64,000 nt of DNA from Myxococcota bacterium (GTDB lineage Bacteria; Myxococcota; B64-G9): the NCBI GenBank assembly GCA_022710975.1, contig JAKLGA010000006.1, forward strand, positions 186,001 through 250,000, written 5' to 3'. Below, piece by piece: positions 1-64,000 of the stretch. Positions within the stretch are counted from its first letter, which is position 1; each line of letters opens with the position of its first letter. The position numbers and the translations under genes were made by a program. Below the pieces are notes generated by a model. It saw nothing but the letters and a program-made list of their open reading frames with translations. It ran no database searches and was not told where the DNA came from.

Positions 1-297
1 GGCCTCGAAGAGCGCCTGGTGGCCAGCCAGGATGGCCTCCAGCTTGGCCACGGCGGCCCGCTCGGTCAGCAGCCCCAGGTGCTGCTCGTGCGGCAGCAGC
101 TGCACCATGTTCAGCAGATCGCCGTTCAGGATGAGCTCGAGGTCCACATCCTGGCCGGCCTGGGCGGAGTGGTGCTGGAGGAACTCGATGAACTGCTCGT
201 CGTACACGAAGTCCTCGAGCTGGTTCACCGAGCCGTCGGGCAGCGTGGGGCCGTTCCCCAGGTGGAAGTCGCTGACCACCAGCTTTAGCTTCTTCAC
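1..297 (-). CDS. Metallophosphoesterase (calcineurin-like), N-terminal part, runs off the left edge
   Basis: The first 99 residues of a calcineurin-like phosphoesterase are present. The N-terminus carries the metal-binding motif VVSDFHLG (Asp and His ligands), followed about 50 residues later by LILNGDLLN, the GD motif of the family. The start is a GTG that overlaps the TGA of the AI-2E permease gene as GTGA, so the two genes are translationally coupled. The closest familiar relatives by motif are LpxH/YfcE-type phosphoesterases, but the substrate cannot be judged because the C-terminal histidine motifs lie outside the window. Confidence 0.75.
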   Translation of the reverse strand, partial: MKKLKLVVSDFHLGNGPTLPDGSVNQLEDFVYDEQFIEFLQHHSAQAGQDVDLELILNGDLLNMVQLLPHEQHLGLLTERAAVAKLEAILAGHQALFEA

Positions 298-1421
298 TGC
301 CCGGCTCCCTCGGGCGGGTCGCTCATCGCCACCGGCTCGCCGCGGAACGCCCTGCTCTGGCGGTAGCTCGCCAGCGCGTGCCGGCCGAACACCTTGCCCA
401 CCGCGGCCAGCGGCACCGCCAGCAGCACGCCCACGAAACCGAACACCTCGCCGAAGGCCAGGATGGCCAGGATGACCACCACCGGCGCCAGCCCGAGCCG
501 CTTGCCCAGGATCTTGGGGGTGAGGAACAGGCCGTCGGCCACCGACACCAGCGCGAACAGCCCGCCCACCAGCACGAAGCTCAGCCAGGGCGCGCCCTCC
601 AGGAGCAGGAACAGCCCGGACAGCAGCAGCCCGGTGGCGAGGCCCAGGTAGGGCACCAGGTTGAACAGCCCGGTCACCACCCCGATGGTGATGCCCGCCG
701 GCACGCCCAGCAGGGCCAGGGCCACGCTGTAGACCAGCGCCAGGATGGCCACCACCGTGAGCTGGCCACGGATGAAACCGGCCAGCACCTCGTCCACCTC
801 GGCCAGGAGCGAGTTCCCCCGCGCGCGGTGGCGGGGCGGCATGAGCTCCTTGAACCAGACCACGATGCGCGGGAAATCCTTGAGGAAGTAGAAGGTGAAC
901 AGCGGCACCAGGATGAGGTAGATCAGGGAGGAGAGCAGCGCCAGCGCGCTGGACAACACCCCCTTCAGCAGCGAGCCCATGGGGCCCGCCAGGTCCTGCA
1001 TGCGGCTGCTCAGCTCCTGCTTGGCGCCGGCGAGGGTCTCCGCCAGGGTGCTGGGGAACTCGATCCCCAGCGTCGTCTGCAGCCAGGGGATGGCCGAGCG
1101 CTCGATCTTCTCCAGGTAGGCCGGCAGCTTGTCCGCCACGCCGCGCACCTCCTGGTGCAGCGCCGGGAGGATCAGCGCCAGCAGCCCCGCCGCCAGCAGG
1201 ATCAGCAGCAGCAGACAGAGGCTCGAGCCCAGGGCGCGCGGCCAACGGCGCCGCTCCAGGAAACCGACCAGCGGGTTGAAGGCGTACGCCAGCAGGAAGG
1301 CCAGCAGGATGGGCGCCAGCACCCCACCCAGCAGGTAGACCAGACCGCACAGCGAAAGCAGCGCGACCAGCCCGTAGAACACCGGCCGGCTCACCAGGGG
1401 ACGCTCACGCTCCATCGTCAT
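294..1421 (-). CDS. AI-2E family (PerM-like) membrane transporter
   Basis: This is a 375-residue polytopic membrane protein with the layout of the AI-2E transporter family. Hydrophobic segments occur at about 12-45 and 60-85, then a soluble amphipathic stretch (about 90-150), then further membrane helices. The C-terminal half has the typical GxPxGITIG and PKILGKRLGLAP loops, the latter being a family hallmark. Members export autoinducer-2 or act as ion/proton antiporters; the substrate here is unknown. The ATG has a GAGG-type ribosome site a few bases upstream, and ATG ACG ATG leaves the exact start ambiguous by two codons. It is co-oriented with the FecR operon but separated from it by 113 bp that hold a possible promoter. 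Confidence 0.85.
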   Translation of the reverse strand: MTMERERPLVSRPVFYGLVALLSLCGLVYLLGGVLAPILLAFLLAYAFNPLVGFLERRRWPRALGSSLCLLLLILLAAGLLALILPALHQEVRGVADKLPAYLEKIERSAIPWLQTTLGIEFPSTLAETLAGAKQELSSRMQDLAGPMGSLLKGVLSSALALLSSLIYLILVPLFTFYFLKDFPRIVVWFKELMPPRHRARGNSLLAEVDEVLAGFIRGQLTVVAILALVYSVALALLGVPAGITIGVVTGLFNLVPYLGLATGLLLSGLFLLLEGAPWLSFVLVGGLFALVSVADGLFLTPKILGKRLGLAPVVVILAILAFGEVFGFVGVLLAVPLAAVGKVFGRHALASYRQSRAFRGEPVAMSDPPEGAGQ

Positions 1422-1484
1422 GTGCCCTCACCCCCACCGGGCTCGGCGGGTAGACCTCACCCGCGCGGCCGTGGATCGCTGGAG

Positions 1485-1513
1485 ATGTTACCGGAGGGAG
1501 CGCGGAGCGTCGA
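1485..1513 (-). promoter_or_regulatory. Possible sigma-70 promoter for the AI-2E permease gene
   Basis: On the minus strand TCGACG and TAACAT (each 4/6 to consensus) are separated by 17 bp. The predicted start site lies about 57 bases before the permease ATG. Weak evidence. Confidence 0.3.
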
Positions 1514-1534
1514 GTTTTCGATGGGCGGGGAGTG

Positions 1535-2326
1535 TCACTCGACCGCCTGGGCCTTGTCCATGTCCTTGTTCCAGGCGATCCAGCCCTCGGGGTCGTCCTG
1601 CAGCTCTTTCTGGGCGTCGAAGGCCACGGGCGCGGACATGGTGCCGTCACCGGCCACCCGCACCTCCTGCATGGCCTTGGCCACGAACTCCTCCCACTCC
1701 TTCTTGGTGACCTCGCGCGGGCCGGCCACCTCCTTCACTCCATCGCGGCAGGGCTTCACGCCCGGGCACTTCTTCTTGGCCGGAACGCCGTCCTGACCGG
1801 CCTTCTTCTGGAAGAGCGGCGCGTTGGAGACCGCCACCGATCCGGTGTACACGCGCACCACGGTGCTCTTGTCGTTGGCCTTGGCGTCGATGCGGAAGGC
1901 CGTGCCTCTCACGCCGGCCACCGCGGTGCCGGTCGAGATCTCGAACTTCGAGTCGCTGCCCACCAGCTTGCTGACCGAGGCGTAGGCCTGGCCGGTGATG
2001 AGCTCGGCGCTGACGTTCTTGGTGCCCTTGCCGGAGAAGTGCGCGGCCCGCAGCTCCAGATCGCTGTTCGAGCCCAGGCGAATGACGCTGGTGTCGGACA
2101 GGCGGAGCTCCAGCTTGGTCTTGGCGGCGGTGTGGACCTTGGCGCCCACCGCCACGCTGCCGCCCTTGACCAGCGCCTCGGAGCGTCCGTCCGGGTAGGC
2201 CGCGGTGGCGTTGCCGATCAGGATGGTGACCTTGGCCGCGTCCGCGGCCAGGGCGGGTACGGCCAGCGCCCAGGCCGCCAGGGCGACGAGCGCGAGCGGA
2301 CCGGCCCGGAGGGTTCTGCTGCGCAT
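1535..2326 (-). CDS. Secreted FecR-domain protein
   Basis: A 263-residue protein with a clear signal peptide (residues 1-28, ending VPALA). A FecR domain covers about 55-185 and includes the diagnostic TAVAGVRGTAFRID around residues 134-147. The C-terminal 80 residues are charged and unassigned. Classical FecR proteins are anti-sigma sensors, but here there is no membrane anchor, no sigma factor nearby and an export signal, so a periplasmic or surface role is more likely. The ATG follows the stop of the FlgT-like gene by 11 bp, and a longer reading frame that continues upstream overlaps that gene and is not credible. It is the last gene of a three-gene secreted operon. Confidence 0.8.
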   Translation of the reverse strand: MRSRTLRAGPLALVALAAWALAVPALAADAAKVTILIGNATAAYPDGRSEALVKGGSVAVGAKVHTAAKTKLELRLSDTSVIRLGSNSDLELRAAHFSGKGTKNVSAELITGQAYASVSKLVGSDSKFEISTGTAVAGVRGTAFRIDAKANDKSTVVRVYTGSVAVSNAPLFQKKAGQDGVPAKKKCPGVKPCRDGVKEVAGPREVTKKEWEEFVAKAMQEVRVAGDGTMSAPVAFDAQKELQDDPEGWIAWNKDMDKAQAVE

Positions 2327-2337
2327 GGCGTTCGACC

Positions 2338-3537
2338 TCACTTGGTCAGGATGACGGTCAGGCTGTTGCCCGTGACCTTGGTCACCTGGACCTTCAGGCT
2401 GCCGAAGTTCTTGGCCTCGAGCTCGGTGGCCATGGCGCGCACCTCGCCCGCCAGGTCGATGCTCAGCACGGCCTGGCCGGCCGAGTTGCTCTCCTCGCGG
2501 ACGTCCTTCACGCTGCGGACCTGATCGCGCAGGATGGTGATGAACTCGGTCAGCTGCTTGCGGGTGGTCACCCCGCTGACCACCATGCGCACCTCGAGGG
2601 TGCCGGCCACCTCGGCCGACCACTTCTGGGCGATTTGGGTCATCAGCTCGTCGGCCAGCGCCTGGCTCGCGTTCTTCAGCGCGATCTGCCCGGCCGTCCG
2701 GGAGTCCAGGTGGTAGGCCGCGCCGGCCTTGGAGGCGGTGGCGATCACCAGGCCGTTGTCGGTGTTGATGACCTTCACCGTGACCGTGGCGTTGGCCGAG
2801 CGCATGTTCGTGCCTTCCCAGGTGCGCCCGATGTCCTTGGCGACGGCCTGGCCGACCACGATGATCTGGGCGTCGGTGAGGTCGGCCACCCGCATGGCCT
2901 GCTGCTCGGACACCAGGGCCACCGGCAGGTTGATGCTCTTCTTGCCGCTCAGCACCTCGGGGTCGATGAAGGTGAAGCCCTTCTTGCCCATGGCCTCCAT
3001 GAGGGTGGTCTCGACCGTGCGCAGGTCCACGCTGACCGGGCCGCCCTTGCCCCACCAGTAGGCCGGGTCGGCCATGCCGATGTTCTGCTCGGCGATCATC
3101 AGCAGCATCTTGGGCTTGCCCTTGCGCTTGAGCAGGGTCTGCAGCCCCTCGACGTCCGCCGCCACCGCCCCGGTGGACACCTCGGCGCGGATCTCGACGA
3201 TGAGGACACCGTCCTCCTCGCGCTCGCCGGTGATCTTGTAGTTCTTCACGTAGCCTTCGGCCTTGGAGTAGATGCGATCCGACAGGAGCTGGTAGTTCTC
3301 GGTGATGGTCTCGGAGGAGACCAGCGTGCCCACGGCCTGCTCGACGGCCTTGCGCAGGGCGTCGTCGATGGCCTTGTCCCGGGCCGCGGCCTTGTCGCCG
3401 CCGACGATGGCGGCCTCGCCGCGGGTCTCCACCTTCTCCACGTCTGCCGCCAGGGCCAGCCCCGAGCCGAGCACCAGCAGCAGCGCGATCACGGACACCA
3501 GGGACGACTTGGCGAAATGGATGGGGTCGAGCTTCAT
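2338..3537 (-). CDS. Secreted protein with FlgT N-terminal-like domain
   Basis: A 399-residue exported protein with signal peptide at about 1-31, ending ALA. Residues about 35-130 match the pattern of the flagellar assembly protein T N-terminal domain: a GEAAI strand, a KAAARDKAIDDALRKAVEQ helix, then an AEGYVKNYKI strand. The rest alternates helices and strands like the later domains of FlgT/LPP20-type envelope proteins. FlgT itself belongs to the Vibrio H-ring, but no flagellar genes are seen here, so this is probably an envelope protein sharing the fold. A GGAGGAGA ribosome site sits just before the ATG. It is flanked by the LPP20-like gene upstream (25 bp) and the FecR gene downstream. 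Confidence 0.7.
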   Translation of the reverse strand: MKLDPIHFAKSSLVSVIALLLVLGSGLALAADVEKVETRGEAAIVGGDKAAARDKAIDDALRKAVEQAVGTLVSSETITENYQLLSDRIYSKAEGYVKNYKITGEREEDGVLIVEIRAEVSTGAVAADVEGLQTLLKRKGKPKMLLMIAEQNIGMADPAYWWGKGGPVSVDLRTVETTLMEAMGKKGFTFIDPEVLSGKKSINLPVALVSEQQAMRVADLTDAQIIVVGQAVAKDIGRTWEGTNMRSANATVTVKVINTDNGLVIATASKAGAAYHLDSRTAGQIALKNASQALADELMTQIAQKWSAEVAGTLEVRMVVSGVTTRKQLTEFITILRDQVRSVKDVREESNSAGQAVLSIDLAGEVRAMATELEAKNFGSLKVQVTKVTGNSLTVILTK

Positions 3538-3562
3538 GGCCTTCTCCTCCAGGGGGCGGCCG

Positions 3563-4393
3563 TCAATCGACGACGATGATGACCCGACCCTCGGTCAGGT
3601 ACTTCAGGTTGGCCTTCGGATCGCGGAGCTTCTCGGCGTCCGCGGTGGACAGCACGAGATCGGTCTTGCTGCCCTGGGCCAGCTTCAGCGCCTTGAGCAG
3701 GAGCGGGGTGGCCCCGGTGCGCTTGCTCTTCTTGGCCGCCTCGAGGTCCTTGAAGTAGCCCGCCACGCCGTTCGCTTCCAGTGAGGCCTGGTCGAGCAGC
3801 TCGGCGCCGTACACCAGGCGGCCTGACTCGTCCTGCACCTTGGGCCCGAGCGCCGGCAGGGCCTTCATGCCGCGGGCGTCGATGATCAGGCCGGTGTTGC
3901 GGGCCTCGCCCGAGGCCGAGATCTCTCCGGTCTTGGCGCCGGGCGTCAGCACCGAGGAGGCCAGGGTGCCGTCGAGCGGCATCTGCACCACCAGGTCCAC
4001 CCCGCCGTCGGCGTAGTACTTGGTGCGGATGACCTTGAAGCCCCGGGCCACGCCCTCGATCTTGGTGCGCATCTTCTCGTTGGTGACGATCTGGTTCTCG
4101 ATGGTCACGTCCGAGCTGACCTGCAGGCCCTTGACCGCCTCCAGGATGTTTCGCAGGGCGTCCAGCTTGGCCACGCGCTCGGCCCCGAGGCGCGCCACGG
4201 CCACGTTCGGGGCCTTCAGATCGGGAGCGCCGCTGCCGGTGGCCGTGATGGTCCGCTCGGTCCAGTTGACCTCGCCGTGCTCCACCTTGAGGTCGCCATC
4301 CGTGACGGCGCCCCCTTCCTGGGCCAGGCACAGGAACGGGACCAGCACCAGTCCAACCACCAGGAACAAGCTCGCGGCGTGCGCTCTGTTCAT
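3563..4393 (-). CDS. Secreted LPP20-like envelope protein
   Basis: A 276-residue protein with signal peptide (MNRAHAASLFLVVG onward, cleavage near LAQ at about 24). Residues about 55-140 resemble the LPP20 pattern: ARLGAERVAKLDALRNILEA helix, a conserved turn, and the GVARGFKVIRTKYY strand. The last third is a second alpha/beta segment with no assignment. I chose the ATG at 4393 because AGGAGG precedes it and the signal peptide begins there; an upstream ATG at 4459 would add 22 residues lying over the promoter. First gene of the operon. The function of LPP20 proteins is not settled; they are outer-membrane or surface lipoproteins, but no lipobox cysteine is obvious here. Confidence 0.6.
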   Translation of the reverse strand: MNRAHAASLFLVVGLVLVPFLCLAQEGGAVTDGDLKVEHGEVNWTERTITATGSGAPDLKAPNVAVARLGAERVAKLDALRNILEAVKGLQVSSDVTIENQIVTNEKMRTKIEGVARGFKVIRTKYYADGGVDLVVQMPLDGTLASSVLTPGAKTGEISASGEARNTGLIIDARGMKALPALGPKVQDESGRLVYGAELLDQASLEANGVAGYFKDLEAAKKSKRTGATPLLLKALKLAQGSKTDLVLSTADAEKLRDPKANLKYLTEGRVIIVVD

Positions 4394-4448
4394 CGGGCCC
4401 TCCTGCGATCCATCGTCAAAATGGGAAGTTCCCAAAATTTTCTCGGGT

Positions 4449-4476
4449 ATTATCACCACCGGCGCCGCGCTGTCAA
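4449..4476 (-). promoter_or_regulatory. Sigma-70 promoter of the LPP20-like/FlgT-like/FecR operon
   Basis: The minus strand shows a perfect TTGACA (4476-4471), a 16 bp spacer and GATAAT (4454-4449, 5/6). The predicted start is near 4442, giving a leader of about 50 bases that contains the AGGAGG site. It is one of the best promoter matches in the window. Confidence 0.6.
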
Positions 4477-4566
4477 GGCGCGCTGGCCGGGCTCCCCGTC
4501 TCCACCCTCTCAGACCCGAATGCTCCCTGGGTTATTCAAGTCGGCGGCCGGGCGAACCGGACTGGA

Positions 4567-7663
<3,097 letters not shown>

Positions 7664-7782
7664 GCGCGCAGCCAGGCTCTCTTGACCGGTCGCGCGATCT
7701 GTGTCAGAAAAAGCGCCCCTTGCGGGGAAATCGGCTCCTCCCCAAGAGTGGCGAGAGGCCCGCGGGAGCCTGGAGGACGATC

Positions 7783-10509
7783 ATGCGTGTGTCTCACCTG
7801 ACCCTTGGATTCGCTCTGGCCTGCCTGGCTGCCTGCGGCGCCGGGTGCAGTGACGATGCCGGGGCCTGCACCTCCGACGCGGACTGCGCCGGGGGCCGCT
7901 GCGACCAGGGGCGCTGCGTGTCGATCCCGGACCGCGATCACGACCTGGTGCCCGACGAGCAGGACAACTGCCCGGACGTGTACAACCCGGACCAGACGAA
8001 CACCGACGGAGACTCCCAGGGCGACGCCTGCGATCCCTGTCCCGGCTCGATGCTGAACGACGGGGACGGCGACGGGGTGTGCGGCGACATCGACAACTGC
8101 CCCGAGCTGGCCAACCCGGACCAGGCCGATCAGGACCAGGATGGCGCGGGCGATCGGTGCGACCCCTGCCCGACCGGGGCGGAGGACGACGGGGACGGCG
8201 ACGGGGTGTGCGACGATGGCGACAACTGCCCCGGCCTCTCCAACCCCGGGCAGGCCGACCAGGACCAGGACGGCGCCGGCGATGCGTGCGACCCCTGCCT
8301 GGGCAGCCCGAACCAGGACGGCGACGGGGACGGCGTGTGCGACGCCCAGGACAACTGCGCGAGCCAGTCCAACCCCAACCAGGCCGACCAGGACCAGGAC
8401 GGCAGCGGCGACGCGTGCGACCCCTGCCTGGGCAGCCCGAACCAGGACGGCGACGGGGACGGCGTGTGCGACACCCAGGACAACTGCGCGAGCCAGTCCA
8501 ACCCCAACCAGGCCGACCAGGATGGCGACGGCCAGGGCAACGACTGCGACCCCTGCCCCGCGGACGCCAGCGACGACGCCGACGCGGACGGCGTGTGCGA
8601 GAACCAGGACAACTGCCCCGGGGCGTACAACCCCGGGCAGGCCGACACGGACGGGGATGGCCTGGGAGACGCCTGCGACGGCAACGAGGACGACTTCCGC
8701 TCGGGCGGTCCCTTCGACCCCGGCTGTGTCTTCCGCCCGGCGCGCGCGGACTTCACCCCCATGGAGGAGGGCGGCTGGTCGAGCAGCCCGCTCTTCCCCA
8801 CCAAGGACCAGGTCATGTCCACGCCGATCGTGGTCAACCTGACCGACGACAACGGCGACGGCGTCGTGGACATGGACGACAGCCCGGACGTCGTGTTCAA
8901 CGCCTTCAGCACCTCGGTCGGCTGTGGCGGCGTGTGCCTGGATTCGGCGGTGCTGCGCGCGGTCCGGGGCGACACGTTCGCGGACCTGTGGGCCACCGAT
9001 GCGGTCACCACCTCGCCGGCGGGCAACATCGCCGCCGGGGACATCGACCACGACGGGCTGCCCGAGTTGGCGACGCTGCGCTACAACGGCGGGCTGGTCG
9101 TGTTCGAGCACGACGGCGCCCTCAAGTGGAGCTGCGCCCAGGCCGGGCTGCAGAACTGCGACGACTACGCCAGCCTGCACGCGGGGCTGCAGTGGGGCGC
9201 GCCGGCCATCGCCGACCTCGACGGCGACGGGACGCCGGAGATCATCTACGGCGCCATGGTCTACCGCGCGGACGGCCAGCTCTGGTGGGAGGGCACCGGC
9301 TGCATCGGGGACAACGGCGTGGGTCCGCTCTCGGCCGTGGCCGACCTCGATCTGGACGGCTCACCCGAGGTGGTCACGGGCTGCACCGCCTACCACTTCG
9401 ACGGGAGCGTGTACTGGGACCAGAGCGGCGCCTCGGCCGACGGTTTCGTGGCGCTGGGAGACTTCGACGCCGACGTGAACCCCGAGATCGTGGTCGTGTC
9501 CAACACCACGATCCGGCTGATCAACCACGACGGCAGCCCCCTCTGGGGACCGGTCGCGCTGCCGGGCGCGGGCCGCGGCGGCGCGCCCACCGTGGCCGAC
9601 TTCGACGGGGACGGCCAGCCCGAGATCGGCGTGGCGGACCGCGACACGTACGTGATGTTCGACAGCGACGGCAGCATCGCCTGGCAGCACGTGACCCAGG
9701 ACCACTCCTCCTCGGCCACCGGCTCCTCGGTGTTCGACTTCGAGGCCGACGGGTTCGCCGAGGTCGTCTACAACGATGAGCTCTTCCTGCGGGTGTACGA
9801 CGGGCTGACCGGCGAGGTGGTGCTCGAGGAGCCCAATGGCTCGGCCACGGCGTACGAGTACCCGGTGATCGCGGACGTGGACAACGACGGCAACGCCGAG
9901 ATCGTGGTGGTGGCGAACGACTTCGCCTTCGGCGCCCAGCGCGGCATCCGGGTGTTCGGCGACCAGACCGACAACTGGGTCCGCACACGGCGGATCTGGA
10001 ACCAGCACACCTACCACATCAGCAACGTGCGCGAGGACGCCAGCGTCCCCGACCTCGAGCCCGATGGCTGGCTGATCTACAACTCGTACCGCCAGAACGA
10101 GCTCGCGCCCGACGAGGGCTCGGCGGTCTCGGCTCCCGACCTGGCCGCCGCGGATCCCACCGTGGTCACCACGGCCTGCCGGGGCTCCCTCGGCCTGCGG
10201 GTGTGGGTGGAGAACCGCGGCGCGGTCGACGCGCCGATCGGCGTCCCGGTGGCGTTCTACCAGGGCGACCCCCACCAGGGCGGCGCGCTGATCGGCCTGG
10301 CCTACACCACGCGCGCCCTGCACCCCGGCGAGGCCCAGCGGGTGACCTTCCTCTGGCCGAGCCCGCCCCTGCTCCCGGGCGTGACGGTCTGGGTGGTCGT
10401 GGACGACTTCGGAACCGGCGACTTCTCGGGCTGGGTCAGCGAGTGCCTGGACTCGGGAAACCCTGGAACCAACAACGAGGTCAGCCTGGCCGCGGTCGGT
10501 TGCCCCTAG
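7783..10509 (+). CDS. Surface lipoprotein with thrombospondin type 3 repeats and FG-GAP/VCBS propeller
   Basis: A 908-residue exported protein. The N-terminus ([22 protein letters not shown]) is a lipoprotein signal with candidate lipobox cysteines. Residues about 45-305 hold six thrombospondin-3-like calcium-binding units of the form DNCPxxxNPxQxDxDxDGxGDxCD. Residues about 350-740 contain repeated FG-GAP/VCBS blades such as [17 protein letters not shown] and [18 protein letters not shown]-terminal CARDB-like Ig segment follows (about 790-905). Likely a calcium-stabilised cell-surface or adhesion protein, typical of myxobacteria and relatives. ATG at 7783 has GGAGG upstream; a longer frame from 7720 has no signal peptide at its start. 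Monocistronic. Confidence 0.9.
8290..8547 (+). repeat. Two tandem 129-bp copies inside the thrombospondin-3 region
   Basis: The segments beginning at 8290 and 8419 are nearly identical for about 100 bp; I see one difference, GCC versus ACC after GTGTGCGAC. They then diverge. The 129-bp period equals 43 residues, one paired thrombospondin-3 unit, so the duplication keeps the frame. Confidence 0.85.
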
Positions 10510-10520
10510 CCCCGACGCTC

Positions 10521-10539
10521 CCGGACCGACGTCGGCCGG
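10521..10539. other. Imperfect palindrome after the thrombospondin-3 gene
   Basis: CCGGaCCGAC followed directly by GTCGGCCGG forms an inverted repeat with one bulge, 12 bp beyond the stop codon. There is no T-tract, so it is at best a weak terminator. Confidence 0.25.
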
Positions 10540-10562
10540 GTAAAATTCCTCCTTTCTCACAG

Positions 10563-10590
10563 TTGACAGGGTAAGAACGGGGCATATAGA
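10563..10590 (+). promoter_or_regulatory. Orphan plus-strand promoter
   Basis: A perfect TTGACA (10563-10568), 16 bp spacer and TATAGA (10585-10590). No plus-strand gene begins downstream: the next gene on this strand is 2 kb away and the gene at 10753 is on the minus strand. It could drive a small RNA or an antisense transcript. Confidence 0.45.
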
Positions 10591-10596
10591 TACGAC

Positions 10597-10752
10597 TACC
10601 GGACGTTGGATGTCCGGAACATGTCGTCGATCCGAGCGTACCCTGCTCCTTCCTCTTCGACCCCCTCCCCCTCTCATCGAATTCTGGCTCGGCGACGAGA
10701 GGGGGGACTCCCCCATCTGTCCCCATGTACCTTATCGATAGAGAATGATTTT
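10597..10752 (+). ncRNA. Candidate structured small RNA
   Basis: Downstream of the orphan promoter the sequence can fold into CCGGAC/GTCCGG (loop GTTGGAT, about 10609-10627). A strong second hairpin follows: CCCCCTCTC at 10667-10675 pairs with GAGAGGGGG at 10697-10705, with TCG/CGA stacking inside after one mismatch. A TTTTT run lies at 10749-10753, too far from the hairpin to be a classic terminator. No open frame with a ribosome site is visible. The call rests on promoter plus structure only. Confidence 0.3.
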
Positions 10753-11433
10753 TCAGCGTCTGGAGGTGGCCCGCAGCACGAAGTAGACCAGGGTCATGAC
10801 GCTGGTGATGAGCGCGGCGACGTAGGTCATGGCTGCGGCGCTGAGCACCCTGGCGACGTGCTGCCCCTCGGCCTGCCCCACGATCCCGGTCTCGAGGAGC
10901 TGGACCTTGGCCCGCCGGGATGCGTCGAGCTCCACCGGCAGGGTGACGAGCTGGAACAGGACCACCGCAGAGAATAGGATGATGCCGACCCAGATCAGGC
11001 CGGCCAGGTGGAGCAGGAAGCCGGCGAAGACGGCGAGGTAGGACAGGTTCGTCCCGAGGTTGGCGGGCCCGACCAGCGCCTGCCGGGCCGCCATCAGCTT
11101 GTAGCCCTGGTGGTGCTGGATGGCGTGGCCCACCTCGTGGGCCGCCACCCCGGCCGCCGAGATCGAGCGGCCCTCGTACACCGCCCGCGAGAGCCGCACC
11201 TTCCTGGCCACGGGGTGGTAGTGGTCGCTGAGGAAGCCCTCGTGCAACTCGACCTCCACCCCCTGGACTCCGGAGCGGGCCAGGAGCTCACGGGCGATCT
11301 CCGCGCCGCTCATGCGCGAGGCCAGCGCCACCTTGCTGTACCTGTCGAAGGTCGTCTTGACCTTGAAGGTGGCCCAGAGCGCCAGCAACATGCCCGGGCC
11401 GACGACGAGCAGGAACAGGGGGTCGAAGAACAT
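10753..11433 (-). CDS. Membrane-bound neutral zinc metallopeptidase (YugP-like)
   Basis: A 226-residue protein of the YugP/Zn-peptidase-2 family. There is an N-terminal membrane helix (FFDPLFLLVVGPGMLLALW). The catalytic zinc motif AAHEVGHAIQHHQGY lies near residue 115. Two or three membrane helices follow (about 140-185), then a helix with VELDASRRAKVQLLETG carrying a possible third ligand, and a C-terminal membrane helix. Family members are predicted inner-membrane proteases of unknown substrate. GGGGGAGGTGAG precedes the ATG. It is co-oriented with the next two upstream genes but separated by 94 bp. Confidence 0.9.
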   Translation of the reverse strand: MFFDPLFLLVVGPGMLLALWATFKVKTTFDRYSKVALASRMSGAEIARELLARSGVQGVEVELHEGFLSDHYHPVARKVRLSRAVYEGRSISAAGVAAHEVGHAIQHHQGYKLMAARQALVGPANLGTNLSYLAVFAGFLLHLAGLIWVGIILFSAVVLFQLVTLPVELDASRRAKVQLLETGIVGQAEGQHVARVLSAAAMTYVAALITSVMTLVYFVLRATSRR

Positions 11434-11527
11434 CGCTCACCTCCCCCGGGCTCCGCGGGCCCGGGCACTCCACAACCTAACGCCGCCCGGGCGCGGGTCA
11501 AGGGCAGGAGGTCTCGGGGTGGCAGGC

Positions 11528-12064
11528 TCAGAACGCCCAGGTCAGGCCGAGCTGTCCGCCGTGCTCGCCGACTCCCAGGGAGGGCACGGGGATCCACTGC
11601 ATGGCAGGCCCATCGTCCACATCGACCGACTTGTTGAACAGCTCCTCGGCCGTCGAGAGGCGGCCCCAGGAGACGAACTCGCAGATCAGGCCGAAGATCA
11701 GCAGCCCGCCGCCTGTGGCGAACGAGGCGATGGCCGCCGTCTGCGCGTCGATGCTCTTCTCCAGGCCGGGGATGTAGAACACCCCCCCGAGAACGATGGC
11801 ACCCAGCGCCAGGCCGGTCATCACGTTGGCTGTCATGTGCCAGCCCTCGAAGGACTCGAAGGCCTCCAGGGCCTTGGGGCTCTCCTTGAGCAGCGCGGCG
11901 AGCTTGTGGCCCTCGGCGTACAGGCCGAAGGTCTCCTCGTCCACGCTGTACTTGCCCGAGTAGAAGATGAACCCGGTGTGGACCCTGATCTCCTGCGCCA
12001 GGGCGGTCTGGCAGAAGAGGCCCAGCGCGCCCGCCACCATGAAAATCCTCGCCCACCTGCGCAT
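11528..12064 (-). CDS. Small membrane protein with signal peptide, unknown function
   Basis: I do not recognise a family. The 178-residue protein has a signal peptide (RRWARIFMVAGALGLF, cleavage near ALAQ), a soluble segment of about 60 residues, two membrane-spanning segments (about residues 75-95 and 112-135) and a short tail ending GLTWAF. The strand-like C-terminus ending in an aromatic residue is a weak hint of outer-membrane location. I chose the ATG at 12064 because GGAGGG sits 9 bases upstream; the ATG at 12070 is only 3 bases from it. It starts 22 bp after the cyclic-nucleotide-binding gene and is probably co-transcribed with it. Confidence 0.55.
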   Translation of the reverse strand: MRRWARIFMVAGALGLFCQTALAQEIRVHTGFIFYSGKYSVDEETFGLYAEGHKLAALLKESPKALEAFESFEGWHMTANVMTGLALGAIVLGGVFYIPGLEKSIDAQTAAIASFATGGGLLIFGLICEFVSWGRLSTAEELFNKSVDVDDGPAMQWIPVPSLGVGEHGGQLGLTWAF

Positions 12065-12086
12065 GTGCATGTACCCTCCGGCGCCC

Positions 12087-12551
12087 TCAGCCACCCAGCT
12101 GGGCCAGCAGCAGCGGCTTCAGGTGATCCTTGGCCGCCGTCAGCCGGGTGTTGAAACGGTTGATGATGTTCAGCATCAGCTTGATGCAGGCCTGTGGCTT
12201 CTGCTTCTGCAGGGCCGCGAAGTCCCGCCGGGTGATCTCGACGGTCTCGCAGTCGGTCTCGGCCATGGCCGACACCATCCGGTGCCCGCCGACCAGCAGG
12301 CTCAGCTCGCCGAAGGAATCCCCGGGCAGCAGCTTGTCAAGCACCCGCTCCTGGCCGTCGGCCTGCCGCAGGTTGAGCTGCACCACGCCCGACTTCAGCA
12401 GGAACAGGCTCTCGGCCACCATGTTCTCCACGAAGATGGGAGTGCCCTTGGGGATGGTGCGCTCGCGGGCGATCTTGGCGAAGGTGATCAAGCCAGGATC
12501 GGTGAAGCCGCGGAAGAGCGAGCAGGCCTTCAGGGTCTGGATCTCGGCCAT
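12087..12551 (-). CDS. Stand-alone cyclic-nucleotide-binding domain protein
   Basis: A 154-residue protein consisting almost entirely of a CRP-type cNMP-binding beta-roll: IPKGTPIFVEN, then the phosphate-binding cassette LLPGDSFGELSLLVGGHRMVSAMA with the conserved Gly-Glu, then TDCETVEITRRDFAAL. No DNA-binding helix-turn-helix follows; the last 30 residues are one helical stretch. It may be an allosteric partner, or bind something other than cAMP because the usual arginine after the Glu is not clearly placed. The start at 12551 is favoured by family alignment and by a promoter that would place the transcript start at the ATG. No ribosome site is visible. Confidence 0.8.
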   Translation of the reverse strand: MAEIQTLKACSLFRGFTDPGLITFAKIARERTIPKGTPIFVENMVAESLFLLKSGVVQLNLRQADGQERVLDKLLPGDSFGELSLLVGGHRMVSAMAETDCETVEITRRDFAALQKQKPQACIKLMLNIINRFNTRLTAAKDHLKPLLLAQLGG

Positions 12552-12558
12552 CGGAGAA

Positions 12559-12588
12559 GCTATAGCAAAAACGCGCTCCGACATACAA
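12559..12588 (-). promoter_or_regulatory. Promoter for the cNMP-binding gene, possibly leaderless
   Basis: On the minus strand TTGTAT (12588-12583), 18 bp, TATAGC (12564-12559), then 7 bases to the ATG at 12551. The predicted transcript would start at or within a base of the start codon, consistent with the missing Shine-Dalgarno site. Confidence 0.4.
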
Positions 12589-12626
12589 GTGAAAAACCGG
12601 ACCCCGCGCGGCGAGCGCCGGGAAGC

Positions 12627-12642
12627 TGGCACGCGCCTTGCT
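12627..12642 (+). promoter_or_regulatory. ino1: Sigma-54 (RpoN) promoter upstream of ino1
   Basis: The plus strand reads C-TGGCACG-CGCC-TTGC-T, an exact match to the -24/-12 consensus including the invariant GG and GC at the correct 10-base separation. The predicted start is about 12653, a 90-base leader before the ino1 ATG. It implies activation by an enhancer-binding protein. Confidence 0.7.
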
Positions 12643-12682
12643 TGGCCCACGGACGATCCATCCTCGTTCGCTGGCTTGGAGG

Positions 12683-12711
12683 TTGACAACGCGTAGGGCT
12701 GGCAGGATGAT
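12683..12711 (+). promoter_or_regulatory. ino1: Second, sigma-70-like promoter for ino1
   Basis: TTGACA (12683-12688), 17 bp, GATGAT (4/6). It lies downstream of the sigma-54 start, so the cluster may have two tandem promoters, one housekeeping and one inducible. Confidence 0.4.
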
Positions 12712-12742
12712 GCAGCCCCATCGCAAACGGAGGAGTGCTGAA

Positions 12743-14074
<1,332 letters not shown>

Positions 14075-14168
14075 GCCCCTGCCCCGCAGCGCCTCCGCGC
14101 TGGCCGCGCCCCCGCATGCACGCCCCGTCACCCCTGCCCAGGCGCGGGCGGCTCCTGCCACGCGCGCG

Positions 14169-14198
14169 TTGATCCGGCGGCACGCTTGTTGCTAAGGT
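14169..14198 (+). promoter_or_regulatory. Candidate internal promoter before the CDP-alcohol phosphotransferase gene
   Basis: TTGATC (14169-14174), 18 bp, TAAGGT (14193-14198) preceded by GC. It is similar in layout to the candidates before guaB and 39410. Confidence 0.35.
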
Positions 14199-14228
14199 CC
14201 CAGGGCCAGGGTGCAACGGGAGGTTCCG

Positions 14229-15608
14229 ATGGTGGCGTGGCATTCGGTCGTGCTCGTGGCGGGCCAGCCCGCGGAGTCGCCGCGGCTCGCGGGCCTGCTC
14301 GAGCGCGTGGCCGGGCTCAGCGTGATCGGCCGCCTGGTGAAGAACGCGGCCTTCGGCGGCGCCGGCCGGCTGACCCTGGTGGTCCCGCCGGGCTGCGAGG
14401 CCCTCGTGGCCGAGGCGCGCGCGCACTGGTCCCGGGCCGACGGGCTCGCGATCCGCGAGGTGCCGGCTGCGGCGTCCGAGCTGGAGGCCCTGCGCGGGCT
14501 CGAGCAGCCGGGCGACGCCTGCCTGGTGGTCCAGTTCGCCGACGTGGCCTACTCGCGGAACCTGCTGCAGGCCCTGGTGCAGGAGGGCGCGGGCACGGAC
14601 CAGGCCGTCGAGTGCGTGCTCGAGCCCGAGCGCCCGAGCGATGATCCGTTTCACGCCCAGCGTGCGGATGGTTCACGCTTCGCCGGGTTGGTGCTCCTCG
14701 CGCCCGGGGCGCTCGCGGCGCTCGGCGACCGGCAGGGCAGCCTGGCCGAGGCGCTCGAGGCGGCGCGCGTCGCGGGGCTGCGGCTCCGGCGACGCCCGAT
14801 CGCGCACAGCTTCGTCCTGCGCCTGCGCAGCCCGGCCGACCTCGCGCGGGCCGAGGCCCTGCACGTCCGCCACCTGCGGCGCAACACCGACGGCATCGTC
14901 TCGCGCTGGCTGAACCGCCCGGTCAGCCTGTTCATGACCCGGCACGTGTTCCTCAAGCTGCCCCTGACCCCGAACGGCATCACCTTCCTGGCCGGCGCCA
15001 TCGGCTGGGTGGCGATCGGGCTGATGTTCGCCTGGCCAGGCTACGGCCTGGTGCTGCTCGGGGCCCTGCTGTTCCACGTCTCCTCGGTCCTGGACGGCTG
15101 CGACGGCGAGGTGGCGCGGCTGCGCTTCCAGTTCAGCCGCTTCGGCGAGTGGTTCGACAACGTCCTGGACGAGGTGAACAACACGGCCTTCATCGCCGGG
15201 GTGGGCATCGGCCTGTGGCGGCACGGCGCCCACGAGATCTACGCCTGGGCGGCGGCCTTCCACGTGCTGGCGGTGGCGACCTGCGACTCGGCCACCTTCT
15301 TCCAGCTCATCCGCTGGCGCGGCGGCTCGGGCACCATCGACAAGTACCGCTGGTTCTTCCAGAGCGAGAAGAAGCTGGCCCCGGGCGACCCCACGGCCCC
15401 TCCCCCGCGCCGCTCCGTGTTCGGCTGGATCCAGGAGCTGCCGCGGCGTGACTTCTACATCTTCATGCTGCTGGTGCTGGCGATCTTCGACGTCCTGCAC
15501 GTGGGCTTCTGGATCTCCGTGGGCGCGGGCGCGGTGCTGTTCGTACTCAGCCTGGTGCAGTGGGTGTGGCAGCTCCGCGAGGACGGCAGGCGGCGCGCCG
15601 CCCGCTGA
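14229..15608 (+). CDS. CDP-alcohol phosphotransferase with degenerate N-terminal nucleotidyltransferase domain (DIPP-synthase-like)
   Basis: A 459-residue two-domain protein. Residues 1-205 look like a nucleotidyltransferase fold, but the loop AGQPAESPRLAG replaces the canonical GxGxRL signature, so it is probably inactive. Residues 220-440 are a polytopic CDP-alcohol phosphotransferase with an exact catalytic motif: D292-G293-x2-A296-R297-x8-G306-x3-D310-x3-D314. The linker TDGIVSRWLNRPVSLFMTR resembles bifunctional IPCT/DIPPS enzymes, which join CDP-inositol to inositol phosphate. Its place after ino1 supports an inositol substrate, but a lipid acceptor is equally possible. GGGAGG precedes the ATG at 14229. 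Confidence 0.8.
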   Translation: MVAWHSVVLVAGQPAESPRLAGLLERVAGLSVIGRLVKNAAFGGAGRLTLVVPPGCEALVAEARAHWSRADGLAIREVPAAASELEALRGLEQPGDACLVVQFADVAYSRNLLQALVQEGAGTDQAVECVLEPERPSDDPFHAQRADGSRFAGLVLLAPGALAALGDRQGSLAEALEAARVAGLRLRRRPIAHSFVLRLRSPADLARAEALHVRHLRRNTDGIVSRWLNRPVSLFMTRHVFLKLPLTPNGITFLAGAIGWVAIGLMFAWPGYGLVLLGALLFHVSSVLDGCDGEVARLRFQFSRFGEWFDNVLDEVNNTAFIAGVGIGLWRHGAHEIYAWAAAFHVLAVATCDSATFFQLIRWRGGSGTIDKYRWFFQSEKKLAPGDPTAPPPRRSVFGWIQELPRRDFYIFMLLVLAIFDVLHVGFWISVGAGAVLFVLSLVQWVWQLREDGRRRAAR

Positions 15609-15641
15609 GGGCGCCCCACCCGGATCGGCTGGAGGGAACGC

Positions 15642-16622
15642 ATGGCCAAGGAGACCGGCAAGACCCACGTCGTGGTGACCGGCGCCGCGGGCTTCATCGG
15701 CTCGCACCTGTGCGAGCGCCTGGTGGCCGAGGGGCACCGGGTCACCGGCCTGGACAGCTTCAACCGCTTCTACAGCCCGGCCGTGAAGCGCCGGAACCTG
15801 GCGGGGCTGCTGGCCGGGGCCCGTTTCCGGCTGGTGCGCGGGGACATCCGCGACGCCGCCGCGCTCGACCAGGCCATCGGCCGGGGCGCCGACGCCCTCA
15901 TCCACCTGGCCGCGATGGCCGGCGTGCGGCCCTCCATGGAGCGCCCCGCGCTCTACCAGAGCATCAACGTCGAGGGCACGGTCCAGGTGCTCGAGGCGGC
16001 GCGGCGGCGCGGGATCCGCCACGTGGTGTTCGGCTCCTCCTCCAGCGTGTACGGCGACGCCAGCCGGGTGCCCTTCCGCGAGGACGATCCGGCCGTCCAA
16101 CCCATCAGCGTGTACGCGGCCACCAAGCGCGCCGGGGAGCTGCTGTGCCACACCTACGCCTCGGCCTACGGCCTGCCCATCACCATGCTGCGCTTCTTCA
16201 CCGTCTACGGCCCCCGCCAGCGCCCGGACCTGGCCATCCACAAGTTCGCCCGCCTGATGCTGCGGGGCGAGCCCATCCCGTTCTTCGGCGATGGCAGCAT
16301 GCAGCGCGACTTCACCTACGTCGACGACATCGTGGCCGGGGTGCTGGCGGCGCTCCGCAGGCCCGCGGGCCTGCGGCTGTTCAACCTGGGCAGCGATCGC
16401 CCGGTGCGGCTGGACGAGCTGATCCGGGCCCTCGAGCAGGCGCTCGGGCTGAGCGCGCGCCTGGCGCGACGGCCGGTCCCGGTGGGCGACGTGAGCCGCA
16501 CCTGGGCGGACCTGACCCGGGCCCGCCAGGAGCTGGGCTACGCGCCGCGCACCCGCCTGGAAGACGGGCTGGCCCGGTTCGTCCGCTGGCTGCGGGCGGA
16601 GGGCCGCGGCCGCGGGTCTTGA
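15642..16622 (+). CDS. NAD-dependent epimerase/dehydratase (extended SDR)
   Basis: A 326-residue extended short-chain dehydrogenase. It shows the Rossmann motif VTGAAGFIGSHLCERL, a serine-rich strand FGSSSSVYGD and the catalytic YAATK (Tyr-x3-Lys). MLRFFTVYGPRQRPDLA and QRDFTYVDDIV are typical of UDP-glucuronate 4-epimerase and related NDP-sugar epimerases. The sugar substrate is not determinable. GGAGGG precedes the ATG, 33 bp after the preceding gene. In this cluster it might decorate or modify an inositol-containing glycan or lipid, which is inference. Confidence 0.85.
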   Translation: MAKETGKTHVVVTGAAGFIGSHLCERLVAEGHRVTGLDSFNRFYSPAVKRRNLAGLLAGARFRLVRGDIRDAAALDQAIGRGADALIHLAAMAGVRPSMERPALYQSINVEGTVQVLEAARRRGIRHVVFGSSSSVYGDASRVPFREDDPAVQPISVYAATKRAGELLCHTYASAYGLPITMLRFFTVYGPRQRPDLAIHKFARLMLRGEPIPFFGDGSMQRDFTYVDDIVAGVLAALRRPAGLRLFNLGSDRPVRLDELIRALEQALGLSARLARRPVPVGDVSRTWADLTRARQELGYAPRTRLEDGLARFVRWLRAEGRGRGS

Positions 16623-16647
16623 GGGCCCGGCAGGGTTGCGATACAAC
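16619..16647 (+). promoter_or_regulatory. Candidate internal promoter before the nucleotidyltransferase gene
   Basis: TTGAGG, 17 bp, TACAAC, with the -35 overlapping the epimerase stop codon. The 81-bp gap is the second largest inside the inositol cluster. Confidence 0.3.
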
Positions 16648-16703
16648 GGGCCACCCGCCGGCCCGGATCGGCCTGGGCCGAGCGCGCGGGAGGAAGGGAC
16701 GAC

Positions 16704-17450
16704 ATGCAAGCCGTGGTGCTCGCCGCCGGGACCGGCAGCCGGCTCAAGGATCTGACCCGGGCGCTGCCCAAGGCGCTCATCCCCGTGAACGGCCGCCCCC
16801 TGCTGACCTACGCGCTCGGCTTCGCCCGCGCCGTGGGCTGTGAGCAGATCGTCGTGGTGACCGGCGCCTTCCGGGAGAAGGTCGAGCAGCTGCTGGCGCG
16901 GGTGCAGGGCCTGCCCGGGCTCGCCTGGGTGCACAACCCGGACTTCCTCAAGGGCAACCTGTACTCCCTCGGGGCGGCCCGGCCGAAGCTGGGCGGCGCA
17001 TTCCTGCTGCTGAACACCGACCACGTCTACCACCGCGAGCTGGCCGCGCGCGTGCGGGCGCAGTGCCGCGGGCTGACCGCCTTCTGCGATCAGGACCGGC
17101 AGCTCGGCGCGGACGACATGAAGGTCCGGCTCGATCCCCAGGGCCGCCTGGCGGCCATCGCCAAGACGCTGACCGAGTTCCAGCGCGGGTACGTGGGCAT
17201 GACCTTCTGCCCGGCGGAGCGGCGCCAGGACTACTGGCGGGCCTTCGACCAGGTGGCCGCGGAGCAGGGCGACAAGGCCGTGGTCGAGCAGGTGCTGGCC
17301 CGCCTGGCGGCGCAGGGCGCGCCGGCCGAGATCGGGGACATCAGCGGGCCGGGCTGGCTGGAGATCGACACCCAGGACGAGCGCCAGCGGGCCGAGCAGG
17401 CGATCCAAACGCGCCCGCAGGACTACCTGGCGGCGGAGGTCAGCGCGTGA
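16704..17450 (+). CDS. Sugar/inositol-phosphate nucleotidyltransferase (IPCT/LicC-like)
   Basis: A 248-residue single-domain nucleotidyltransferase. The NTP-binding signature is intact (LAAGTGSRLKDLTRALPKAL), and the metal-binding aspartate sits in LLNTDHVY. IPCT (CTP:inositol-1-phosphate cytidylyltransferase), LicC phosphocholine cytidylyltransferases and sugar-1-phosphate nucleotidyltransferases share this layout. Given ino1 and a CDP-alcohol phosphotransferase with a degenerate copy of this domain in the same run, making CDP-inositol is the most economical reading. The stop overlaps the next gene as GTGA. A GGAGG-like AGGAAGGG lies before the ATG. Confidence 0.75.
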   Translation: MQAVVLAAGTGSRLKDLTRALPKALIPVNGRPLLTYALGFARAVGCEQIVVVTGAFREKVEQLLARVQGLPGLAWVHNPDFLKGNLYSLGAARPKLGGAFLLLNTDHVYHRELAARVRAQCRGLTAFCDQDRQLGADDMKVRLDPQGRLAAIAKTLTEFQRGYVGMTFCPAERRQDYWRAFDQVAAEQGDKAVVEQVLARLAAQGAPAEIGDISGPGWLEIDTQDERQRAEQAIQTRPQDYLAAEVSA

Positions 17451-18115
17451 ACCGTTTCGGCTTCCTGCCGAAGGCGTGCGCCTTCGACTTCGACGGCACC
17501 CTGGTCGACACCATGTGGGGCTACGCGCGCATCGCCGGCGAGTCCATGCAGAAGCACCTGGGCATGCCCTTCGAGGAGGGGCACCGGCGTTACCTGGAGA
17601 CCTCCGGGATCCCCTTCTTCCAGCAGCTCGAGCTCATCCGGCCCGACCACCCGGCCAACCCGCGCTGCGCGGAGGAGTTCGAGGCTCGCAAGCTCGAGGG
17701 CCTGTTCCTGTCTCCGCCCGACCAGCCCACCCTGGACGGGCTGGCCAGGCTGCGCGCCGCGGGCATCCGCGTGGTGGTTTCCTCGAACAACTTCCAGGAG
17801 CTGGTCGAGGAGTACCTGCGGCGCTACCCCGCGCTGGTGGTGGACCTGGCGCTGGGCTTCGATCGGCAGGGTCTGGAGAAGGGCCGGCCCCACTTCCTGC
17901 GCCTGGAGCAGACCTTCTCCCTGAGGACCGACCAGGTGCTGTACTGCGGCGACTCGCTCAAGGACGGCGAGCGGGCCCTGGCCCACGGGGTGCCGTTCGT
18001 GGGCCGGACCGGGATCTTCTCCAGGGCCCAGTTCCGCGAGCGTTTCCCTGGCGTCGAGACGGTGGATTCGATCCTCGAGTTCGCCGAGGGCGTGCTGTCC
18101 GGAGCCGGAGGCTGA
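17447..18115 (+). CDS. HAD-superfamily phosphatase
   Basis: A 222-residue HAD hydrolase with motif I FDFDGTLVDTM near residue 13, motif II VVVSSNN, a motif III lysine region and motif IV VLYCGDSLKDGE. A helical cap (about residues 25-95) follows motif I, as in the phosphoglycolate-phosphatase-like subgroup. GTG start overlapping the previous stop, so it is translationally coupled to the nucleotidyltransferase. In the known di-myo-inositol phosphate route the phosphorylated intermediate must be dephosphorylated, and this enzyme is a natural candidate; that role is inference. Confidence 0.8.
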   Translation: MNRFGFLPKACAFDFDGTLVDTMWGYARIAGESMQKHLGMPFEEGHRRYLETSGIPFFQQLELIRPDHPANPRCAEEFEARKLEGLFLSPPDQPTLDGLARLRAAGIRVVVSSNNFQELVEEYLRRYPALVVDLALGFDRQGLEKGRPHFLRLEQTFSLRTDQVLYCGDSLKDGERALAHGVPFVGRTGIFSRAQFRERFPGVETVDSILEFAEGVLSGAGG

Positions 18116-18160
18116 ACCTCGGGGCCTGGCACTCCGTCGAACCGCTGGAGGTTGACGAAC

Positions 18161-19249
18161 ATGCGCATCATCCAGTGCCTGGTCGCCGGCGTGATCTTCC
18201 TCACGGCCCTGCCCGCCTGGCCGGTCGGCCTGTCGGCCTACGGGCCCGAGCAGCCCGTGGGGCTGGCGGATCTCCGCCCTCACCTGGGGGACTCGGAGTC
18301 CTACACGGAGCAGTGGAGCCACGGGGTGTGGACCCCGGACGGGTACTTCATCGGCGTGGACTTCGTCATCTCGAACCTCGGGATCGGCGACCACAAGGGC
18401 GGCTTCCGGGTCGAGCTCAAGGACCCGGACGGCAAGCGGGTGGAGTGCAAGCAGGATTTCGATGACGACGAGTGGAGCTCTGCCAAGCAAGGCTTCAAGC
18501 TCACCTTCGGGGCCCAGGAGCTGAGCGGAGACGTCTCCGGCCTGCGCCTCAAGGTGCGCTGCCCCAAGCTGAGCGCGGATCTGGTGTTCGCCAACGCCGG
18601 CCCGGCGGTGAAGCCCGGCAGCGGCGGTCTGCGGGTGGAGGACGACGGTGAGGTCGAGGGCACCTACAACATCGTGTTCACCAGCCCGCGGGCGAACGTC
18701 ACCGGCCAGGTGGTGCAGGCGGGGCGGACCATCCCCATCGCGGGCCCCGGCTTCTGCGATCACTCCTACTCCGACATCTCCCCGGAGAAGCTGGCCCGGC
18801 GCTGGTTCCGCTTCAAGCTGATCAACCCCGACATCTCCATCGTGATGGCCGAGCTGGAGGCCACCCGGGACCTGGGCAGCGCGCAGCGCGGCTGGATCCT
18901 GGTGTACGACGCCCAGGGGCGCGTGCTGGCCACCGCCAAGACGCGGTTCGAATACGACGGCTACGTCTCCCAGTCCAAGGACGGGGGCTACTCCATCCCG
19001 CGCCGGTTGCGGCTGGTGGCGGCGGACGGCGCCAACACGCTCACCGGCACGATCCTCATGAAGGGCGTGCGGGAGATCCGCGATCCCACCGCGAACCTGG
19101 ACGGGGTGCGGCGGACGATCGTGCAGCAGTTCTCCAAGCCGCGCGACTACACCCTGGACTGCAGCTACCAGTTCCAGCTCAAGCAGGCCGGTCAGGTCCG
19201 GGAGCTCAAGGGGGACGGGTACTACCGCTTCGTGTTCGTCAACCCCTAG
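18161..19249 (+). CDS. Secreted AttH/Svf1-like (lipocalin-type) protein
   Basis: A 362-residue exported protein with signal peptide at about 1-22. The body is all-beta in appearance, with paired motifs: GYFIGVDFVISNLG in the first half, and GPGFCDHSYSDISPEKLARR with WFRFKL in the second. These recall AttH/Svf1/hydroxyneurosporene-synthase two-barrel lipocalin-like proteins, which bind hydrophobic molecules. The assignment is tentative. I chose the ATG at 18161 (GGAGG 9 bases upstream) over a TTG at 18152. Its place just before a propeller protein and an RND exporter would suit a periplasmic lipid-binding or carrier role. Confidence 0.55.
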   Translation: MRIIQCLVAGVIFLTALPAWPVGLSAYGPEQPVGLADLRPHLGDSESYTEQWSHGVWTPDGYFIGVDFVISNLGIGDHKGGFRVELKDPDGKRVECKQDFDDDEWSSAKQGFKLTFGAQELSGDVSGLRLKVRCPKLSADLVFANAGPAVKPGSGGLRVEDDGEVEGTYNIVFTSPRANVTGQVVQAGRTIPIAGPGFCDHSYSDISPEKLARRWFRFKLINPDISIVMAELEATRDLGSAQRGWILVYDAQGRVLATAKTRFEYDGYVSQSKDGGYSIPRRLRLVAADGANTLTGTILMKGVREIRDPTANLDGVRRTIVQQFSKPRDYTLDCSYQFQLKQAGQVRELKGDGYYRFVFVNP

Positions 19250-19288
19250 TCCCACGCCTGGCCGTGGGTTGAAGGGAACGCCGCCATC

Positions 19289-20353
19289 ATGTGCTCATCC
19301 CTGCTCGGTCTGCCGAGTTCCGCCGTCTGCACGCTGCTCCTGACCTGCGGCGCCCTGGGCCTGGCGCCCGACGCCCGGGCCGAGTGCGGCGCCTGCGCGC
19401 CCGCCAGCTGGGAGCGGCTCGAGACCGGCGCCGCTCCCCCGGCCCGGCTAGACGCTTCGCTCGCCGCCGATCCCGCGCGCCGTCAGCTCCTCATGTTCGG
19501 CGGGCGCTCGCAGCAGGGCTTCCTCGGTGATCTCTGGAGCCTGGACCTGGCGAGCCTCCAGTGGCGACAGCTCGAGGGCGCCGGCCCCTCCCCCCGCAGC
19601 GGCGCCAGCCTGGTCGTGGAGCCGGACACCGGGCGGCTCCTGCTGTTCGGGGGCTACCAGACCGACGCCTCGGGCCGGATCGTGCTGCTCAACGATCTGT
19701 GGACCCGCCCGGCGACGGGAGGTTGGAGCCGTGAGTACGTGCCCGGTCCGCCGGCGCCCCGCGCCTGGCACGCGGCCCTGGTGGCGGAGGGGGTCCTGTT
19801 CGTCTTCGGCGGGTTCACCCGGGCCGAGGGCGCCGCGGGCGCCTACCTGCAGGACCTCTGGGCGCTCGAGCTGCAGTCCCTGACCTGGCGGCGCGCCGCC
19901 ACCGACGGCGGGCCGCGCATGGCCGGACGCCCCGCGCTCGCCTGGCGCCCGGGGTCACGCGCTCTGCTGGTGTTCGGACGGGACGGCGTCCCCGTGCCAG
20001 CCTCGGGCGGGTTCTGGCTGCTGGAGCCGGAGCGCGATCGCTGGGCCGCCCCCGAGGTCGCCGCCGGGCTGCCGCTCGACTTCGGGCTGGCCGCCGCGGG
20101 GGCCGCTGAGCGCGTGCTCCTCCTGCGCGGCCCGACCTACCTCGCGCCATCCTGGGGGATCTGGACCACGGCGCCGGGGCGAGCCTGCTGCGCGCACGCC
20201 GCGGGGAGCGGACCCGCGGGCGGTGAGGGCATCGCCTGCGCGCCCGAGCCGGACCGCGCGGACGCCTGGCTGTGCTTCGGCGGCGCTTACGAGGCGCGGG
20301 TCTCGGGTGATACCTGGCGGGTCGTCGCGCCCGCGGAGGTCGCCTCCCCATGA
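19289..20353 (+). CDS. Secreted kelch-repeat beta-propeller protein
   Basis: A 354-residue exported protein (signal peptide about 1-31, ending DARA). It contains at least four kelch-type blades with the pattern LLMFGG...DLWSLDL...W, LLLFGGYQTD and LFVFGGFTR, each followed by NDLW or QDLW and an aromatic. The cysteine pairs near the mature N-terminus (ECGACAP) and C-terminus could form disulphides. Kelch propellers usually mediate protein or glycan binding. The stop overlaps the RND exporter start as ATGA, so both are probably made together. Confidence 0.8.
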   Translation: MCSSLLGLPSSAVCTLLLTCGALGLAPDARAECGACAPASWERLETGAAPPARLDASLAADPARRQLLMFGGRSQQGFLGDLWSLDLASLQWRQLEGAGPSPRSGASLVVEPDTGRLLLFGGYQTDASGRIVLLNDLWTRPATGGWSREYVPGPPAPRAWHAALVAEGVLFVFGGFTRAEGAAGAYLQDLWALELQSLTWRRAATDGGPRMAGRPALAWRPGSRALLVFGRDGVPVPASGGFWLLEPERDRWAAPEVAAGLPLDFGLAAAGAAERVLLLRGPTYLAPSWGIWTTAPGRACCAHAAGSGPAGGEGIACAPEPDRADAWLCFGGAYEARVSGDTWRVVAPAEVASP

Positions 20354-22914
20354 GCGACTCCCGCTTCGCGAAGCTGGTCGAGCGCTACGTCCTGTTCCTG
20401 GAGCGGCGGGCCGGGTGGGTGCTGCTCGTGGGCCTGGCGCTGGCCATCCTGGGCGGTCTATCCGCCTCCCGGTTCACCCTCCGCACCGATCTGGCCGAGC
20501 TCCTGCCCCAGGACGAGCCCTCGATCCAGGACCTCAAGCGCGCCTCGGCGCGGGTCGGCGGCATCTCGTCCTACTTCCTCACCGTGGTCAGCGGCCCCGA
20601 TTTCGAGGCCAACCGGAGATTCGTGGACGCGCTCGTCGCGCGTTTCCGCGGGCTGCCCAAGGACCTCGTGGTCGATCTGCGGTACGGGGTCCACGAGGAG
20701 AAGGAATTCTATAGCAAGTACAAGCACCTGTATGCAGATCTCGAGGATCTGGAGAAGATCAACGACCGGCTGAAGGCCAAGATCCGCTACGAGCGCATCA
20801 AGAACAACCCCGTGCTCAACCTGGATCTCGACGGCGAGGAGCTCGAGCCGGTCGAGTTCGATCTCCAGGACATCCGCGACAAGTACGAGCAGAAGGGCTC
20901 CTCCTACAACCGCTACCAGGAAGGCTACCTGACCGGCGAGGAGGGCCGCCTGGCGGTGATCATGATGTATCCGCCAGCCAACTCCACGGGTGTGGACCTG
21001 GGCCGGCGGATGTTGCGCGAGATCCGCGCCGCGGCAGCCGAGGTGTGCCACGGCGGAGCCCTGACAGAAGGGCTCGATCCCGGGGCCGTGCTGGCGTCCG
21101 AGTGCGCGGCCCGCTTCGGCCAGGGGGCCGAGGTCAACTTCCTCGGCAGCATGGTGACCGCCATCCTGGAGCAGGACGCGATCATCAACGACATCATCCT
21201 GGTGACCGCCATCTGCGTCAGCCTCAACATGCTGCTGCTGCTGCTCTACTTCAGGACCTGGCGCTCGGTGCCCATCATCGGCACCTCCCTGGCCATGGGG
21301 ACGGTGATCACCTTCGGCGTCTCGATCTACATCGTGGAGTTCCTGAACACCTCGACGGCCTTCCTGGCCTCGATCATCGTGGGCAACGGGATCAACTTCG
21401 GCATCATCCAGCTGGCCCGCTACCTCGAGGAGCGTCGCGCGGGGCGCGGGATGCACGAGGCGCTGACCACCGCCATGCGCTTCACCTCGATCTCGACGGT
21501 CACCGCCGCCCTGGCCGCGAGCATCGCCTACGGCGCGCTCATCATCACCCACTTCCGCGGTTTCACCGGCTTCGGCTACATGGGCGGGCTGGGCATGCTG
21601 ATCAACTGGGTGGCGGCCTTCACCCTGCAGCCCGCGCTGCTCGTGCTGGCCGAGCGACTGCGGCCCCAGCGCTTCGCGGCTTCGCCTTCGCGCTCTCCGG
21701 CCGAGCGCCTCGGCCGGCCGGTCGCCAGGCTGCTGGCGCGCTCGGGGCTCGGGCTGCACCTGGTCGCCTTCGGCAGCGCGGCGGCGTGCTGCGCGCTCAC
21801 CTGGCAGCTCGTCCAGGATCCCTTCGAATACGACTTCCGCAAGCTGCGCAACCAGGCGGCCCGCAACAGCAAGCTGGCCGAGCTGGACCGCCGGGTGGGC
21901 GCGATCTTCCCCCAGCGGCTCGATCCGGCCTTCGTGCTGGCGGACCGGCCGGACCAGGTGCCCCTCATCCAGGCCGAGCTGCAGCGCAACAACCACGAAG
22001 GGCCGCACCAGAAGCTGTTCGACGACTTCAAGTCCATCTACTCCTACCTGCCCAAGGACCAGGACAAGAAGATCGAGGTGCTGCGGAAGATCAACAAGCA
22101 GCTCTCGGCCAGCACGCTGAGCTGGCTCAGCGACGAGGACCGGGAGGAGCTGGACAAGTACCGCCCGCCAGAGGACCTGCAGCCGCTCGGCATCGAGGAC
22201 CTACCGGGCTCGATGCTGCGCCTCTTCACCGAGCTCGACGGCCGCAAGGGCCTGGTGGTGCTGCTCTACCCGCGGCGCGAGGGCCGCTCGATCTGGGACG
22301 GGCACTTCCTGACCGAGCTCTCCCAGGCCAGCCGGTTGATCCGGCTGCCCGACGGCTCGCAGGTGCGCTCGGCGGGTGTGGGCACGGTTTTCGCGGACAT
22401 GATCCGCGCGATGGAGCGCGACGGTCCACGGGCCGTGGCCGCCTCGCTCCTGGGCGTGATGCTGCTGATGATCCTCATCTACCGGCGCTGGCGGCCGGTG
22501 GCCCTGATGGGCTACGTGTTGTTCTACGGCGTGGTGTGGACCACCGGACCGCTCGTGCTACTCGGGGAACGCCTCAACTTCCTCAACTTCATCGCCCTGC
22601 CGATCACCTTCGGCATCGGCCTCGACTACGCCGTCAACCTGTACACGCGTTACCGGCTCGAGGGTGATGGCTCGATGGAGAGGGCGCTGGTCAACACCGG
22701 CGGCGCGGTGGCGATGTGCTCGATGACCACCCTGATCGGCTACTCCTCCCTCCTCATCGCGGACAACCGGGCGCTCTTCTCCTTCGGCGTCCTGTCCATC
22801 CTCGGAGAGTTCGCCAGCCTGGGCGCCGCGCTGGTCATGATCCCCTCGACCATGGCGCTCGTCGAGCGGCGCAAGCGGCGGCTCGAGGCCCAGAGGTCCC
22901 GGGGTGTAAGCTGA
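20350..22914 (+). CDS. RND/MMPL-superfamily exporter
   Basis: An 854-residue transporter with the two-fold RND plan: membrane helix at 15-40, a large periplasmic loop (about 45-270) and a bundle of five or six helices (about 275-440). This is repeated with a helix near 475, a second loop (500-690) and a final bundle (695-840). Charged residues inside helix 4 equivalents (GNGINFGIIQLARYLEERR; ITFGIGLDYAVNLYTRYRLEG) fit proton-driven relay sites. The length and form resemble lipid exporters of the MMPL/HpnN type. There is no adaptor or outer-membrane channel beside it. Last gene of the inositol run. Confidence 0.85.
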   Translation: MSDSRFAKLVERYVLFLERRAGWVLLVGLALAILGGLSASRFTLRTDLAELLPQDEPSIQDLKRASARVGGISSYFLTVVSGPDFEANRRFVDALVARFRGLPKDLVVDLRYGVHEEKEFYSKYKHLYADLEDLEKINDRLKAKIRYERIKNNPVLNLDLDGEELEPVEFDLQDIRDKYEQKGSSYNRYQEGYLTGEEGRLAVIMMYPPANSTGVDLGRRMLREIRAAAAEVCHGGALTEGLDPGAVLASECAARFGQGAEVNFLGSMVTAILEQDAIINDIILVTAICVSLNMLLLLLYFRTWRSVPIIGTSLAMGTVITFGVSIYIVEFLNTSTAFLASIIVGNGINFGIIQLARYLEERRAGRGMHEALTTAMRFTSISTVTAALAASIAYGALIITHFRGFTGFGYMGGLGMLINWVAAFTLQPALLVLAERLRPQRFAASPSRSPAERLGRPVARLLARSGLGLHLVAFGSAAACCALTWQLVQDPFEYDFRKLRNQAARNSKLAELDRRVGAIFPQRLDPAFVLADRPDQVPLIQAELQRNNHEGPHQKLFDDFKSIYSYLPKDQDKKIEVLRKINKQLSASTLSWLSDEDREELDKYRPPEDLQPLGIEDLPGSMLRLFTELDGRKGLVVLLYPRREGRSIWDGHFLTELSQASRLIRLPDGSQVRSAGVGTVFADMIRAMERDGPRAVAASLLGVMLLMILIYRRWRPVALMGYVLFYGVVWTTGPLVLLGERLNFLNFIALPITFGIGLDYAVNLYTRYRLEGDGSMERALVNTGGAVAMCSMTTLIGYSSLLIADNRALFSFGVLSILGEFASLGAALVMIPSTMALVERRKRRLEAQRSRGVS

Positions 22915-23044
22915 GGTGGGACCGATGTGCCGCTGCAGACCAGTGTTGCATGAACGCGACAGTGGTTCTTTTTGACGACAGCCCGGAGCGGGCACCCCCG
23001 TGGATCGACAGGACCAGAGCCTGCTCGACGACCATCGTAACACA

Positions 23045-23069
23045 CTGAAAAAAATGGTGAAATTTTCAG
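23045..23069. other. A/T-rich hairpin between the RND exporter and the aminotransferase gene
   Basis: CTGAAAA and TTTTCAG form a perfect 7-bp stem with an 11-base loop. In such GC-rich DNA an A/T hairpin stands out. It lies 130 bp past the exporter stop; it has no proper T-tract. Confidence 0.35.
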
Positions 23070-23119
23070 CGCCCGGGATTCTCTCCTCCCCGAAGTTCTC
23101 CTCCCCTCTCCTCCCTGGG

Positions 23120-23134
23120 GGGCATGAGGCTTGC
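23120..23134 (+). promoter_or_regulatory. Sigma-54-like promoter before the HisC-like gene
   Basis: GGGCATG-AGGC-TTGC keeps the GG and GC dinucleotides at the right distance with two mismatches to TGGCACG. The predicted start is near 23146, 41 bases before the ATG. It is weaker than the ino1 site. Confidence 0.35.
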
Positions 23135-23186
23135 ATGCACTCCTGACGACGCCAAAGTCAAAGCACCTGGCGTTGTGGGAGACACC

Positions 23187-24353
23187 ATGAAAGCGCGCCC
23201 GGAAGAACAAGCTTTCCGCCCCCAGAGCCCGGAGATCGCCAAGCGCGTCCAGACCCTGAAGCCCTACGAGGCGGTCTCCTCGCGCGTGAAGATCGAGCGC
23301 AACCCCTCCATCCGGCACCACAAGCTCGACTGGAACGAGAGCACCATCCAGCCCTCGCCCAAGGTCCACGAGGCCCTCGTCAACTTCGTCAGCCAGGGCG
23401 GCGCGCTGAACTGGTACCCCGACCTGTTCCACCTCCCGCTGTACGAGCGGCTGGCCGAGTACACCGGCAGCCGGATCTCGCGGCTCATCGTCACCAACGG
23501 CTCGGACGCCGCCCTCGAGCTCCTGTGCCAGAGCTACCTGGACCCCGAAGACAACGTGGTCTTCCCGGAGCCGACCTACAATCACTTCGTCCAGTTCGCC
23601 GAGCTGACCGGGGCCGAGCTGCGGGGCGTCAAGTGCCGCAACGTGTTCCAGCCCACCCTGGCGGAGCTCGAGCAGCACATCGACGAGCGGACCAAGATCC
23701 TCTACCTGGTCAACCCGAACAACCCGACCGGCAACGTGTACCTGCCGGCCGAGGTGCTCGACCTGGCCGTGCGCTACCCGCACGTGCTGGTGATCAGCGA
23801 CGAGGCCTACTTCGAGTTCTCCGGCGTCTCCTGCGTCAAGCTGGTGGACGAGGTGCCCAACCTGGTGGTGACGCGCTCCTTCTCCAAGGCCTTCAGCCTG
23901 GCCAGCCTGCGCATCGGCTACCTGGTGGCCCAGGAGTGCGTCATCGAGAACCTGCGCCGGATGTACAACCCCAAGAGCGTGAACATGCTCGCCCAGGTGG
24001 CGGCGGCCGCGGCCCTCGAGGATCTGTCCTACTACCGCGCCTACGTCCGCGAGGTGAAGCGCTCCGCGGCCTTGGTGGAGGCCTTCTGCCGCCGGCACGG
24101 GGTGCGCTGCCGGGTCACCTACGCCAACTGGATCCTGCTCGAGTTCAAGGACGCCAAGGCGATGGCCCAGCGGCTGGCCGAGGCCGGCATCCACGTGCGC
24201 GATCGCTCGAGCCAGCTGCCCGGCGTGCTGCGCATGAGCCTGGGCACCGAGGCCCAGACGGTGGACGTGCTGGCCCGCCTGGAGCGCATCCTGGAGGCCG
24301 ACCAGGCCGCGCCCAGGGCGCGCTACCTCGGGATCGCCCCGGACGTCCGGTAG
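23187..24353 (+). CDS. Histidinol-phosphate-aminotransferase-like PLP enzyme
   Basis: A 388-residue fold-type I aminotransferase. It shows HKLDWNES near the N-terminus, LIVTNGSDAALELL (cofactor phosphate loop), FPEPTYNHF, YLVNPNNPTGN, VISDEAYFEF (the Asp that contacts the pyridine nitrogen) and TRSFSKAFSLASLRIGY with the Schiff-base lysine. The C-terminal LRMSLGT is typical of HisC. No other his genes lie nearby, so it could equally be a specialised HisC-like transaminase. I chose the ATG at 23187 with GGGAG upstream; a longer frame from 23124 overlaps the sigma-54-like site. Confidence 0.85.
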   Translation: MKARPEEQAFRPQSPEIAKRVQTLKPYEAVSSRVKIERNPSIRHHKLDWNESTIQPSPKVHEALVNFVSQGGALNWYPDLFHLPLYERLAEYTGSRISRLIVTNGSDAALELLCQSYLDPEDNVVFPEPTYNHFVQFAELTGAELRGVKCRNVFQPTLAELEQHIDERTKILYLVNPNNPTGNVYLPAEVLDLAVRYPHVLVISDEAYFEFSGVSCVKLVDEVPNLVVTRSFSKAFSLASLRIGYLVAQECVIENLRRMYNPKSVNMLAQVAAAAALEDLSYYRAYVREVKRSAALVEAFCRRHGVRCRVTYANWILLEFKDAKAMAQRLAEAGIHVRDRSSQLPGVLRMSLGTEAQTVDVLARLERILEADQAAPRARYLGIAPDVR

Positions 24354-24421
24354 TCCCCCCTGCCCCGCCCGCGCCCCCTGCCATCCCCTGCTGGCCTGCA
24401 GCCCGCGCGAGGCCGCCCGCG

Positions 24422-24874
24422 TCAGCTGCGCGCGCGCGTGAACACGCGCCTGACCGCCAGGTAGAGGGTCGCCCCCACCAGCCCACCTGCGCAGTCGGCG
24501 GCCAGATCGAGCGCGTCCGAGTCGCGGTTGGGCACGCTGCGCTGGTAGAGCTCGTCGGCGAGCCCCAGGGCGGCCACCAGGAGCACCGCGCCCGCCAGCA
24601 GCAGCCAGGGCCTGGCCCGGGGCCGCTCGGCCCACAGGGCCCGGGTCAGCAGGAAGGCCAGCGCGGCGTACTCGGCGGCGTGGATCAGCTTGTCCAGGTG
24701 GCGCACCGGGGGCAAGGCGAAGGGGAAGCGGGACAGGGACGAGAGCGCGAAGATGAGCCCGACGTACAGCGCGAGCGGCAGCCAGTAGAGCAGGAGCAGC
24801 CGTCTGCGGGGCGGCCCCTCCGCTGGCAGCGCCGGCGCGTCGGGCTCGGGGGCCGGTGCGGAGGTGGCGTCCAT
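24422..24874 (-). CDS. VanZ-like membrane protein
   Basis: A 150-residue protein with a Pro/Ala-rich N-terminus and four hydrophobic segments. The VanZ family features are the DKLIHAAEYAALAFL helix and the loop LGLADELYQRSVPNRDSDALDLAAD, with the conserved acidic and Arg residues. VanZ confers low-level teicoplanin resistance in one operon, but most family members are uncharacterised. It starts 14 bp after the bifunctional-nuclease gene and is converging with the aminotransferase gene. Confidence 0.85.
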   Translation of the reverse strand: MDATSAPAPEPDAPALPAEGPPRRRLLLLYWLPLALYVGLIFALSSLSRFPFALPPVRHLDKLIHAAEYAALAFLLTRALWAERPRARPWLLLAGAVLLVAALGLADELYQRSVPNRDSDALDLAADCAGGLVGATLYLAVRRVFTRARS

Positions 24875-24888
24875 GGGGCGGGCGCGGC

Positions 24889-25497
24889 TCACATCTTGTA
24901 CTTGCCGAAGTCGTCGGGCTTCAGGTTGGCCAGGATCTCGGACCAGCGGTCCTGCTCGGGCTTCTCGCCCTGCTCGGCCGCGCCCGGCTCCGCGCGGGTC
25001 TGCTCCGCGGGGTTGGCGGACCTGGACAGCGACGGCTTGCTCAGCACCTCGCGCACCTGCTCCATGTCCAGCACCTGGGAGCGCTCGATGACCTTGCGGG
25101 CCACGAAGATCTCCGAGCCGGTGCGCAGCGCCAGGGCCAGCGCATCCGAGGGGCGGGCGTCCACCTCCAGCACCCGCCCGTCGCGCTCGAGGTACAGCAG
25201 GGCGTAGAAGGTGTTCTCCCGCAGGTCGCACACCACGACCCGCTTCAGGTTGCCGCCCAGCGCCTGCAGCACGCTCTTGAGCAGATCGTGCGTCATGGGC
25301 CGGGAGAGCTGGATGCTCTCGAGCTGGGTGGCGATGGCCGAGGCCTCCACCAACCCGATCCAGATGGGGATGGCCACCGTCTCGGCCAGGTCGCGCAGGA
25401 GGACGATGGGCATGTTGTTGGTGGGGTCGAGGGTGATCCCGGCCACCGTCATCTGGACCTGCTCTTCCTCGGAAGCAGGGCGCCTGGGCTCGCTCAT
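24889..25497 (-). CDS. Bifunctional nuclease (BFN/DUF151) family protein
   Basis: A 202-residue protein. The BFN domain covers about 10-145, with IPIWIGLVEASAIATQLE, LSRPMTHDLLKSVLQALG, ENTFYALLYLE and VDARPSDALALALRTGSEIFV, all hallmarks of DUF151. A charged C-terminal tail of about 55 residues follows. Plant members have DNase/RNase activity and the Thermotoga homologue has a known structure; bacterial roles are unclear. I chose the ATG at 25497 (MSEPRR) with GGAGG upstream. It follows the NtrC-type regulator by 43 bp. Confidence 0.9.
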   Translation of the reverse strand: MSEPRRPASEEEQVQMTVAGITLDPTNNMPIVLLRDLAETVAIPIWIGLVEASAIATQLESIQLSRPMTHDLLKSVLQALGGNLKRVVVCDLRENTFYALLYLERDGRVLEVDARPSDALALALRTGSEIFVARKVIERSQVLDMEQVREVLSKPSLSRSANPAEQTRAEPGAAEQGEKPEQDRWSEILANLKPDDFGKYKM

Positions 25498-25540
25498 CGG
25501 GGACCTCCGGCCCCACTCAACCAAGACGCGGGGCCGCTTG

Positions 25541-26902
25541 TCAACCGTCCTCGGGCGGGTCGCGCCCGTCCGCGGGCAGGCCGTACTTCCTCAGCTTGTC
25601 CAGGAGGGTGACGCGGCCGATGCGCAGGCGGCGGGCGGCCTCGGAGCGGTTGCCGCCCGTGCGGCGCAGCTCGGCTGCCAGCAGGCCCTTCTCGAAGGCC
25701 TCCACCCGCTCCTTGAGCCCGAGGGCCTCCTCCTGTCCCGAGGTCGCGTCGGCGGCCTGGAGATCGGCGGCCTGGATGTCGCCGCCGGGCGAGAGCGCCA
25801 CCAGGCGCTCGATGCGGTGCTCCAGCTCGCGCACGTTGCCCGGGTAGACCCCGCGCCGCAGCTGATCCCGCACCTCGGGCGTCAGCCGCACCTCGCCCAG
25901 GCCGAAGCGCTCGGCGTGCTTGCGCAGGAAGTGGTCGATCAGCGGGGGGATGTCCTCGGGCCGCTCGGACAGCGGCGGGAGGTGGATGCGCACGACGTGC
26001 AGCCGGTAGAACAGATCCTCGCGGAAGCGCCCGGCCCGCACCTCCTCCTGGAGGGAACGGTGGGTGGCGGCCAGGACCCGCACGTCGACCGCCTCCTCCT
26101 GATCCTCTCCCACCGGCCGCACGCGGCCCTCCTGCAGCACGCGCAGGAGCTTCCCCTGGGTGGCGAGATCCAGCTCGCCGACCTCGTCGAGCAGCAGGCT
26201 CCCACCGTGGGCCTCGCGGAACAGGCCCTTGCGCGAGCGCACCGCGCCGGTGAAGGCCCCGCGGGCGTAGCCGAACAGCTCGGACTCGGCCAGCTCGCGC
26301 GGGACCGCGGCGCAGTTGAAGCGCACGAACGGGGCCGCGGCCCGGTACGAAGCCGCCACCAGGGCCTCGCACACCCGCTCCTTGCCGGTGCCGCTCGGGC
26401 CGGTCACCAGCACGCTGACGTCCTTGGGCGCCACCCGGTGCACCAGCAGGGCCACCTGGGACATGGCCGGCGAGGCGAACACCAGGAAACGGGCCAGGTG
26501 CAGCTCCGCCCTGAGCTGTTCGTTCTCCGCGTCGCGGCGCAGGGAGGCCACCGCGCGCTCGATCACCTTGACCACCAGCTCGATGTCGAAGGGCTTGGAG
26601 AAGTAGTCCAGCGCCCCCCGCTTGATGGCCTCGACCGCGTGGCGCTCGGAGCCGTGGGCGGTGATCACCACCACGGGCGGCGGTCCGGGTTGCTCGCGCA
26701 CGCGCTCGAGCAGCGCCATCCCGTCCATGCGCGGCATGGCCAGGTCGGTGATGATCAGGTCGGCGCGGCGCTCCGCGAGCCAGGCCAGCGCGGCCTCGCC
26801 GTCGCCCGCCTCGTGGACCTCCAGCGCGGCGTCCTCGAGCACCTGGCGCAGGGTGTAGCGCACGCCCGCGTCGTCGTCCACCACCAGGATGACGGGTTTC
26901 AA
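25541..26902 (-). CDS. NtrC-family sigma-54-dependent response regulator
   Basis: 453 residues in the order receiver, AAA+, Fis-type helix-turn-helix. The receiver has VVDDD at 8-12, phospho-Asp53 in [12 protein letters not shown] and Lys in YFSKPFD. The AAA+ domain shows Walker [15 protein letters not shown], the sigma-54 contact loop GAFTGA and Walker [13 protein letters not shown]. The C-terminal helix-turn-helix is [20 protein letters not shown]. The start is a TTG overlapping the kinase stop as TTGA, with AGGAGA upstream. It should activate RpoN promoters; such a promoter with an upstream inverted repeat lies in the divergent intergenic region, pointing to control of the exporter operon. 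Confidence 0.95.
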
Positions 26903-28248
26903 GCAGGCTCTCCTTCCTGGACGGCCGGCCTGGCCGGCAGCTGCAGCACGGCCAGGCCGCCGCCCGAGGCCGCGTCCTCCAGCCGGAGCGTGCCGCCGTG
27001 CTGGGCCGCGATGGAGCGGGCCACCACCAGGCCGATCCCGGACCCCTCGGGCTTGGTGGTGAAGCCCGGCTCGAACAGGTGGGCCCGCACCGCGGGCGTG
27101 AGCCCGGCGCCGGAGTCCTGCACCTCGAGCCGCGCCCCGCTGGGGCCGGTGCCCGTCGCCCACGGCCCGACCCGCACCACCACCCGGCCCCCGCGCGGGG
27201 CCGCCTCGAGCGCGTTCTGCACCAGGTTGATGAGCGCCTGGCGGATCTTGCGCGGGTCGCACTCGATCCAGGCGGGCTCGGCCTCGACCTCCTGCTCGAT
27301 CCCCTGCCGGGCGGCCAGGCCCTCGTGCAGGCGGACCACCTCGCGGGCCAGGGACTGGAGATCGACGCGCACCAGGTTGAGCCCGGACAGGGGCCGGGTG
27401 AAGGTGCGGAACCCCTCCAGCACCTCGCCCATGCGGGCGATCTCGCGCTGCATGACCTCGAGCCGCTCGTCCAGCTTGGAGCCGGGCTCGGCCCCCCTGG
27501 CCAGGAGCTGCGCCAGCCCCTGGATGGAGGCCAGCGGGTTCTTGAGCTCGTGGGCCAGGGTGCGGGTGGCGGAGAGCAGCTCCCGGTTGCGCTGGTGCAG
27601 CTCGTCCACGGTGGCCTGGCGCACGGCCAGGCTCTCGTGCACCTGACCCTGCAGCGCCCGGCGCACCGTGTGCGAGATGACCCCGTTCACCGCCATCAGC
27701 AGGGTCAGCACCCCGGCCTTGGTCCACACGTACACGGGCATGTCGCCGAAGCCCGCGCCGAGCTCGAAGAAGGCCGGGGCCGCGCGCGGCACGAGCCCGT
27801 GGAGCGAGGCCAGGGCGAAGAAGACCAGCAAGCCCAGGCCGGCGGCCAGGATGGGCAGGATCCGGGCCAGGGTGGGCAGCAGGTGGCCCGCGGCGTAGGC
27901 CATGGGCAGGAACACGGGCAGCAGCGGGCTCTCGATGCCACCGGTGATGTACACCATGGCCGCCTGGGCCAGCATCATTACCAGCAGGTTGAGCTGGACC
28001 GTGAGCGGCCCCGGGACGATGCGCCGCACCCGCCGGTACTCGAGGATGGAGACGCCGAGCAGGAACAGCAGCACGCAGCCGATCCAGGCCAGCTTCCAGG
28101 GCACGGGATCCCACAGGAAGAAGACCCCCAGGGCGAAGGCCAGCAGGAACGAGATGACGAAGCGGTACTTGAACAGCTTGATGACGATGCGCTGGGTGGC
28201 CCGCTCGACCTCATCGTCCTGGATCGGCGCGCTGGCGGCGGTGCTCAT
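26899..28248 (-). CDS. Membrane sensor histidine kinase (NtrB/ZraS-like)
   Basis: A 449-residue kinase. After a short cytoplasmic start, residues about 25-190 form six or so membrane helices with little periplasmic sequence, so the signal is probably sensed in the membrane. The H box TLAHELKNPLASIQG lies near residue 235, the N box ALINLVQNALEAA near 345, and the G boxes LEVQDSGAG and GSGIGLVVARSIA follow. I chose the ATG at 28248 with CGGAGGTC upstream; the frame continues upstream into the regulatory region but without a ribosome site. It forms an operon with the regulator and is divergent from the HlyD-led exporter. Confidence 0.95.
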   Translation of the reverse strand: MSTAASAPIQDDEVERATQRIVIKLFKYRFVISFLLAFALGVFFLWDPVPWKLAWIGCVLLFLLGVSILEYRRVRRIVPGPLTVQLNLLVMMLAQAAMVYITGGIESPLLPVFLPMAYAAGHLLPTLARILPILAAGLGLLVFFALASLHGLVPRAAPAFFELGAGFGDMPVYVWTKAGVLTLLMAVNGVISHTVRRALQGQVHESLAVRQATVDELHQRNRELLSATRTLAHELKNPLASIQGLAQLLARGAEPGSKLDERLEVMQREIARMGEVLEGFRTFTRPLSGLNLVRVDLQSLAREVVRLHEGLAARQGIEQEVEAEPAWIECDPRKIRQALINLVQNALEAAPRGGRVVVRVGPWATGTGPSGARLEVQDSGAGLTPAVRAHLFEPGFTTKPEGSGIGLVVARSIAAQHGGTLRLEDAASGGGLAVLQLPARPAVQEGEPA

Positions 28249-28312
28249 GGCCGGACCTCCGGGAGGCGGCTGCTCCTCGACAGGGGTGTCGGATTTCCAT
28301 ACAGGCGCCGCC

Positions 28313-28326
28313 CCCGCCCGGGCGGG
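28313..28326. promoter_or_regulatory. 14-bp perfect palindrome in the kinase/exporter intergenic region
   Basis: CCCGCCCGGGCGGG is self-complementary. It lies between the kinase start and the CAAGGA/TCCTTG site. It may be an operator, though short GC palindromes occur by chance in such DNA. Confidence 0.25.
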
Positions 28327-28335
28327 ATTTCGGTG

Positions 28336-28351
28336 CAAGGATACTTCCTTG
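28336..28351. promoter_or_regulatory. Candidate enhancer site for the NtrC-type regulator
   Basis: CAAGGA-TACT-TCCTTG is a perfect 6-4-6 inverted repeat. Its centre lies about 116 bp upstream of the predicted sigma-54 start of the exporter operon, the usual position for an enhancer-binding protein. Confidence 0.45.
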
Positions 28352-28384
28352 GCGGTCGGGAATCCATCGCACCTTCGGGGCCCA

Positions 28385-28399
28385 GCAAGACCCGTGCCG
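28385..28399 (-). promoter_or_regulatory. Sigma-54-like promoter facing the kinase gene
   Basis: The minus strand reads CGGCACG-GGTC-TTGC-T, one mismatch from consensus and with GG and GC correctly spaced. The start near 28373 would give a leader of about 125 bases. It suggests autoregulation of the two-component genes. Confidence 0.4.
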
Positions 28400-28433
28400 C
28401 CTCCCGAGCGGCATTGATGCCGGCTCGCGCCGG

Positions 28434-28448
28434 TGGCATGTTCGTTGC
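28434..28448 (+). promoter_or_regulatory. Sigma-54 promoter of the HlyD/ABC exporter operon
   Basis: TGGCATG-TTCG-TTGC has the invariant GG and GC at the correct spacing with one deviation (T for C). The predicted start is about 28460, 30 bases before the HlyD ATG. A divergent NtrC-family regulator is the obvious activator. Confidence 0.6.
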
Positions 28449-28489
28449 GTTGCGATGGGCGAGGCCGCTGCACCGGCCGAGGAGCGCGC

Positions 28490-29560
28490 ATGAAGAGGGT
28501 CGTGATCATCGTGGTGGTGCTGACCTTGGGGCTGTCCGTGGCGCTCTACTTCAAGCTCTCGGACCAGCGGGCCCGCGCCGAGGCCCCCTCCGGAGGCTCG
28601 GGGGTGATCGAGGGGGTGGAGGTGGACGTGGTGGCCCGCATCCCCGCCCGGATCGAGGCGGTCCACGTGCGCGAGGGCGATCCGGTCGAGGCCGGGGCGC
28701 TGCTGGTCGAGCTGGACTGCTCCGAGCCCCAGGCCGGCCTGGCCCTGGCCAGGGCCCAGCTCCAGGCCGCCGAGGGCCAGCTCGCCGCGGCCCAGGCCGG
28801 GGCAGGCGCGGCCTCCCGCAACACGCTGGCCGCGCGCATCACCACCGAGGCGCTGAAGTCCCAGGTGGACTCGGCCGTGGTGGGCGTCGAGGGCGCCAGG
28901 CGCGAGAAGGCCCGGGTGGAGTCCATGAGCCAGGCCGGGGCCGTCTCGGCCTCCAAGCTGGACCAGATCCAGACCCAGGTCGACAACCTGGCCCTCCAGG
29001 TGGCCAGCATGGAGTCGAACAAGAAGGCCGCCTCGGCCCGCGCGCTCGCGGCCGAGGGCCAGGAGCTGATGGCCCGGGCCCAGATCCGGGCCGCCGAGGG
29101 CCAGGTGGAGATGGCGCGCGCCGGGGTCGCCCGGGCCGAGCTGGCCGTGGCCGAGTGCCGCCTGGTCGCCCCGCGCGCCGCGAGGGTGCAGTCGCTGAAC
29201 CACGAGGCCGGCGAGGCGGTGCTGCCCGGCGCCCAGCTCCTCACGCTGGTCGATCTGCGCGAGGTGCGGGCCACCTTCTACCTGCCCAACGCCGAGCTGG
29301 CCGCGGCCGCCCCGGGCAAGGCCGTCAGCGTGCGGGCCGACCCCTACCCCGGTCAGGTCTTCCACGGGGTGATCCGGCTGATCTCGGCCAAGGCCGAGTT
29401 CACCCCGCGCAACGTGCAGACCCGCGAGGAGCGCGATCGGCTGGTGTACGCGGTGGAGATCGAGGTGCCCAACCCCGAGGAGAAGCTGCGGGCCGGGATG
29501 CCCGTCGAGGTGACCATCGACGGCACGGGCGGCGCGGCCGCGCCCGGAGGCGCGCCTTGA
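28490..29560 (+). CDS. HlyD-family periplasmic adaptor
   Basis: A 356-residue membrane-fusion protein. It has an N-terminal membrane helix (VVIIVVVLTLGLSVALYF), the first half of a biotinyl-lipoyl-like domain (VARIPARIEAVHVREGDPVEAG) and a long Ala/Glu/Gln-rich coiled coil (about 85-215). The second lipoyl half is CRLVAPRAARVQSLNHEAGE, followed by a beta-barrel domain. It connects the inner-membrane ABC complex to the outer membrane. The ATG at 28490 has GAGGAG upstream; the stop overlaps the ATPase start as TTGA. The order HlyD, ATPase, ATPase, permease, permease matches YbhGFSR-type drug exporters. Confidence 0.9.
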   Translation: MKRVVIIVVVLTLGLSVALYFKLSDQRARAEAPSGGSGVIEGVEVDVVARIPARIEAVHVREGDPVEAGALLVELDCSEPQAGLALARAQLQAAEGQLAAAQAGAGAASRNTLAARITTEALKSQVDSAVVGVEGARREKARVESMSQAGAVSASKLDQIQTQVDNLALQVASMESNKKAASARALAAEGQELMARAQIRAAEGQVEMARAGVARAELAVAECRLVAPRAARVQSLNHEAGEAVLPGAQLLTLVDLREVRATFYLPNAELAAAAPGKAVSVRADPYPGQVFHGVIRLISAKAEFTPRNVQTREERDRLVYAVEIEVPNPEEKLRAGMPVEVTIDGTGGAAAPGGAP

Positions 29561-30510
29561 GCGGTCCCGCCCCAGCGCCCCCCGGCCAGGCGCCGGACGC
29601 TTCGCTCGAGGCCCTGAGCGCGGGCATGCGCTTCGGCGCGCTCACCGCCCTGGACGGCGTCAGCCTGCGGGTCGCGCCCGGGGAGCTGTACGGCCTGGTG
29701 GGCCCGGACGGGGCCGGCAAGACCACCCTCATCCGGCTGCTGGCCGGCCTGCTCGTGCCGACCTCCGGGGCGCTGCGGGTCACGGGCCGCGACCCGGTGC
29801 GGGACAGCAGGCGGGTGCGCGAGCTGCTGGGCTACATGCCCCAGGCCTACAGCTTGTACGGCGACCTGTCGGTCGGCGAGAACCTGCGTTTCTTCGGCTC
29901 CCTGTTCGCCTTGCCGCGGGACGTCTTCCACGAACGGCGCGCCCGGCTGCTCGGCATCACCCGGCTCGAGCGCTTCGCCGACCGGCGCGCGGACGCGCTG
30001 TCGGGCGGCATGTACAAGAAGCTGGCCCTGGCGTGCGCGCTGCTGCACCGCCCGCGGGTGCTCCTGCTGGACGAGCCCACCAACGGCGTGGACCCGGTCT
30101 CTCGCCGGGATCTGTGGGACCTGCTGCGCGAGTTCGTGCTCGAGGGCATGAGCGTGCTGATCTCCACGCCCTACATGGACGAGGCTGCCCGCTGCCACCG
30201 GGTCGGGCTGCTGTCTGAGGGGCGCCTGCTGCTCGAGGGGAGCCCGGAGCGGCTGGTGGCGGACTTCCCCCACCCCGTCTTCCGCGTGGACGCCGCCGAT
30301 CGGGCCGCCGCCGAGCGCCTGCTGCAGGGGCGGGCCGAGGTGGTGGCGCTCTCGCCCGCGGGGCGGGCGCTGCGGGTGGTAGTCGCGCAGGGCCAGGCGG
30401 AGGGCCTGGCCGCGGCGCTGGCCCCCGCGGGCTGCCGGCTCGAGCGGGTGCGGCCGGACTTCGAGGATCTGTTCCTCGAGCGCACCCGCGTCCACGGGGA
30501 GGCGCGGTGA
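29557..30510 (+). CDS. ABC exporter ATPase, first copy
   Basis: A 317-residue ABC-2-type ATPase with Walker A VGPDGAGKTTLIRLL, a Q-loop region in YMPQAYSLYGDLSV, a modified signature DALSGGMYKKLALAC, and Walker B VLLLDEPTNGVDP. The switch histidine position in VLISTPYMDEA reads Thr-Pro instead of Thr-His, so this copy may be catalytically impaired. TTG start with GGAGG upstream, overlapping the HlyD stop; the end overlaps the second ATPase as GTGA. In YbhF the two domains are fused; here they are separate genes. Confidence 0.9.
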   Translation: MSGPAPAPPGQAPDASLEALSAGMRFGALTALDGVSLRVAPGELYGLVGPDGAGKTTLIRLLAGLLVPTSGALRVTGRDPVRDSRRVRELLGYMPQAYSLYGDLSVGENLRFFGSLFALPRDVFHERRARLLGITRLERFADRRADALSGGMYKKLALACALLHRPRVLLLDEPTNGVDPVSRRDLWDLLREFVLEGMSVLISTPYMDEAARCHRVGLLSEGRLLLEGSPERLVADFPHPVFRVDAADRAAAERLLQGRAEVVALSPAGRALRVVVAQGQAEGLAAALAPAGCRLERVRPDFEDLFLERTRVHGEAR

Positions 30511-31472
30511 GCGCGGCCCCCGCCATCCAGGTGCGGGAGCTGTCCCGCCGCTTCGGCGCCTTCACCGCCGTGGACGCGGTCTCCTTCGAGGTGTCCAGCG
30601 GAGAGATCTTCGGCTACCTGGGGGCCAACGGCGCCGGCAAGTCCACCACCATCCGCATGCTGTGCGGCCTGCTGCGGCCCAGCGCCGGCCAGGCCCTGGT
30701 GGCGGGCCACGACGTGCTGCGCGCGCCCGAGCGGGTCAAGCGCTCCATCGGCTACATGTCCCAGCGTTTCTCCCTTTACCCGGACCTCAGCGCGGCCGAG
30801 AACCTCGAGTTCTTAGGCGGCGCCTTCGGCCTGCGCGGCCGGCCGCTCGCGGCCCGCATCGCGGAGCTGCTGACCCAGGTGGACCTGGGCGCGCGCGCGG
30901 GCGCCCTGACCGGCTCGCTGCCCGGAGGCATGCGCCAGCGGCTGGCGCTCGCCTGCGCCATGCTGCACGGTCCGCGCCTGCTGTTCCTGGACGAGCCCAC
31001 CGCCGGGGTCGATCCCGCCTCGCGCCGCAGCTTCTGGGGGCTGATCCGCGGGCTGGCCTCCGCGGGCACCACCATCTTCGTCACCACCCACTACATGGAC
31101 GAGGCCGAGTACTGCGACCGGGTCGGGCTGATGGTGGACGGCCGGCTGGCGGCGCTGGACACCCCGGCCGGCCTCAAGCGCCAGCACGTGCCCGGCAGGC
31201 TGCTGCGGGTGCGCGGGCTGGACGGCCCCGCGGCGCAGGCCCTGGCGCGCGCCGAGGGGGTGCTGGCGGTCGAGCCCTTCGGCGCCGGCCACCACGTGCG
31301 CCTGGTCGCAGGGGGGCCCGACGCGCAGGGCCTGGCCCGGCAGCTCGCCGGGCTGGGCGCGCCCGGGGTCTCGGTCGAGGAGGTCGAACCCGGCCTGGAG
31401 GACGTGTTCCTGGCCGTGGTCGGCGGGGCCAGGCGCCAGGACGCCGACGGGGACGCGGGGGGCCGCCCATGA
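30507..31472 (+). CDS. ABC exporter ATPase, second copy
   Basis: A 321-residue ATPase, paralogous to the one before it. It has Walker A LGANGAGKSTTIRML, Q-loop YMSQRFSLYPDLS, signature LTGSLPGGMRQRLALAC (LPGG in place of LSGG), Walker B LLFLDEPTAGVDP and the switch histidine present in TTHYMDEAEYCDRVG. So one copy keeps the switch histidine and the other does not, a usual asymmetry in heterodimeric exporters. GTG start and ATGA junction to the first permease. Confidence 0.9.
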   Translation: MSAAPAIQVRELSRRFGAFTAVDAVSFEVSSGEIFGYLGANGAGKSTTIRMLCGLLRPSAGQALVAGHDVLRAPERVKRSIGYMSQRFSLYPDLSAAENLEFLGGAFGLRGRPLAARIAELLTQVDLGARAGALTGSLPGGMRQRLALACAMLHGPRLLFLDEPTAGVDPASRRSFWGLIRGLASAGTTIFVTTHYMDEAEYCDRVGLMVDGRLAALDTPAGLKRQHVPGRLLRVRGLDGPAAQALARAEGVLAVEPFGAGHHVRLVAGGPDAQGLARQLAGLGAPGVSVEEVEPGLEDVFLAVVGGARRQDADGDAGGRP

Positions 31473-32593
31473 GGTTCGCCTTCTGGCGGCGGACCGGCGC
31501 CATGGCCCACAAGGAGGCCCTGCACCTGTCCCGCGACAGGCAGGCCGTGTACATGGCGCTCGGCATGCCGGTCCTGCTGCTGGCGCTGTTCGGCTACGCG
31601 GTCACCTTCGACCTGCAGCGCCTGTCCCTCGGTCTGGACGACCAGGACCGCAGCCCGACCTCGTGGCGCCTGGGGCAGGCCTTCACCGCCTCGGGCGCCT
31701 TCGAGGTCGCCGGCCGGGTCGAGCCCGGCGACGCCGAGGCGGCCCTGCGGCGCGGCGCGGTCAAGGCGGTCCTGCACCTGCCGAGGGGCCTCGAGCGCGA
31801 CCTGCAGCGCGGCCAGCCGGCCGAGCTGCAGCTCGTGCTGGACGGCGCGGACGGCAACACCGCCGCCATCGCCATGGGCTACGCCGCGGGCATCGTGCAG
31901 GCCGAGGCCGAGCGCATCCTGCGCGAGGCCGGCGCCGTGGGCGAGCTGCCCATCCAGGCCCGGGTGTGGGCGCGCTTCAACCCTGCCATGGAGTCGGCCA
32001 AGTTCATCGTGCCCGGGCTGATCGCCATGATCCTGGCGATCATGGCGGTGCTGCTGACCGCGCTGACCGTGGCCCGAGAGTGGGAGCGCGGCAGCATGGA
32101 GCAGCTCTTCACCACGCCCGTGGGACGGCTGGAGATCGTGCTCGGCAAGCTCGCGCCCTACATCGTGCTGGGCATGGTGCAGGTGCTCCTGGTGGTCACG
32201 GTGGGTTGCTGGCTGTTCGACGTGCCCATCCGCGGCTCGCTGGTCACGCTGTTCGGCGCGAGCGCCCTGTTCCTGGCCTGTATGCTGGGCCAGGGCCTGC
32301 TCATCAGCGTGCTGACCCGCAACCAGATGGTCTCGGTCCAGGTGGGCATGATCACCTCGATGCTGCCGACCCTGCTGCTGTCCGGCTTCGTCTTCCCCAT
32401 CGAGAACATGCCGGTCGCCCTGCAGGCCTTCACCTACGCGTTCCCCGCGCGTTACTTCATGCAGATCATCCGCGGCGTGATGCTCAAGGGCAGCGGGCTC
32501 GAGGCCCTCTGGCCCCAGCTGCTGTCGCTGGCCGGGCTGGCGGTGCTGCTGGTCCTGCTGGCGACCGCGCGTTTCCGCAGGCGCCTCGCCTGA
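31469..32593 (+). CDS. ABC-2 type permease, first subunit
   Basis: A 374-residue permease of the YbhS/YhhJ type: one membrane helix near the N-terminus (VYMALGMPVLLLALFGYAV), an extracytoplasmic domain (about 50-170), then five membrane helices. The conserved segment AREWERGSMEQLFTTPV and the motif LSGFVFPIENMP are family hallmarks. It pairs with the next gene to form the channel. Start overlaps the ATPase stop as ATGA. Confidence 0.9.
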   Translation: MRFAFWRRTGAMAHKEALHLSRDRQAVYMALGMPVLLLALFGYAVTFDLQRLSLGLDDQDRSPTSWRLGQAFTASGAFEVAGRVEPGDAEAALRRGAVKAVLHLPRGLERDLQRGQPAELQLVLDGADGNTAAIAMGYAAGIVQAEAERILREAGAVGELPIQARVWARFNPAMESAKFIVPGLIAMILAIMAVLLTALTVAREWERGSMEQLFTTPVGRLEIVLGKLAPYIVLGMVQVLLVVTVGCWLFDVPIRGSLVTLFGASALFLACMLGQGLLISVLTRNQMVSVQVGMITSMLPTLLLSGFVFPIENMPVALQAFTYAFPARYFMQIIRGVMLKGSGLEALWPQLLSLAGLAVLLVLLATARFRRRLA

Positions 32594-32610
32594 GGCCGGG
32601 GGGTGGCGGC

Positions 32611-33750
32611 ATGTGGACCTCGCTGCTGGCGGTCATGGTCAAGGAGCTGCGCCAGGCCTTCCGCGACAAGCGCACCGCCATGCTGCTGCTGGTGGCCCCC
32701 ATCCTGCAGGTGGGCCTGCTGGGGTACGCCGTGGACTTCGACGTGGATCAGATCCCCACCGTGGTGTGCGACCAGGATCGCAGCCAGGCCAGCCGGGAGC
32801 TGGTGGCCGGCCTGACCGCGGGCACCACCTTCCGGGTGGTGGGCGAGCTCCGCTCCGCCGAGGAGGCCAGCGCCTGGCTGGAGGACGGGCGGGCCGCGGT
32901 GGTGGTGGTCCTGCCCCGGGGCCTGGGCCGCGACCTGGCCCACGGCCGGCCCGTGGGCGTGCAGGTGGTGATGGACGGCAGCGAGCCGAACCGCGGCCAG
33001 ATCGCCTCCGCGGCCGCCAGCCAGTACTTCGCCGGCCGCGGGCTCGAGCTCGCCCGGGAGCGGCTGCGGACGGTCCAGGCCGGCCTGGGCCGCGACACGA
33101 GCATGCCCCAGCTCAAGCTGGCGCCGCGCTTCCTGTACAACCCGACCCAGAAGAGCGCCATCTTCATGGTGCCGGGCGTGATGGCCATGGTGCTGCTGGT
33201 GGTCACCACCATCGTGACCGCCATGGGCCTGGCCCGGGAGCGCGAGCTGGGCACCATCGAGCAGCTCATGGTGACCCCCATCCACCCGATCGTCCTGATG
33301 GCCGGCAAGTGCCTGCCCTTCGCCCTGATCGGGCTGGCGGACGCGGCGGTGCTGCTGGCCGTGGGGCACCTGCTGTTCGACGTGCCGCTGCGCGGGCACC
33401 TGGGCGTGGTCATGCTGGGCGCGGGCGTCTACCTGCTCACCACGCTGGGCACGGGCATCTTCGTCAGCACGATCGGCCGCACCCAGCAGCAGGTGGTGCT
33501 GGGCGCGTTCTTCTTCATCATGCCCGCCATCCTGCTGTCCGGCTTCGCCAGCCCGATCGAGAACATGCCGGACTGGATCGTGCCCATCACCTACCTGAAC
33601 CCCGTGCGCTACTTCGTGGAGATCATGCGCTCGGTGCTGCTGCGTGGCGCCGGGCTGTCCGAGCTGGCCCCGCAGTTTTTGGCCCTGCTCGCCTTCGGGC
33701 TGGCCATCCTGGGTGTCTCGGCGCTGCGCTTCAGGAAGACGCTGAGCTGA
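32611..33750 (+). CDS. ABC-2 type permease, second subunit
   Basis: A 379-residue paralogue of the preceding permease (YbhR-like). It has an N-terminal helix after MVKELRQAFRDKRTAMLLL, an external domain (about 45-180), five membrane helices, ARERELGTIEQLMVTPI and LSGFASPIENMPDW. It starts 17 bp after the first permease. Its 3' end overlaps the 3' end of miaB by 20 bp in convergent orientation, so no separate terminator fits between them. Confidence 0.9.
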   Translation: MWTSLLAVMVKELRQAFRDKRTAMLLLVAPILQVGLLGYAVDFDVDQIPTVVCDQDRSQASRELVAGLTAGTTFRVVGELRSAEEASAWLEDGRAAVVVVLPRGLGRDLAHGRPVGVQVVMDGSEPNRGQIASAAASQYFAGRGLELARERLRTVQAGLGRDTSMPQLKLAPRFLYNPTQKSAIFMVPGVMAMVLLVVTTIVTAMGLARERELGTIEQLMVTPIHPIVLMAGKCLPFALIGLADAAVLLAVGHLLFDVPLRGHLGVVMLGAGVYLLTTLGTGIFVSTIGRTQQQVVLGAFFFIMPAILLSGFASPIENMPDWIVPITYLNPVRYFVEIMRSVLLRGAGLSELAPQFLALLAFGLAILGVSALRFRKTLS

Positions 33751-35083
33751 GCCGCTCCCCCAGCAGCGTGTGACCGCGCACCTCGAGGACGCGCACCGGC
33801 ACCAGGCTGCCCGGGGTCACGGGCCCCTGGCAGGCGAAGTTGACCACGCGGTTGCAGCGGCTGCGACCGGTGAGCGCCGCGGGGTCGCGCAGGCTCGGCC
33901 CCTCGACCAGCACCTCGAGCTCGCGGCCGACCAGGCGCCGCAGGCTGTCCGCCTCCAGCCTCGTGAGCAGCGCCTGCAGGCGCTCGAGCCGGGACTGCTT
34001 CTCCGCCGCGGGCACGTCGTCCGGGTAGCTGGCCGCGAGCGTGCCCGGCCGCGGGGAGTACTTGAAGGAGAAGGCGCCGTCGAAGGCCACCCGCTCCACC
34101 ACCTCGAGCGTCTCCCGGAAGTCGGCCTCGCGCTCCCCGGGGAAGCCGACGATGAGATCCGTGGTGAGCGCGAGCGCGGGCACCTCCGCGCGCAGGCGCA
34201 GGGCCCGGCGGGTGAACTCCTCTCGGGTGTAGCCCCGGCGCATGCGCGCGAGCACGCCGTCCGCCCCGGCCTGCAGGGCCAGGTGCAGGTGCTCGCACAC
34301 CCGGGGCAGCCCGGCCATGGCAGCGATCAGCTCCTCCCCCAGATCCTTGGGGTGGCTGGTGGTGAAGCGGATGCGCTGGACGGCGGCCTGGGCGTCGAGC
34401 CGGCGCAAGAGCTCCGGGAAGGAGGCGCCGCCCGGATCGCGGTAGGAGTTCACGTTCTGGCCTAGCAACATGACCTCGCGCGTGCCCCGCCGCCCGAGCT
34501 CCTCGACCTCGGACAGGATGTCCGCGAGCGGCCGGCTCACCTCCCGCCCGCGCACCAGGGGCACCACGCAGTAGGCGCAGAAGTTGTCGCAGCCCTTCAT
34601 GATGGTCACCTGCCGGCTCACCGGCCCGGGCCCCTCCGCCCGGCGCGCCTGCAGCGGGACGAACCCGGGCGCGCTGGCGTCGTGCTCGGCCACGTCCAGG
34701 ATCGGCCCCCGCCCGGCGCGCAGCTCCGCCAGCACCCGGGGCAGGCGCGCGATGGCGTCCGGGCCGAGCACCGCGTCCAGGTAGTCAGCCCGGTCGAGCA
34801 GCGCCCGGGCCTCCTGCTGGGCTACGCAGCCGGCCAGGATGATGCGCACGCCGCGGGACCGGCGGGCCTTGCGGAACCGCCCAGCCTCGGACAGCGCCTT
34901 GTGCTCCGGCTTGGCGCGCACCGAGCAGGAGTTGATGATGATGACGTCCGCCAGGCGTGGCTCGTCCACCCGGCTGAGCCCCTCGGCCAGCAGGAGCTGG
35001 GCCATGCGCTCCGAGTCGTGCTCGTTCATCTGGCAGCCGAAGGTGCGGATGAAGAAGGTGCTCAGGCTGGCCGGGGTGCTCAT
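33731..35083 (-). CDS. miaB: tRNA-2-methylthio-N6-dimethylallyladenosine synthase
   Basis: MiaB methylthiolates i6A37 in tRNA. The 450 residues contain the N-terminal MTTase domain (RTFGCQMNEHDSERM with the first cluster cysteine, then NSCSVRAKPEHK and LAGCVAQQ), the radical-SAM motif CDNFCAYC near residue 150, and a C-terminal TRAM domain. CSVRAKPEHK is closer to MiaB than to RimO or MtaB. ATG overlaps the stop of the small upstream gene as ATGA. It is the last gene of the rfb/PilZ run. Confidence 0.93.
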   Translation of the reverse strand: MSTPASLSTFFIRTFGCQMNEHDSERMAQLLLAEGLSRVDEPRLADVIIINSCSVRAKPEHKALSEAGRFRKARRSRGVRIILAGCVAQQEARALLDRADYLDAVLGPDAIARLPRVLAELRAGRGPILDVAEHDASAPGFVPLQARRAEGPGPVSRQVTIMKGCDNFCAYCVVPLVRGREVSRPLADILSEVEELGRRGTREVMLLGQNVNSYRDPGGASFPELLRRLDAQAAVQRIRFTTSHPKDLGEELIAAMAGLPRVCEHLHLALQAGADGVLARMRRGYTREEFTRRALRLRAEVPALALTTDLIVGFPGEREADFRETLEVVERVAFDGAFSFKYSPRPGTLAASYPDDVPAAEKQSRLERLQALLTRLEADSLRRLVGRELEVLVEGPSLRDPAALTGRSRCNRVVNFACQGPVTPGSLVPVRVLEVRGHTLLGERLSSASS

Positions 35084-35361
35084 GTCTCGTGTGGCTCGCG
35101 GTAGAACTCCGCCGGGACGCACTTCTTGGCGTCGAGCGAGTCCCTGGACTCCTCCAGGTGGATCGAGGTGACGCGCTCCATGGGCAGCACCAGGTAGCGC
35201 AGCTCCCCCTTGAGGTACACGTCGTCGTCGTCGGCCCCGATCAGCACGCCGCGGTAGACGATGCCGCTGGCGCGCACCAGCACCTGCCGCCAGCGCAGCT
35301 CCTCGAGCGCGGCGTGGATGGCCGGCCTGGGGGCCTTGCGGGTGCGGGCGCGCGGGCTCAT
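35080..35361 (-). CDS. Small Sm/SH3-like protein of unknown function
   Basis: A 93-residue protein, not recognised as a named family. A basic N-terminus (MSPRARTRKAPR) is followed by a compact beta-rich core, ELRWRQVLVRASGIVYRGVL-IGADDDDVYLKG-ELRYLVLPMERVTSIHL. That layout recalls Sm-like or SH3-barrel RNA- or ligand-binding folds. Both ends are coupled: its ATG overlaps the PilZ gene stop and its stop overlaps the miaB start. Being wedged between a c-di-GMP-type domain gene and a tRNA-modification gene hints at a regulatory or RNA role, but nothing proves it. Confidence 0.7.
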   Translation of the reverse strand: MSPRARTRKAPRPAIHAALEELRWRQVLVRASGIVYRGVLIGADDDDVYLKGELRYLVLPMERVTSIHLEESRDSLDAKKCVPAEFYREPHET

Positions 35362-35825
35362 GGCTTCCGCCCGCCGGACGGCGGCGGGGGCTCGCCCACC
35401 TTGGTCTCCTGCTGGCGCGAGCCGGAGCCGCTGCCCGGGCGCAGCACCTCCACCCTCGGCCGGGCGGTCGGCTCGCGCAGGCTCTCGGGCACCTCGTCCT
35501 TGAGGCGCTGCACGTGGGTTTCGAGCCGCTTGCGCACGCGCTCGTCGACCTGGATGAACTCGATTCCCATGCCGCAGGGGTGCTCGGCGTCCAGCGCCTC
35601 GGCCTGCACCCAGCGCACCCGCCCGGACAGATCGAACATGAACGGCAGACCGGGCAGCAGGAACACCAGGCGCACGGTGGCGCCCACGGGCAGCGGGTGC
35701 TCCGAGTGGATGAACATGCCGCCCTTGGACAGGTTGAGGGCGTAGTCGGACAGGAACGAGCCCACCGTCCGGTACTCCACCCGGATCTCGGAGGTCGCGC
35801 GATCGCAGTTGCGCTGGTTCGACAT
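35358..35825 (-). CDS. PilZ-domain protein (Myxococcus TIGR02266-like)
   Basis: A 155-residue protein with a PilZ domain at about 10-110: NLSKGGMFIHSEHPLPVGATV is the core that in classical PilZ carries D/NxSxxG, and SGRVRWVQ and GMGIEFIQVDE follow. The N-terminal RxxxR motif for c-di-GMP is only partly recognisable (RATSEIRVEYR). The form resembles the Myxococcus paralogous PilZ family. The C-terminal 45 residues are Pro/Arg/Gly-rich. ATG at 35825 follows GGGAG. It is placed 66 bp after rfbB and is probably part of the same transcript. Confidence 0.85.
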   Translation of the reverse strand: MSNQRNCDRATSEIRVEYRTVGSFLSDYALNLSKGGMFIHSEHPLPVGATVRLVFLLPGLPFMFDLSGRVRWVQAEALDAEHPCGMGIEFIQVDERVRKRLETHVQRLKDEVPESLREPTARPRVEVLRPGSGSGSRQQETKVGEPPPPSGGRKP

Positions 35826-35891
35826 GGCTCCCGCCCTCGCCGTCCGAGTCATGCCATCAAGGCGTCCGGGCTGCAACAGAAAACGCGCCGC

Positions 35892-36956
35892 TCAGCCCCG
35901 GGCCGCGTAGTTCTGCTCGTAGAAGGCCAGGTACTCGCCGCTGATGACCCGCTCGGTCCACTCGCGGTTGGACAGATACCAGTCGATGGTCTGCGTGAGC
36001 CCGCCCTCGAAGCGCGTGAGCGGCTCCCAGCCCAGCTCGGCCTGGATCTTCCCGGCGTCGATGGCGTAGCGCCGGTCGTGCCCCGGGCGGTCGGCGACGT
36101 GCCGGATGAGCCCCTCGCCGATGGCCGGGTCGCCCGTGCGCTGGCCGAGCACCTGGAGCAGCCTCCGCACCAGCTCGAGGTTCTCGAGCTCGTTGTGCCC
36201 GCCGATGTTGTACACCTCGCCCGGCCGCCCGCGGCGCAGCACCAGCTCGATGGCCCGGCAGTGGTCGCGCACGTACAGCCAGTCGCGGATCTGCCGGCCG
36301 TCGCCGTAGACCGGCAGCGGCTCGTGCCGCAGCGCGTTGCGGATCATGAGCGGGATGAGCTTCTCCGGGAACTGGTACGGGCCGTAGTTGTTGGAGCAGC
36401 GCGTGATGCAGGCCGGCAGGCCGAAGGTGTGGTGGAAGGCCTGCACGATGTGGTCGGCGCCGGCCTTCGAGGCCGCGTAGGGGTTGCGCGGGGCGAGCGG
36501 CGACCGCTCGCTGAAGAAGCCCTGCTGACCCAGGCTGCCGTACACCTCGTCGGTGGAGACCTGCACGTAGCGGCGCCCGGCCAGCCAGCCGGCGCCGCTG
36601 CGCCAGGCGCGCGCGGCCGCCTCCAGCAGGGCGTGGGTGCCCAGCACGTTGGTGGTCAGGAAGACCTGGGCGTCGTGGATGGCGCGGTCCACGTGGCTCT
36701 CGGCGGCGAAGTTCACCACCCCCTCGAAGTCGTGCTGGCCGAAGAGCTGCGCGAGCAGCGCGCGGTCGTTGATGTCCCCGCGCACGAAGCTGAAGCGGTC
36801 CCGCTGGTCCGGCGTGAGCCGGGAGAGGTTGTCGTAGTTGCCCGCGTAGGTCAGCTTGTCGAGCCCCACCAGCACGAGCGCGGGATCGCCCTCCAGCATG
36901 TGGTAGACGAAGTTGGAGCCGATGAAGCCGGCCACGCCGGTGACCAGGAGTTTCAT
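35892..36956 (-). CDS. rfbB: dTDP-glucose 4,6-dehydratase
   Basis: 354 residues, an extended SDR. It shows VTGVAGFIGSNFVYHML (NAD binding), AAESHVDRAI, VSTDEVYGSLG with the catalytic Asp/Glu pair, YAASKAGADH (Tyr-x3-Lys), RCSNNYGPYQFPEKLIP and DWLYVRDHCRAI. These are all RmlB signatures. It catalyses the second step of dTDP-L-rhamnose synthesis. ATG overlaps the rfbD stop as ATGA. Confidence 0.96.
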   Translation of the reverse strand: MKLLVTGVAGFIGSNFVYHMLEGDPALVLVGLDKLTYAGNYDNLSRLTPDQRDRFSFVRGDINDRALLAQLFGQHDFEGVVNFAAESHVDRAIHDAQVFLTTNVLGTHALLEAAARAWRSGAGWLAGRRYVQVSTDEVYGSLGQQGFFSERSPLAPRNPYAASKAGADHIVQAFHHTFGLPACITRCSNNYGPYQFPEKLIPLMIRNALRHEPLPVYGDGRQIRDWLYVRDHCRAIELVLRRGRPGEVYNIGGHNELENLELVRRLLQVLGQRTGDPAIGEGLIRHVADRPGHDRRYAIDAGKIQAELGWEPLTRFEGGLTQTIDWYLSNREWTERVISGEYLAFYEQNYAARG

Positions 36957-37807
36957 GTCCGTGCTCCGATCTCCCGCAGGAAACGCTCGGTCGCGTCCTG
37001 CCAGGGCGGCAGCGGTCTGCCCAGGATGCCATCCAGCGGGAAGGTGTCCAGGGCCGAGAAGGCCGGCCGCGCGGCCGGGGTCGGGAAGGCCCGCGAGCTC
37101 ACCGGCACCACCTCCACGCCCAGGCCGGCCGCGCCGACGATGTGCGCGGCCCAGGCGTGACGGCTGCAGTGGCCCTGGTTGGCCAGGTGGTACAGGCCGA
37201 AGGCGCCCGAGCCGAGCAGCTCGAGCAGGGCCGGAGCCAGGTCGGCGGTGTAGGCCGGGCAGGCCACCTGATCGTCCACCACCTGGATGCTCGCGCGGCC
37301 CCTGGCCCAGCCCAGGACCTTCCGGGCGAAGTTGTCGTTCCCGGCGCCGAACACCCAGGACAGGCGCACCACGTAGTGGCGCCTGGCGAGCGCCTGCACC
37401 TCGAGCTCGCCCCGCAGCTTCGAGAGCCCGTAGCGGCCGAGCGGGTTGGGTGGATCGGCGATGGTGTAGGGCCGGGTCGCGCGCCCGTCGAACACGTAGT
37501 CCGTGGACAGGTGCATGAGCGGGACGCCCAGCCGCTCGGCCTCCACGGCCAGGTTGCGGGGGCCCAGGGCGTTGGCCGCGAGGGCCTGGTGGAACTCGGT
37601 CTCGGCCCGATCGACCGCGTTGTAGGCCGCGCAGTTGAGGATGGCCTCGGGCCGGGTGGCCTGCAGGCAGGCCCGCACCGCCTCCTGGCTGGCGATGTCC
37701 AGCTCGGGCAGGTCGAGGGCGCTCACCTCGAGGCCCCGCGCCGTCGCCTGCCTGCACACGTCCTGGCCGAGCTGGCCGCGGGCGCCGGTGACCAGCAGGC
37801 GCCTCAC
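36953..37807 (-). CDS. rfbD: dTDP-4-dehydrorhamnose reductase
   Basis: 284 residues: LLVTGARGQLGQDVC, LNCAAYNAVDRAE, LSTDYVFDG, YGLSKLRGE (catalytic Tyr/Lys) and VRLSWVFGAGNDNF, all typical of RmlD, the NADPH-dependent last step to dTDP-L-rhamnose. GTG start overlapping the rfbC stop as GTGA. An ORF that continues upstream lies over rfbC and is a frame shadow. Confidence 0.95.
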   Translation of the reverse strand: MRRLLVTGARGQLGQDVCRQATARGLEVSALDLPELDIASQEAVRACLQATRPEAILNCAAYNAVDRAETEFHQALAANALGPRNLAVEAERLGVPLMHLSTDYVFDGRATRPYTIADPPNPLGRYGLSKLRGELEVQALARRHYVVRLSWVFGAGNDNFARKVLGWARGRASIQVVDDQVACPAYTADLAPALLELLGSGAFGLYHLANQGHCSRHAWAAHIVGAAGLGVEVVPVSSRAFPTPAARPAFSALDTFPLDGILGRPLPPWQDATERFLREIGART

Positions 37808-38382
37808 GGCCGGCCTCCCGCCGGAAAACGGAAGCCGAGCCCGCCGAGCGTGGGCCAGGCCGCGTCCCTGGGCGACAGCGTGGGCGCCCCGCTCTCGGCC
37901 AGGGGCCAGGCGATGCCCACCTCGGGCGCGTCCCAGCGCAGGCCGCCCTCGTCCTCGGGGTGGTAATAGTCGGAGCACTTGTAGGCCAGCTCGACGGAGT
38001 CGCTCAGCGCCAGGAAGCCGTGGGCGAACCCCACCGGGGCGTACAGGACGCGCCGCGCCTGGTCGTCGAGCAGCGCCCCGCACCAGCGGCCCTCGGTGGG
38101 CGAGCCCGCCCGGAGGTCCACCAGCGCGTCGAATACCCGGCCGCGCAGCACGCGCACGAGCTTGGCCTGCGGGTGGAGGCGCTGGAAGTGCAGTCCGCGC
38201 AGGGTGCCCCGGCTGGAGCAGGACTGGTTGTCCTGGACGAACGTGTCCGGCACGCCCAGGCCGGCCAGCTCGCGCTGGCTGTAGGTCTCCAGGAAGCAGC
38301 CCCGGGCGTCCCGGAACACCCGCGGCTCGAGCAGCCGCGGGCCCTGGATGGGCGTGTCGAACGGGACGAGCTGGAAGGGCAT
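37804..38382 (-). CDS. rfbC: dTDP-4-dehydrorhamnose 3,5-epimerase
   Basis: 192 residues, cupin fold. RVFRDARGCFLETY, FVQDNQSCSSRGTLRGLHFQ with the catalytic His region, GRVFDALVDLR, PVGFAHGFLALSD and YKCSDYYHPEDE are RmlC signatures. It epimerises the 4-keto sugar at C3 and C5. It starts 9 bp after the rfbA stop; its own stop overlaps rfbD. Confidence 0.95.
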   Translation of the reverse strand: MPFQLVPFDTPIQGPRLLEPRVFRDARGCFLETYSQRELAGLGVPDTFVQDNQSCSSRGTLRGLHFQRLHPQAKLVRVLRGRVFDALVDLRAGSPTEGRWCGALLDDQARRVLYAPVGFAHGFLALSDSVELAYKCSDYYHPEDEGGLRWDAPEVGIAWPLAESGAPTLSPRDAAWPTLGGLGFRFPAGGRP

Positions 38383-38391
38383 GCGGGCCTC

Positions 38392-39261
38392 TCAGCTCTC
38401 ACCGGCGATGTCGAGCAGGTACTGCCCGTAGTCGGTGTTCCCCAGGGGGGCGGCCAGGGCCCGCAGGCGCTCCCGGTCGATCAGCCCCTGACGGAAGGCG
38501 ATCTCCTCGATGCAGGCGATGTAGTAGCCCTGCCGGCGCTGGATCGCCTGGACGAAGTTGCCCGCCTCCTGGATGCCCTCGCAGGTGCCCGTGTCGAGCC
38601 AGGCCATGCCGCGCCCGAGCACCTCGACGCGCAGCTCGCCGCGGGTCATGTACGCCCGGTTGAGATCGGTGATCTCGAGCTCCCCGCGCGGGGAGGGCCG
38701 GAGGCCCCTGGCCAGCGCCACCACCTGGTCGTCGTAGAAGTACAGGCCCGGGATCGCCAGGTGGGAGCGGGGCTGCTGGGGCTTCTCCTCCAGCGAGACG
38801 GCCCGGCCCTGGGCGTCCACCTCGACCACGCCGAAGGCGCGCGGGTCCTTCACCCGGTAGCCGAAGACCAGGGCGCCCGAGCGCAGGCCGGTGCTGCGCT
38901 GCAGGATCTCGGTCAGGCGCTGGCCGTAGAACACGTTGTCGCCCAGGATGAGCGCCACCGGCTCCCGGCCCACGAACTCGGCGCCCACCAGGAAGGCGTC
39001 CGCCAGCCCGCGCGGCGCACTCTGGGCCACGTACTCGAACCGCAGCCCGAGCTGGGTGCCGTCCCCCAGGAGCCTCTGGTAGAGGGGCAGATCCTGGGGG
39101 GTGGAGATGATCAGGATCTCGCGGATGCCCGCCAGCATGAGCACCGAGAGCGGGTAGTAGATCATGGGCTTGTCGTAGATCGGCAGCAGCTGCTTCGAGA
39201 TGGCCCGGGTCGAGGGGTACAGCCGCGTGCCCGCGCCGCCCGCCAGGATGATGCCCTTCAT
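38392..39261 (-). CDS. rfbA: Glucose-1-phosphate thymidylyltransferase
   Basis: 289 residues: [19 protein letters not shown] (nucleotide loop), [28 protein letters not shown] (metal-binding Asp), [11 protein letters not shown] and AWLDTGT, all RmlA signatures. First step of dTDP-rhamnose synthesis. The ATG at 39261 has GAAGAGGAG upstream. First gene of a seven-gene minus-strand run (rfbA, C, D, B, PilZ, small protein, miaB). Confidence 0.96.
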
Positions 39262-39301
39262 GGCCGGATTCTCCTCTTCGAGGCGTTCGCCGGGCACCAC
39301 G

Positions 39302-39328
39302 ATTCCATCCCCGGCGGATGGCTGTCAA
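39302..39328 (-). promoter_or_regulatory. rfbA: Candidate rfb operon promoter
   Basis: A perfect TTGACA (39328-39323) lies 15 bp from TGGAAT on the minus strand, a short spacer. The leader would be about 35 bases. The -35 is convincing, the -10 less so. Confidence 0.35.
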
Positions 39329-39372
39329 GCCTGGCGCGCCCGCCGGCCGAGGCGCTGGAAGGCACGCGCGGT

Positions 39373-39401
39373 TGGACAGAGGCGACCCGGGTTGCTAAGA
39401 T
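39373..39401 (+). promoter_or_regulatory. Promoter of the flippase gene, possibly leaderless
   Basis: TGGACA (5/6), 17 bp, TAAGAT (4/6) preceded by GC. The -10 ends 8 bases before the ATG at 39410 and no ribosome site is present, so the transcript may begin at the start codon. Confidence 0.45.
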
Positions 39402-39409
39402 GCGCCGCC

Positions 39410-40996
39410 ATGTCCGAGCCGAGCGGCGAAACCCCGTCCCCGTCCCCGCCCGCGCGCTCCCCGGCCGAGGTCCGCCGCGGGGACATCCGGCACGCCGCGG
39501 TGGGCGCGGGCACGAACTTCCTCACGATCATCGCGGGGTTGTCGGAGTTCGCCTTCCAGCCGATCATGGCCCACCTGTACGGGGTGAGCACCTACGGCCT
39601 GTACCGTTTCGGCTACGGCATCCTGGAGCCCTTCCTGCGGCTGAGCGCGCTGGGCACGGACAAGGGGTTGCTGCGCCACATCGCCTCGCACCGGGTGGCC
39701 GGCGAGCCGGAGCTCGAGCGCGCCAGCCTGCGCACCGCCTGCTGGCTGACCCTGCTGGGCGGGCTGGGCCTGGCGGCGCTGGCGTTCCTCCTGGCCGGGC
39801 CGCTGGCCCGGCTGCAGAACCAGCCGAGCTCGGAGCTGGCCATCCGCCTGCTCGCGCCGTCGATCCCCTTCGCCGCCCTGGTGCTGGTGCTGATTTCGGC
39901 CACCATGGGCGCCAAGCTCATGCGCTACAACCTGCTGGTGCGCGGCATCGCCCAGCCGCTGCTGCTGCTGCTGGCGGCCCTGGCGGCCGGGCTGCTCTCC
40001 CCCACCCTGGTCGGCCTGTGCGGGGCCAACGTGGTGGCGACCGCGCTGACCGCGCTCCTGGCGGTGTGGGCGGCCCGCCGGGTCTTCCGCGGGGTGCCGC
40101 TCCGGGAGCTGTTCTGGCCCCGGTCCGGCCGGGGGCCCGGGCTGCACTGGGAGATGGCGCGCTTCTCCCTGCCCATGGGGCTGGCGGAGTTCCTGAACGC
40201 CGTGCTCCAGCGCGCGGACCTGATCCTGCTGGGCTTCTTCGCCGGGCTGGAGTCGGTCGGGGTGTACGCGGGCCTGGAGACCATCAGCCGCATCGTGGCC
40301 AACGTGCGCTACGCCTTCGATCCGGTGGCCTCCCCGGTGCTGTCCGAGGCCCTGCGCCAGCGGGACCAGGCGCGCCTGGGCTACAACCTGAAGCTCATGA
40401 CGCGCTGGGTGGCGCTGCTCACCTTCCCCGTGTTCTGCTTCATGCTGCTGTTCCAGGCCGACCTGCTGGGCCTGTTCCCCCGGGAGTTCCTGGTCGCCGC
40501 GGGGCTGTTCCCGCTCTTCCTGCTGCGCCACCTGGTCAACGGCACGCTCGGGTTGAGCGGCTGGGTGGTGGCCATGGCGGGCCGCTCCAGCCTGGTCCTG
40601 TTCAACAACCTGGCGGCCGCGGCCTGCAACGTGGGGCTGTCGCTCTGGCTGCTGCCGCGCCACGGCATGCTGGGCGCGTGCATCGCGGCGCTGGCCTCGG
40701 TCAGCCTGATCCAGGTGCTGATCCTGGTGGAGGTGGTCGTGCTCCACAGGGTGCAGCCGTTCTCGCTGGCCTTCCTCAAGGTGTGCCTGGCGGCGGCGGC
40801 GGCGCTGGGGGTGATGCACCAGCTCGCGCCGCTCGAGGGGCTGGCCGCCCCGCTCCGGCTGGGGCTGGGCACGTTGCTGCTCGTCGGGCTGTACCTCGGG
40901 GCGCTGGTCGCCCTGCGGTTGCAGCCCGAGGAGCGCGAGATCGCCGCCCGCGTGGGGGCCAGGCTGGGCCGGCTCCTCGGGCGCGGCCGGAGGTGA
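39410..40996 (+). CDS. Polysaccharide flippase (Wzx/MOP superfamily)
   Basis: A 528-residue polytopic protein with about 12-14 membrane helices and the general form of O-antigen/teichoic-acid-type flippases. VGAGTNFLTIIAGLSEFAFQPIMA is the first helix, and the conserved segment RFSLPMGLAEFLNAVLQRADLILLG begins the second half. It probably flips lipid-linked sugar units. The N-terminal 30 residues are Ser/Pro-rich and cytoplasmic. The start at 39410 is chosen by hydrophobic profile and promoter position; there is no Shine-Dalgarno. Divergent from rfbA and followed 7 bp later by a glycosyltransferase. Confidence 0.85.
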   Translation: MSEPSGETPSPSPPARSPAEVRRGDIRHAAVGAGTNFLTIIAGLSEFAFQPIMAHLYGVSTYGLYRFGYGILEPFLRLSALGTDKGLLRHIASHRVAGEPELERASLRTACWLTLLGGLGLAALAFLLAGPLARLQNQPSSELAIRLLAPSIPFAALVLVLISATMGAKLMRYNLLVRGIAQPLLLLLAALAAGLLSPTLVGLCGANVVATALTALLAVWAARRVFRGVPLRELFWPRSGRGPGLHWEMARFSLPMGLAEFLNAVLQRADLILLGFFAGLESVGVYAGLETISRIVANVRYAFDPVASPVLSEALRQRDQARLGYNLKLMTRWVALLTFPVFCFMLLFQADLLGLFPREFLVAAGLFPLFLLRHLVNGTLGLSGWVVAMAGRSSLVLFNNLAAAACNVGLSLWLLPRHGMLGACIAALASVSLIQVLILVEVVVLHRVQPFSLAFLKVCLAAAAALGVMHQLAPLEGLAAPLRLGLGTLLLVGLYLGALVALRLQPEEREIAARVGARLGRLLGRGRR

Positions 40997-41003
40997 GCAC
41001 GGT

Positions 41004-42041
41004 ATGCGCGTCGCCTTCTACACCCAGGGGGTGAAGACCGCCTCGAGCCGCTTCCGCGCGGCCCAGCTCCTGCCGGGGCTGGCCGAGCACGGCATCGAGG
41101 GCACCCTCCTCCCGGCCAGGCCGAGCGTGCATGGCGACGTGGACCTGGCCTGGGTCCACGGCCTGCGGCGCGAGCTGTTCCGCCCGCTCAGCGTCCTCAG
41201 CCGGGCGGGCCAGCTCCACCTGGCGACCCGCTTCGATCTGCTCTACCTGCAGCGGCCCATGCTCAAGTACTACACCACCCTGCCCGAGGAGATCGTCACC
41301 AGGCTGCGGCCCTCCATCTTCGACATGGACGACGCCATCTTCCACAACAAGCTGGGGCTCGACGCCTTCCGCGTCCGCCGCATCCTGAAGCTGGTGCGCC
41401 ACGTGGTGGTGGGCAACCGCTACCTGGCGGACTTCGTGGGCGAGCCGGCGCGCACCAGCATCATCCCCACGGTGGTGGACACGCGGCGCTACCTGCCTCG
41501 CCCGGATCCCGGCGACGGGCCCTTCACCATCGGCTGGACCGGGGGGGCCCACAACCTGGTGGAGCTCGAGCCCATCGCGCCGGCGCTCCAGCAGGTGCTG
41601 CGGGAGACCGGCGGGCGGCTGCGGATCGTGGCCGAGCGCCTGGAGGGGCGCTTCCTCAGGGAGCTGCCGGTCGACTTCGTGCCCTGGAGCCCGGAGAACG
41701 AGGTGCGCGCGCTGGCCGCGGCCCACGTGGGCATCATGCCGCTCAAGGACACGCCCTTCAACCGCGGCAAGTGCGGCTTCAAGCTGATCCAGTACATGGC
41801 CTGCGCCATCCCCGTGGTGGCCAGCCCGGTGGGGGCCAACCGGGACGTGGTGCGCGCCGGCCAGGACGGGTTCCTGGCCGCGGACAACGCCAGCTGGCGC
41901 GAGGCGCTGCTGGCGCTGGCCCGGGATCCCGCCCTGCGCGCGCAGGCGGGCGCGGCCGGCCGGCAGCGCGCCCAGGCCGAGTTCTCCCTGGACGCGGTCA
42001 TCCCCAGGTACGTGGAGCTGTTCCGGCGCGTGGCCGGGTAG
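41004..42041 (+). CDS. Glycosyltransferase, family 4-like (GT-B)
   Basis: A 345-residue GT-B enzyme. The first domain starts MRVAFYTQGVKTASSRFRA and includes FDMDDAIFHN. The second has TIGWTGGAHNLVELEPI (nucleotide-sugar loop), HVGIMPLKDTPFNRGKCGFKLIQYMACAIPVVASPVG, which places the conserved Lys and the E/Q-x7-E-like acceptor region, and a C-terminal helix. The sugar donor is unknown. GGAGGTGAG lies about 9 bases before the ATG and overlaps the flippase end. With the flippase and rfb genes it suggests surface glycan assembly. Confidence 0.85.
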   Translation: MRVAFYTQGVKTASSRFRAAQLLPGLAEHGIEGTLLPARPSVHGDVDLAWVHGLRRELFRPLSVLSRAGQLHLATRFDLLYLQRPMLKYYTTLPEEIVTRLRPSIFDMDDAIFHNKLGLDAFRVRRILKLVRHVVVGNRYLADFVGEPARTSIIPTVVDTRRYLPRPDPGDGPFTIGWTGGAHNLVELEPIAPALQQVLRETGGRLRIVAERLEGRFLRELPVDFVPWSPENEVRALAAAHVGIMPLKDTPFNRGKCGFKLIQYMACAIPVVASPVGANRDVVRAGQDGFLAADNASWREALLALARDPALRAQAGAAGRQRAQAEFSLDAVIPRYVELFRRVAG

Positions 42042-42050
42042 GCTCGCCGC

Positions 42051-43847
42051 TCAGCGGGCCAGGGCCGCCGGCGGGGGACCGCGGAAGGGATCGCCCACCC
42101 ACAGCAACCCCTGCTCGCCGCCCACCAGGCAGCGGCGCGGCTTCTGCCAGCAGGCCACCCGGGTCACCGCCGCGCGCGTGGGCAGCGGCCAGGCCTGCCA
42201 GCTCTCGCCGCCGTCCGCGCTGCGGTGGAGCCCGTCACGGCCCGCGGCGGCCAGCCCGCGCAGGCGATCCACGAACACCAGGTCGCGCAGGGCCTCGGTG
42301 GTCTTCACCTGGCTGAAGGCCCAGGTGGCGCCGCCGTCGCGGGTCGCGAGCAGCATGCCCTCCTCGCCGGCCAGCCAGCCCTGCCGGGCGTCCAGGAACT
42401 GTGCGGCCCGCAGCGCGCCCTTGCCGGAGGACACCCCGGTCCAGGTGCGGCCCCCGTCCGGGCTGCGGAAGGCCAGGCGCTTCTCGCCCACGGCGTAGAC
42501 CGTCCGGGCGTCGGCCCAGGTGGCTGCGGTCAGGCCGCGGTCGGTGGGCAGGCGGTCCTGGCTCCAGCTCTTGCCGCCGTCCTCGCTGCGCAGCGCGCCG
42601 CCCCCCTCGCCCACCAGCAGGATGCGCTTGCGGTCGCGCGCCGCGAGCCCGGCCAGCGACCGCTCGGGCCAGCGCCCGAGCTGGGTCCAGCTCTCGCCGC
42701 CGTCGGCGGTGGCGTACAGCGCGTGGGCGTCCAGCCCCAGCCCGTTGCGCTCGTCGAAGAACACCAGGTCCGTGAGCGCGGCCGGCACGCTCCTGCGGGC
42801 CTCCCAGGTCAGCCCGTGATCCTTGCTGAAGTAGAGCCCGCCGTCGGCGTGCAGGCGGTAGGCCCGCCCGCCCGCCAGGCAGGAGAGGGCCAGCAGGCTG
42901 CCCGGGCAGGGGCCCAGGGCGTCGATGGCCGTGGGCGCGCGGCCGGGGAACCGGCCCCGACCGCCGCCGTCGCCGACCAGCAGGAGCGCGCCGCTCCAGA
43001 GGGCGGCCTCGCGCCAGGTGCGCTGGGGGCCTGTCTGGACGCGCGTCCAGCCGCCCTCCCCGCCCGAGCCCACCAGGGCCTCGCCGACCGGCCCGGCCAG
43101 CAGCACCCGGCCGTCGGGCAACGCGCCGGCGGGCCGGGGGCAGATGGCCTGCCAGGGCCCGGCCGGGACCGGGGCGTCCTGCCAGGTCCGGCCCTGGTCG
43201 CGGGACATGCGCACCTCGCCCCGGCAGGCGCTCACCCACACCGCCCCGTCCGCGCCGAGGAGCAGCCCCGCGGCCTGGCCGCCGAGCGGCAGGCTGCGGC
43301 TGGGCTCGGCGGCGCCCCCGGGCCACAGCCGCAGCTCGCCCTGGGCCCCGAGCGCGGCCAGCGCCCCGCCCGGGCCCGCGGCCAGCGCCAGGCCGGGCCG
43401 GCCCTCGGTGGCGAACAGGAGCGAGACCGCCCCGGTCCGATCGGCCCGCCACACCCCGCCGTCCGCGGCCAGCAGGCGCGCCTCGCCATCCGGGGCGAGC
43501 GCGAGGTCCGCGAACGCCAGCCCCGCGGGCAGGCCGACGCTCTGCCAGGTGCGCCCGCCGTCCCGGGAGCGCCACAGCCGGCCCGGCCGGTCGATGGCCC
43601 AGCCCTCGAGCAGGCCGGAGAAGCGCACCCGGGTGAGCCCGTGGTCGGGGAAGCGCCCGCGCGGCTGGAGGCCGGCCACGCCGTCCGGGCTGAACCACAG
43701 GGTGCCGGCGCTGTCCAGCAGCCAGCAGCCCCTGGAGGCGACGCAGGAGATGGAGATCAGGTCGTCCGGGATGACCTGCGGGTCCACGGGCACCAGCCCG
43801 CCCACCAGCACCGCCCCGAGCACCCAGGCCCCAAGGAAGATCGTCAT
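42051..43847 (-). CDS. Secreted YCF48/BNR-type beta-propeller protein
   Basis: A 598-residue protein with an N-terminal hydrophobic signal (MTIFLGAWVLGAVLVGGLVPV). About ten repeats carry the Asp-box/BNR pattern S/T-x-D-x-G-x-T/S-W: SRDGGRTWQSVG, SRDQGRTWQDA, SKDHGLTWEA, TADGGESWTQLG, SEDGGKSWSQ, SPDGGRTWTGV, TRDGGATWAFS and SADGGESWQAW. The fold resembles photosystem-II assembly factor YCF48 and sialidase-type propellers, but no sialidase catalytic residues are apparent. It may be an envelope assembly or binding protein. GGGAGG precedes the ATG. Convergent with the glycosyltransferase, with a 9-bp gap. Confidence 0.85.
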   Translation of the reverse strand: MTIFLGAWVLGAVLVGGLVPVDPQVIPDDLISISCVASRGCWLLDSAGTLWFSPDGVAGLQPRGRFPDHGLTRVRFSGLLEGWAIDRPGRLWRSRDGGRTWQSVGLPAGLAFADLALAPDGEARLLAADGGVWRADRTGAVSLLFATEGRPGLALAAGPGGALAALGAQGELRLWPGGAAEPSRSLPLGGQAAGLLLGADGAVWVSACRGEVRMSRDQGRTWQDAPVPAGPWQAICPRPAGALPDGRVLLAGPVGEALVGSGGEGGWTRVQTGPQRTWREAALWSGALLLVGDGGGRGRFPGRAPTAIDALGPCPGSLLALSCLAGGRAYRLHADGGLYFSKDHGLTWEARRSVPAALTDLVFFDERNGLGLDAHALYATADGGESWTQLGRWPERSLAGLAARDRKRILLVGEGGGALRSEDGGKSWSQDRLPTDRGLTAATWADARTVYAVGEKRLAFRSPDGGRTWTGVSSGKGALRAAQFLDARQGWLAGEEGMLLATRDGGATWAFSQVKTTEALRDLVFVDRLRGLAAAGRDGLHRSADGGESWQAWPLPTRAAVTRVACWQKPRRCLVGGEQGLLWVGDPFRGPPPAALAR

Positions 43848-43886
43848 CCGCGCACCTCCCTGCCCTCGCCTCCCACCGACGAGACG

Positions 43887-43915
43887 ATGGAACCCCACTC
43901 CCGCCACCAGGTCAA
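43887..43915 (-). promoter_or_regulatory. Possible promoter of the YCF48-like gene
   Basis: TTGACC (5/6) and TTCCAT (3/6) on the minus strand with a 17 bp spacer, about 40 bases before the ATG. Weak -10. Confidence 0.3.
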
Positions 43916-43952
43916 CACCAGTGTGGCTCGCGAGATGGGGATAGGGATCTGG

Positions 43953-43973
43953 CCCGGGTCCTGCGGACCCGGG
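43953..43973. other. Perfect 9-bp hairpin CCCGGGTCC/GGACCCGGG
   Basis: CCCGGGTCC, loop TGC, GGACCCGGG. No T-tract on either side. It lies upstream of the YCF48-like gene and marks the edge of the repeat-rich non-coding block. Confidence 0.5.
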
Positions 43974-44169
43974 TGGGGACCAGGAACAAGTCCGCCTCGA
44001 CCGACCGCGCGCGTTCGCTGTTCTCATTGGGTAGGAGAAGTCCAAGCCTCCGCTGCAGGAAGGTAGCGCCTTCAGGGAGAGGGCTTTCAGAGAGAGGATC
44101 TGGGGAGAAGGTGTGGCTGGGACACGATGCCTACGGAACCCGTGCGGGCCACCAGCCGGTGGCGCAGAG

Positions 44170-44229
44170 AGCCTCTTCCGGCGCGGGCGACATGGCCGTT
44201 GTCCTCTGGCGCCCGAGACGGAAGAGGCT
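44170..44229. other. Nested inverted repeat (11-bp outer stem, 6-bp inner stem)
   Basis: AGCCTCTTCCG at 44170-44180 is perfectly complementary to CGGAAGAGGCT at 44219-44229. Inside, CGGGCG (44184-44189) pairs with CGCCCG (44210-44215). This would make a large cruciform or RNA stem-loop. Confidence 0.65.
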
Positions 44230-44290
44230 CACGGAGCGCAGGCTGGGCAGGCGCCACGCCGCTGCAGGAGGGTGGCACCATCAGGAGAGA

Positions 44291-44386
44291 CGTTCTCAGA
44301 TCCCGCGTGTGTGAATCGCCCAGGGCAGTTCCTCGAGAGGGAGTAGCAGGAGACGAGCGTTGAGCACCCCTGCATGACCCTACCCC
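44291..44386 (+). repeat. Repeat element, forward copy, block 1
   Basis: 96 bp matching 46208-46303 with five differences and no gaps (about 95 percent). The first 51 bp (CGTTCTCAGATCCCGC to CCTCGAGAGGG) is the core element that also occurs inverted nearby. Confidence 0.85.
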
Positions 44387-44430
44387 TCGAGGAATGTCCG
44401 GGGTGGATGCACACGAGAGATCAGCCAACG
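44385..44430 (-). repeat. Repeat element core, diverged inverted copy, block 1
   Basis: Reads CCTCGAGGAATG, then GGATGCACACG, GAGATCAG and CAACG. It aligns with the reverse complement of the core at 44291-44341, with several changes. Confidence 0.55.
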
Positions 44431-44530
44431 AAGGCATCGTCCCTCGCTGCAGGTGGCCTCGTTGCAGGTGGCTGGCACCTGCCGGGGGGGCGGTTCTTCG
44501 AGGAGGAGGCCGGTCGGAATGACCCTCCTG

Positions 44531-44595
44531 CTCGTCTTCGCCCCTTCACTCGAAGAATGCCCTGAGCGAGCCAGACACGCAGGATCTGCAAACGC
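44531..44595 (-). repeat. Repeat element, inverted copy, block 1
   Basis: 65 bp matching 46388-46452 with five differences (about 92 percent). Its core (GAAGAATGCCCTGAGCGAG, then CACGCAGGATCTG) aligns with the reverse complement of the forward copies. Confidence 0.8.
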
Positions 44596-44657
44596 CTTCC
44601 GCTGCGGGAGTCCGGCGCTGCAAGAGGCGGGCACCTGCAGGAGAGGGTGAAAAGGAA

Positions 44658-45896
44658 TCAACGAGGGGGCGGCTTGCTATGGCGCCGCCTCGGGGAGCAT
44701 CGCTCCCAGGCCCCCGAGTAACCTGCGTCTTCATCACAGCGTTCTTGTTCCCCCACCCGGTAGTATTTCACGAGGCACTCGGTGACCACATGCATGTCGC
44801 GATCGTTGTGCGGTTTGTCGGACACCGCGTACATGAAGTCTAACACCCGCTGGTCACGGAAGGCGCAGAGGCTGGCCATCGCCACCCGCGTGTCGGTGTT
44901 CAGCTCGCGCTCGGCCGCCTCGAGGAGGAAGGGCAAGACCGGCAGGAAGTCGTCGGGCAGGAACTGCAGCTGCCCGCCACCAGGTGCGCACTGCCCACAG
45001 TAGATGCATTCCAGGTGCCATGTCTTGAGCTTGTGAAGCGCGGATCGGGGGATCTTGCGGGCGGCCCGGGCGAAGGCCGGGCGGTCGCGGATGTCCATCT
45101 TTTCGGCCACCGCGGCCAGCAGGTTCAGCGGCTGGAACGTATCGCGGATCACCACGCGGGTCTCGCCCGTGCGCGTCGGGTAGTCGAGCTGGAAGTAGCC
45201 GGTCTCAAGGATGTGGAGGTCCTCGTCGATGCGGTTGTAGCCCCGATGCGAGAAGACCCAGAGCGAGTCGGTGTGGGGATCGAAGCGAATCCACCGGACG
45301 AGGTCCCCGCTCAAGCCATCCTTCTTGCGCAGTCGCCCCAGGAGCTCCTCCGTCTCCAGATCCTGCACCAGGAGCCCTTCGCCCTCGATGGGCCCCCACT
45401 CTCCGTCGTGAAGCGTGCCGAGGAACACCTTTCGGTTGCGGACCTCGACCGCACTCACGCCGTGGCATGGGTCGATCCGCGCCTTGAAGATCTTCCTCTC
45501 GTGCCAGAGGAGGGGCTTGTAATGAGCGCCTTCAGAGCAGTAGGCAGTCAACGAGGTCCAGCGTTCCCCGTTGGAATCGAAGTAGACCTCTCCTGGATCC
45601 TCGCCGCGTTCCCCTGGGACCAGGCCGCGGGGAGGTCTGGGCCGCTTGGCATACTGGAAGAGGATCCCCGTGTTGCACCTCACGGGTACGAGCCGACGGG
45701 ACTCACGCAGGAGCGCCAGGCACTTCCCCTCCGCGGTGCCGAGCAGCACCCTGTCCGGCTCGAACCGGACCAGCCGCATGAGAGGTAACAAATCCCAATC
45801 CGCCAACTCGCCGGCCAGGACCGGGCCACAGGCCAGGAGGCCAAGCAACATGGTGAGCCGGCAGGCCGGTCTGTTCAGGGCAGGCCTCGAGTTCAT
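44658..45896 (-). CDS. Secreted orphan protein: propeller-like N-terminal part, HEAT-like C-terminal part
   Basis: Not recognised as a named family. The 412-residue form starts with a signal-like segment (NRPACRLTMLLGLLACGPVLAG). Residues about 60-260 contain blade-like repeats, for example GLSGDLVRWIRFDPHTDSLW then FSHRGYNRID, close to the Reg_prop pattern. A cysteine cluster CIYCGQC lies near residue 310, and helices after it (FLLEAAERELNTDTRVAMAS) look HEAT-like. No ribosome site precedes either ATG (45896 or 45851); I prefer 45896 for its positively charged signal start. Base composition is visibly lower in GC than its neighbours. It is flanked on both sides by repeat blocks. Confidence 0.6.
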   Translation of the reverse strand: MNSRPALNRPACRLTMLLGLLACGPVLAGELADWDLLPLMRLVRFEPDRVLLGTAEGKCLALLRESRRLVPVRCNTGILFQYAKRPRPPRGLVPGERGEDPGEVYFDSNGERWTSLTAYCSEGAHYKPLLWHERKIFKARIDPCHGVSAVEVRNRKVFLGTLHDGEWGPIEGEGLLVQDLETEELLGRLRKKDGLSGDLVRWIRFDPHTDSLWVFSHRGYNRIDEDLHILETGYFQLDYPTRTGETRVVIRDTFQPLNLLAAVAEKMDIRDRPAFARAARKIPRSALHKLKTWHLECIYCGQCAPGGGQLQFLPDDFLPVLPFLLEAAERELNTDTRVAMASLCAFRDQRVLDFMYAVSDKPHNDRDMHVVTECLVKYYRVGEQERCDEDAGYSGAWERCSPRRRHSKPPPR

Positions 45897-46207
45897 GCTG
45901 CAAGGCCTGGTACAAGTCCCGTGCCACATGTTCAGCGGGTCCGCGCTGCGTTCCGTTCTGTGTGTCAGCCTCCCAGCAACCGGCTGGAACATCGTGCGAT
46001 TGCGGGCTGGCGGGTCGGATGCGACCGTCAGGGTGAAGGGAGCTGTTCGCCTTGCCTACAGCCCATGAGACACGCCTGGTGTGGGCCCGAGAGCACGAAT
46101 CTACAGGTGTGTCGGCCTCGGGCGTGAAGGAGCGGAGTCTTCTTGCTGCGCCCTGCTCCCCGCTGCAGGTGGCTGGCACCTGCCGGGGTGGGTCTGCCGG
46201 CAAGGGG

Positions 46208-46303
46208 CGTTCTCAGATCCCGCCTGTGTGGATCGCCCAGGGCAGTTCCTCGAGAGGGAGGAGCAGGAGACGAGCGTTGAACACCCCTGCATGGCCCTAC
46301 CCC
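46208..46303 (+). repeat. Repeat element, forward copy, block 2
   Basis: Collinear, gap-free match to 44291-44386 (five differences in 96 bp), 1917 bp away. It is bounded on both sides by the GCTGCAGG hairpin. Confidence 0.85.
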
Positions 46304-46328
46304 GCTGCAGGAGGGTGGCACCCTCAGA

Positions 46329-46372
46329 AAGGGGCTTTCTGGCCTAGGGCTTGTGCCCCTTCTTCGCCAGAA
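46329..46372. other. Interleaved stems compatible with an H-type pseudoknot
   Basis: AAGGGGC (46329-46335) pairs with GCCCCTT (46355-46361), and TTCTGGC (46337-46343) pairs with GCCAGAA (46366-46372). The two perfect 7-bp stems interleave, leaving loops of 1, 11 and 4 bases. The pairing exists on either strand's transcript. Confidence 0.4.
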
Positions 46373-46387
46373 CCGGGACGACGGCCG

Positions 46388-46452
46388 CTCGCCTTCGCCC
46401 CTCCACTTGAAGAATGCCCTGAGCGAGCCAGACACGCAGGGGCTGCAAACGC
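46388..46452 (-). repeat. Repeat element, inverted copy, block 2
   Basis: Matches 44531-44595 with five differences in 65 bp. With the forward copy at 46208 it makes an imperfect long inverted repeat around the pseudoknot-like segment. Confidence 0.8.
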
Positions 46453-46645
46453 ATCACCGAGGACTCGTCCCCCGGACCCCTGCCCACGCACTCGGTGCAG
46501 GTCCCCTGCCCTTTCCCCATCTTCACCCATTAAGAATTCCTCTCCTGGGTTCTTCCCCTCCGGTGCAGGAGGTTGGCAGCTGCAGGAAGTGGGGCACCTG
46601 GGAACCAAAGTGCGCCGGCACCTTCCAGGGCAAGGCCGCGCTTCC

Positions 46646-47446
46646 TCAGTGACCCACCGTGAAGGTTGCGCTACTGCCAGGGACTGTCCCCCTCGTGCTC
46701 GGATCCCAGAGGAATTCCTCGCCGCATTGCGGGCAGCGGAAGCTGAGTAAAAAATCGAGTCCCATCTCCTTGACGCCTAGGTACGTATTCCCTTTTGCAA
46801 ACGCGTGGTAGAGCTTGGCGAAATCGTGGTGCGCCCTGCACTTCGGACAGTCCAGACCGGCTGAGACCACCTTCTCCACCTCGTCCGGCCAAGCCTCGAG
46901 CGCCTCCCTGTCCATCCCGAGGTGGCCCTCGATGAGCTTCCAGAGAGGGTCTGGAAGCGAATCGAGATCCTCTTCGCCCTGCAGGATCTCCATGATCTCC
47001 TCGCCGTGCTCACGGAGCAGCGCCACGATTCCCCCCTGCGGTACCCCGGTGACGAATGCGTACAACAAGAGGACCCGCTCCTGCTCCTTCAGCGGGATAG
47101 ACACATCCGGGGCTTCCATGCCAGCGCAGACCGAGAGGATCATGAGGTCGGTCTTCACCAGTCCGTCGGTGATCTTCTCGAGCTCATGGCCCGCGAGACT
47201 GAGCTGCACGGACTTGAGCATGTACATCGCCCTGGCGGACAGCTGAGCTTGCTGAACGATCCTGGCTCGCTCCTGAGGCGTGATCTCGCCGAGCCCAAAT
47301 GGGTCCGAAGAGGAGGCCGGTTCCTGAGACGCGGAGGGCGCCGCACCAGGAGGCGCGGCCGGCGGACGGGCGCATCCCAGAACCTGGCCGAAGCCGAGGA
47401 GGGCCGAGAGGAGAGCGAGCGAGAGCCGGATCCCGTGTGGTGTCAT
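46646..47446 (-). CDS. Orphan lipoprotein with C-terminal zinc-ribbon-like cysteines
   Basis: Not recognised as a named family. The 266-residue protein begins with a lipoprotein signal (LALLSALLGFGQVLGC, lipobox VLGC) and a Pro/Ala/Ser-rich linker. A helical middle part (about 50-195) follows, and a C-terminal pair of CxxC knuckles (CPKC near 200 and CPQC near 242) could bind zinc. I chose the ATG at 47446 because the signal sequence begins there; a frame 34 residues longer has no such start. As with the gene at 44658, its GC content looks lower than average and a repeat block follows its 3' end. Confidence 0.65.
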   Translation of the reverse strand: MTPHGIRLSLALLSALLGFGQVLGCARPPAAPPGAAPSASQEPASSSDPFGLGEITPQERARIVQQAQLSARAMYMLKSVQLSLAGHELEKITDGLVKTDLMILSVCAGMEAPDVSIPLKEQERVLLLYAFVTGVPQGGIVALLREHGEEIMEILQGEEDLDSLPDPLWKLIEGHLGMDREALEAWPDEVEKVVSAGLDCPKCRAHHDFAKLYHAFAKGNTYLGVKEMGLDFLLSFRCPQCGEEFLWDPSTRGTVPGSSATFTVGH

Positions 47447-47570
47447 CCCTGTTCCCCTGGCAGCGCCATCGACGATGGGCCGAGCGTACCATCGCCACCA
47501 GACGAGCCTCAAGGCTGCCCCTGCCCTCTTCCCTTCCCCACCCTTCAAGAAATCCTCTTCCTGTTTCTTC

Positions 47571-48269
47571 CTAGTTCGCCTCGGGCGGGGGCGGGACCGG
47601 GGCCAGGGGGGCCTCGAGGGGCGGGGCGGTGCCGTCCCGCATGAGTTGCAGCCCGCGGATCTTGCGCCGCACGGTGGGCGCGTCCTTGGCCTTGGGGGCC
47701 TCCTGCAGGTAGAGGGTCAGGATGTCGATGGCCGGGCCCAGGTCGCCCTTCTGCTGGTAGGCGTCGGCCAGCGCCTTGTGGAGATCGCCCTTGATGTTGG
47801 CCGCCAGCGGCGAGTCGAGCGCCGCCTTGTAGTCCGCGATGGCCCGATCCACGTAGGCGTGGTCCGTCTTGCCCACGGCCAGGCGCTGGTACACCCGAGC
47901 CCGGTTGTACTTGGCCGCCGGGTAGTCGGGCTTCAGCTCGATGGCGTGGTCGAGCTGCTTCAGCGCGTCCTCCCACTGGCCGCGCTCGATGTAGCAGTGG
48001 CCCAGCATGTTGTAGGCCACGGCGAAGTCGGGCTTCAGCTCGGCCGCCTTCTGGAACTCCTTGATGGCCTCGGTCAGCAGCTCCGCCTTCTTGACCGGAT
48101 CGGTGGTGTGCAGCCGGCGCTGCAGCAGGTGCTCCCCGCGGTCGCGCGCCAGCACGGCGTCCTCGCGCACGAACACCACCTGGCCCGAGCCGAGGGTGAA
48201 GAAGAGCACGAAGCCGATCGCGCCGATCGTCAGGATGATGGCGCTGGCCAGGATTGCGCGGCGTGACAA
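47571..48269 (-). CDS. Membrane-anchored TPR protein
   Basis: A 232-residue protein with an N-terminal membrane anchor (AILASAIILTIGAIGFVLFF) and three or four tetratricopeptide repeats between about 65 and 200, for example AIKEFQKAAELKPDFAVAYN and ALKQLDHAIELKPDYPAAKYN. A Pro-rich tail follows. It is probably a scaffold in the periplasm or at the inner membrane. The start is a TTG (48269) with GAGGC upstream, 8 bp after the preceding lipoprotein gene; no nearby ATG gives the anchor. Confidence 0.8.
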   Translation of the reverse strand: MSRRAILASAIILTIGAIGFVLFFTLGSGQVVFVREDAVLARDRGEHLLQRRLHTTDPVKKAELLTEAIKEFQKAAELKPDFAVAYNMLGHCYIERGQWEDALKQLDHAIELKPDYPAAKYNRARVYQRLAVGKTDHAYVDRAIADYKAALDSPLAANIKGDLHKALADAYQQKGDLGPAIDILTLYLQEAPKAKDAPTVRRKIRGLQLMRDGTAPPLEAPLAPVPPPPEAN

Positions 48270-48277
48270 GGGGCGCC

Positions 48278-48988
48278 TCAGGGATCGACCTTGAAGGAGA
48301 TCCTCACGATGACCTTACCCACGAGCTGTCCGCCGGGGATGGAGCGGGTCACGTTCGTGTCGAAGTTGAACTCGGCCTGGCTCATGAAGGCGAAGGCGAA
48401 GTCCTGGATGAGGTAGTCGCTCATGATCTGGCGGCCCTCGACCGTGAACTGCACCGCGTCCTCGCCGGTCGCGCCCGCGTGGATGGAGGCCACCCGGGCG
48501 ATCTTGTCCGAGTCCGCCTGGATCGAGGTGGTGTTGAGGTCGTCGAGGTAGAGGTCCAGCGCGGGCAGGTCGAAGTTCAAGGAGTTGGTGGTGATCTGGT
48601 ACTTGATGTAATCGATGTTCACCTTCGAGACCCTCCCGGTCTCGATGGCATCCTTCAGCGCAAGTTCGTTTCTGTAGTCCACCTGCTGCGCGGGCACCGA
48701 GATGGTCAGGGTACGCTGGATGCGCGGCACGTCCACGCAGGTGCCGCCGTAGCACACCTCGGTCGGGATCTCGGTCTGGTTGGTGAGGTCGAGGGTGTTC
48801 AAGGGCGGGTCCAGGGTCTCGATGTACTGCTGGAGCTGGGCCTTGGCCACGTCCGCGTCGAGATCGAAGGCGAACTCCTGTTCCGGGAGCTGGACCGTGA
48901 CGTCATCGCTCATGTCGAGCAGCCCGCAGCCGCCCGCCAGCCCCGCGAGCGCCGCGGCCGCCAGGACCAACAAGAAGAGCTTTTTCAT
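48278..48988 (-). CDS. Lipoprotein of unknown function
   Basis: A 236-residue exported lipoprotein: MKKLFLLVLAAAALAGLAGGC with lipobox LAGGC at residue 21. The mature part is acidic and strand-rich, with a cysteine pair in EVCYGGTCVD that may form a disulphide. No named family recognised. CGGAGGA precedes the ATG. It is the first gene of a two-gene operon with the TPR protein, so the two may form a periplasmic complex. Confidence 0.75.
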   Translation of the reverse strand: MKKLFLLVLAAAALAGLAGGCGLLDMSDDVTVQLPEQEFAFDLDADVAKAQLQQYIETLDPPLNTLDLTNQTEIPTEVCYGGTCVDVPRIQRTLTISVPAQQVDYRNELALKDAIETGRVSKVNIDYIKYQITTNSLNFDLPALDLYLDDLNTTSIQADSDKIARVASIHAGATGEDAVQFTVEGRQIMSDYLIQDFAFAFMSQAEFNFDTNVTRSIPGGQLVGKVIVRISFKVDP

Positions 48989-49027
48989 AGAGTTCCTCCG
49001 GGGAAGCGGCCCTCGCGAGCCTGGCCC

Positions 49028-49056
49028 ATCCTAGCTATGGCCCCCGGAACTGTCAA
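49028..49056 (-). promoter_or_regulatory. Promoter of the lipoprotein/TPR operon
   Basis: A perfect TTGACA (49056-49051), 17 bp, TAGGAT (49033-49028) preceded by GC. The predicted start is near 49021, about 33 bases before the ATG. Confidence 0.6.
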
Positions 49057-49129
49057 TCGAACCGGGGTCCAGGTTCCATCGGATGAGACTTGGTGGTAGG
49101 AAGGGATGTTCAAACCACGAGGAGGCTCC

Positions 49130-51208
49130 ATGCGCACCCGTCTCCTGCTCCTGACCCCCGCCCTGGCCGCCACCGCCCTCGGGCTGGTCCTGGCCTGCGC
49201 GGGCGGACCCCAGCCCGCCGGCGACGGCCAGGCCCACGTCCAGCCCCCCATCACGGGTATCGACCTGGCCGCCATCGATCCCGGCGCGAAGCCCTGCGAG
49301 GACTTCTACGCCTTCGCCTGCGGCGGCTGGATCGCGAATCACGAGATCCCGCCCGACAAGGCCCGCTGGGGCATGTTCGACCAGCTCGGGGAGCGCAACC
49401 TCGGGCTGCTGCGGGAGCTGCTGGAGGAGGCCGCAGCCGGGAAGTCCGCGCCCGAGGACGTGTTCGGCCAGAAGGTGGGCGACTTCTACGCCGCCTGCAT
49501 GGACGAGGCCGGCATCGAGAGGAGCGGGCTGGCCGAGCTGCAGGCCGAGTGGGCCAAGCTCGAGGCCGTCCAGGATCCCGCCAGCCTGGCCGCCGCGGTC
49601 GGCCGGATCCAGCGCAGCGGCGTCGGGGTGCTGTTCAACTTCGGCGCGATGCAGGACTTCGAGGACTCCAGGCGCATGATCGCCGGGGTGTTCCAGGGCG
49701 GCCTGTCGTTGCCGGACCGCGACTACTACCTCAAGGACGATCCCAAGAACGCCCAGATCCGCAAGAGCTACCTGGCCTACCTCGAGGCCATGCTGGGGCT
49801 GGCCGGCGTCCCCCAGGCCCGGGCGAGCGAGGAGGCCAGGGCCGTGTTCGAGCTCGAGCGCGCCATGGCCGAGAGCCACTGGAGCCGCACCGAGATGCGC
49901 GATCCGCAGAAGATCTTCCACCCCCTGGATCGGGCCGGGCTCGAGGGCCAGACCCCGGGTTTCGACTGGCCGAGCTACTTCCAGGCCGTCGGCGCCGTCC
50001 CGCCCGAGCGCTTCAACGCCTCGACCCCGCAGGCCCTGGCGCGCCTGGCCGAGCTCCTGGGGAAGACCCCGCCCGAGACCTGGCGCGCCTACCTGCGCTG
50101 GCACGTGCTGCGCGGCCTGGTCCGCTCCCGGGCGCTGCCCCGGGCCTTCGTGGACCGGGCCTTCGCCTTCAGCTCCGAGAACTTCACCGGGGCCAAGGAG
50201 CTCGAGCCGCGCTGGAAGCACTGCGCCGACCTGAGCGACAGCCTGCTGGGCGAGGCGGTCGGCCAGGCCTTCGTGCGCCGCCACTTCGCCGGGGACGCCA
50301 AGGACAAGGCCCTGGCGCTCATCCGCGGCGTGCAGCGCGCGCAGGGCGAAAATCTAAAGTCGCTCCCCTGGATGGACGCGGCCACCCGGACCAAGGCCAG
50401 CGAGAAGCTGGCGGCGATCGACAACAAGATCGGCTACCCGGACACCTGGCGCGACTACTCGGCGCTGGAGATCACCCGCAGCTCGCTGCTCAGGAGCCTG
50501 CTGGCGGCCATGGCCTTCGAGACCCAGCGGGATCTCGACAAGATCGGCAAGCCGGTGGACCGGCGCGAGTGGTTCATGAGCGCGCCCACGGTGAACGCCT
50601 ACTACTCGGCCCAGCTCAACGAGATGGTCTTCCCGGCCGGCATCCTGCAGCCGATGTTCTACACCCCGGGGGCCAACGACGCGGTCAACCACGGGGCCAT
50701 CGGCTTCGTCATGGGGCACGAGCTGACCCACGGTTTCGATGACGAGGGGCGCAAGTTCGACGCCCAGGGCAACCTGGCCGAGTGGTGGAGCCCGTCGGTG
50801 GCGCAGGAGTTCGAGCAGCGGGCCGCCTGCATCGAGCGGCAGTACGGCGAGTACGTGGTGGTGGACGACCTGCGGCTGAACGGCAAGCTGACCCTCGGCG
50901 AGAACATCGCCGATCTCGGCGGCCTGGAGCTCGCGCTCGCGGCCTACCGGGCCTCCAGGGCGGGCCTGCCGCCCGAGCCCGCGGTCGGCGGCTACACGCC
51001 CGAGCAGCAGTTCTTCCTGGCCGCGGGCCAGGTGTGGTGCGCGAGGACCCGGCCCGAGGAGGCCCGCAACCGGGTGGTGACCGATCCCCACTCCTCGCCC
51101 CGCTGGCGGGTGAACGGCCCGCTCTCGAACATGCCCGACTTCGCCGCGGCCTTCGGCTGCCAGGCCGGGGACGCGATGGTGCGCGCGGAGCGCTGCGAGG
51201 TCTGGTAG
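49130..51208 (+). CDS. M13-family (neprilysin-like) zinc metallopeptidase lipoprotein
   Basis: A 692-residue peptidase with a lipoprotein-type signal (LALGL-like region ending LVLAC). The N-terminal domain has PCEDFYAFACGGW. The catalytic domain shows NAYYSAQLNEMVFPAGILQP, the zinc motif HELTH (His530 and His534), the third ligand in GENIADLGGLELA (Glu591), and the terminal CEVW, which in the family ends the protein. The length is normal for M13. It cleaves oligopeptides outside the cytoplasm. GGAGG lies 5 bases before the ATG at 49130. Confidence 0.95.
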   Translation: MRTRLLLLTPALAATALGLVLACAGGPQPAGDGQAHVQPPITGIDLAAIDPGAKPCEDFYAFACGGWIANHEIPPDKARWGMFDQLGERNLGLLRELLEEAAAGKSAPEDVFGQKVGDFYAACMDEAGIERSGLAELQAEWAKLEAVQDPASLAAAVGRIQRSGVGVLFNFGAMQDFEDSRRMIAGVFQGGLSLPDRDYYLKDDPKNAQIRKSYLAYLEAMLGLAGVPQARASEEARAVFELERAMAESHWSRTEMRDPQKIFHPLDRAGLEGQTPGFDWPSYFQAVGAVPPERFNASTPQALARLAELLGKTPPETWRAYLRWHVLRGLVRSRALPRAFVDRAFAFSSENFTGAKELEPRWKHCADLSDSLLGEAVGQAFVRRHFAGDAKDKALALIRGVQRAQGENLKSLPWMDAATRTKASEKLAAIDNKIGYPDTWRDYSALEITRSSLLRSLLAAMAFETQRDLDKIGKPVDRREWFMSAPTVNAYYSAQLNEMVFPAGILQPMFYTPGANDAVNHGAIGFVMGHELTHGFDDEGRKFDAQGNLAEWWSPSVAQEFEQRAACIERQYGEYVVVDDLRLNGKLTLGENIADLGGLELALAAYRASRAGLPPEPAVGGYTPEQQFFLAAGQVWCARTRPEEARNRVVTDPHSSPRWRVNGPLSNMPDFAAAFGCQAGDAMVRAERCEVW

Positions 51209-51214
51209 CCGGGC

Positions 51215-52249
51215 TCAGCCAGGCGCCGGGGGCCGCGCGCCCAGGTCGGCCACGGCCTCGTCGGCCAGCGAGTAGGGATCGCGCACCCGGGTGCGCATCT
51301 TGTCCACGATCCGGCCCAGGTGATCCTCGGACATCAGGTACGACCAGCCCCGGGCGATGAGCGTGCGCCGGTAGATCTCCAGGAACTCCTGGCGCAGCCG
51401 GGCGCGCTGGAAGTCCGGCTCCTGGCTGGCTCGCAGGTACTCGGCCCGGTGGGCGTCGATGGCCTCCATCAGCCCGTCGATGCCCTCCCCGCGGAAGGCC
51501 ACGGTCTTGACGATGCGGGGCACCCAGGCCTCTGGCGCCACCCGCTCCTCCTCGGCCGCGGCCAGGGCGACCTTCCCGCCGTGGTGCATGAGCTCGGCCA
51601 GCGTGGGCCGCACCCCGCGGCCGAGGTCCAGCATGTGCTCGAGCTCGCGCACGGTGCGGTCGGCGCCCTCGCGGTCGGCCTTGTTGACCACGAACACGTC
51701 GGCGATCTCCAGGATGCCGGCCTTGATGGCCTGGATCTCGTCGCCCATGCCCGGGGTCATGAGCACCAGCGTGGTGTGGGCCAGGCGCTGCACCTCGACC
51801 TCGTCCTGGCCGACCCCGACCGTCTCGATCAGCACCACCTCCCAGCCCATGGCGTCCAGCGCGTGCACCACGTCCGTGGTGGTGTTGGTCAGCCCGCCCA
51901 GGTGGCCCCGGGTGGCGAAGGAGCGGATGAACACGCCCTCGTCGAGCGCGTGGTCCTGCATGCGAATGCGGTCGCCCAGGATGGCCCCGCCCGAGAAGGG
52001 GCTGGAGGGATCGACCGCCACCACGGCCACGGTCTTGCCGCGCGCGCGGAAGCGCCGGATGAGCTGGTCGGTGAGCGTGCTCTTGCCCGAGCCCGGGTTG
52101 CCGGTGATGCCCAGGATCATGGCCCGGCCGGCGTGGGGGTAGAGGCGCTTCAGCGTCTCGCGCGCCTCGGGCAGGCCGTCGTCGATCCAGCGCAGCAGCC
52201 GGGCGCCGGCCAGCACCTCCCGGGCGAGCAGGCGTGAGACGAAGTCCAT
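51215..52249 (-). CDS. meaB: Methylmalonyl-CoA mutase-associated GTPase
   Basis: A 344-residue G3E-family GTPase of the MeaB/ArgK type. It shows P-loop GITGNPGSGKSTLTDQL, AVDPSSPFSGGAILGDRIRM, ETVGVGQDEVEV and the base-specificity motif NKAD. It gates cofactor loading and protects the adenosylcobalamin of methylmalonyl-CoA mutase. It is the last gene of the seven-gene mutase operon, 39 bp after the four-helix gene, and converges with the M13 peptidase with a 6-bp gap. Confidence 0.95.
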   Translation of the reverse strand: MDFVSRLLAREVLAGARLLRWIDDGLPEARETLKRLYPHAGRAMILGITGNPGSGKSTLTDQLIRRFRARGKTVAVVAVDPSSPFSGGAILGDRIRMQDHALDEGVFIRSFATRGHLGGLTNTTTDVVHALDAMGWEVVLIETVGVGQDEVEVQRLAHTTLVLMTPGMGDEIQAIKAGILEIADVFVVNKADREGADRTVRELEHMLDLGRGVRPTLAELMHHGGKVALAAAEEERVAPEAWVPRIVKTVAFRGEGIDGLMEAIDAHRAEYLRASQEPDFQRARLRQEFLEIYRRTLIARGWSYLMSEDHLGRIVDKMRTRVRDPYSLADEAVADLGARPPAPG

Positions 52250-52288
52250 GGGATCCGGCCTCCGGCCCCCCGAGGTGACGGCGCGGCC

Positions 52289-53203
52289 TCAGGCCTTGCT
52301 GGCCTGCTCCCGCTCGCGGGCGAGCTGGCCCAGGAACTCGTTCAGCGCCTGGACCACGCGCTCCAGCTCGGCCTTGAGCTCCTCGAAGCGCTCCGCGTCC
52401 AGGCGGCCGAGGTCGAGGAGCTGCTCCAGGTGATCCAGCAGGCTGAACAGCGCGCCGCGGCTCTCCAGGGTGCGCTGGACGGTCGCGCGGAAGAGCGACT
52501 CGCCGAAGGCCGCGGCCAGGGCGGCGGTCACCGTGGTGGCGGCCGCCTTGATGCGCTGGACGAGGTTGCTGCGCTCGTCCTCGGCCAGGCCGTTGGCCAG
52601 CTCGTACAGCTTGCCGCGCACAGCCCGCCCGAGCTTGTGGGCCGGGATGTCCGAGAAGCGCAGGTACCCCCCGGGCCCGACGCCGGAGCGGGCCGCCAGG
52701 AGGAACTGGCGATCCTCGACCAGCTCGGGCGTGGGCGCGGGCCGGGGTCCGTCGCCGCCCGGACGCGGGGGGCGCATGTCGCGCCGCGCGCGATCGGGCT
52801 GCCAGACCGGGCTGCTCTGCTCGCCCTCGCGGCGCCGGTCGCGGTCGTCCCGCCGGGGGGGCGGCCGGTCGTCGCGCCGGGGAGGCGGGCGGTCGTCCCG
52901 CCGGGGGGGTGGCCGGCTGTCGCGCCGGTGGTCCGGCCGGTCGTCCCGCCGGGGGGGCGGTCGGCTGTCGCGCCGGTGATCCGGGCGATCGTCCCGCCGG
53001 GGGGGCGGCCGGCTGTCGCGCCGGTGGTCCGGGCGGTCGTCCCGCCGGGGGGGCGGCCGGTCGTCCCGCGCCGGACGGCTGTCCACGGGCGGCTCGGCCG
53101 CGGGTGGGCTGGCCGGCGCGGCCGGAGCAGCTGGAGCAGGTTGTTCGCTGGCGGGCCGGCGGCGGACCGTGGGAGTCGAGGGTTTCTTGGTCTTCTTGGG
53201 CAT
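52289..53203 (-). CDS. Arg/Asp/Pro-repeat protein with C-terminal four-helix-bundle domain
   Basis: A 304-residue protein. Residues 1-46 are Lys/Ala/Pro-rich. Residues 47-118 are tandem repeats: three copies of DDRPDHRRDSRPPPRR plus shorter DDRPPPRR units. Residues about 180-300 look like the four-helix-bundle (23S intervening-sequence protein, S23) family: a helix with AVRGKLYELANGLAEDERSNL, the LVQRIKAAATTV helix, ESRGALFSLLDHLEQLLDLG, and a final helix. The fusion and its location between mutase small subunit and MeaB genes are unexpected. The charged repeats suggest disorder or RNA contact. GGAG precedes the ATG. Confidence 0.75.
   Translation of the reverse strand: MPKKTKKPSTPTVRRRPASEQPAPAAPAAPASPPAAEPPVDSRPARDDRPPPRRDDRPDHRRDSRPPPRRDDRPDHRRDSRPPPRRDDRPDHRRDSRPPPRRDDRPPPRRDDRPPPRRDDRDRRREGEQSSPVWQPDRARRDMRPPRPGGDGPRPAPTPELVEDRQFLLAARSGVGPGGYLRFSDIPAHKLGRAVRGKLYELANGLAEDERSNLVQRIKAAATTVTAALAAAFGESLFRATVQRTLESRGALFSLLDHLEQLLDLGRLDAERFEELKAELERVVQALNEFLGQLAREREQASKA
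52850..53065 (-). repeat. In-frame tandem repeats encoding DDRPDHRRDSRPPPRR
   Basis: Three 48-bp units flanked by 24-bp half units, GC-rich and nearly identical, within the four-helix gene. It is an internal coding repeat, not a CRISPR array. Confidence 0.85.
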
Positions 53204-53220
53204 GTGAGCTCCGGCCCGCC

Positions 53221-53625
53221 TCAGCGCGGGCGGATGTTTTCCTGGACCCAGGTCACGATGTGCTCGGTGGAGGTGCCCGGGGTGAAGATCTCCCGCACGC
53301 CCTTGGCCTTGAGCGGCGCGACGTCGTCGTCCGGGATGATGCCGCCGCCGAACACGGCGATCTCCCCCGCGCCCTTGGCGCGCAGCCCCTCCACCACGGC
53401 CGGCATGAGCACGTTGTGCGCGCCGCTCATGATGGAGAGGCCCACCGCGTCCACGTCCTCCTGGATGGCGGTGGAGACGATCATCTCCGGGGTCTGGTGC
53501 AGCCCGGTGTAGATCACCTCCATGCCCGCGTCCCGCAGGGACCGGGCCACCACCTTGGCGCCGCGGTCGTGGCCGTCCAGCCCGGGTTTCGCCACCAGGA
53601 TACGAAGCTTGCGCTGCTCTGCCAT
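53221..53625 (-). CDS. Methylmalonyl-CoA mutase small (cobalamin-binding) subunit
   Basis: A 134-residue stand-alone B12-binding domain. The cobalamin lower-ligand motif DGHDRG is at 17-22 with His19, then [21 protein letters not shown] (Ser/Gly loop under the corrin tail) and [11 protein letters not shown]. It joins the large subunit from the neighbouring gene to form the active mutase, as in archaeal and some bacterial split enzymes. It starts 31 bp after the large-subunit gene. Confidence 0.93.
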
Positions 53626-53656
53626 GGCTCCTCGCGCTCCTTGATTCTCCCCGGCC

Positions 53657-55339
<1,683 letters not shown>

Positions 55340-55353
55340 GCAGGCCTCCTGCC

Positions 55354-55899
55354 CTAGCGCTCGATGCCCACGCGGGCTTCCACGCCGTGCTGGTAGTAGT
55401 GCTTGACGCACGTCATCTCGGTGACCAGGTCGGCCGAGGCGATCAGGTCCGCGTGGGCGTAGCGCCCGGTCAGCACCAGCTCCACGTGGTCGGGTTTCGC
55501 CCGGATGACGCGCAGCACGTCCTCGACCGGGATCAGCCCGAAGTCCACGGCCACGTTGACCTCGTCGAGGATGAGCATGTCGTGCTTGCCCTCCTCGAGG
55601 ATCTTCATGGCCAGCCGCAGCCCGTCCCGGGCCCACTCGATGTCGATGGCCTCGGGGTTCTCCTTGGAGACGAAGGTCTCCCGGCCCATCTCGCGGATCT
55701 CTAGAAAAGGCGCCAGGCGGCGGGCGGTCTCCAGCTCGCCGTACTCCACGTTGCCCTTCATGAACATGATCATGAAGACCTTGAGGTTGTGGCCGACCGC
55801 GCGCAGCGCCATGCCCAGGGCCGCGGTGGTCTTGCCCTTGCCGTCCCCGGTCAGGATCTGGACATAGCCGCGCTCGAGCTTCTTGTTCCCGGTGGCCAT
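55354..55899 (-). CDS. cobO: Cob(I)alamin / cob(I)yrinic acid a,c-diamide adenosyltransferase
   Basis: A 181-residue CobA/CobO/BtuR-type enzyme: P-loop [31 protein letters not shown], and [15 protein letters not shown]. It makes the adenosyl form of B12, the cofactor of the mutase encoded 15 bp downstream. It begins 4 bp after the acyl-CoA dehydrogenase stop, so the genes are tightly linked. Confidence 0.94.
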
Positions 55900-55903
55900 G
55901 GCG

Positions 55904-57043
55904 TCAGTCCCTGAGCAGCATGCGGGCCAGCACCATGCGCTGGATCTCGCTGGTGCCCTCGTAGATGGTGGTCACCCGGCAGTCCCGCAGGTAGCGCTCG
56001 ACCGGGTAGTCCTCGACGTAGCCGTAGCCGCCGTGGATCTGGAAGGCCCGCGCGCACACCCGGTTGGCGGACTCGGTCGACACCAGCTTGCCCATGGAGG
56101 CCTCGCGGGTGAACGGGCGGCCCCGCTCCTTCAGCCAGGCCGCGCGCAGGACCAGCAGGCGCGCGGCGTCCAGCTCCGTGTCCGAGTCGGCCAGCATCCA
56201 CTGGATGGCCTGGTGCTCGGCGATGGGCTTGCCGAAGGTGCAGCGCTCCTTGGCGTAGCGCACGGCGGCCTCCAGCGCGGCCGTGCCGATGCCGATGGCC
56301 TGGGAGGCCACCCCGATCCGCCCGCCGTCGAGCGCCGTCATGGCGATGGGGAAGCCGCGGCCCTCCTCCCCGAGCAGCGCGCTCGCCGGCAGCCGCGCGT
56401 CCTCGAACACGAGCGAGACCGTGTTCGAGGCCCTGAGGCCCATCTTCTTCTCCTCGGGCCCGATCTTCAGGCCCGGGGTGTCGGGGGTCACCAGGAAGGT
56501 AGAGATGCCCTTGGGGCCGGGGCCGCCGGTGCGCGCCCAGACCACGTTCACGCCCGCGTGGGCGCCCGAGGTGATGAACTGCTTGGTGCCGTTGAGCACC
56601 CAGCCGCCCCCGTCCCTGCGGGCGGTGGTGCGCAGCGCCGCCGCGTCCGAGCCGCTGCCGGGCTCGGTCAGGGCGAAGGCCCCGGCCGGGTAGGCGCCCG
56701 AGGTGAGCTTCGGCACGTGCGCCTGGCGCTGCGAGTCGTCGCCGAACTTGCAGATGATCTCGGCCACCATGTTGGTGACCGCCATGGTCACCGCGGTGGA
56801 GGCGCAGGCGCGCGCGATCTCCATCATGGCCAGCGCGTAGGCCACCACCCCGGCCTCCACGCCGCCGAAGCGCTCGGGCACGTTGACGCCCATCAGCCCG
56901 AGCTCGGCCATCTTCCTGAGCAGCGCCCCGGGGAACTCCCCCTTGCGCTCGCGCTCCCCCGCCCCGGGCTCCAGCTCGGCCGTGGCGAAGTCGCGGGCCG
57001 TCTGCCGGATGAGTTGCTGGGTCTCGCTGAGCTCGAAGTCCAT
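55904..57043 (-). CDS. Acyl-CoA dehydrogenase
   Basis: A 379-residue flavoprotein with the short/branched-chain acyl-CoA dehydrogenase signatures AFALTEPGSGSDAAAL, FITSGAHAGVNVVWA, LDGGRIGVASQAIGIG, QIHGGYGYVEDYPVERYLRDCR and the C-terminal TIYEGTSEIQRMVLAR. The catalytic glutamate of the short-chain type lies in IYEGT. The exact acyl chain is unknown. It lies between the hydroxyacyl-CoA dehydrogenase and cobO genes, fitting fatty- or branched-acid breakdown to propionyl- and methylmalonyl-CoA. Confidence 0.93.
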   Translation of the reverse strand: MDFELSETQQLIRQTARDFATAELEPGAGERERKGEFPGALLRKMAELGLMGVNVPERFGGVEAGVVAYALAMMEIARACASTAVTMAVTNMVAEIICKFGDDSQRQAHVPKLTSGAYPAGAFALTEPGSGSDAAALRTTARRDGGGWVLNGTKQFITSGAHAGVNVVWARTGGPGPKGISTFLVTPDTPGLKIGPEEKKMGLRASNTVSLVFEDARLPASALLGEEGRGFPIAMTALDGGRIGVASQAIGIGTAALEAAVRYAKERCTFGKPIAEHQAIQWMLADSDTELDAARLLVLRAAWLKERGRPFTREASMGKLVSTESANRVCARAFQIHGGYGYVEDYPVERYLRDCRVTTIYEGTSEIQRMVLARMLLRD

Positions 57044-57061
57044 GCCCGATCCCCCCCCGCC

Positions 57062-57919
<858 letters not shown>

Positions 57920-57946
57920 GCGAGAGACCCTCCTGTGGACTCCAGG

Positions 57947-57975
57947 CAGGTACCAGCTATCGCGGCGGATGTCAA
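57947..57975 (-). promoter_or_regulatory. hbd: Candidate promoter of the acyl-CoA/mutase operon
   Basis: A perfect TTGACA (57975-57970), 17 bp, TACCTG on the minus strand, about 28 bases before the hbd ATG. The -35 is convincing, the -10 poor. Confidence 0.4.
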
Positions 57976-58000
57976 ACGCAATTGGGCGGCGGGCGCGAGG

Positions 58001-58657
58001 TCAGGGGGCGGGCTCGGGGGGCGGGGCGCCGGGCGGCGGCTGGCAGTCCGGGGGGACGGGTCGACCCGCCTTCAGGAGCAGGCCGGCGAAGTGGCGGCGC
58101 ACGGCGAAGCAGCCCGCGGCCTGGCTCCGCTCGAGGGTCACCGGCCGGAGCCCCGAGGACTCGCCCAGGGCCGCCAGGATCTGGTCCTGGCAGCGCAGCG
58201 TCTGGCCGCAGACCACCCCGTCCGCGGGCAGGCTCCCGAGCCGCGCCTCGAGCGCCGGGTCGTCGCGCCGCACCCAGGTCCCGTAGGGCATGCCCTTGCC
58301 CTGGGACGAGAGCTGGACCACGAGCTGATCCTCCCGGAGGGTGAACCGGAGGCGGCTCCCGACCCCGTCCTCCGCGTCGCACTCCAGGGTGTCCTCGCTG
58401 CCCTCGGCGCAACGCAGCGCCGAGCGGATCCACACCTCGGGGGCGTTGAACACGATCATGGCCGGGTCCGCGAGCAGCATCCGGCTCTCTCCGGCCTTCA
58501 GGGACTGGGGGCCAGGGGGGGCCTCCCTGGCCTCCCAGAGGCCCTGCAGGCTCTGGAGGGTCAGGGGACTGGAGCAGGCAGAAGAGAGGACACAGGGGAC
58601 AAAAAGGACAGAAATGACAAGAGACTGGAGCGCAATGCGAGATTTCGGTTCAGACAT
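58001..58657 (-). CDS. Lipoprotein of unknown function
   Basis: A 218-residue exported lipoprotein with signal ALQSLVISVLFVPCVLSSAC (lipobox LSSAC). The mature part starts LTLQSLQGLWEAR, a motif seen in small beta-barrel lipoproteins that test as TIGR or lipocalin-like hits, but I cannot assign a family. Several cysteines could pair. The tail is Pro-rich. The start at 58657 lies within the last codons of the preceding large gene (8-bp overlap), so translation is coupled; an in-frame ATG four codons upstream is an alternative. Confidence 0.7.
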   Translation of the reverse strand: MSEPKSRIALQSLVISVLFVPCVLSSACSSPLTLQSLQGLWEAREAPPGPQSLKAGESRMLLADPAMIVFNAPEVWIRSALRCAEGSEDTLECDAEDGVGSRLRFTLREDQLVVQLSSQGKGMPYGTWVRRDDPALEARLGSLPADGVVCGQTLRCQDQILAALGESSGLRPVTLERSQAAGCFAVRRHFAGLLLKAGRPVPPDCQPPPGAPPPEPAP

Positions 58658-61600
58658 CCTCGAGGTCATTGTCGTCCTCCTCGGCGTCCTCCTCTTCCGA
58701 TTCCTCCTCGCCCTCCTCCGGTTCCCCTTCTTCGCCCTCCAGAGGATCCTCGTCTCCTTCCCGATCCTCACCTTCGGGGTGTTCGCTCAGGATGCGCAGG
58801 ACCACCTCGGAGCGGACACCCTTGCGCTTGGCCTTGGAGGCGAAGCGCACGGCCTCCTCGAGGTCGCCCAGCTTCTCGTGAACCTCGGCCAGGTTGGCCA
58901 GGTACATCGGATCCGCGGGGTGCGCCTCGTAGGCCCGCTCGAACCAGGTCCGGGCCTCCTCCCAGCGCTGGAGGGCGTCCAGGGCGCAGCCCCCGAGGTT
59001 GAGCAGCCGGCCCCGGCCGGCCTCGTCGCGCTGCTCGGTCCTCTCCAGATTCGCCTCGGCCCGCGCCAGGCCGGCCTCGGGGGAGCCCGCCTCGAGCCAG
59101 GCCAGCCGGGCGTCCAGGAACAGGGCCTGCCCGTCGTCCGGGCCGAGCGCGAGCGCGGCGTCGCACTGGGCGCGCGCCTCGGCCAGGCCGCCCGCCTTGA
59201 GCAGGGCGAAGCCGCGCACCACCCGCGCGCCGAGCTGGAGCCTGCGGACCCGGCGCCGGACCCGCTCGTCGTCGTCGCCGAAGGCGCCCTCCGGCGCCGC
59301 CAGCACGCCCTGGGACAGCCCGAGCAGGGCCTGTACGTCGTTCTCCACGGCCAGGTGCTCCACCAGCCGCAGCAGGATGAGCCGATCCGTGGCGTAGGCC
59401 GGCTCGGCCGTGGCGTGCTCGGCCAGGCGCGCGAACAGCCAGGGCACGGCGCCGGCCGCCTCGAGGTGCGGCCAGGCCGACGCCAGCAGGTAGGTCCAGC
59501 TGGCCGGGTGGGGCTCGGGCGCCCAGGCAGGATCCCAGAGCGGGGCCCGCGCGTCGTCCGCCTCCCGGAGCGAGAGCACCCGCCGGGCCAGCCGCCGGCC
59601 GGTCCACAGGCGCTCGGCCAGGCAGGCCTCGGCCTGGCTCCAGTCCGCCTGGTCGAGGAAGCGGATGCCGGTCTTCACGCTGTGGTACTCCTCGTCGCGC
59701 TTCTCGCGGGCCGCTTGCTCGAGGAGCGCCGCGGGCGGCTCGGGCAGCCCGGCCCGGTACAGGTGGCGGCAGACGAGCGGCAGGCGGTTGTCGCGCGCCG
59801 AGGCGCGCTCCAGCCAGCCCACGAGGTCGGGCAGCAGCTCGGGCAGGCGCCGCTCGATGTGCTCCAGGACCTCGCCGGCCAGATCGGTCTTGTCGTAGGC
59901 GCAGTCGGGGTCGGACAGGAGCTCGCGCACCAGGCCGAGCACCTCGTCCTCCTCGCAGCGGCCGAGCGCCTCGGCCGCGCGCAGGCGCTGGCCCGTCCGG
60001 CCCTGGCGGTAGACCTGCTCGAGCGTGTCCCGGACCCCGGGCTGCTCGAGGTGCCCGGCCAGGAAGGAGACGTCCCCGGCGCCGGCCGCGGTGGCCTGGC
60101 GCACGGCCTCCACGGCGCGCTCCGGCTCCAGGTCGGCGAGCTCCTCGGCGGCCCGCACGGCCGCGTGGCTCCCCCCGGCCGCGAGCGTCCAGAGCTCCTC
60201 GCGGAGCCCGGGCTCCGCGCGCAGGCGCTGCAGGGCGCGCGCCCGGGTCTCGTGGTCCGCGAGCAGCTCCTCCAGCGAGCGCACCCGCCGCCCGGGCACG
60301 GCCCGGCGCGCGGGCACCCAGGGCCGGGACGGATCGCGGGCGATCCCGACCAGGCGAGTGAGCCCGCCGGCCGTCACCAGGAACACCTGGCCCGCGGCCA
60401 GGGCCCGGAAGGGCGCGCTGCGCGCGGCGGCCCGGAGCGCGCGCTCGAGCAGCCCGAGCCAGGCGAGCTGCACGCGCTCCTGCCAGGCGCGGCCGGCCTC
60501 CCGGGGCAGCCCCGGGGGCGGATCGCCCTCGTGCAGGTGGCCTCCCGCCGCCTCGCCGGCGAGCTCGGCCAGCTTGGTCTCCCAATTGGGATGGTCCTCC
60601 GCCACCGGCCCGGCCTCCAGGCCGGGCAGGCTGCGGGGCTCGTCCAGGTGCAGCCGCAGGGTGTCGCCCCAGCGCTCCAGGATGAGCGCCCCGAGCTGGA
60701 AGCCGGCCCGCCCCGCGCGGACCTCCTCGAGCCGGGCCTCGATCCAGGCCGCCAGGCGCGGCTCCAACCCCGCCAGGGCTCCGGCCGGATCCGGGAGCGC
60801 CACGGGCTCCACGGCGCAGCGCTCGAAGATGAGGGCCTCCTTCGAAGTGAGGATCTCGAGCCGCTCCCCGTCCAGGCGAACGGTGCGCGGGTCCCCCATG
60901 CGCCCGAGGTCCGCGGCCAGCCCTTCGGTCCCCTCGTCACCTTGACGGGAGGTTTCTCCTGCCTGGTTTTCGGCTGGCAGGAGCGGCAGGCAGCCGGTGA
61001 TCCGGGGGCCGCCCGGGGCCCGCACCTCCACCCTCCAGACCTGCTGCTGGTCGTTCACCGCCAGGAGCTCGTCGCCGAGCCGCGCCGAGCGGTGGTAGCG
61101 CACCTCCTCCGGCAGGAAACCGAACGGGCGCGGATCGGCCGGGACGCGCACGTCCACCAGCCAGGCGCCCCGGCTCGACTCGAGCACCGCGACGTCGTCG
61201 TGCAGCTCCAGGTGGCCCGGACCGCGCTCCGCGGGGAAGCGCAGGTGGGCCAGCGGGCGGGGGGCGCGCGGATCGGCCAGGCTGGCGGTGATCAGCGCGT
61301 CGCCCGTGGCGAGCAGCAGGCAGTCCCCGCGCGCGGCCAGCCCCACCGGGGAGCGGCTGCCCTCCCCGCCCCGGCCGAGCAGCGCCACGGGCTCGGGGCG
61401 GGCGGGATCCGTGAGGTCGTAGATGAGCGCGCCCGGGCTCATGGCCACCGCCAGCCAGCCCGGCCCCAGGGCGAGCTCTCCGAGCCCGTCGTCGTGCAGC
61501 CTGCGGGCGGTGGACACTGGCCGCAGGCCGCCTTCGGGGGACCGGCGGTGGACCGTGAGCCCTCCCCGCCAGGAGGCGCGGAACACCCAGCCGTACTGGC

Positions 61601-63296
61601 CGACCTCGGCCTCGTCCCGGCCGCCCTCGGGCCGCGCCGCGCGGGCCACCAGGCGGAAGGCCTCGCACGCCCCGAGCGCGAGCGCCGGCTCCGGGCCGGG
61701 CAGGGCCGGCGCCTCGACCGGGCGCTCCAGCCGGGCGAGCTCGCCGGCGTGGGCCGCGGCCATGGCGTCCAGGGCCAGGCGGCGCTCGATCAGCGCCAGG
61801 GCCCGGGGGGCGTCGGTGAAGTCCAGCCGCCCGCGGGGCAGCCAGCGGTCCCCGCTCGCCAGGGACTCGGCCAGGGCGGCCTCGGCCGCCAGGGGATCGC
61901 GCTGGCGGAGCGCGTAGGCTCGGGCCCAGGCCGCGCGGTGGGCATCCAGGTCGTCGTGGCCGGCCTCGGCCGCGAGCAGCGCCAGCGCCTCCTCGGCCCG
62001 CCCCAGATCGACGAGCGCCAGGGCCTTCCAGGGCAGCACCTCGGCCCGCTTCTCGTCCGAGCCCTGCGCGAGCTCGTCCGCGCGGGCCACGGCGCGTGCG
62101 TGGCGGCCCAGGGCGCGCAGGCAGTCGAGCTCCTCGCGCCACTCCCGCTGCCGGCGCTGCGGTGCCAGGGACTGCAGCACCCCGAGCGCGGCCTTGGGCT
62201 GGCCGGCCTCCAGCAGCGCCTCGGCGTACCCCTCGAGCAGGCGCTCCCGCGCCGGGTGGTCCTCGCTCAGTCGCTCGAGGTAGGCCGGGACCGCGTCCAG
62301 CGCGCTCCGCTGGACGAGCCCGCGCACCAGGGCTCCGCCCTCCTCCAGGCGGCACTCCTCGAACAGCCCCACGAAGCGCTCGAAGGCCTCACCCTCGTCG
62401 GGCAGCGGCGGCCGCAGGGGATCGAGCGCCAGCTCGGGGTGAGCGCCGAAGTGCGTGCCCAGGCGGCGATCGACCTCCGCCTGGCTCGGCCCGCCCCACT
62501 CCTCGTGGCAGTGCCCGTGGGTCAGGCGGACCTCCTCCAGATCGCCCGCCAGGCGGTAGTGGACGTCGTCGTCGTCGACCCGGAAGTAACGCATGTCGGC
62601 GAAGCGCGCCAGGCGGCTGCGGGGCTCCCCGGCCCCGCCCGCCAGGCTGTCCTCGTCTCCCTCGGGGTAGAACATGCGGACACCGGCGGGCAGCAGCGTG
62701 CCCCAGGCGTAGCTGTCGGTGTCGGGCGGGAGGTGCTCGTGGATGGGCAAGAGCTCCCCGGCCCCGTCGGGGTGGTAGAAGGCCACCAGATCCGCGTAGC
62801 CCGAGGGGCTCAGGCCCTGCAGCATCAGCCCGACCAGGCTGGGGAACTCCCCCAGCCGCCCCCCGCGGGCCACCTGGCGCAGGGCCTCGAGGCAGTCCTC
62901 GCGCAGCGCCGCGACCCGGGCGTCGAGGGCACGGGTCATCTCGGGATCCGGGTGCTCGAGCGGCAGGCCGAGCCTCTGGCGCTCCTGCTGACGGCGGTAG
63001 AGCGCCTCGGGGCCGGCCTGCGGCGGCTCCGCCGGGTCCGGCGTCCGGGCCGCGCCGATCACCACGGCGTCCAGCTCGTCCAGGAAGCCCGCCAGCGACA
63101 GGCTCGCGAAGGCGGCCTCGTCCGCGTGCTCGCCGTAGTCCTCCCAGCGGTCCGCGCCCCAGAGGCTGAGCGCGTCCCGGGTGCGGGCCAGCCCCAGGAC
63201 GAGCTGCCGCAGGCCGTCCCGGGCGAGGGTCCCGTCCTCGAGCGCGGACAGGGTGAGCGCCTCGATCTTCGCGGCCAGGTCAGCGGCCCTGCTCAT
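58650..63296 (-). CDS. Giant repeat protein: TPR, propeller-like, HEAT-like and acidic tail
   Basis: A 1548-residue protein without signal peptide, so probably cytoplasmic. Residues about 350-510 look like TPRs (AGQPKAALGVLQSLAP; LVDLGRAEEALALLAAEAG). About 560-830 look like an LVIVD-type propeller (LALGPGWLAVAMSPGALIYDL; LGDELLAVNDQQQVWRVEV). About 1050-1140 resemble HEAT helices. About 1390-1510 are TPRs again (LNLGGCALDALQRWEEARTW; PMYLANLAEVHEKLGDLEEA). The last 35 residues are almost all Glu/Asp. No catalytic motif was recognised. CGGAGG precedes the ATG at 63296. A long antisense frame covers it but is a composition artefact. Confidence 0.75.
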   Translation of the reverse strand: MSRAADLAAKIEALTLSALEDGTLARDGLRQLVLGLARTRDALSLWGADRWEDYGEHADEAAFASLSLAGFLDELDAVVIGAARTPDPAEPPQAGPEALYRRQQERQRLGLPLEHPDPEMTRALDARVAALREDCLEALRQVARGGRLGEFPSLVGLMLQGLSPSGYADLVAFYHPDGAGELLPIHEHLPPDTDSYAWGTLLPAGVRMFYPEGDEDSLAGGAGEPRSRLARFADMRYFRVDDDDVHYRLAGDLEEVRLTHGHCHEEWGGPSQAEVDRRLGTHFGAHPELALDPLRPPLPDEGEAFERFVGLFEECRLEEGGALVRGLVQRSALDAVPAYLERLSEDHPARERLLEGYAEALLEAGQPKAALGVLQSLAPQRRQREWREELDCLRALGRHARAVARADELAQGSDEKRAEVLPWKALALVDLGRAEEALALLAAEAGHDDLDAHRAAWARAYALRQRDPLAAEAALAESLASGDRWLPRGRLDFTDAPRALALIERRLALDAMAAAHAGELARLERPVEAPALPGPEPALALGACEAFRLVARAARPEGGRDEAEVGQYGWVFRASWRGGLTVHRRSPEGGLRPVSTARRLHDDGLGELALGPGWLAVAMSPGALIYDLTDPARPEPVALLGRGGEGSRSPVGLAARGDCLLLATGDALITASLADPRAPRPLAHLRFPAERGPGHLELHDDVAVLESSRGAWLVDVRVPADPRPFGFLPEEVRYHRSARLGDELLAVNDQQQVWRVEVRAPGGPRITGCLPLLPAENQAGETSRQGDEGTEGLAADLGRMGDPRTVRLDGERLEILTSKEALIFERCAVEPVALPDPAGALAGLEPRLAAWIEARLEEVRAGRAGFQLGALILERWGDTLRLHLDEPRSLPGLEAGPVAEDHPNWETKLAELAGEAAGGHLHEGDPPPGLPREAGRAWQERVQLAWLGLLERALRAAARSAPFRALAAGQVFLVTAGGLTRLVGIARDPSRPWVPARRAVPGRRVRSLEELLADHETRARALQRLRAEPGLREELWTLAAGGSHAAVRAAEELADLEPERAVEAVRQATAAGAGDVSFLAGHLEQPGVRDTLEQVYRQGRTGQRLRAAEALGRCEEDEVLGLVRELLSDPDCAYDKTDLAGEVLEHIERRLPELLPDLVGWLERASARDNRLPLVCRHLYRAGLPEPPAALLEQAAREKRDEEYHSVKTGIRFLDQADWSQAEACLAERLWTGRRLARRVLSLREADDARAPLWDPAWAPEPHPASWTYLLASAWPHLEAAGAVPWLFARLAEHATAEPAYATDRLILLRLVEHLAVENDVQALLGLSQGVLAAPEGAFGDDDERVRRRVRRLQLGARVVRGFALLKAGGLAEARAQCDAALALGPDDGQALFLDARLAWLEAGSPEAGLARAEANLERTEQRDEAGRGRLLNLGGCALDALQRWEEARTWFERAYEAHPADPMYLANLAEVHEKLGDLEEAVRFASKAKRKGVRSEVVLRILSEHPEGEDREGDEDPLEGEEGEPEEGEEESEEEDAEEDDNDLEDV

Positions 63297-63400
63297 CGGG
63301 ACCTCCGTGTGTCGCGTTCTCCAGGGGACAGGCGCCCATTGAACCCCGGCCACCGGCCGCGACGCAAGACCGACCTTGCGGCGGGCCCGGGAGATGGTCC

Positions 63401-63406
63401 TACAAT
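63401..63406 (+). promoter_or_regulatory. -10 element of a possibly leaderless promoter
   Basis: TACAAT (5/6) lies 6 bases before the ATG at 63413, with no ribosome site between. A TTGCGG 19 bp upstream is a poor -35. The inverted repeat GCAAG-ACCGAC-CTTGC at 63364-63379 overlaps that -35 and could be an operator. Confidence 0.4.
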
Positions 63407-63412
63407 GCGATC

Positions 63413-64000
63413 ATGCGAGCACCGACACGGTTCCTGGGTGGGGCGCCTCTCTGGCTCGGGCTGGTGTGTGCCATGGGCTGCGACGTGGACGGGGGCAACG
63501 GCTGGACGCCGCAGTTCGAGCCGCTGGTCTGCCCGGACACGGCCAGCACGCCCGAGACGCTCGGCGAGAAGGCCATGGAGTTCGACCGGCTGGCCCAGGC
63601 GCTGCACGTCCGCCCGGGCCAGGCCCAGCTCTACTCCGTGCGCCTGGCCGAGGATCTCGCGACCTTCGAGCGGGTGGATCTCAGCGACAACGTGGGCACC
63701 TGGACCTCGCTGTACGCGGCCTCCCAGGCCTTCCGCTACGCCGCGACGGACGACCCCGAGGCGCTCGACAACCTGCGCCGGGTCATCCGCGGCGAGCGCG
63801 ACATGCTCGAGGTGACCGGAGTGCGCGGCCTGTTCACCCGGGTGATGATCGACCCGTCGCTGCCCGGCTTCCCCAGCGGCGAGCAGCTCGCGGCCATGTA
63901 CCCGGACTGCGATCTCACCCAGGGCCACTGCAAGCGATTCAACGAGGTCACCCAGGGGCCCTGGGCCGGCTGGTGGTTCAAGAACGACGTGTCCAAGGAC
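63413..64000 (+). CDS. Lipoprotein, N-terminal part, runs off the right edge
   Basis: The first 196 residues of an exported lipoprotein: signal LGGAPLWLGLVCAMGC with lipobox ending at Cys about 22. The mature part has SDNVGTWTSLYAASQAFRY, DPEALDNLRRVIRGERDML and VTGVRGLFTRVM. These alternate helices as in alpha/alpha-toroid (six-hairpin) proteins such as glycoside hydrolases or lyases, but the active-site half is outside the window. No Shine-Dalgarno site precedes the ATG, and a -10 element sits at the position expected for a leaderless transcript. Confidence 0.7.
   Translation, partial: MRAPTRFLGGAPLWLGLVCAMGCDVDGGNGWTPQFEPLVCPDTASTPETLGEKAMEFDRLAQALHVRPGQAQLYSVRLAEDLATFERVDLSDNVGTWTSLYAASQAFRYAATDDPEALDNLRRVIRGERDMLEVTGVRGLFTRVMIDPSLPGFPSGEQLAAMYPDCDLTQGHCKRFNEVTQGPWAGWWFKNDVSKD

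Follow-up and report, generated by a model that had tools for sequence, protein, structure and literature searches.

A lineage-specific set of intergenic palindromic repeats behind two secreted-type genes of a Myxococcota bacterium

Two blocks of repeats follow a pair of minus-strand genes in the window, the whole 64,000-nucleotide stretch of Myxococcota DNA that was analyzed. With a probability of roughly 0.6, these blocks would be local accumulations of lineage-specific, nonautonomous, hairpin-forming intergenic repeats that resemble REPIN, ERIC, and TIR-repeat elements and that spread through RAYT-type transposition. The repeats themselves belong to three families (A, B, and C), which form a set of lineage-specific intergenic palindromes that is real, statistically strong, and had not been named before. 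To our knowledge, no such palindromic repeat set has been described in this lineage, and the present one adds a set of three parts, two of which are tied to RAYT genes in more than one genus.

Block 1 (44051-44640) and block 2 (46151-46590) were resolved by profile searches into repeats of families A and B, and both adjoin the 3' ends of minus-strand genes (Table 1). The description in an earlier note on this DNA was confirmed, every repeat copy counted there being real. The blocks share a 96-bp segment (44291-44386 and 46208-46303, 95% identity) and a second segment, given there as 65 bp and about 92% and measured here as 66 bp at 92% (44530-44595 and 46387-46452). Its five mutually inverted cores correspond to five family-A arms, located with nhmmer on mixed strands at 44291 (+), 44385 (-), 44550 (-), 46208 (+), and 46407 (-), whereas its seven GGCACC hairpins are made up of six GCTGCAGG..GGCACC hairpins with no more than two mismatches and a degenerate seventh at 44051. 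The succession of gene and repeat block also occurs twice in a row, with a block 3' of each of the two minus-strand genes. Both genes had been taken for orphans; no Pfam or NCBIfam family was recognized for the first and no Pfam family above cut-off for the second, but the first is not a strict orphan, a paralog being found at C8.

Table 1. Repeats, genes, and insert boundaries in the window. CM, covariance model.
Position	Strand	Feature	Basis or remark
42051-43847		BNR-repeat gene flanking the insert	
43848..47570	.	Insert with both gene + repeat units	Flanking-gene homologs adjacent in G002, G004, G006, G007, G008
44051..44069	+	Degenerate family-B hairpin	C26:230044-230079
44261..44279	+	Family-B hairpin	Pattern, 0 mismatches
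44291..44430	+	Full family-A imperfect palindrome, block 1 (arms 44291-44337, 44385-44430)	CM R1, 117 bits (model built from five copies, this one among them); nhmmer arms
44460..44594	-	Second A element of block 1, left-truncated; good arm 44550-44594	nhmmer 44 bits; CM 26 bits
44461..44479	+	Family-B hairpin; partial copy at 44446 just ahead	Pattern
44617..44635	+	Family-B hairpin directly 3' of orphan gene 1	Pattern
44658..45893	-	Orphan gene 1, secreted-type N-terminus, start uncertain	Paralog C8:38877-39911
46162..46180	+	Family-B hairpin	Pattern
46208..46451	+	A element of block 2, split by a B-carrying insert (arms 46208-46254, 46407-46451)	CM 71 bits, whole stretch
46304..46322	+	Family-B hairpin within the block-2 A element	Pattern; CM
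46562..46580	+	Family-B hairpin, 2 mismatches, 3' of orphan gene 2	Pattern
46646..47446	-	Orphan gene 2, lipoprotein-type N-terminus, C-terminal CxxC pair, start uncertain	
47571-48269		TPR gene flanking the insert	

Family A is an imperfect palindrome of about 140 bp with the termini CGTTGGC...GCCAACG; its two arms, of about 47 nt each and reading inward CGTTGGCAGACCCTGCGTGTGTGGATCGCTCCGGGCATTCCTCGGGG, lie in inverted orientation, and the element folds into one long hairpin. Family B is a hairpin of about 20 bp with the core GGTGCCAG and a consensus around GCTGCAGGTGGCTGGCACCTGC, and family C is a third palindrome, GTGWCCGGATTCCGGWCAC. The whole-genome search bore out the interspersed nature of the repeats, family A being found at 36 places by BLAST with a 101-bp segment and in 41 covariance-model matches on both strands, with at least 43 sites genome-wide. 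Moreover, the A arm pattern had 51 matches in the genome and none for the reversed control, and the B hairpin pattern had 64 matches compared with 2, which places the repeats far beyond chance. A single local duplication is ruled out by these genome-wide arms. The intact 96-bp unit, in turn, occurs at two places in the genome, both in the window, which makes the two blocks local relatives as well. Many A sites retain one arm only, and at three loci (L076 15577-15705, L082 14700-14870, and L095 7553-7740), arms of the same direction follow each other in tandem at a spacing of about 52 bp and are linked by AGTTGGCTGG. Heptamer tandem repeats (GGAACCA) come after some of these tandem arms.

The distribution of the repeats is narrow. 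Family A is absent by covariance model from 38 other genomes of the phylum, its arm pattern gave just two isolated matches with three mismatches in eight genomes of the same family, and no match was obtained in the public genome contigs, viral contigs, plasmids, and phages covered by the searches used. Also, the B pattern at one mismatch has 23 matches in this genome, compared with a single match among the other genomes of the family. Rfam gave no match in the window, in agreement with the earlier statement that no named element with these sequences is known.

Around the matches, 711 kb were fetched, in which 59 A elements were located and 57 could be placed relative to genes predicted with our own codon-based gene caller. 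None of the 57 lies inside a gene, though 81% of the fetched DNA is genic, and the blocks can be kept as noncoding, as first proposed. The gaps that hold A are tandem in 32 cases, convergent in 17, and divergent in 8; most elements lie 3' of stop codons, at a median distance of about 70 bp from the nearest one. A position between genes and close to their ends, mainly in unidirectional or convergent gaps, is known from REP/RAYT/TIRYT systems, which also include long TIR-repeat families (PMC3733652), and family A shares it.

The genome also carries Y1/RAYT genes, one of them at C5:189636-190577; their best NCBIfam match is NF047646 (REP-associated tyrosine transposase), below its cut-off. The absence of any visible integrase or transposase, remarked on in the earlier note, stands for integron integrases, with no IntI over the cut-off, but the RAYT class exists elsewhere in the genome. 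Among 20 RAYT-type loci with usable flank, which are not all independent because three copies in this genome are recent duplicates, the C palindrome lies upstream of 11, about 120-210 bp away and in four genera, and the B core lies in sense upstream of 8 and in antisense upstream of none, compared with 30 of 1407 control windows. Both families keep company with A: B was found within 150 bp of A at 11 of 61 clusters (0.67 expected) and C at 4 of 25 (0.27 expected), expectations that assume the intergenic fraction of 16% measured on the fetched regions. At several loci, the order is C-B-A. The paralogous small coiled-coil genes L068 10520-10843 and L083 10932-11276 have C, B, and A upstream of their start in the same order.

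No intact RAYT gene directly flanked by A was found; hence, it is from the company and the form of A that we infer that a RAYT moved it, and this movement would by now have ceased. An A arm is present about 50 bp on from a truncated RAYT-like N-terminus of 46 residues (HHVMVRGIERR..., C7:185021-185158, the same as L098 6022-6159), a proximity that one chance event could explain. Near the A sites in the 711 kb fetched, no autonomous transposon with the same TIRs was recognized. Also, no convincing target-site duplication was seen at 20 A elements, the counts being 2 compared with 0.5 for k=4, 1 compared with 0.35 for k=5, and none for k=6-9. In the mechanism proposed here, A, B, and C would have been dispersed through single-strand hairpin transposition of the RAYT type, with no duplication of the target, and would have inserted between genes, for the most part past stop codons, where their presence could be tolerated. 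Many of them may later have decayed to single arms or been copied locally, and those of the window would have arrived with the genes or built up in new gaps. The spread probably took place long ago, aided by this known class of small transposase.

Regarding the surroundings of the blocks, the homologs of the BNR-repeat and TPR genes are adjacent in other genomes (Table 1), being about 20 bp apart in G006. The 3.7-kb insert, formed by block 1 with orphan gene 1 and block 2 with orphan gene 2, is absent in five sister genera, in a comparison that covers the whole stretch and not the repeats alone, the genera being too distant for an empty site of a single repeat. The simplest reading of the gene order would be a gain in the lineage of this bacterium. 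Moreover, the syntenic junction in G003 holds an unrelated acyl-CoA synthetase-type gene (L201 6487-8568), so that inserts have entered this junction more than once. The window offers a case in which lineage-specific secreted-type genes and repeats of this kind occupy a place left empty in related genera.

The absence of the two-unit insert at this syntenic site would also be expected if a gene and its 3' B-A module moved, or were copied, as one unit and such units gathered into arrays of one orientation, as seen in the window. For example, the paralog of orphan gene 1 at C8 (about 58% amino acid identity) has the same stop-B-A order on the same strand, 62 bp after the stop compared with 64 bp for orphan gene 1, and C5:8866-9555 and its paralog C5:56090-56794 carry A 48 and 47 bp past the stop. 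The insert and the C8 module give some support to the cassette-like or mobile element of the earlier note, but ordinary duplication of a gene with its flank would give the same picture. The A clusters are grouped, with 22 of 43 having a neighbor within 3 kb (1.5 expected); neighboring one-direction elements agree in orientation by 16 to 3 (p=0.004), and elements within 10 kb are more alike (78% compared with 72%). Also, A-tagged genes are paired with A-tagged paralogs in 5 cases (1.1 expected, p=0.02). However, when conservation was compared in a 1.4-Mb sample of the sister genome G008, homologs were not significantly rarer for the genes lying between A sites (p=0.17), which are thus not clearly lineage-specific; the <400-aa subset of A-tagged genes gave p=0.05. 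The paralog and conservation tests both used regions picked for having A or B, which are biased samples. The nearest A arm is on the same strand as the gene in 28 cases and on the opposite one in 27, a random relation unlike that of integron cassettes; in the L084 pair of 84% identical paralogs, A is 3' of just one copy, and the movement of such units has no cognate recombinase. Joint movement of gene and module is on these grounds unlikely, and we are more doubtful still that gene-B-A cassettes were copied or moved into same-orientation arrays as a gene capture built on REP-like elements, not on an integron integrase. If gene and repeat do travel jointly, REP-type elements would offer a way for genes to be captured.

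The position of most A elements behind genes and their fold into one long hairpin would also suit palindromes acting mainly as RNA elements at mRNA 3' ends, that is, terminator or stability hairpins under selection, as proposed for many REPs. However, the A arms show no compensatory change (p=0.84), many sites have one arm, A is not conserved between genera, and Rfam provides no match, which makes this role improbable. Against the reading as RAYT-spread repeats, in turn, the two arms within an A element resemble one another no more closely than arms taken from separate elements do, and an inner REP-type hairpin of the arm is unsupported, with 71% of it paired, shuffles equal or better, and no covariation. 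Given arms and a possible inner hairpin without covariation, A gives the impression of copies made from a master element whose two arms differ, and not of a structure under compensatory selection.

Returning to intergenic repeats spread by RAYT-type transposition, A, B, and C work most like REPIN, TIR-repeat, or ERIC-type elements, although in the tests made they correspond to the full definition of none. With REPINs and GTAG REPs (PMC3116915, PMC3733652), they share hairpin-forming inverted pairs, singlets, and tandem clusters, an intergenic position mostly behind genes, and the presence of RAYT genes in the same genome, adjoined here by the B core and C. Unlike them, A has arms of about 47 nt that start with CGTT, without a supported inner hairpin or a GTAG tag, and no directly flanked intact RAYT; a GTAG REP as such (20-40 nt, own hairpin, GTAG-type tag) was rejected on the CGTT arms and the unsupported hairpin. 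A also resembles the TIR repeats of TIRtrons (TIRYT; PMC3733652), being of long terminal-repeat type, unrelated to GTAG REPs, moderately abundant, and single, dimeric, or grouped. In contrast to these, no transposase gene was found with A on either side of it, nor was any Y1 transposase gene seen between two copies of the same inverted repeat, C having been seen upstream only. With ERIC (length from PMC2759123), IRU, and other intergenic MITE-like palindromes, A has in common the form of an imperfect palindrome of about 130-150 bp, the intergenic position, and the restriction to a lineage. A differs from them in that no target duplication was found and in its two systematically different arms. 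Concerning CGTC-tagged REPs, the CGTT termini of A resemble the tag, and two-arm dimers with differing halves are common to both; nonetheless, the tag is CGTT and not CGTC, the 8-9 bp stem-loop is unsupported, and the unit is too long, and A was not accepted as a CGTC REP (CGTC unpaired tag, 8-9 bp stem, CCA tail).

Finally, a noncanonical integron or CALIN with attC sites, which palindromic sites behind genes in one-orientation arrays could recall, was dropped as highly improbable on the missing IntI integrase (none over the TIGR02249 cut-off in this genome, the integrase match beside A at C10 being a housekeeping XerC next to HslVU) and on the opposite polarity of the A ends (GTTGGC...GCCAAC, the reverse of attC RYYYAAC...GTTRRRY), with gene strand also mixed relative to the A arms, and the match to an attC family that the earlier note had considered was not borne out.

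Elsewhere in the window, a dTDP-sugar/flippase/glycosyltransferase-type cluster occupies 35826-42050, and the homologs of its flanking genes are adjacent in G006, G007, and G008; judged from gene order, this ancestral row of genes would have received a further lineage-specific insertion here. Also, an M13-type peptidase gene (49130-51208, +) is located between the genes at 48278-48988 and 51215-52249, whose homologs are neighbors in G004 and G006, with a wider gap of about 4 kb in G007.
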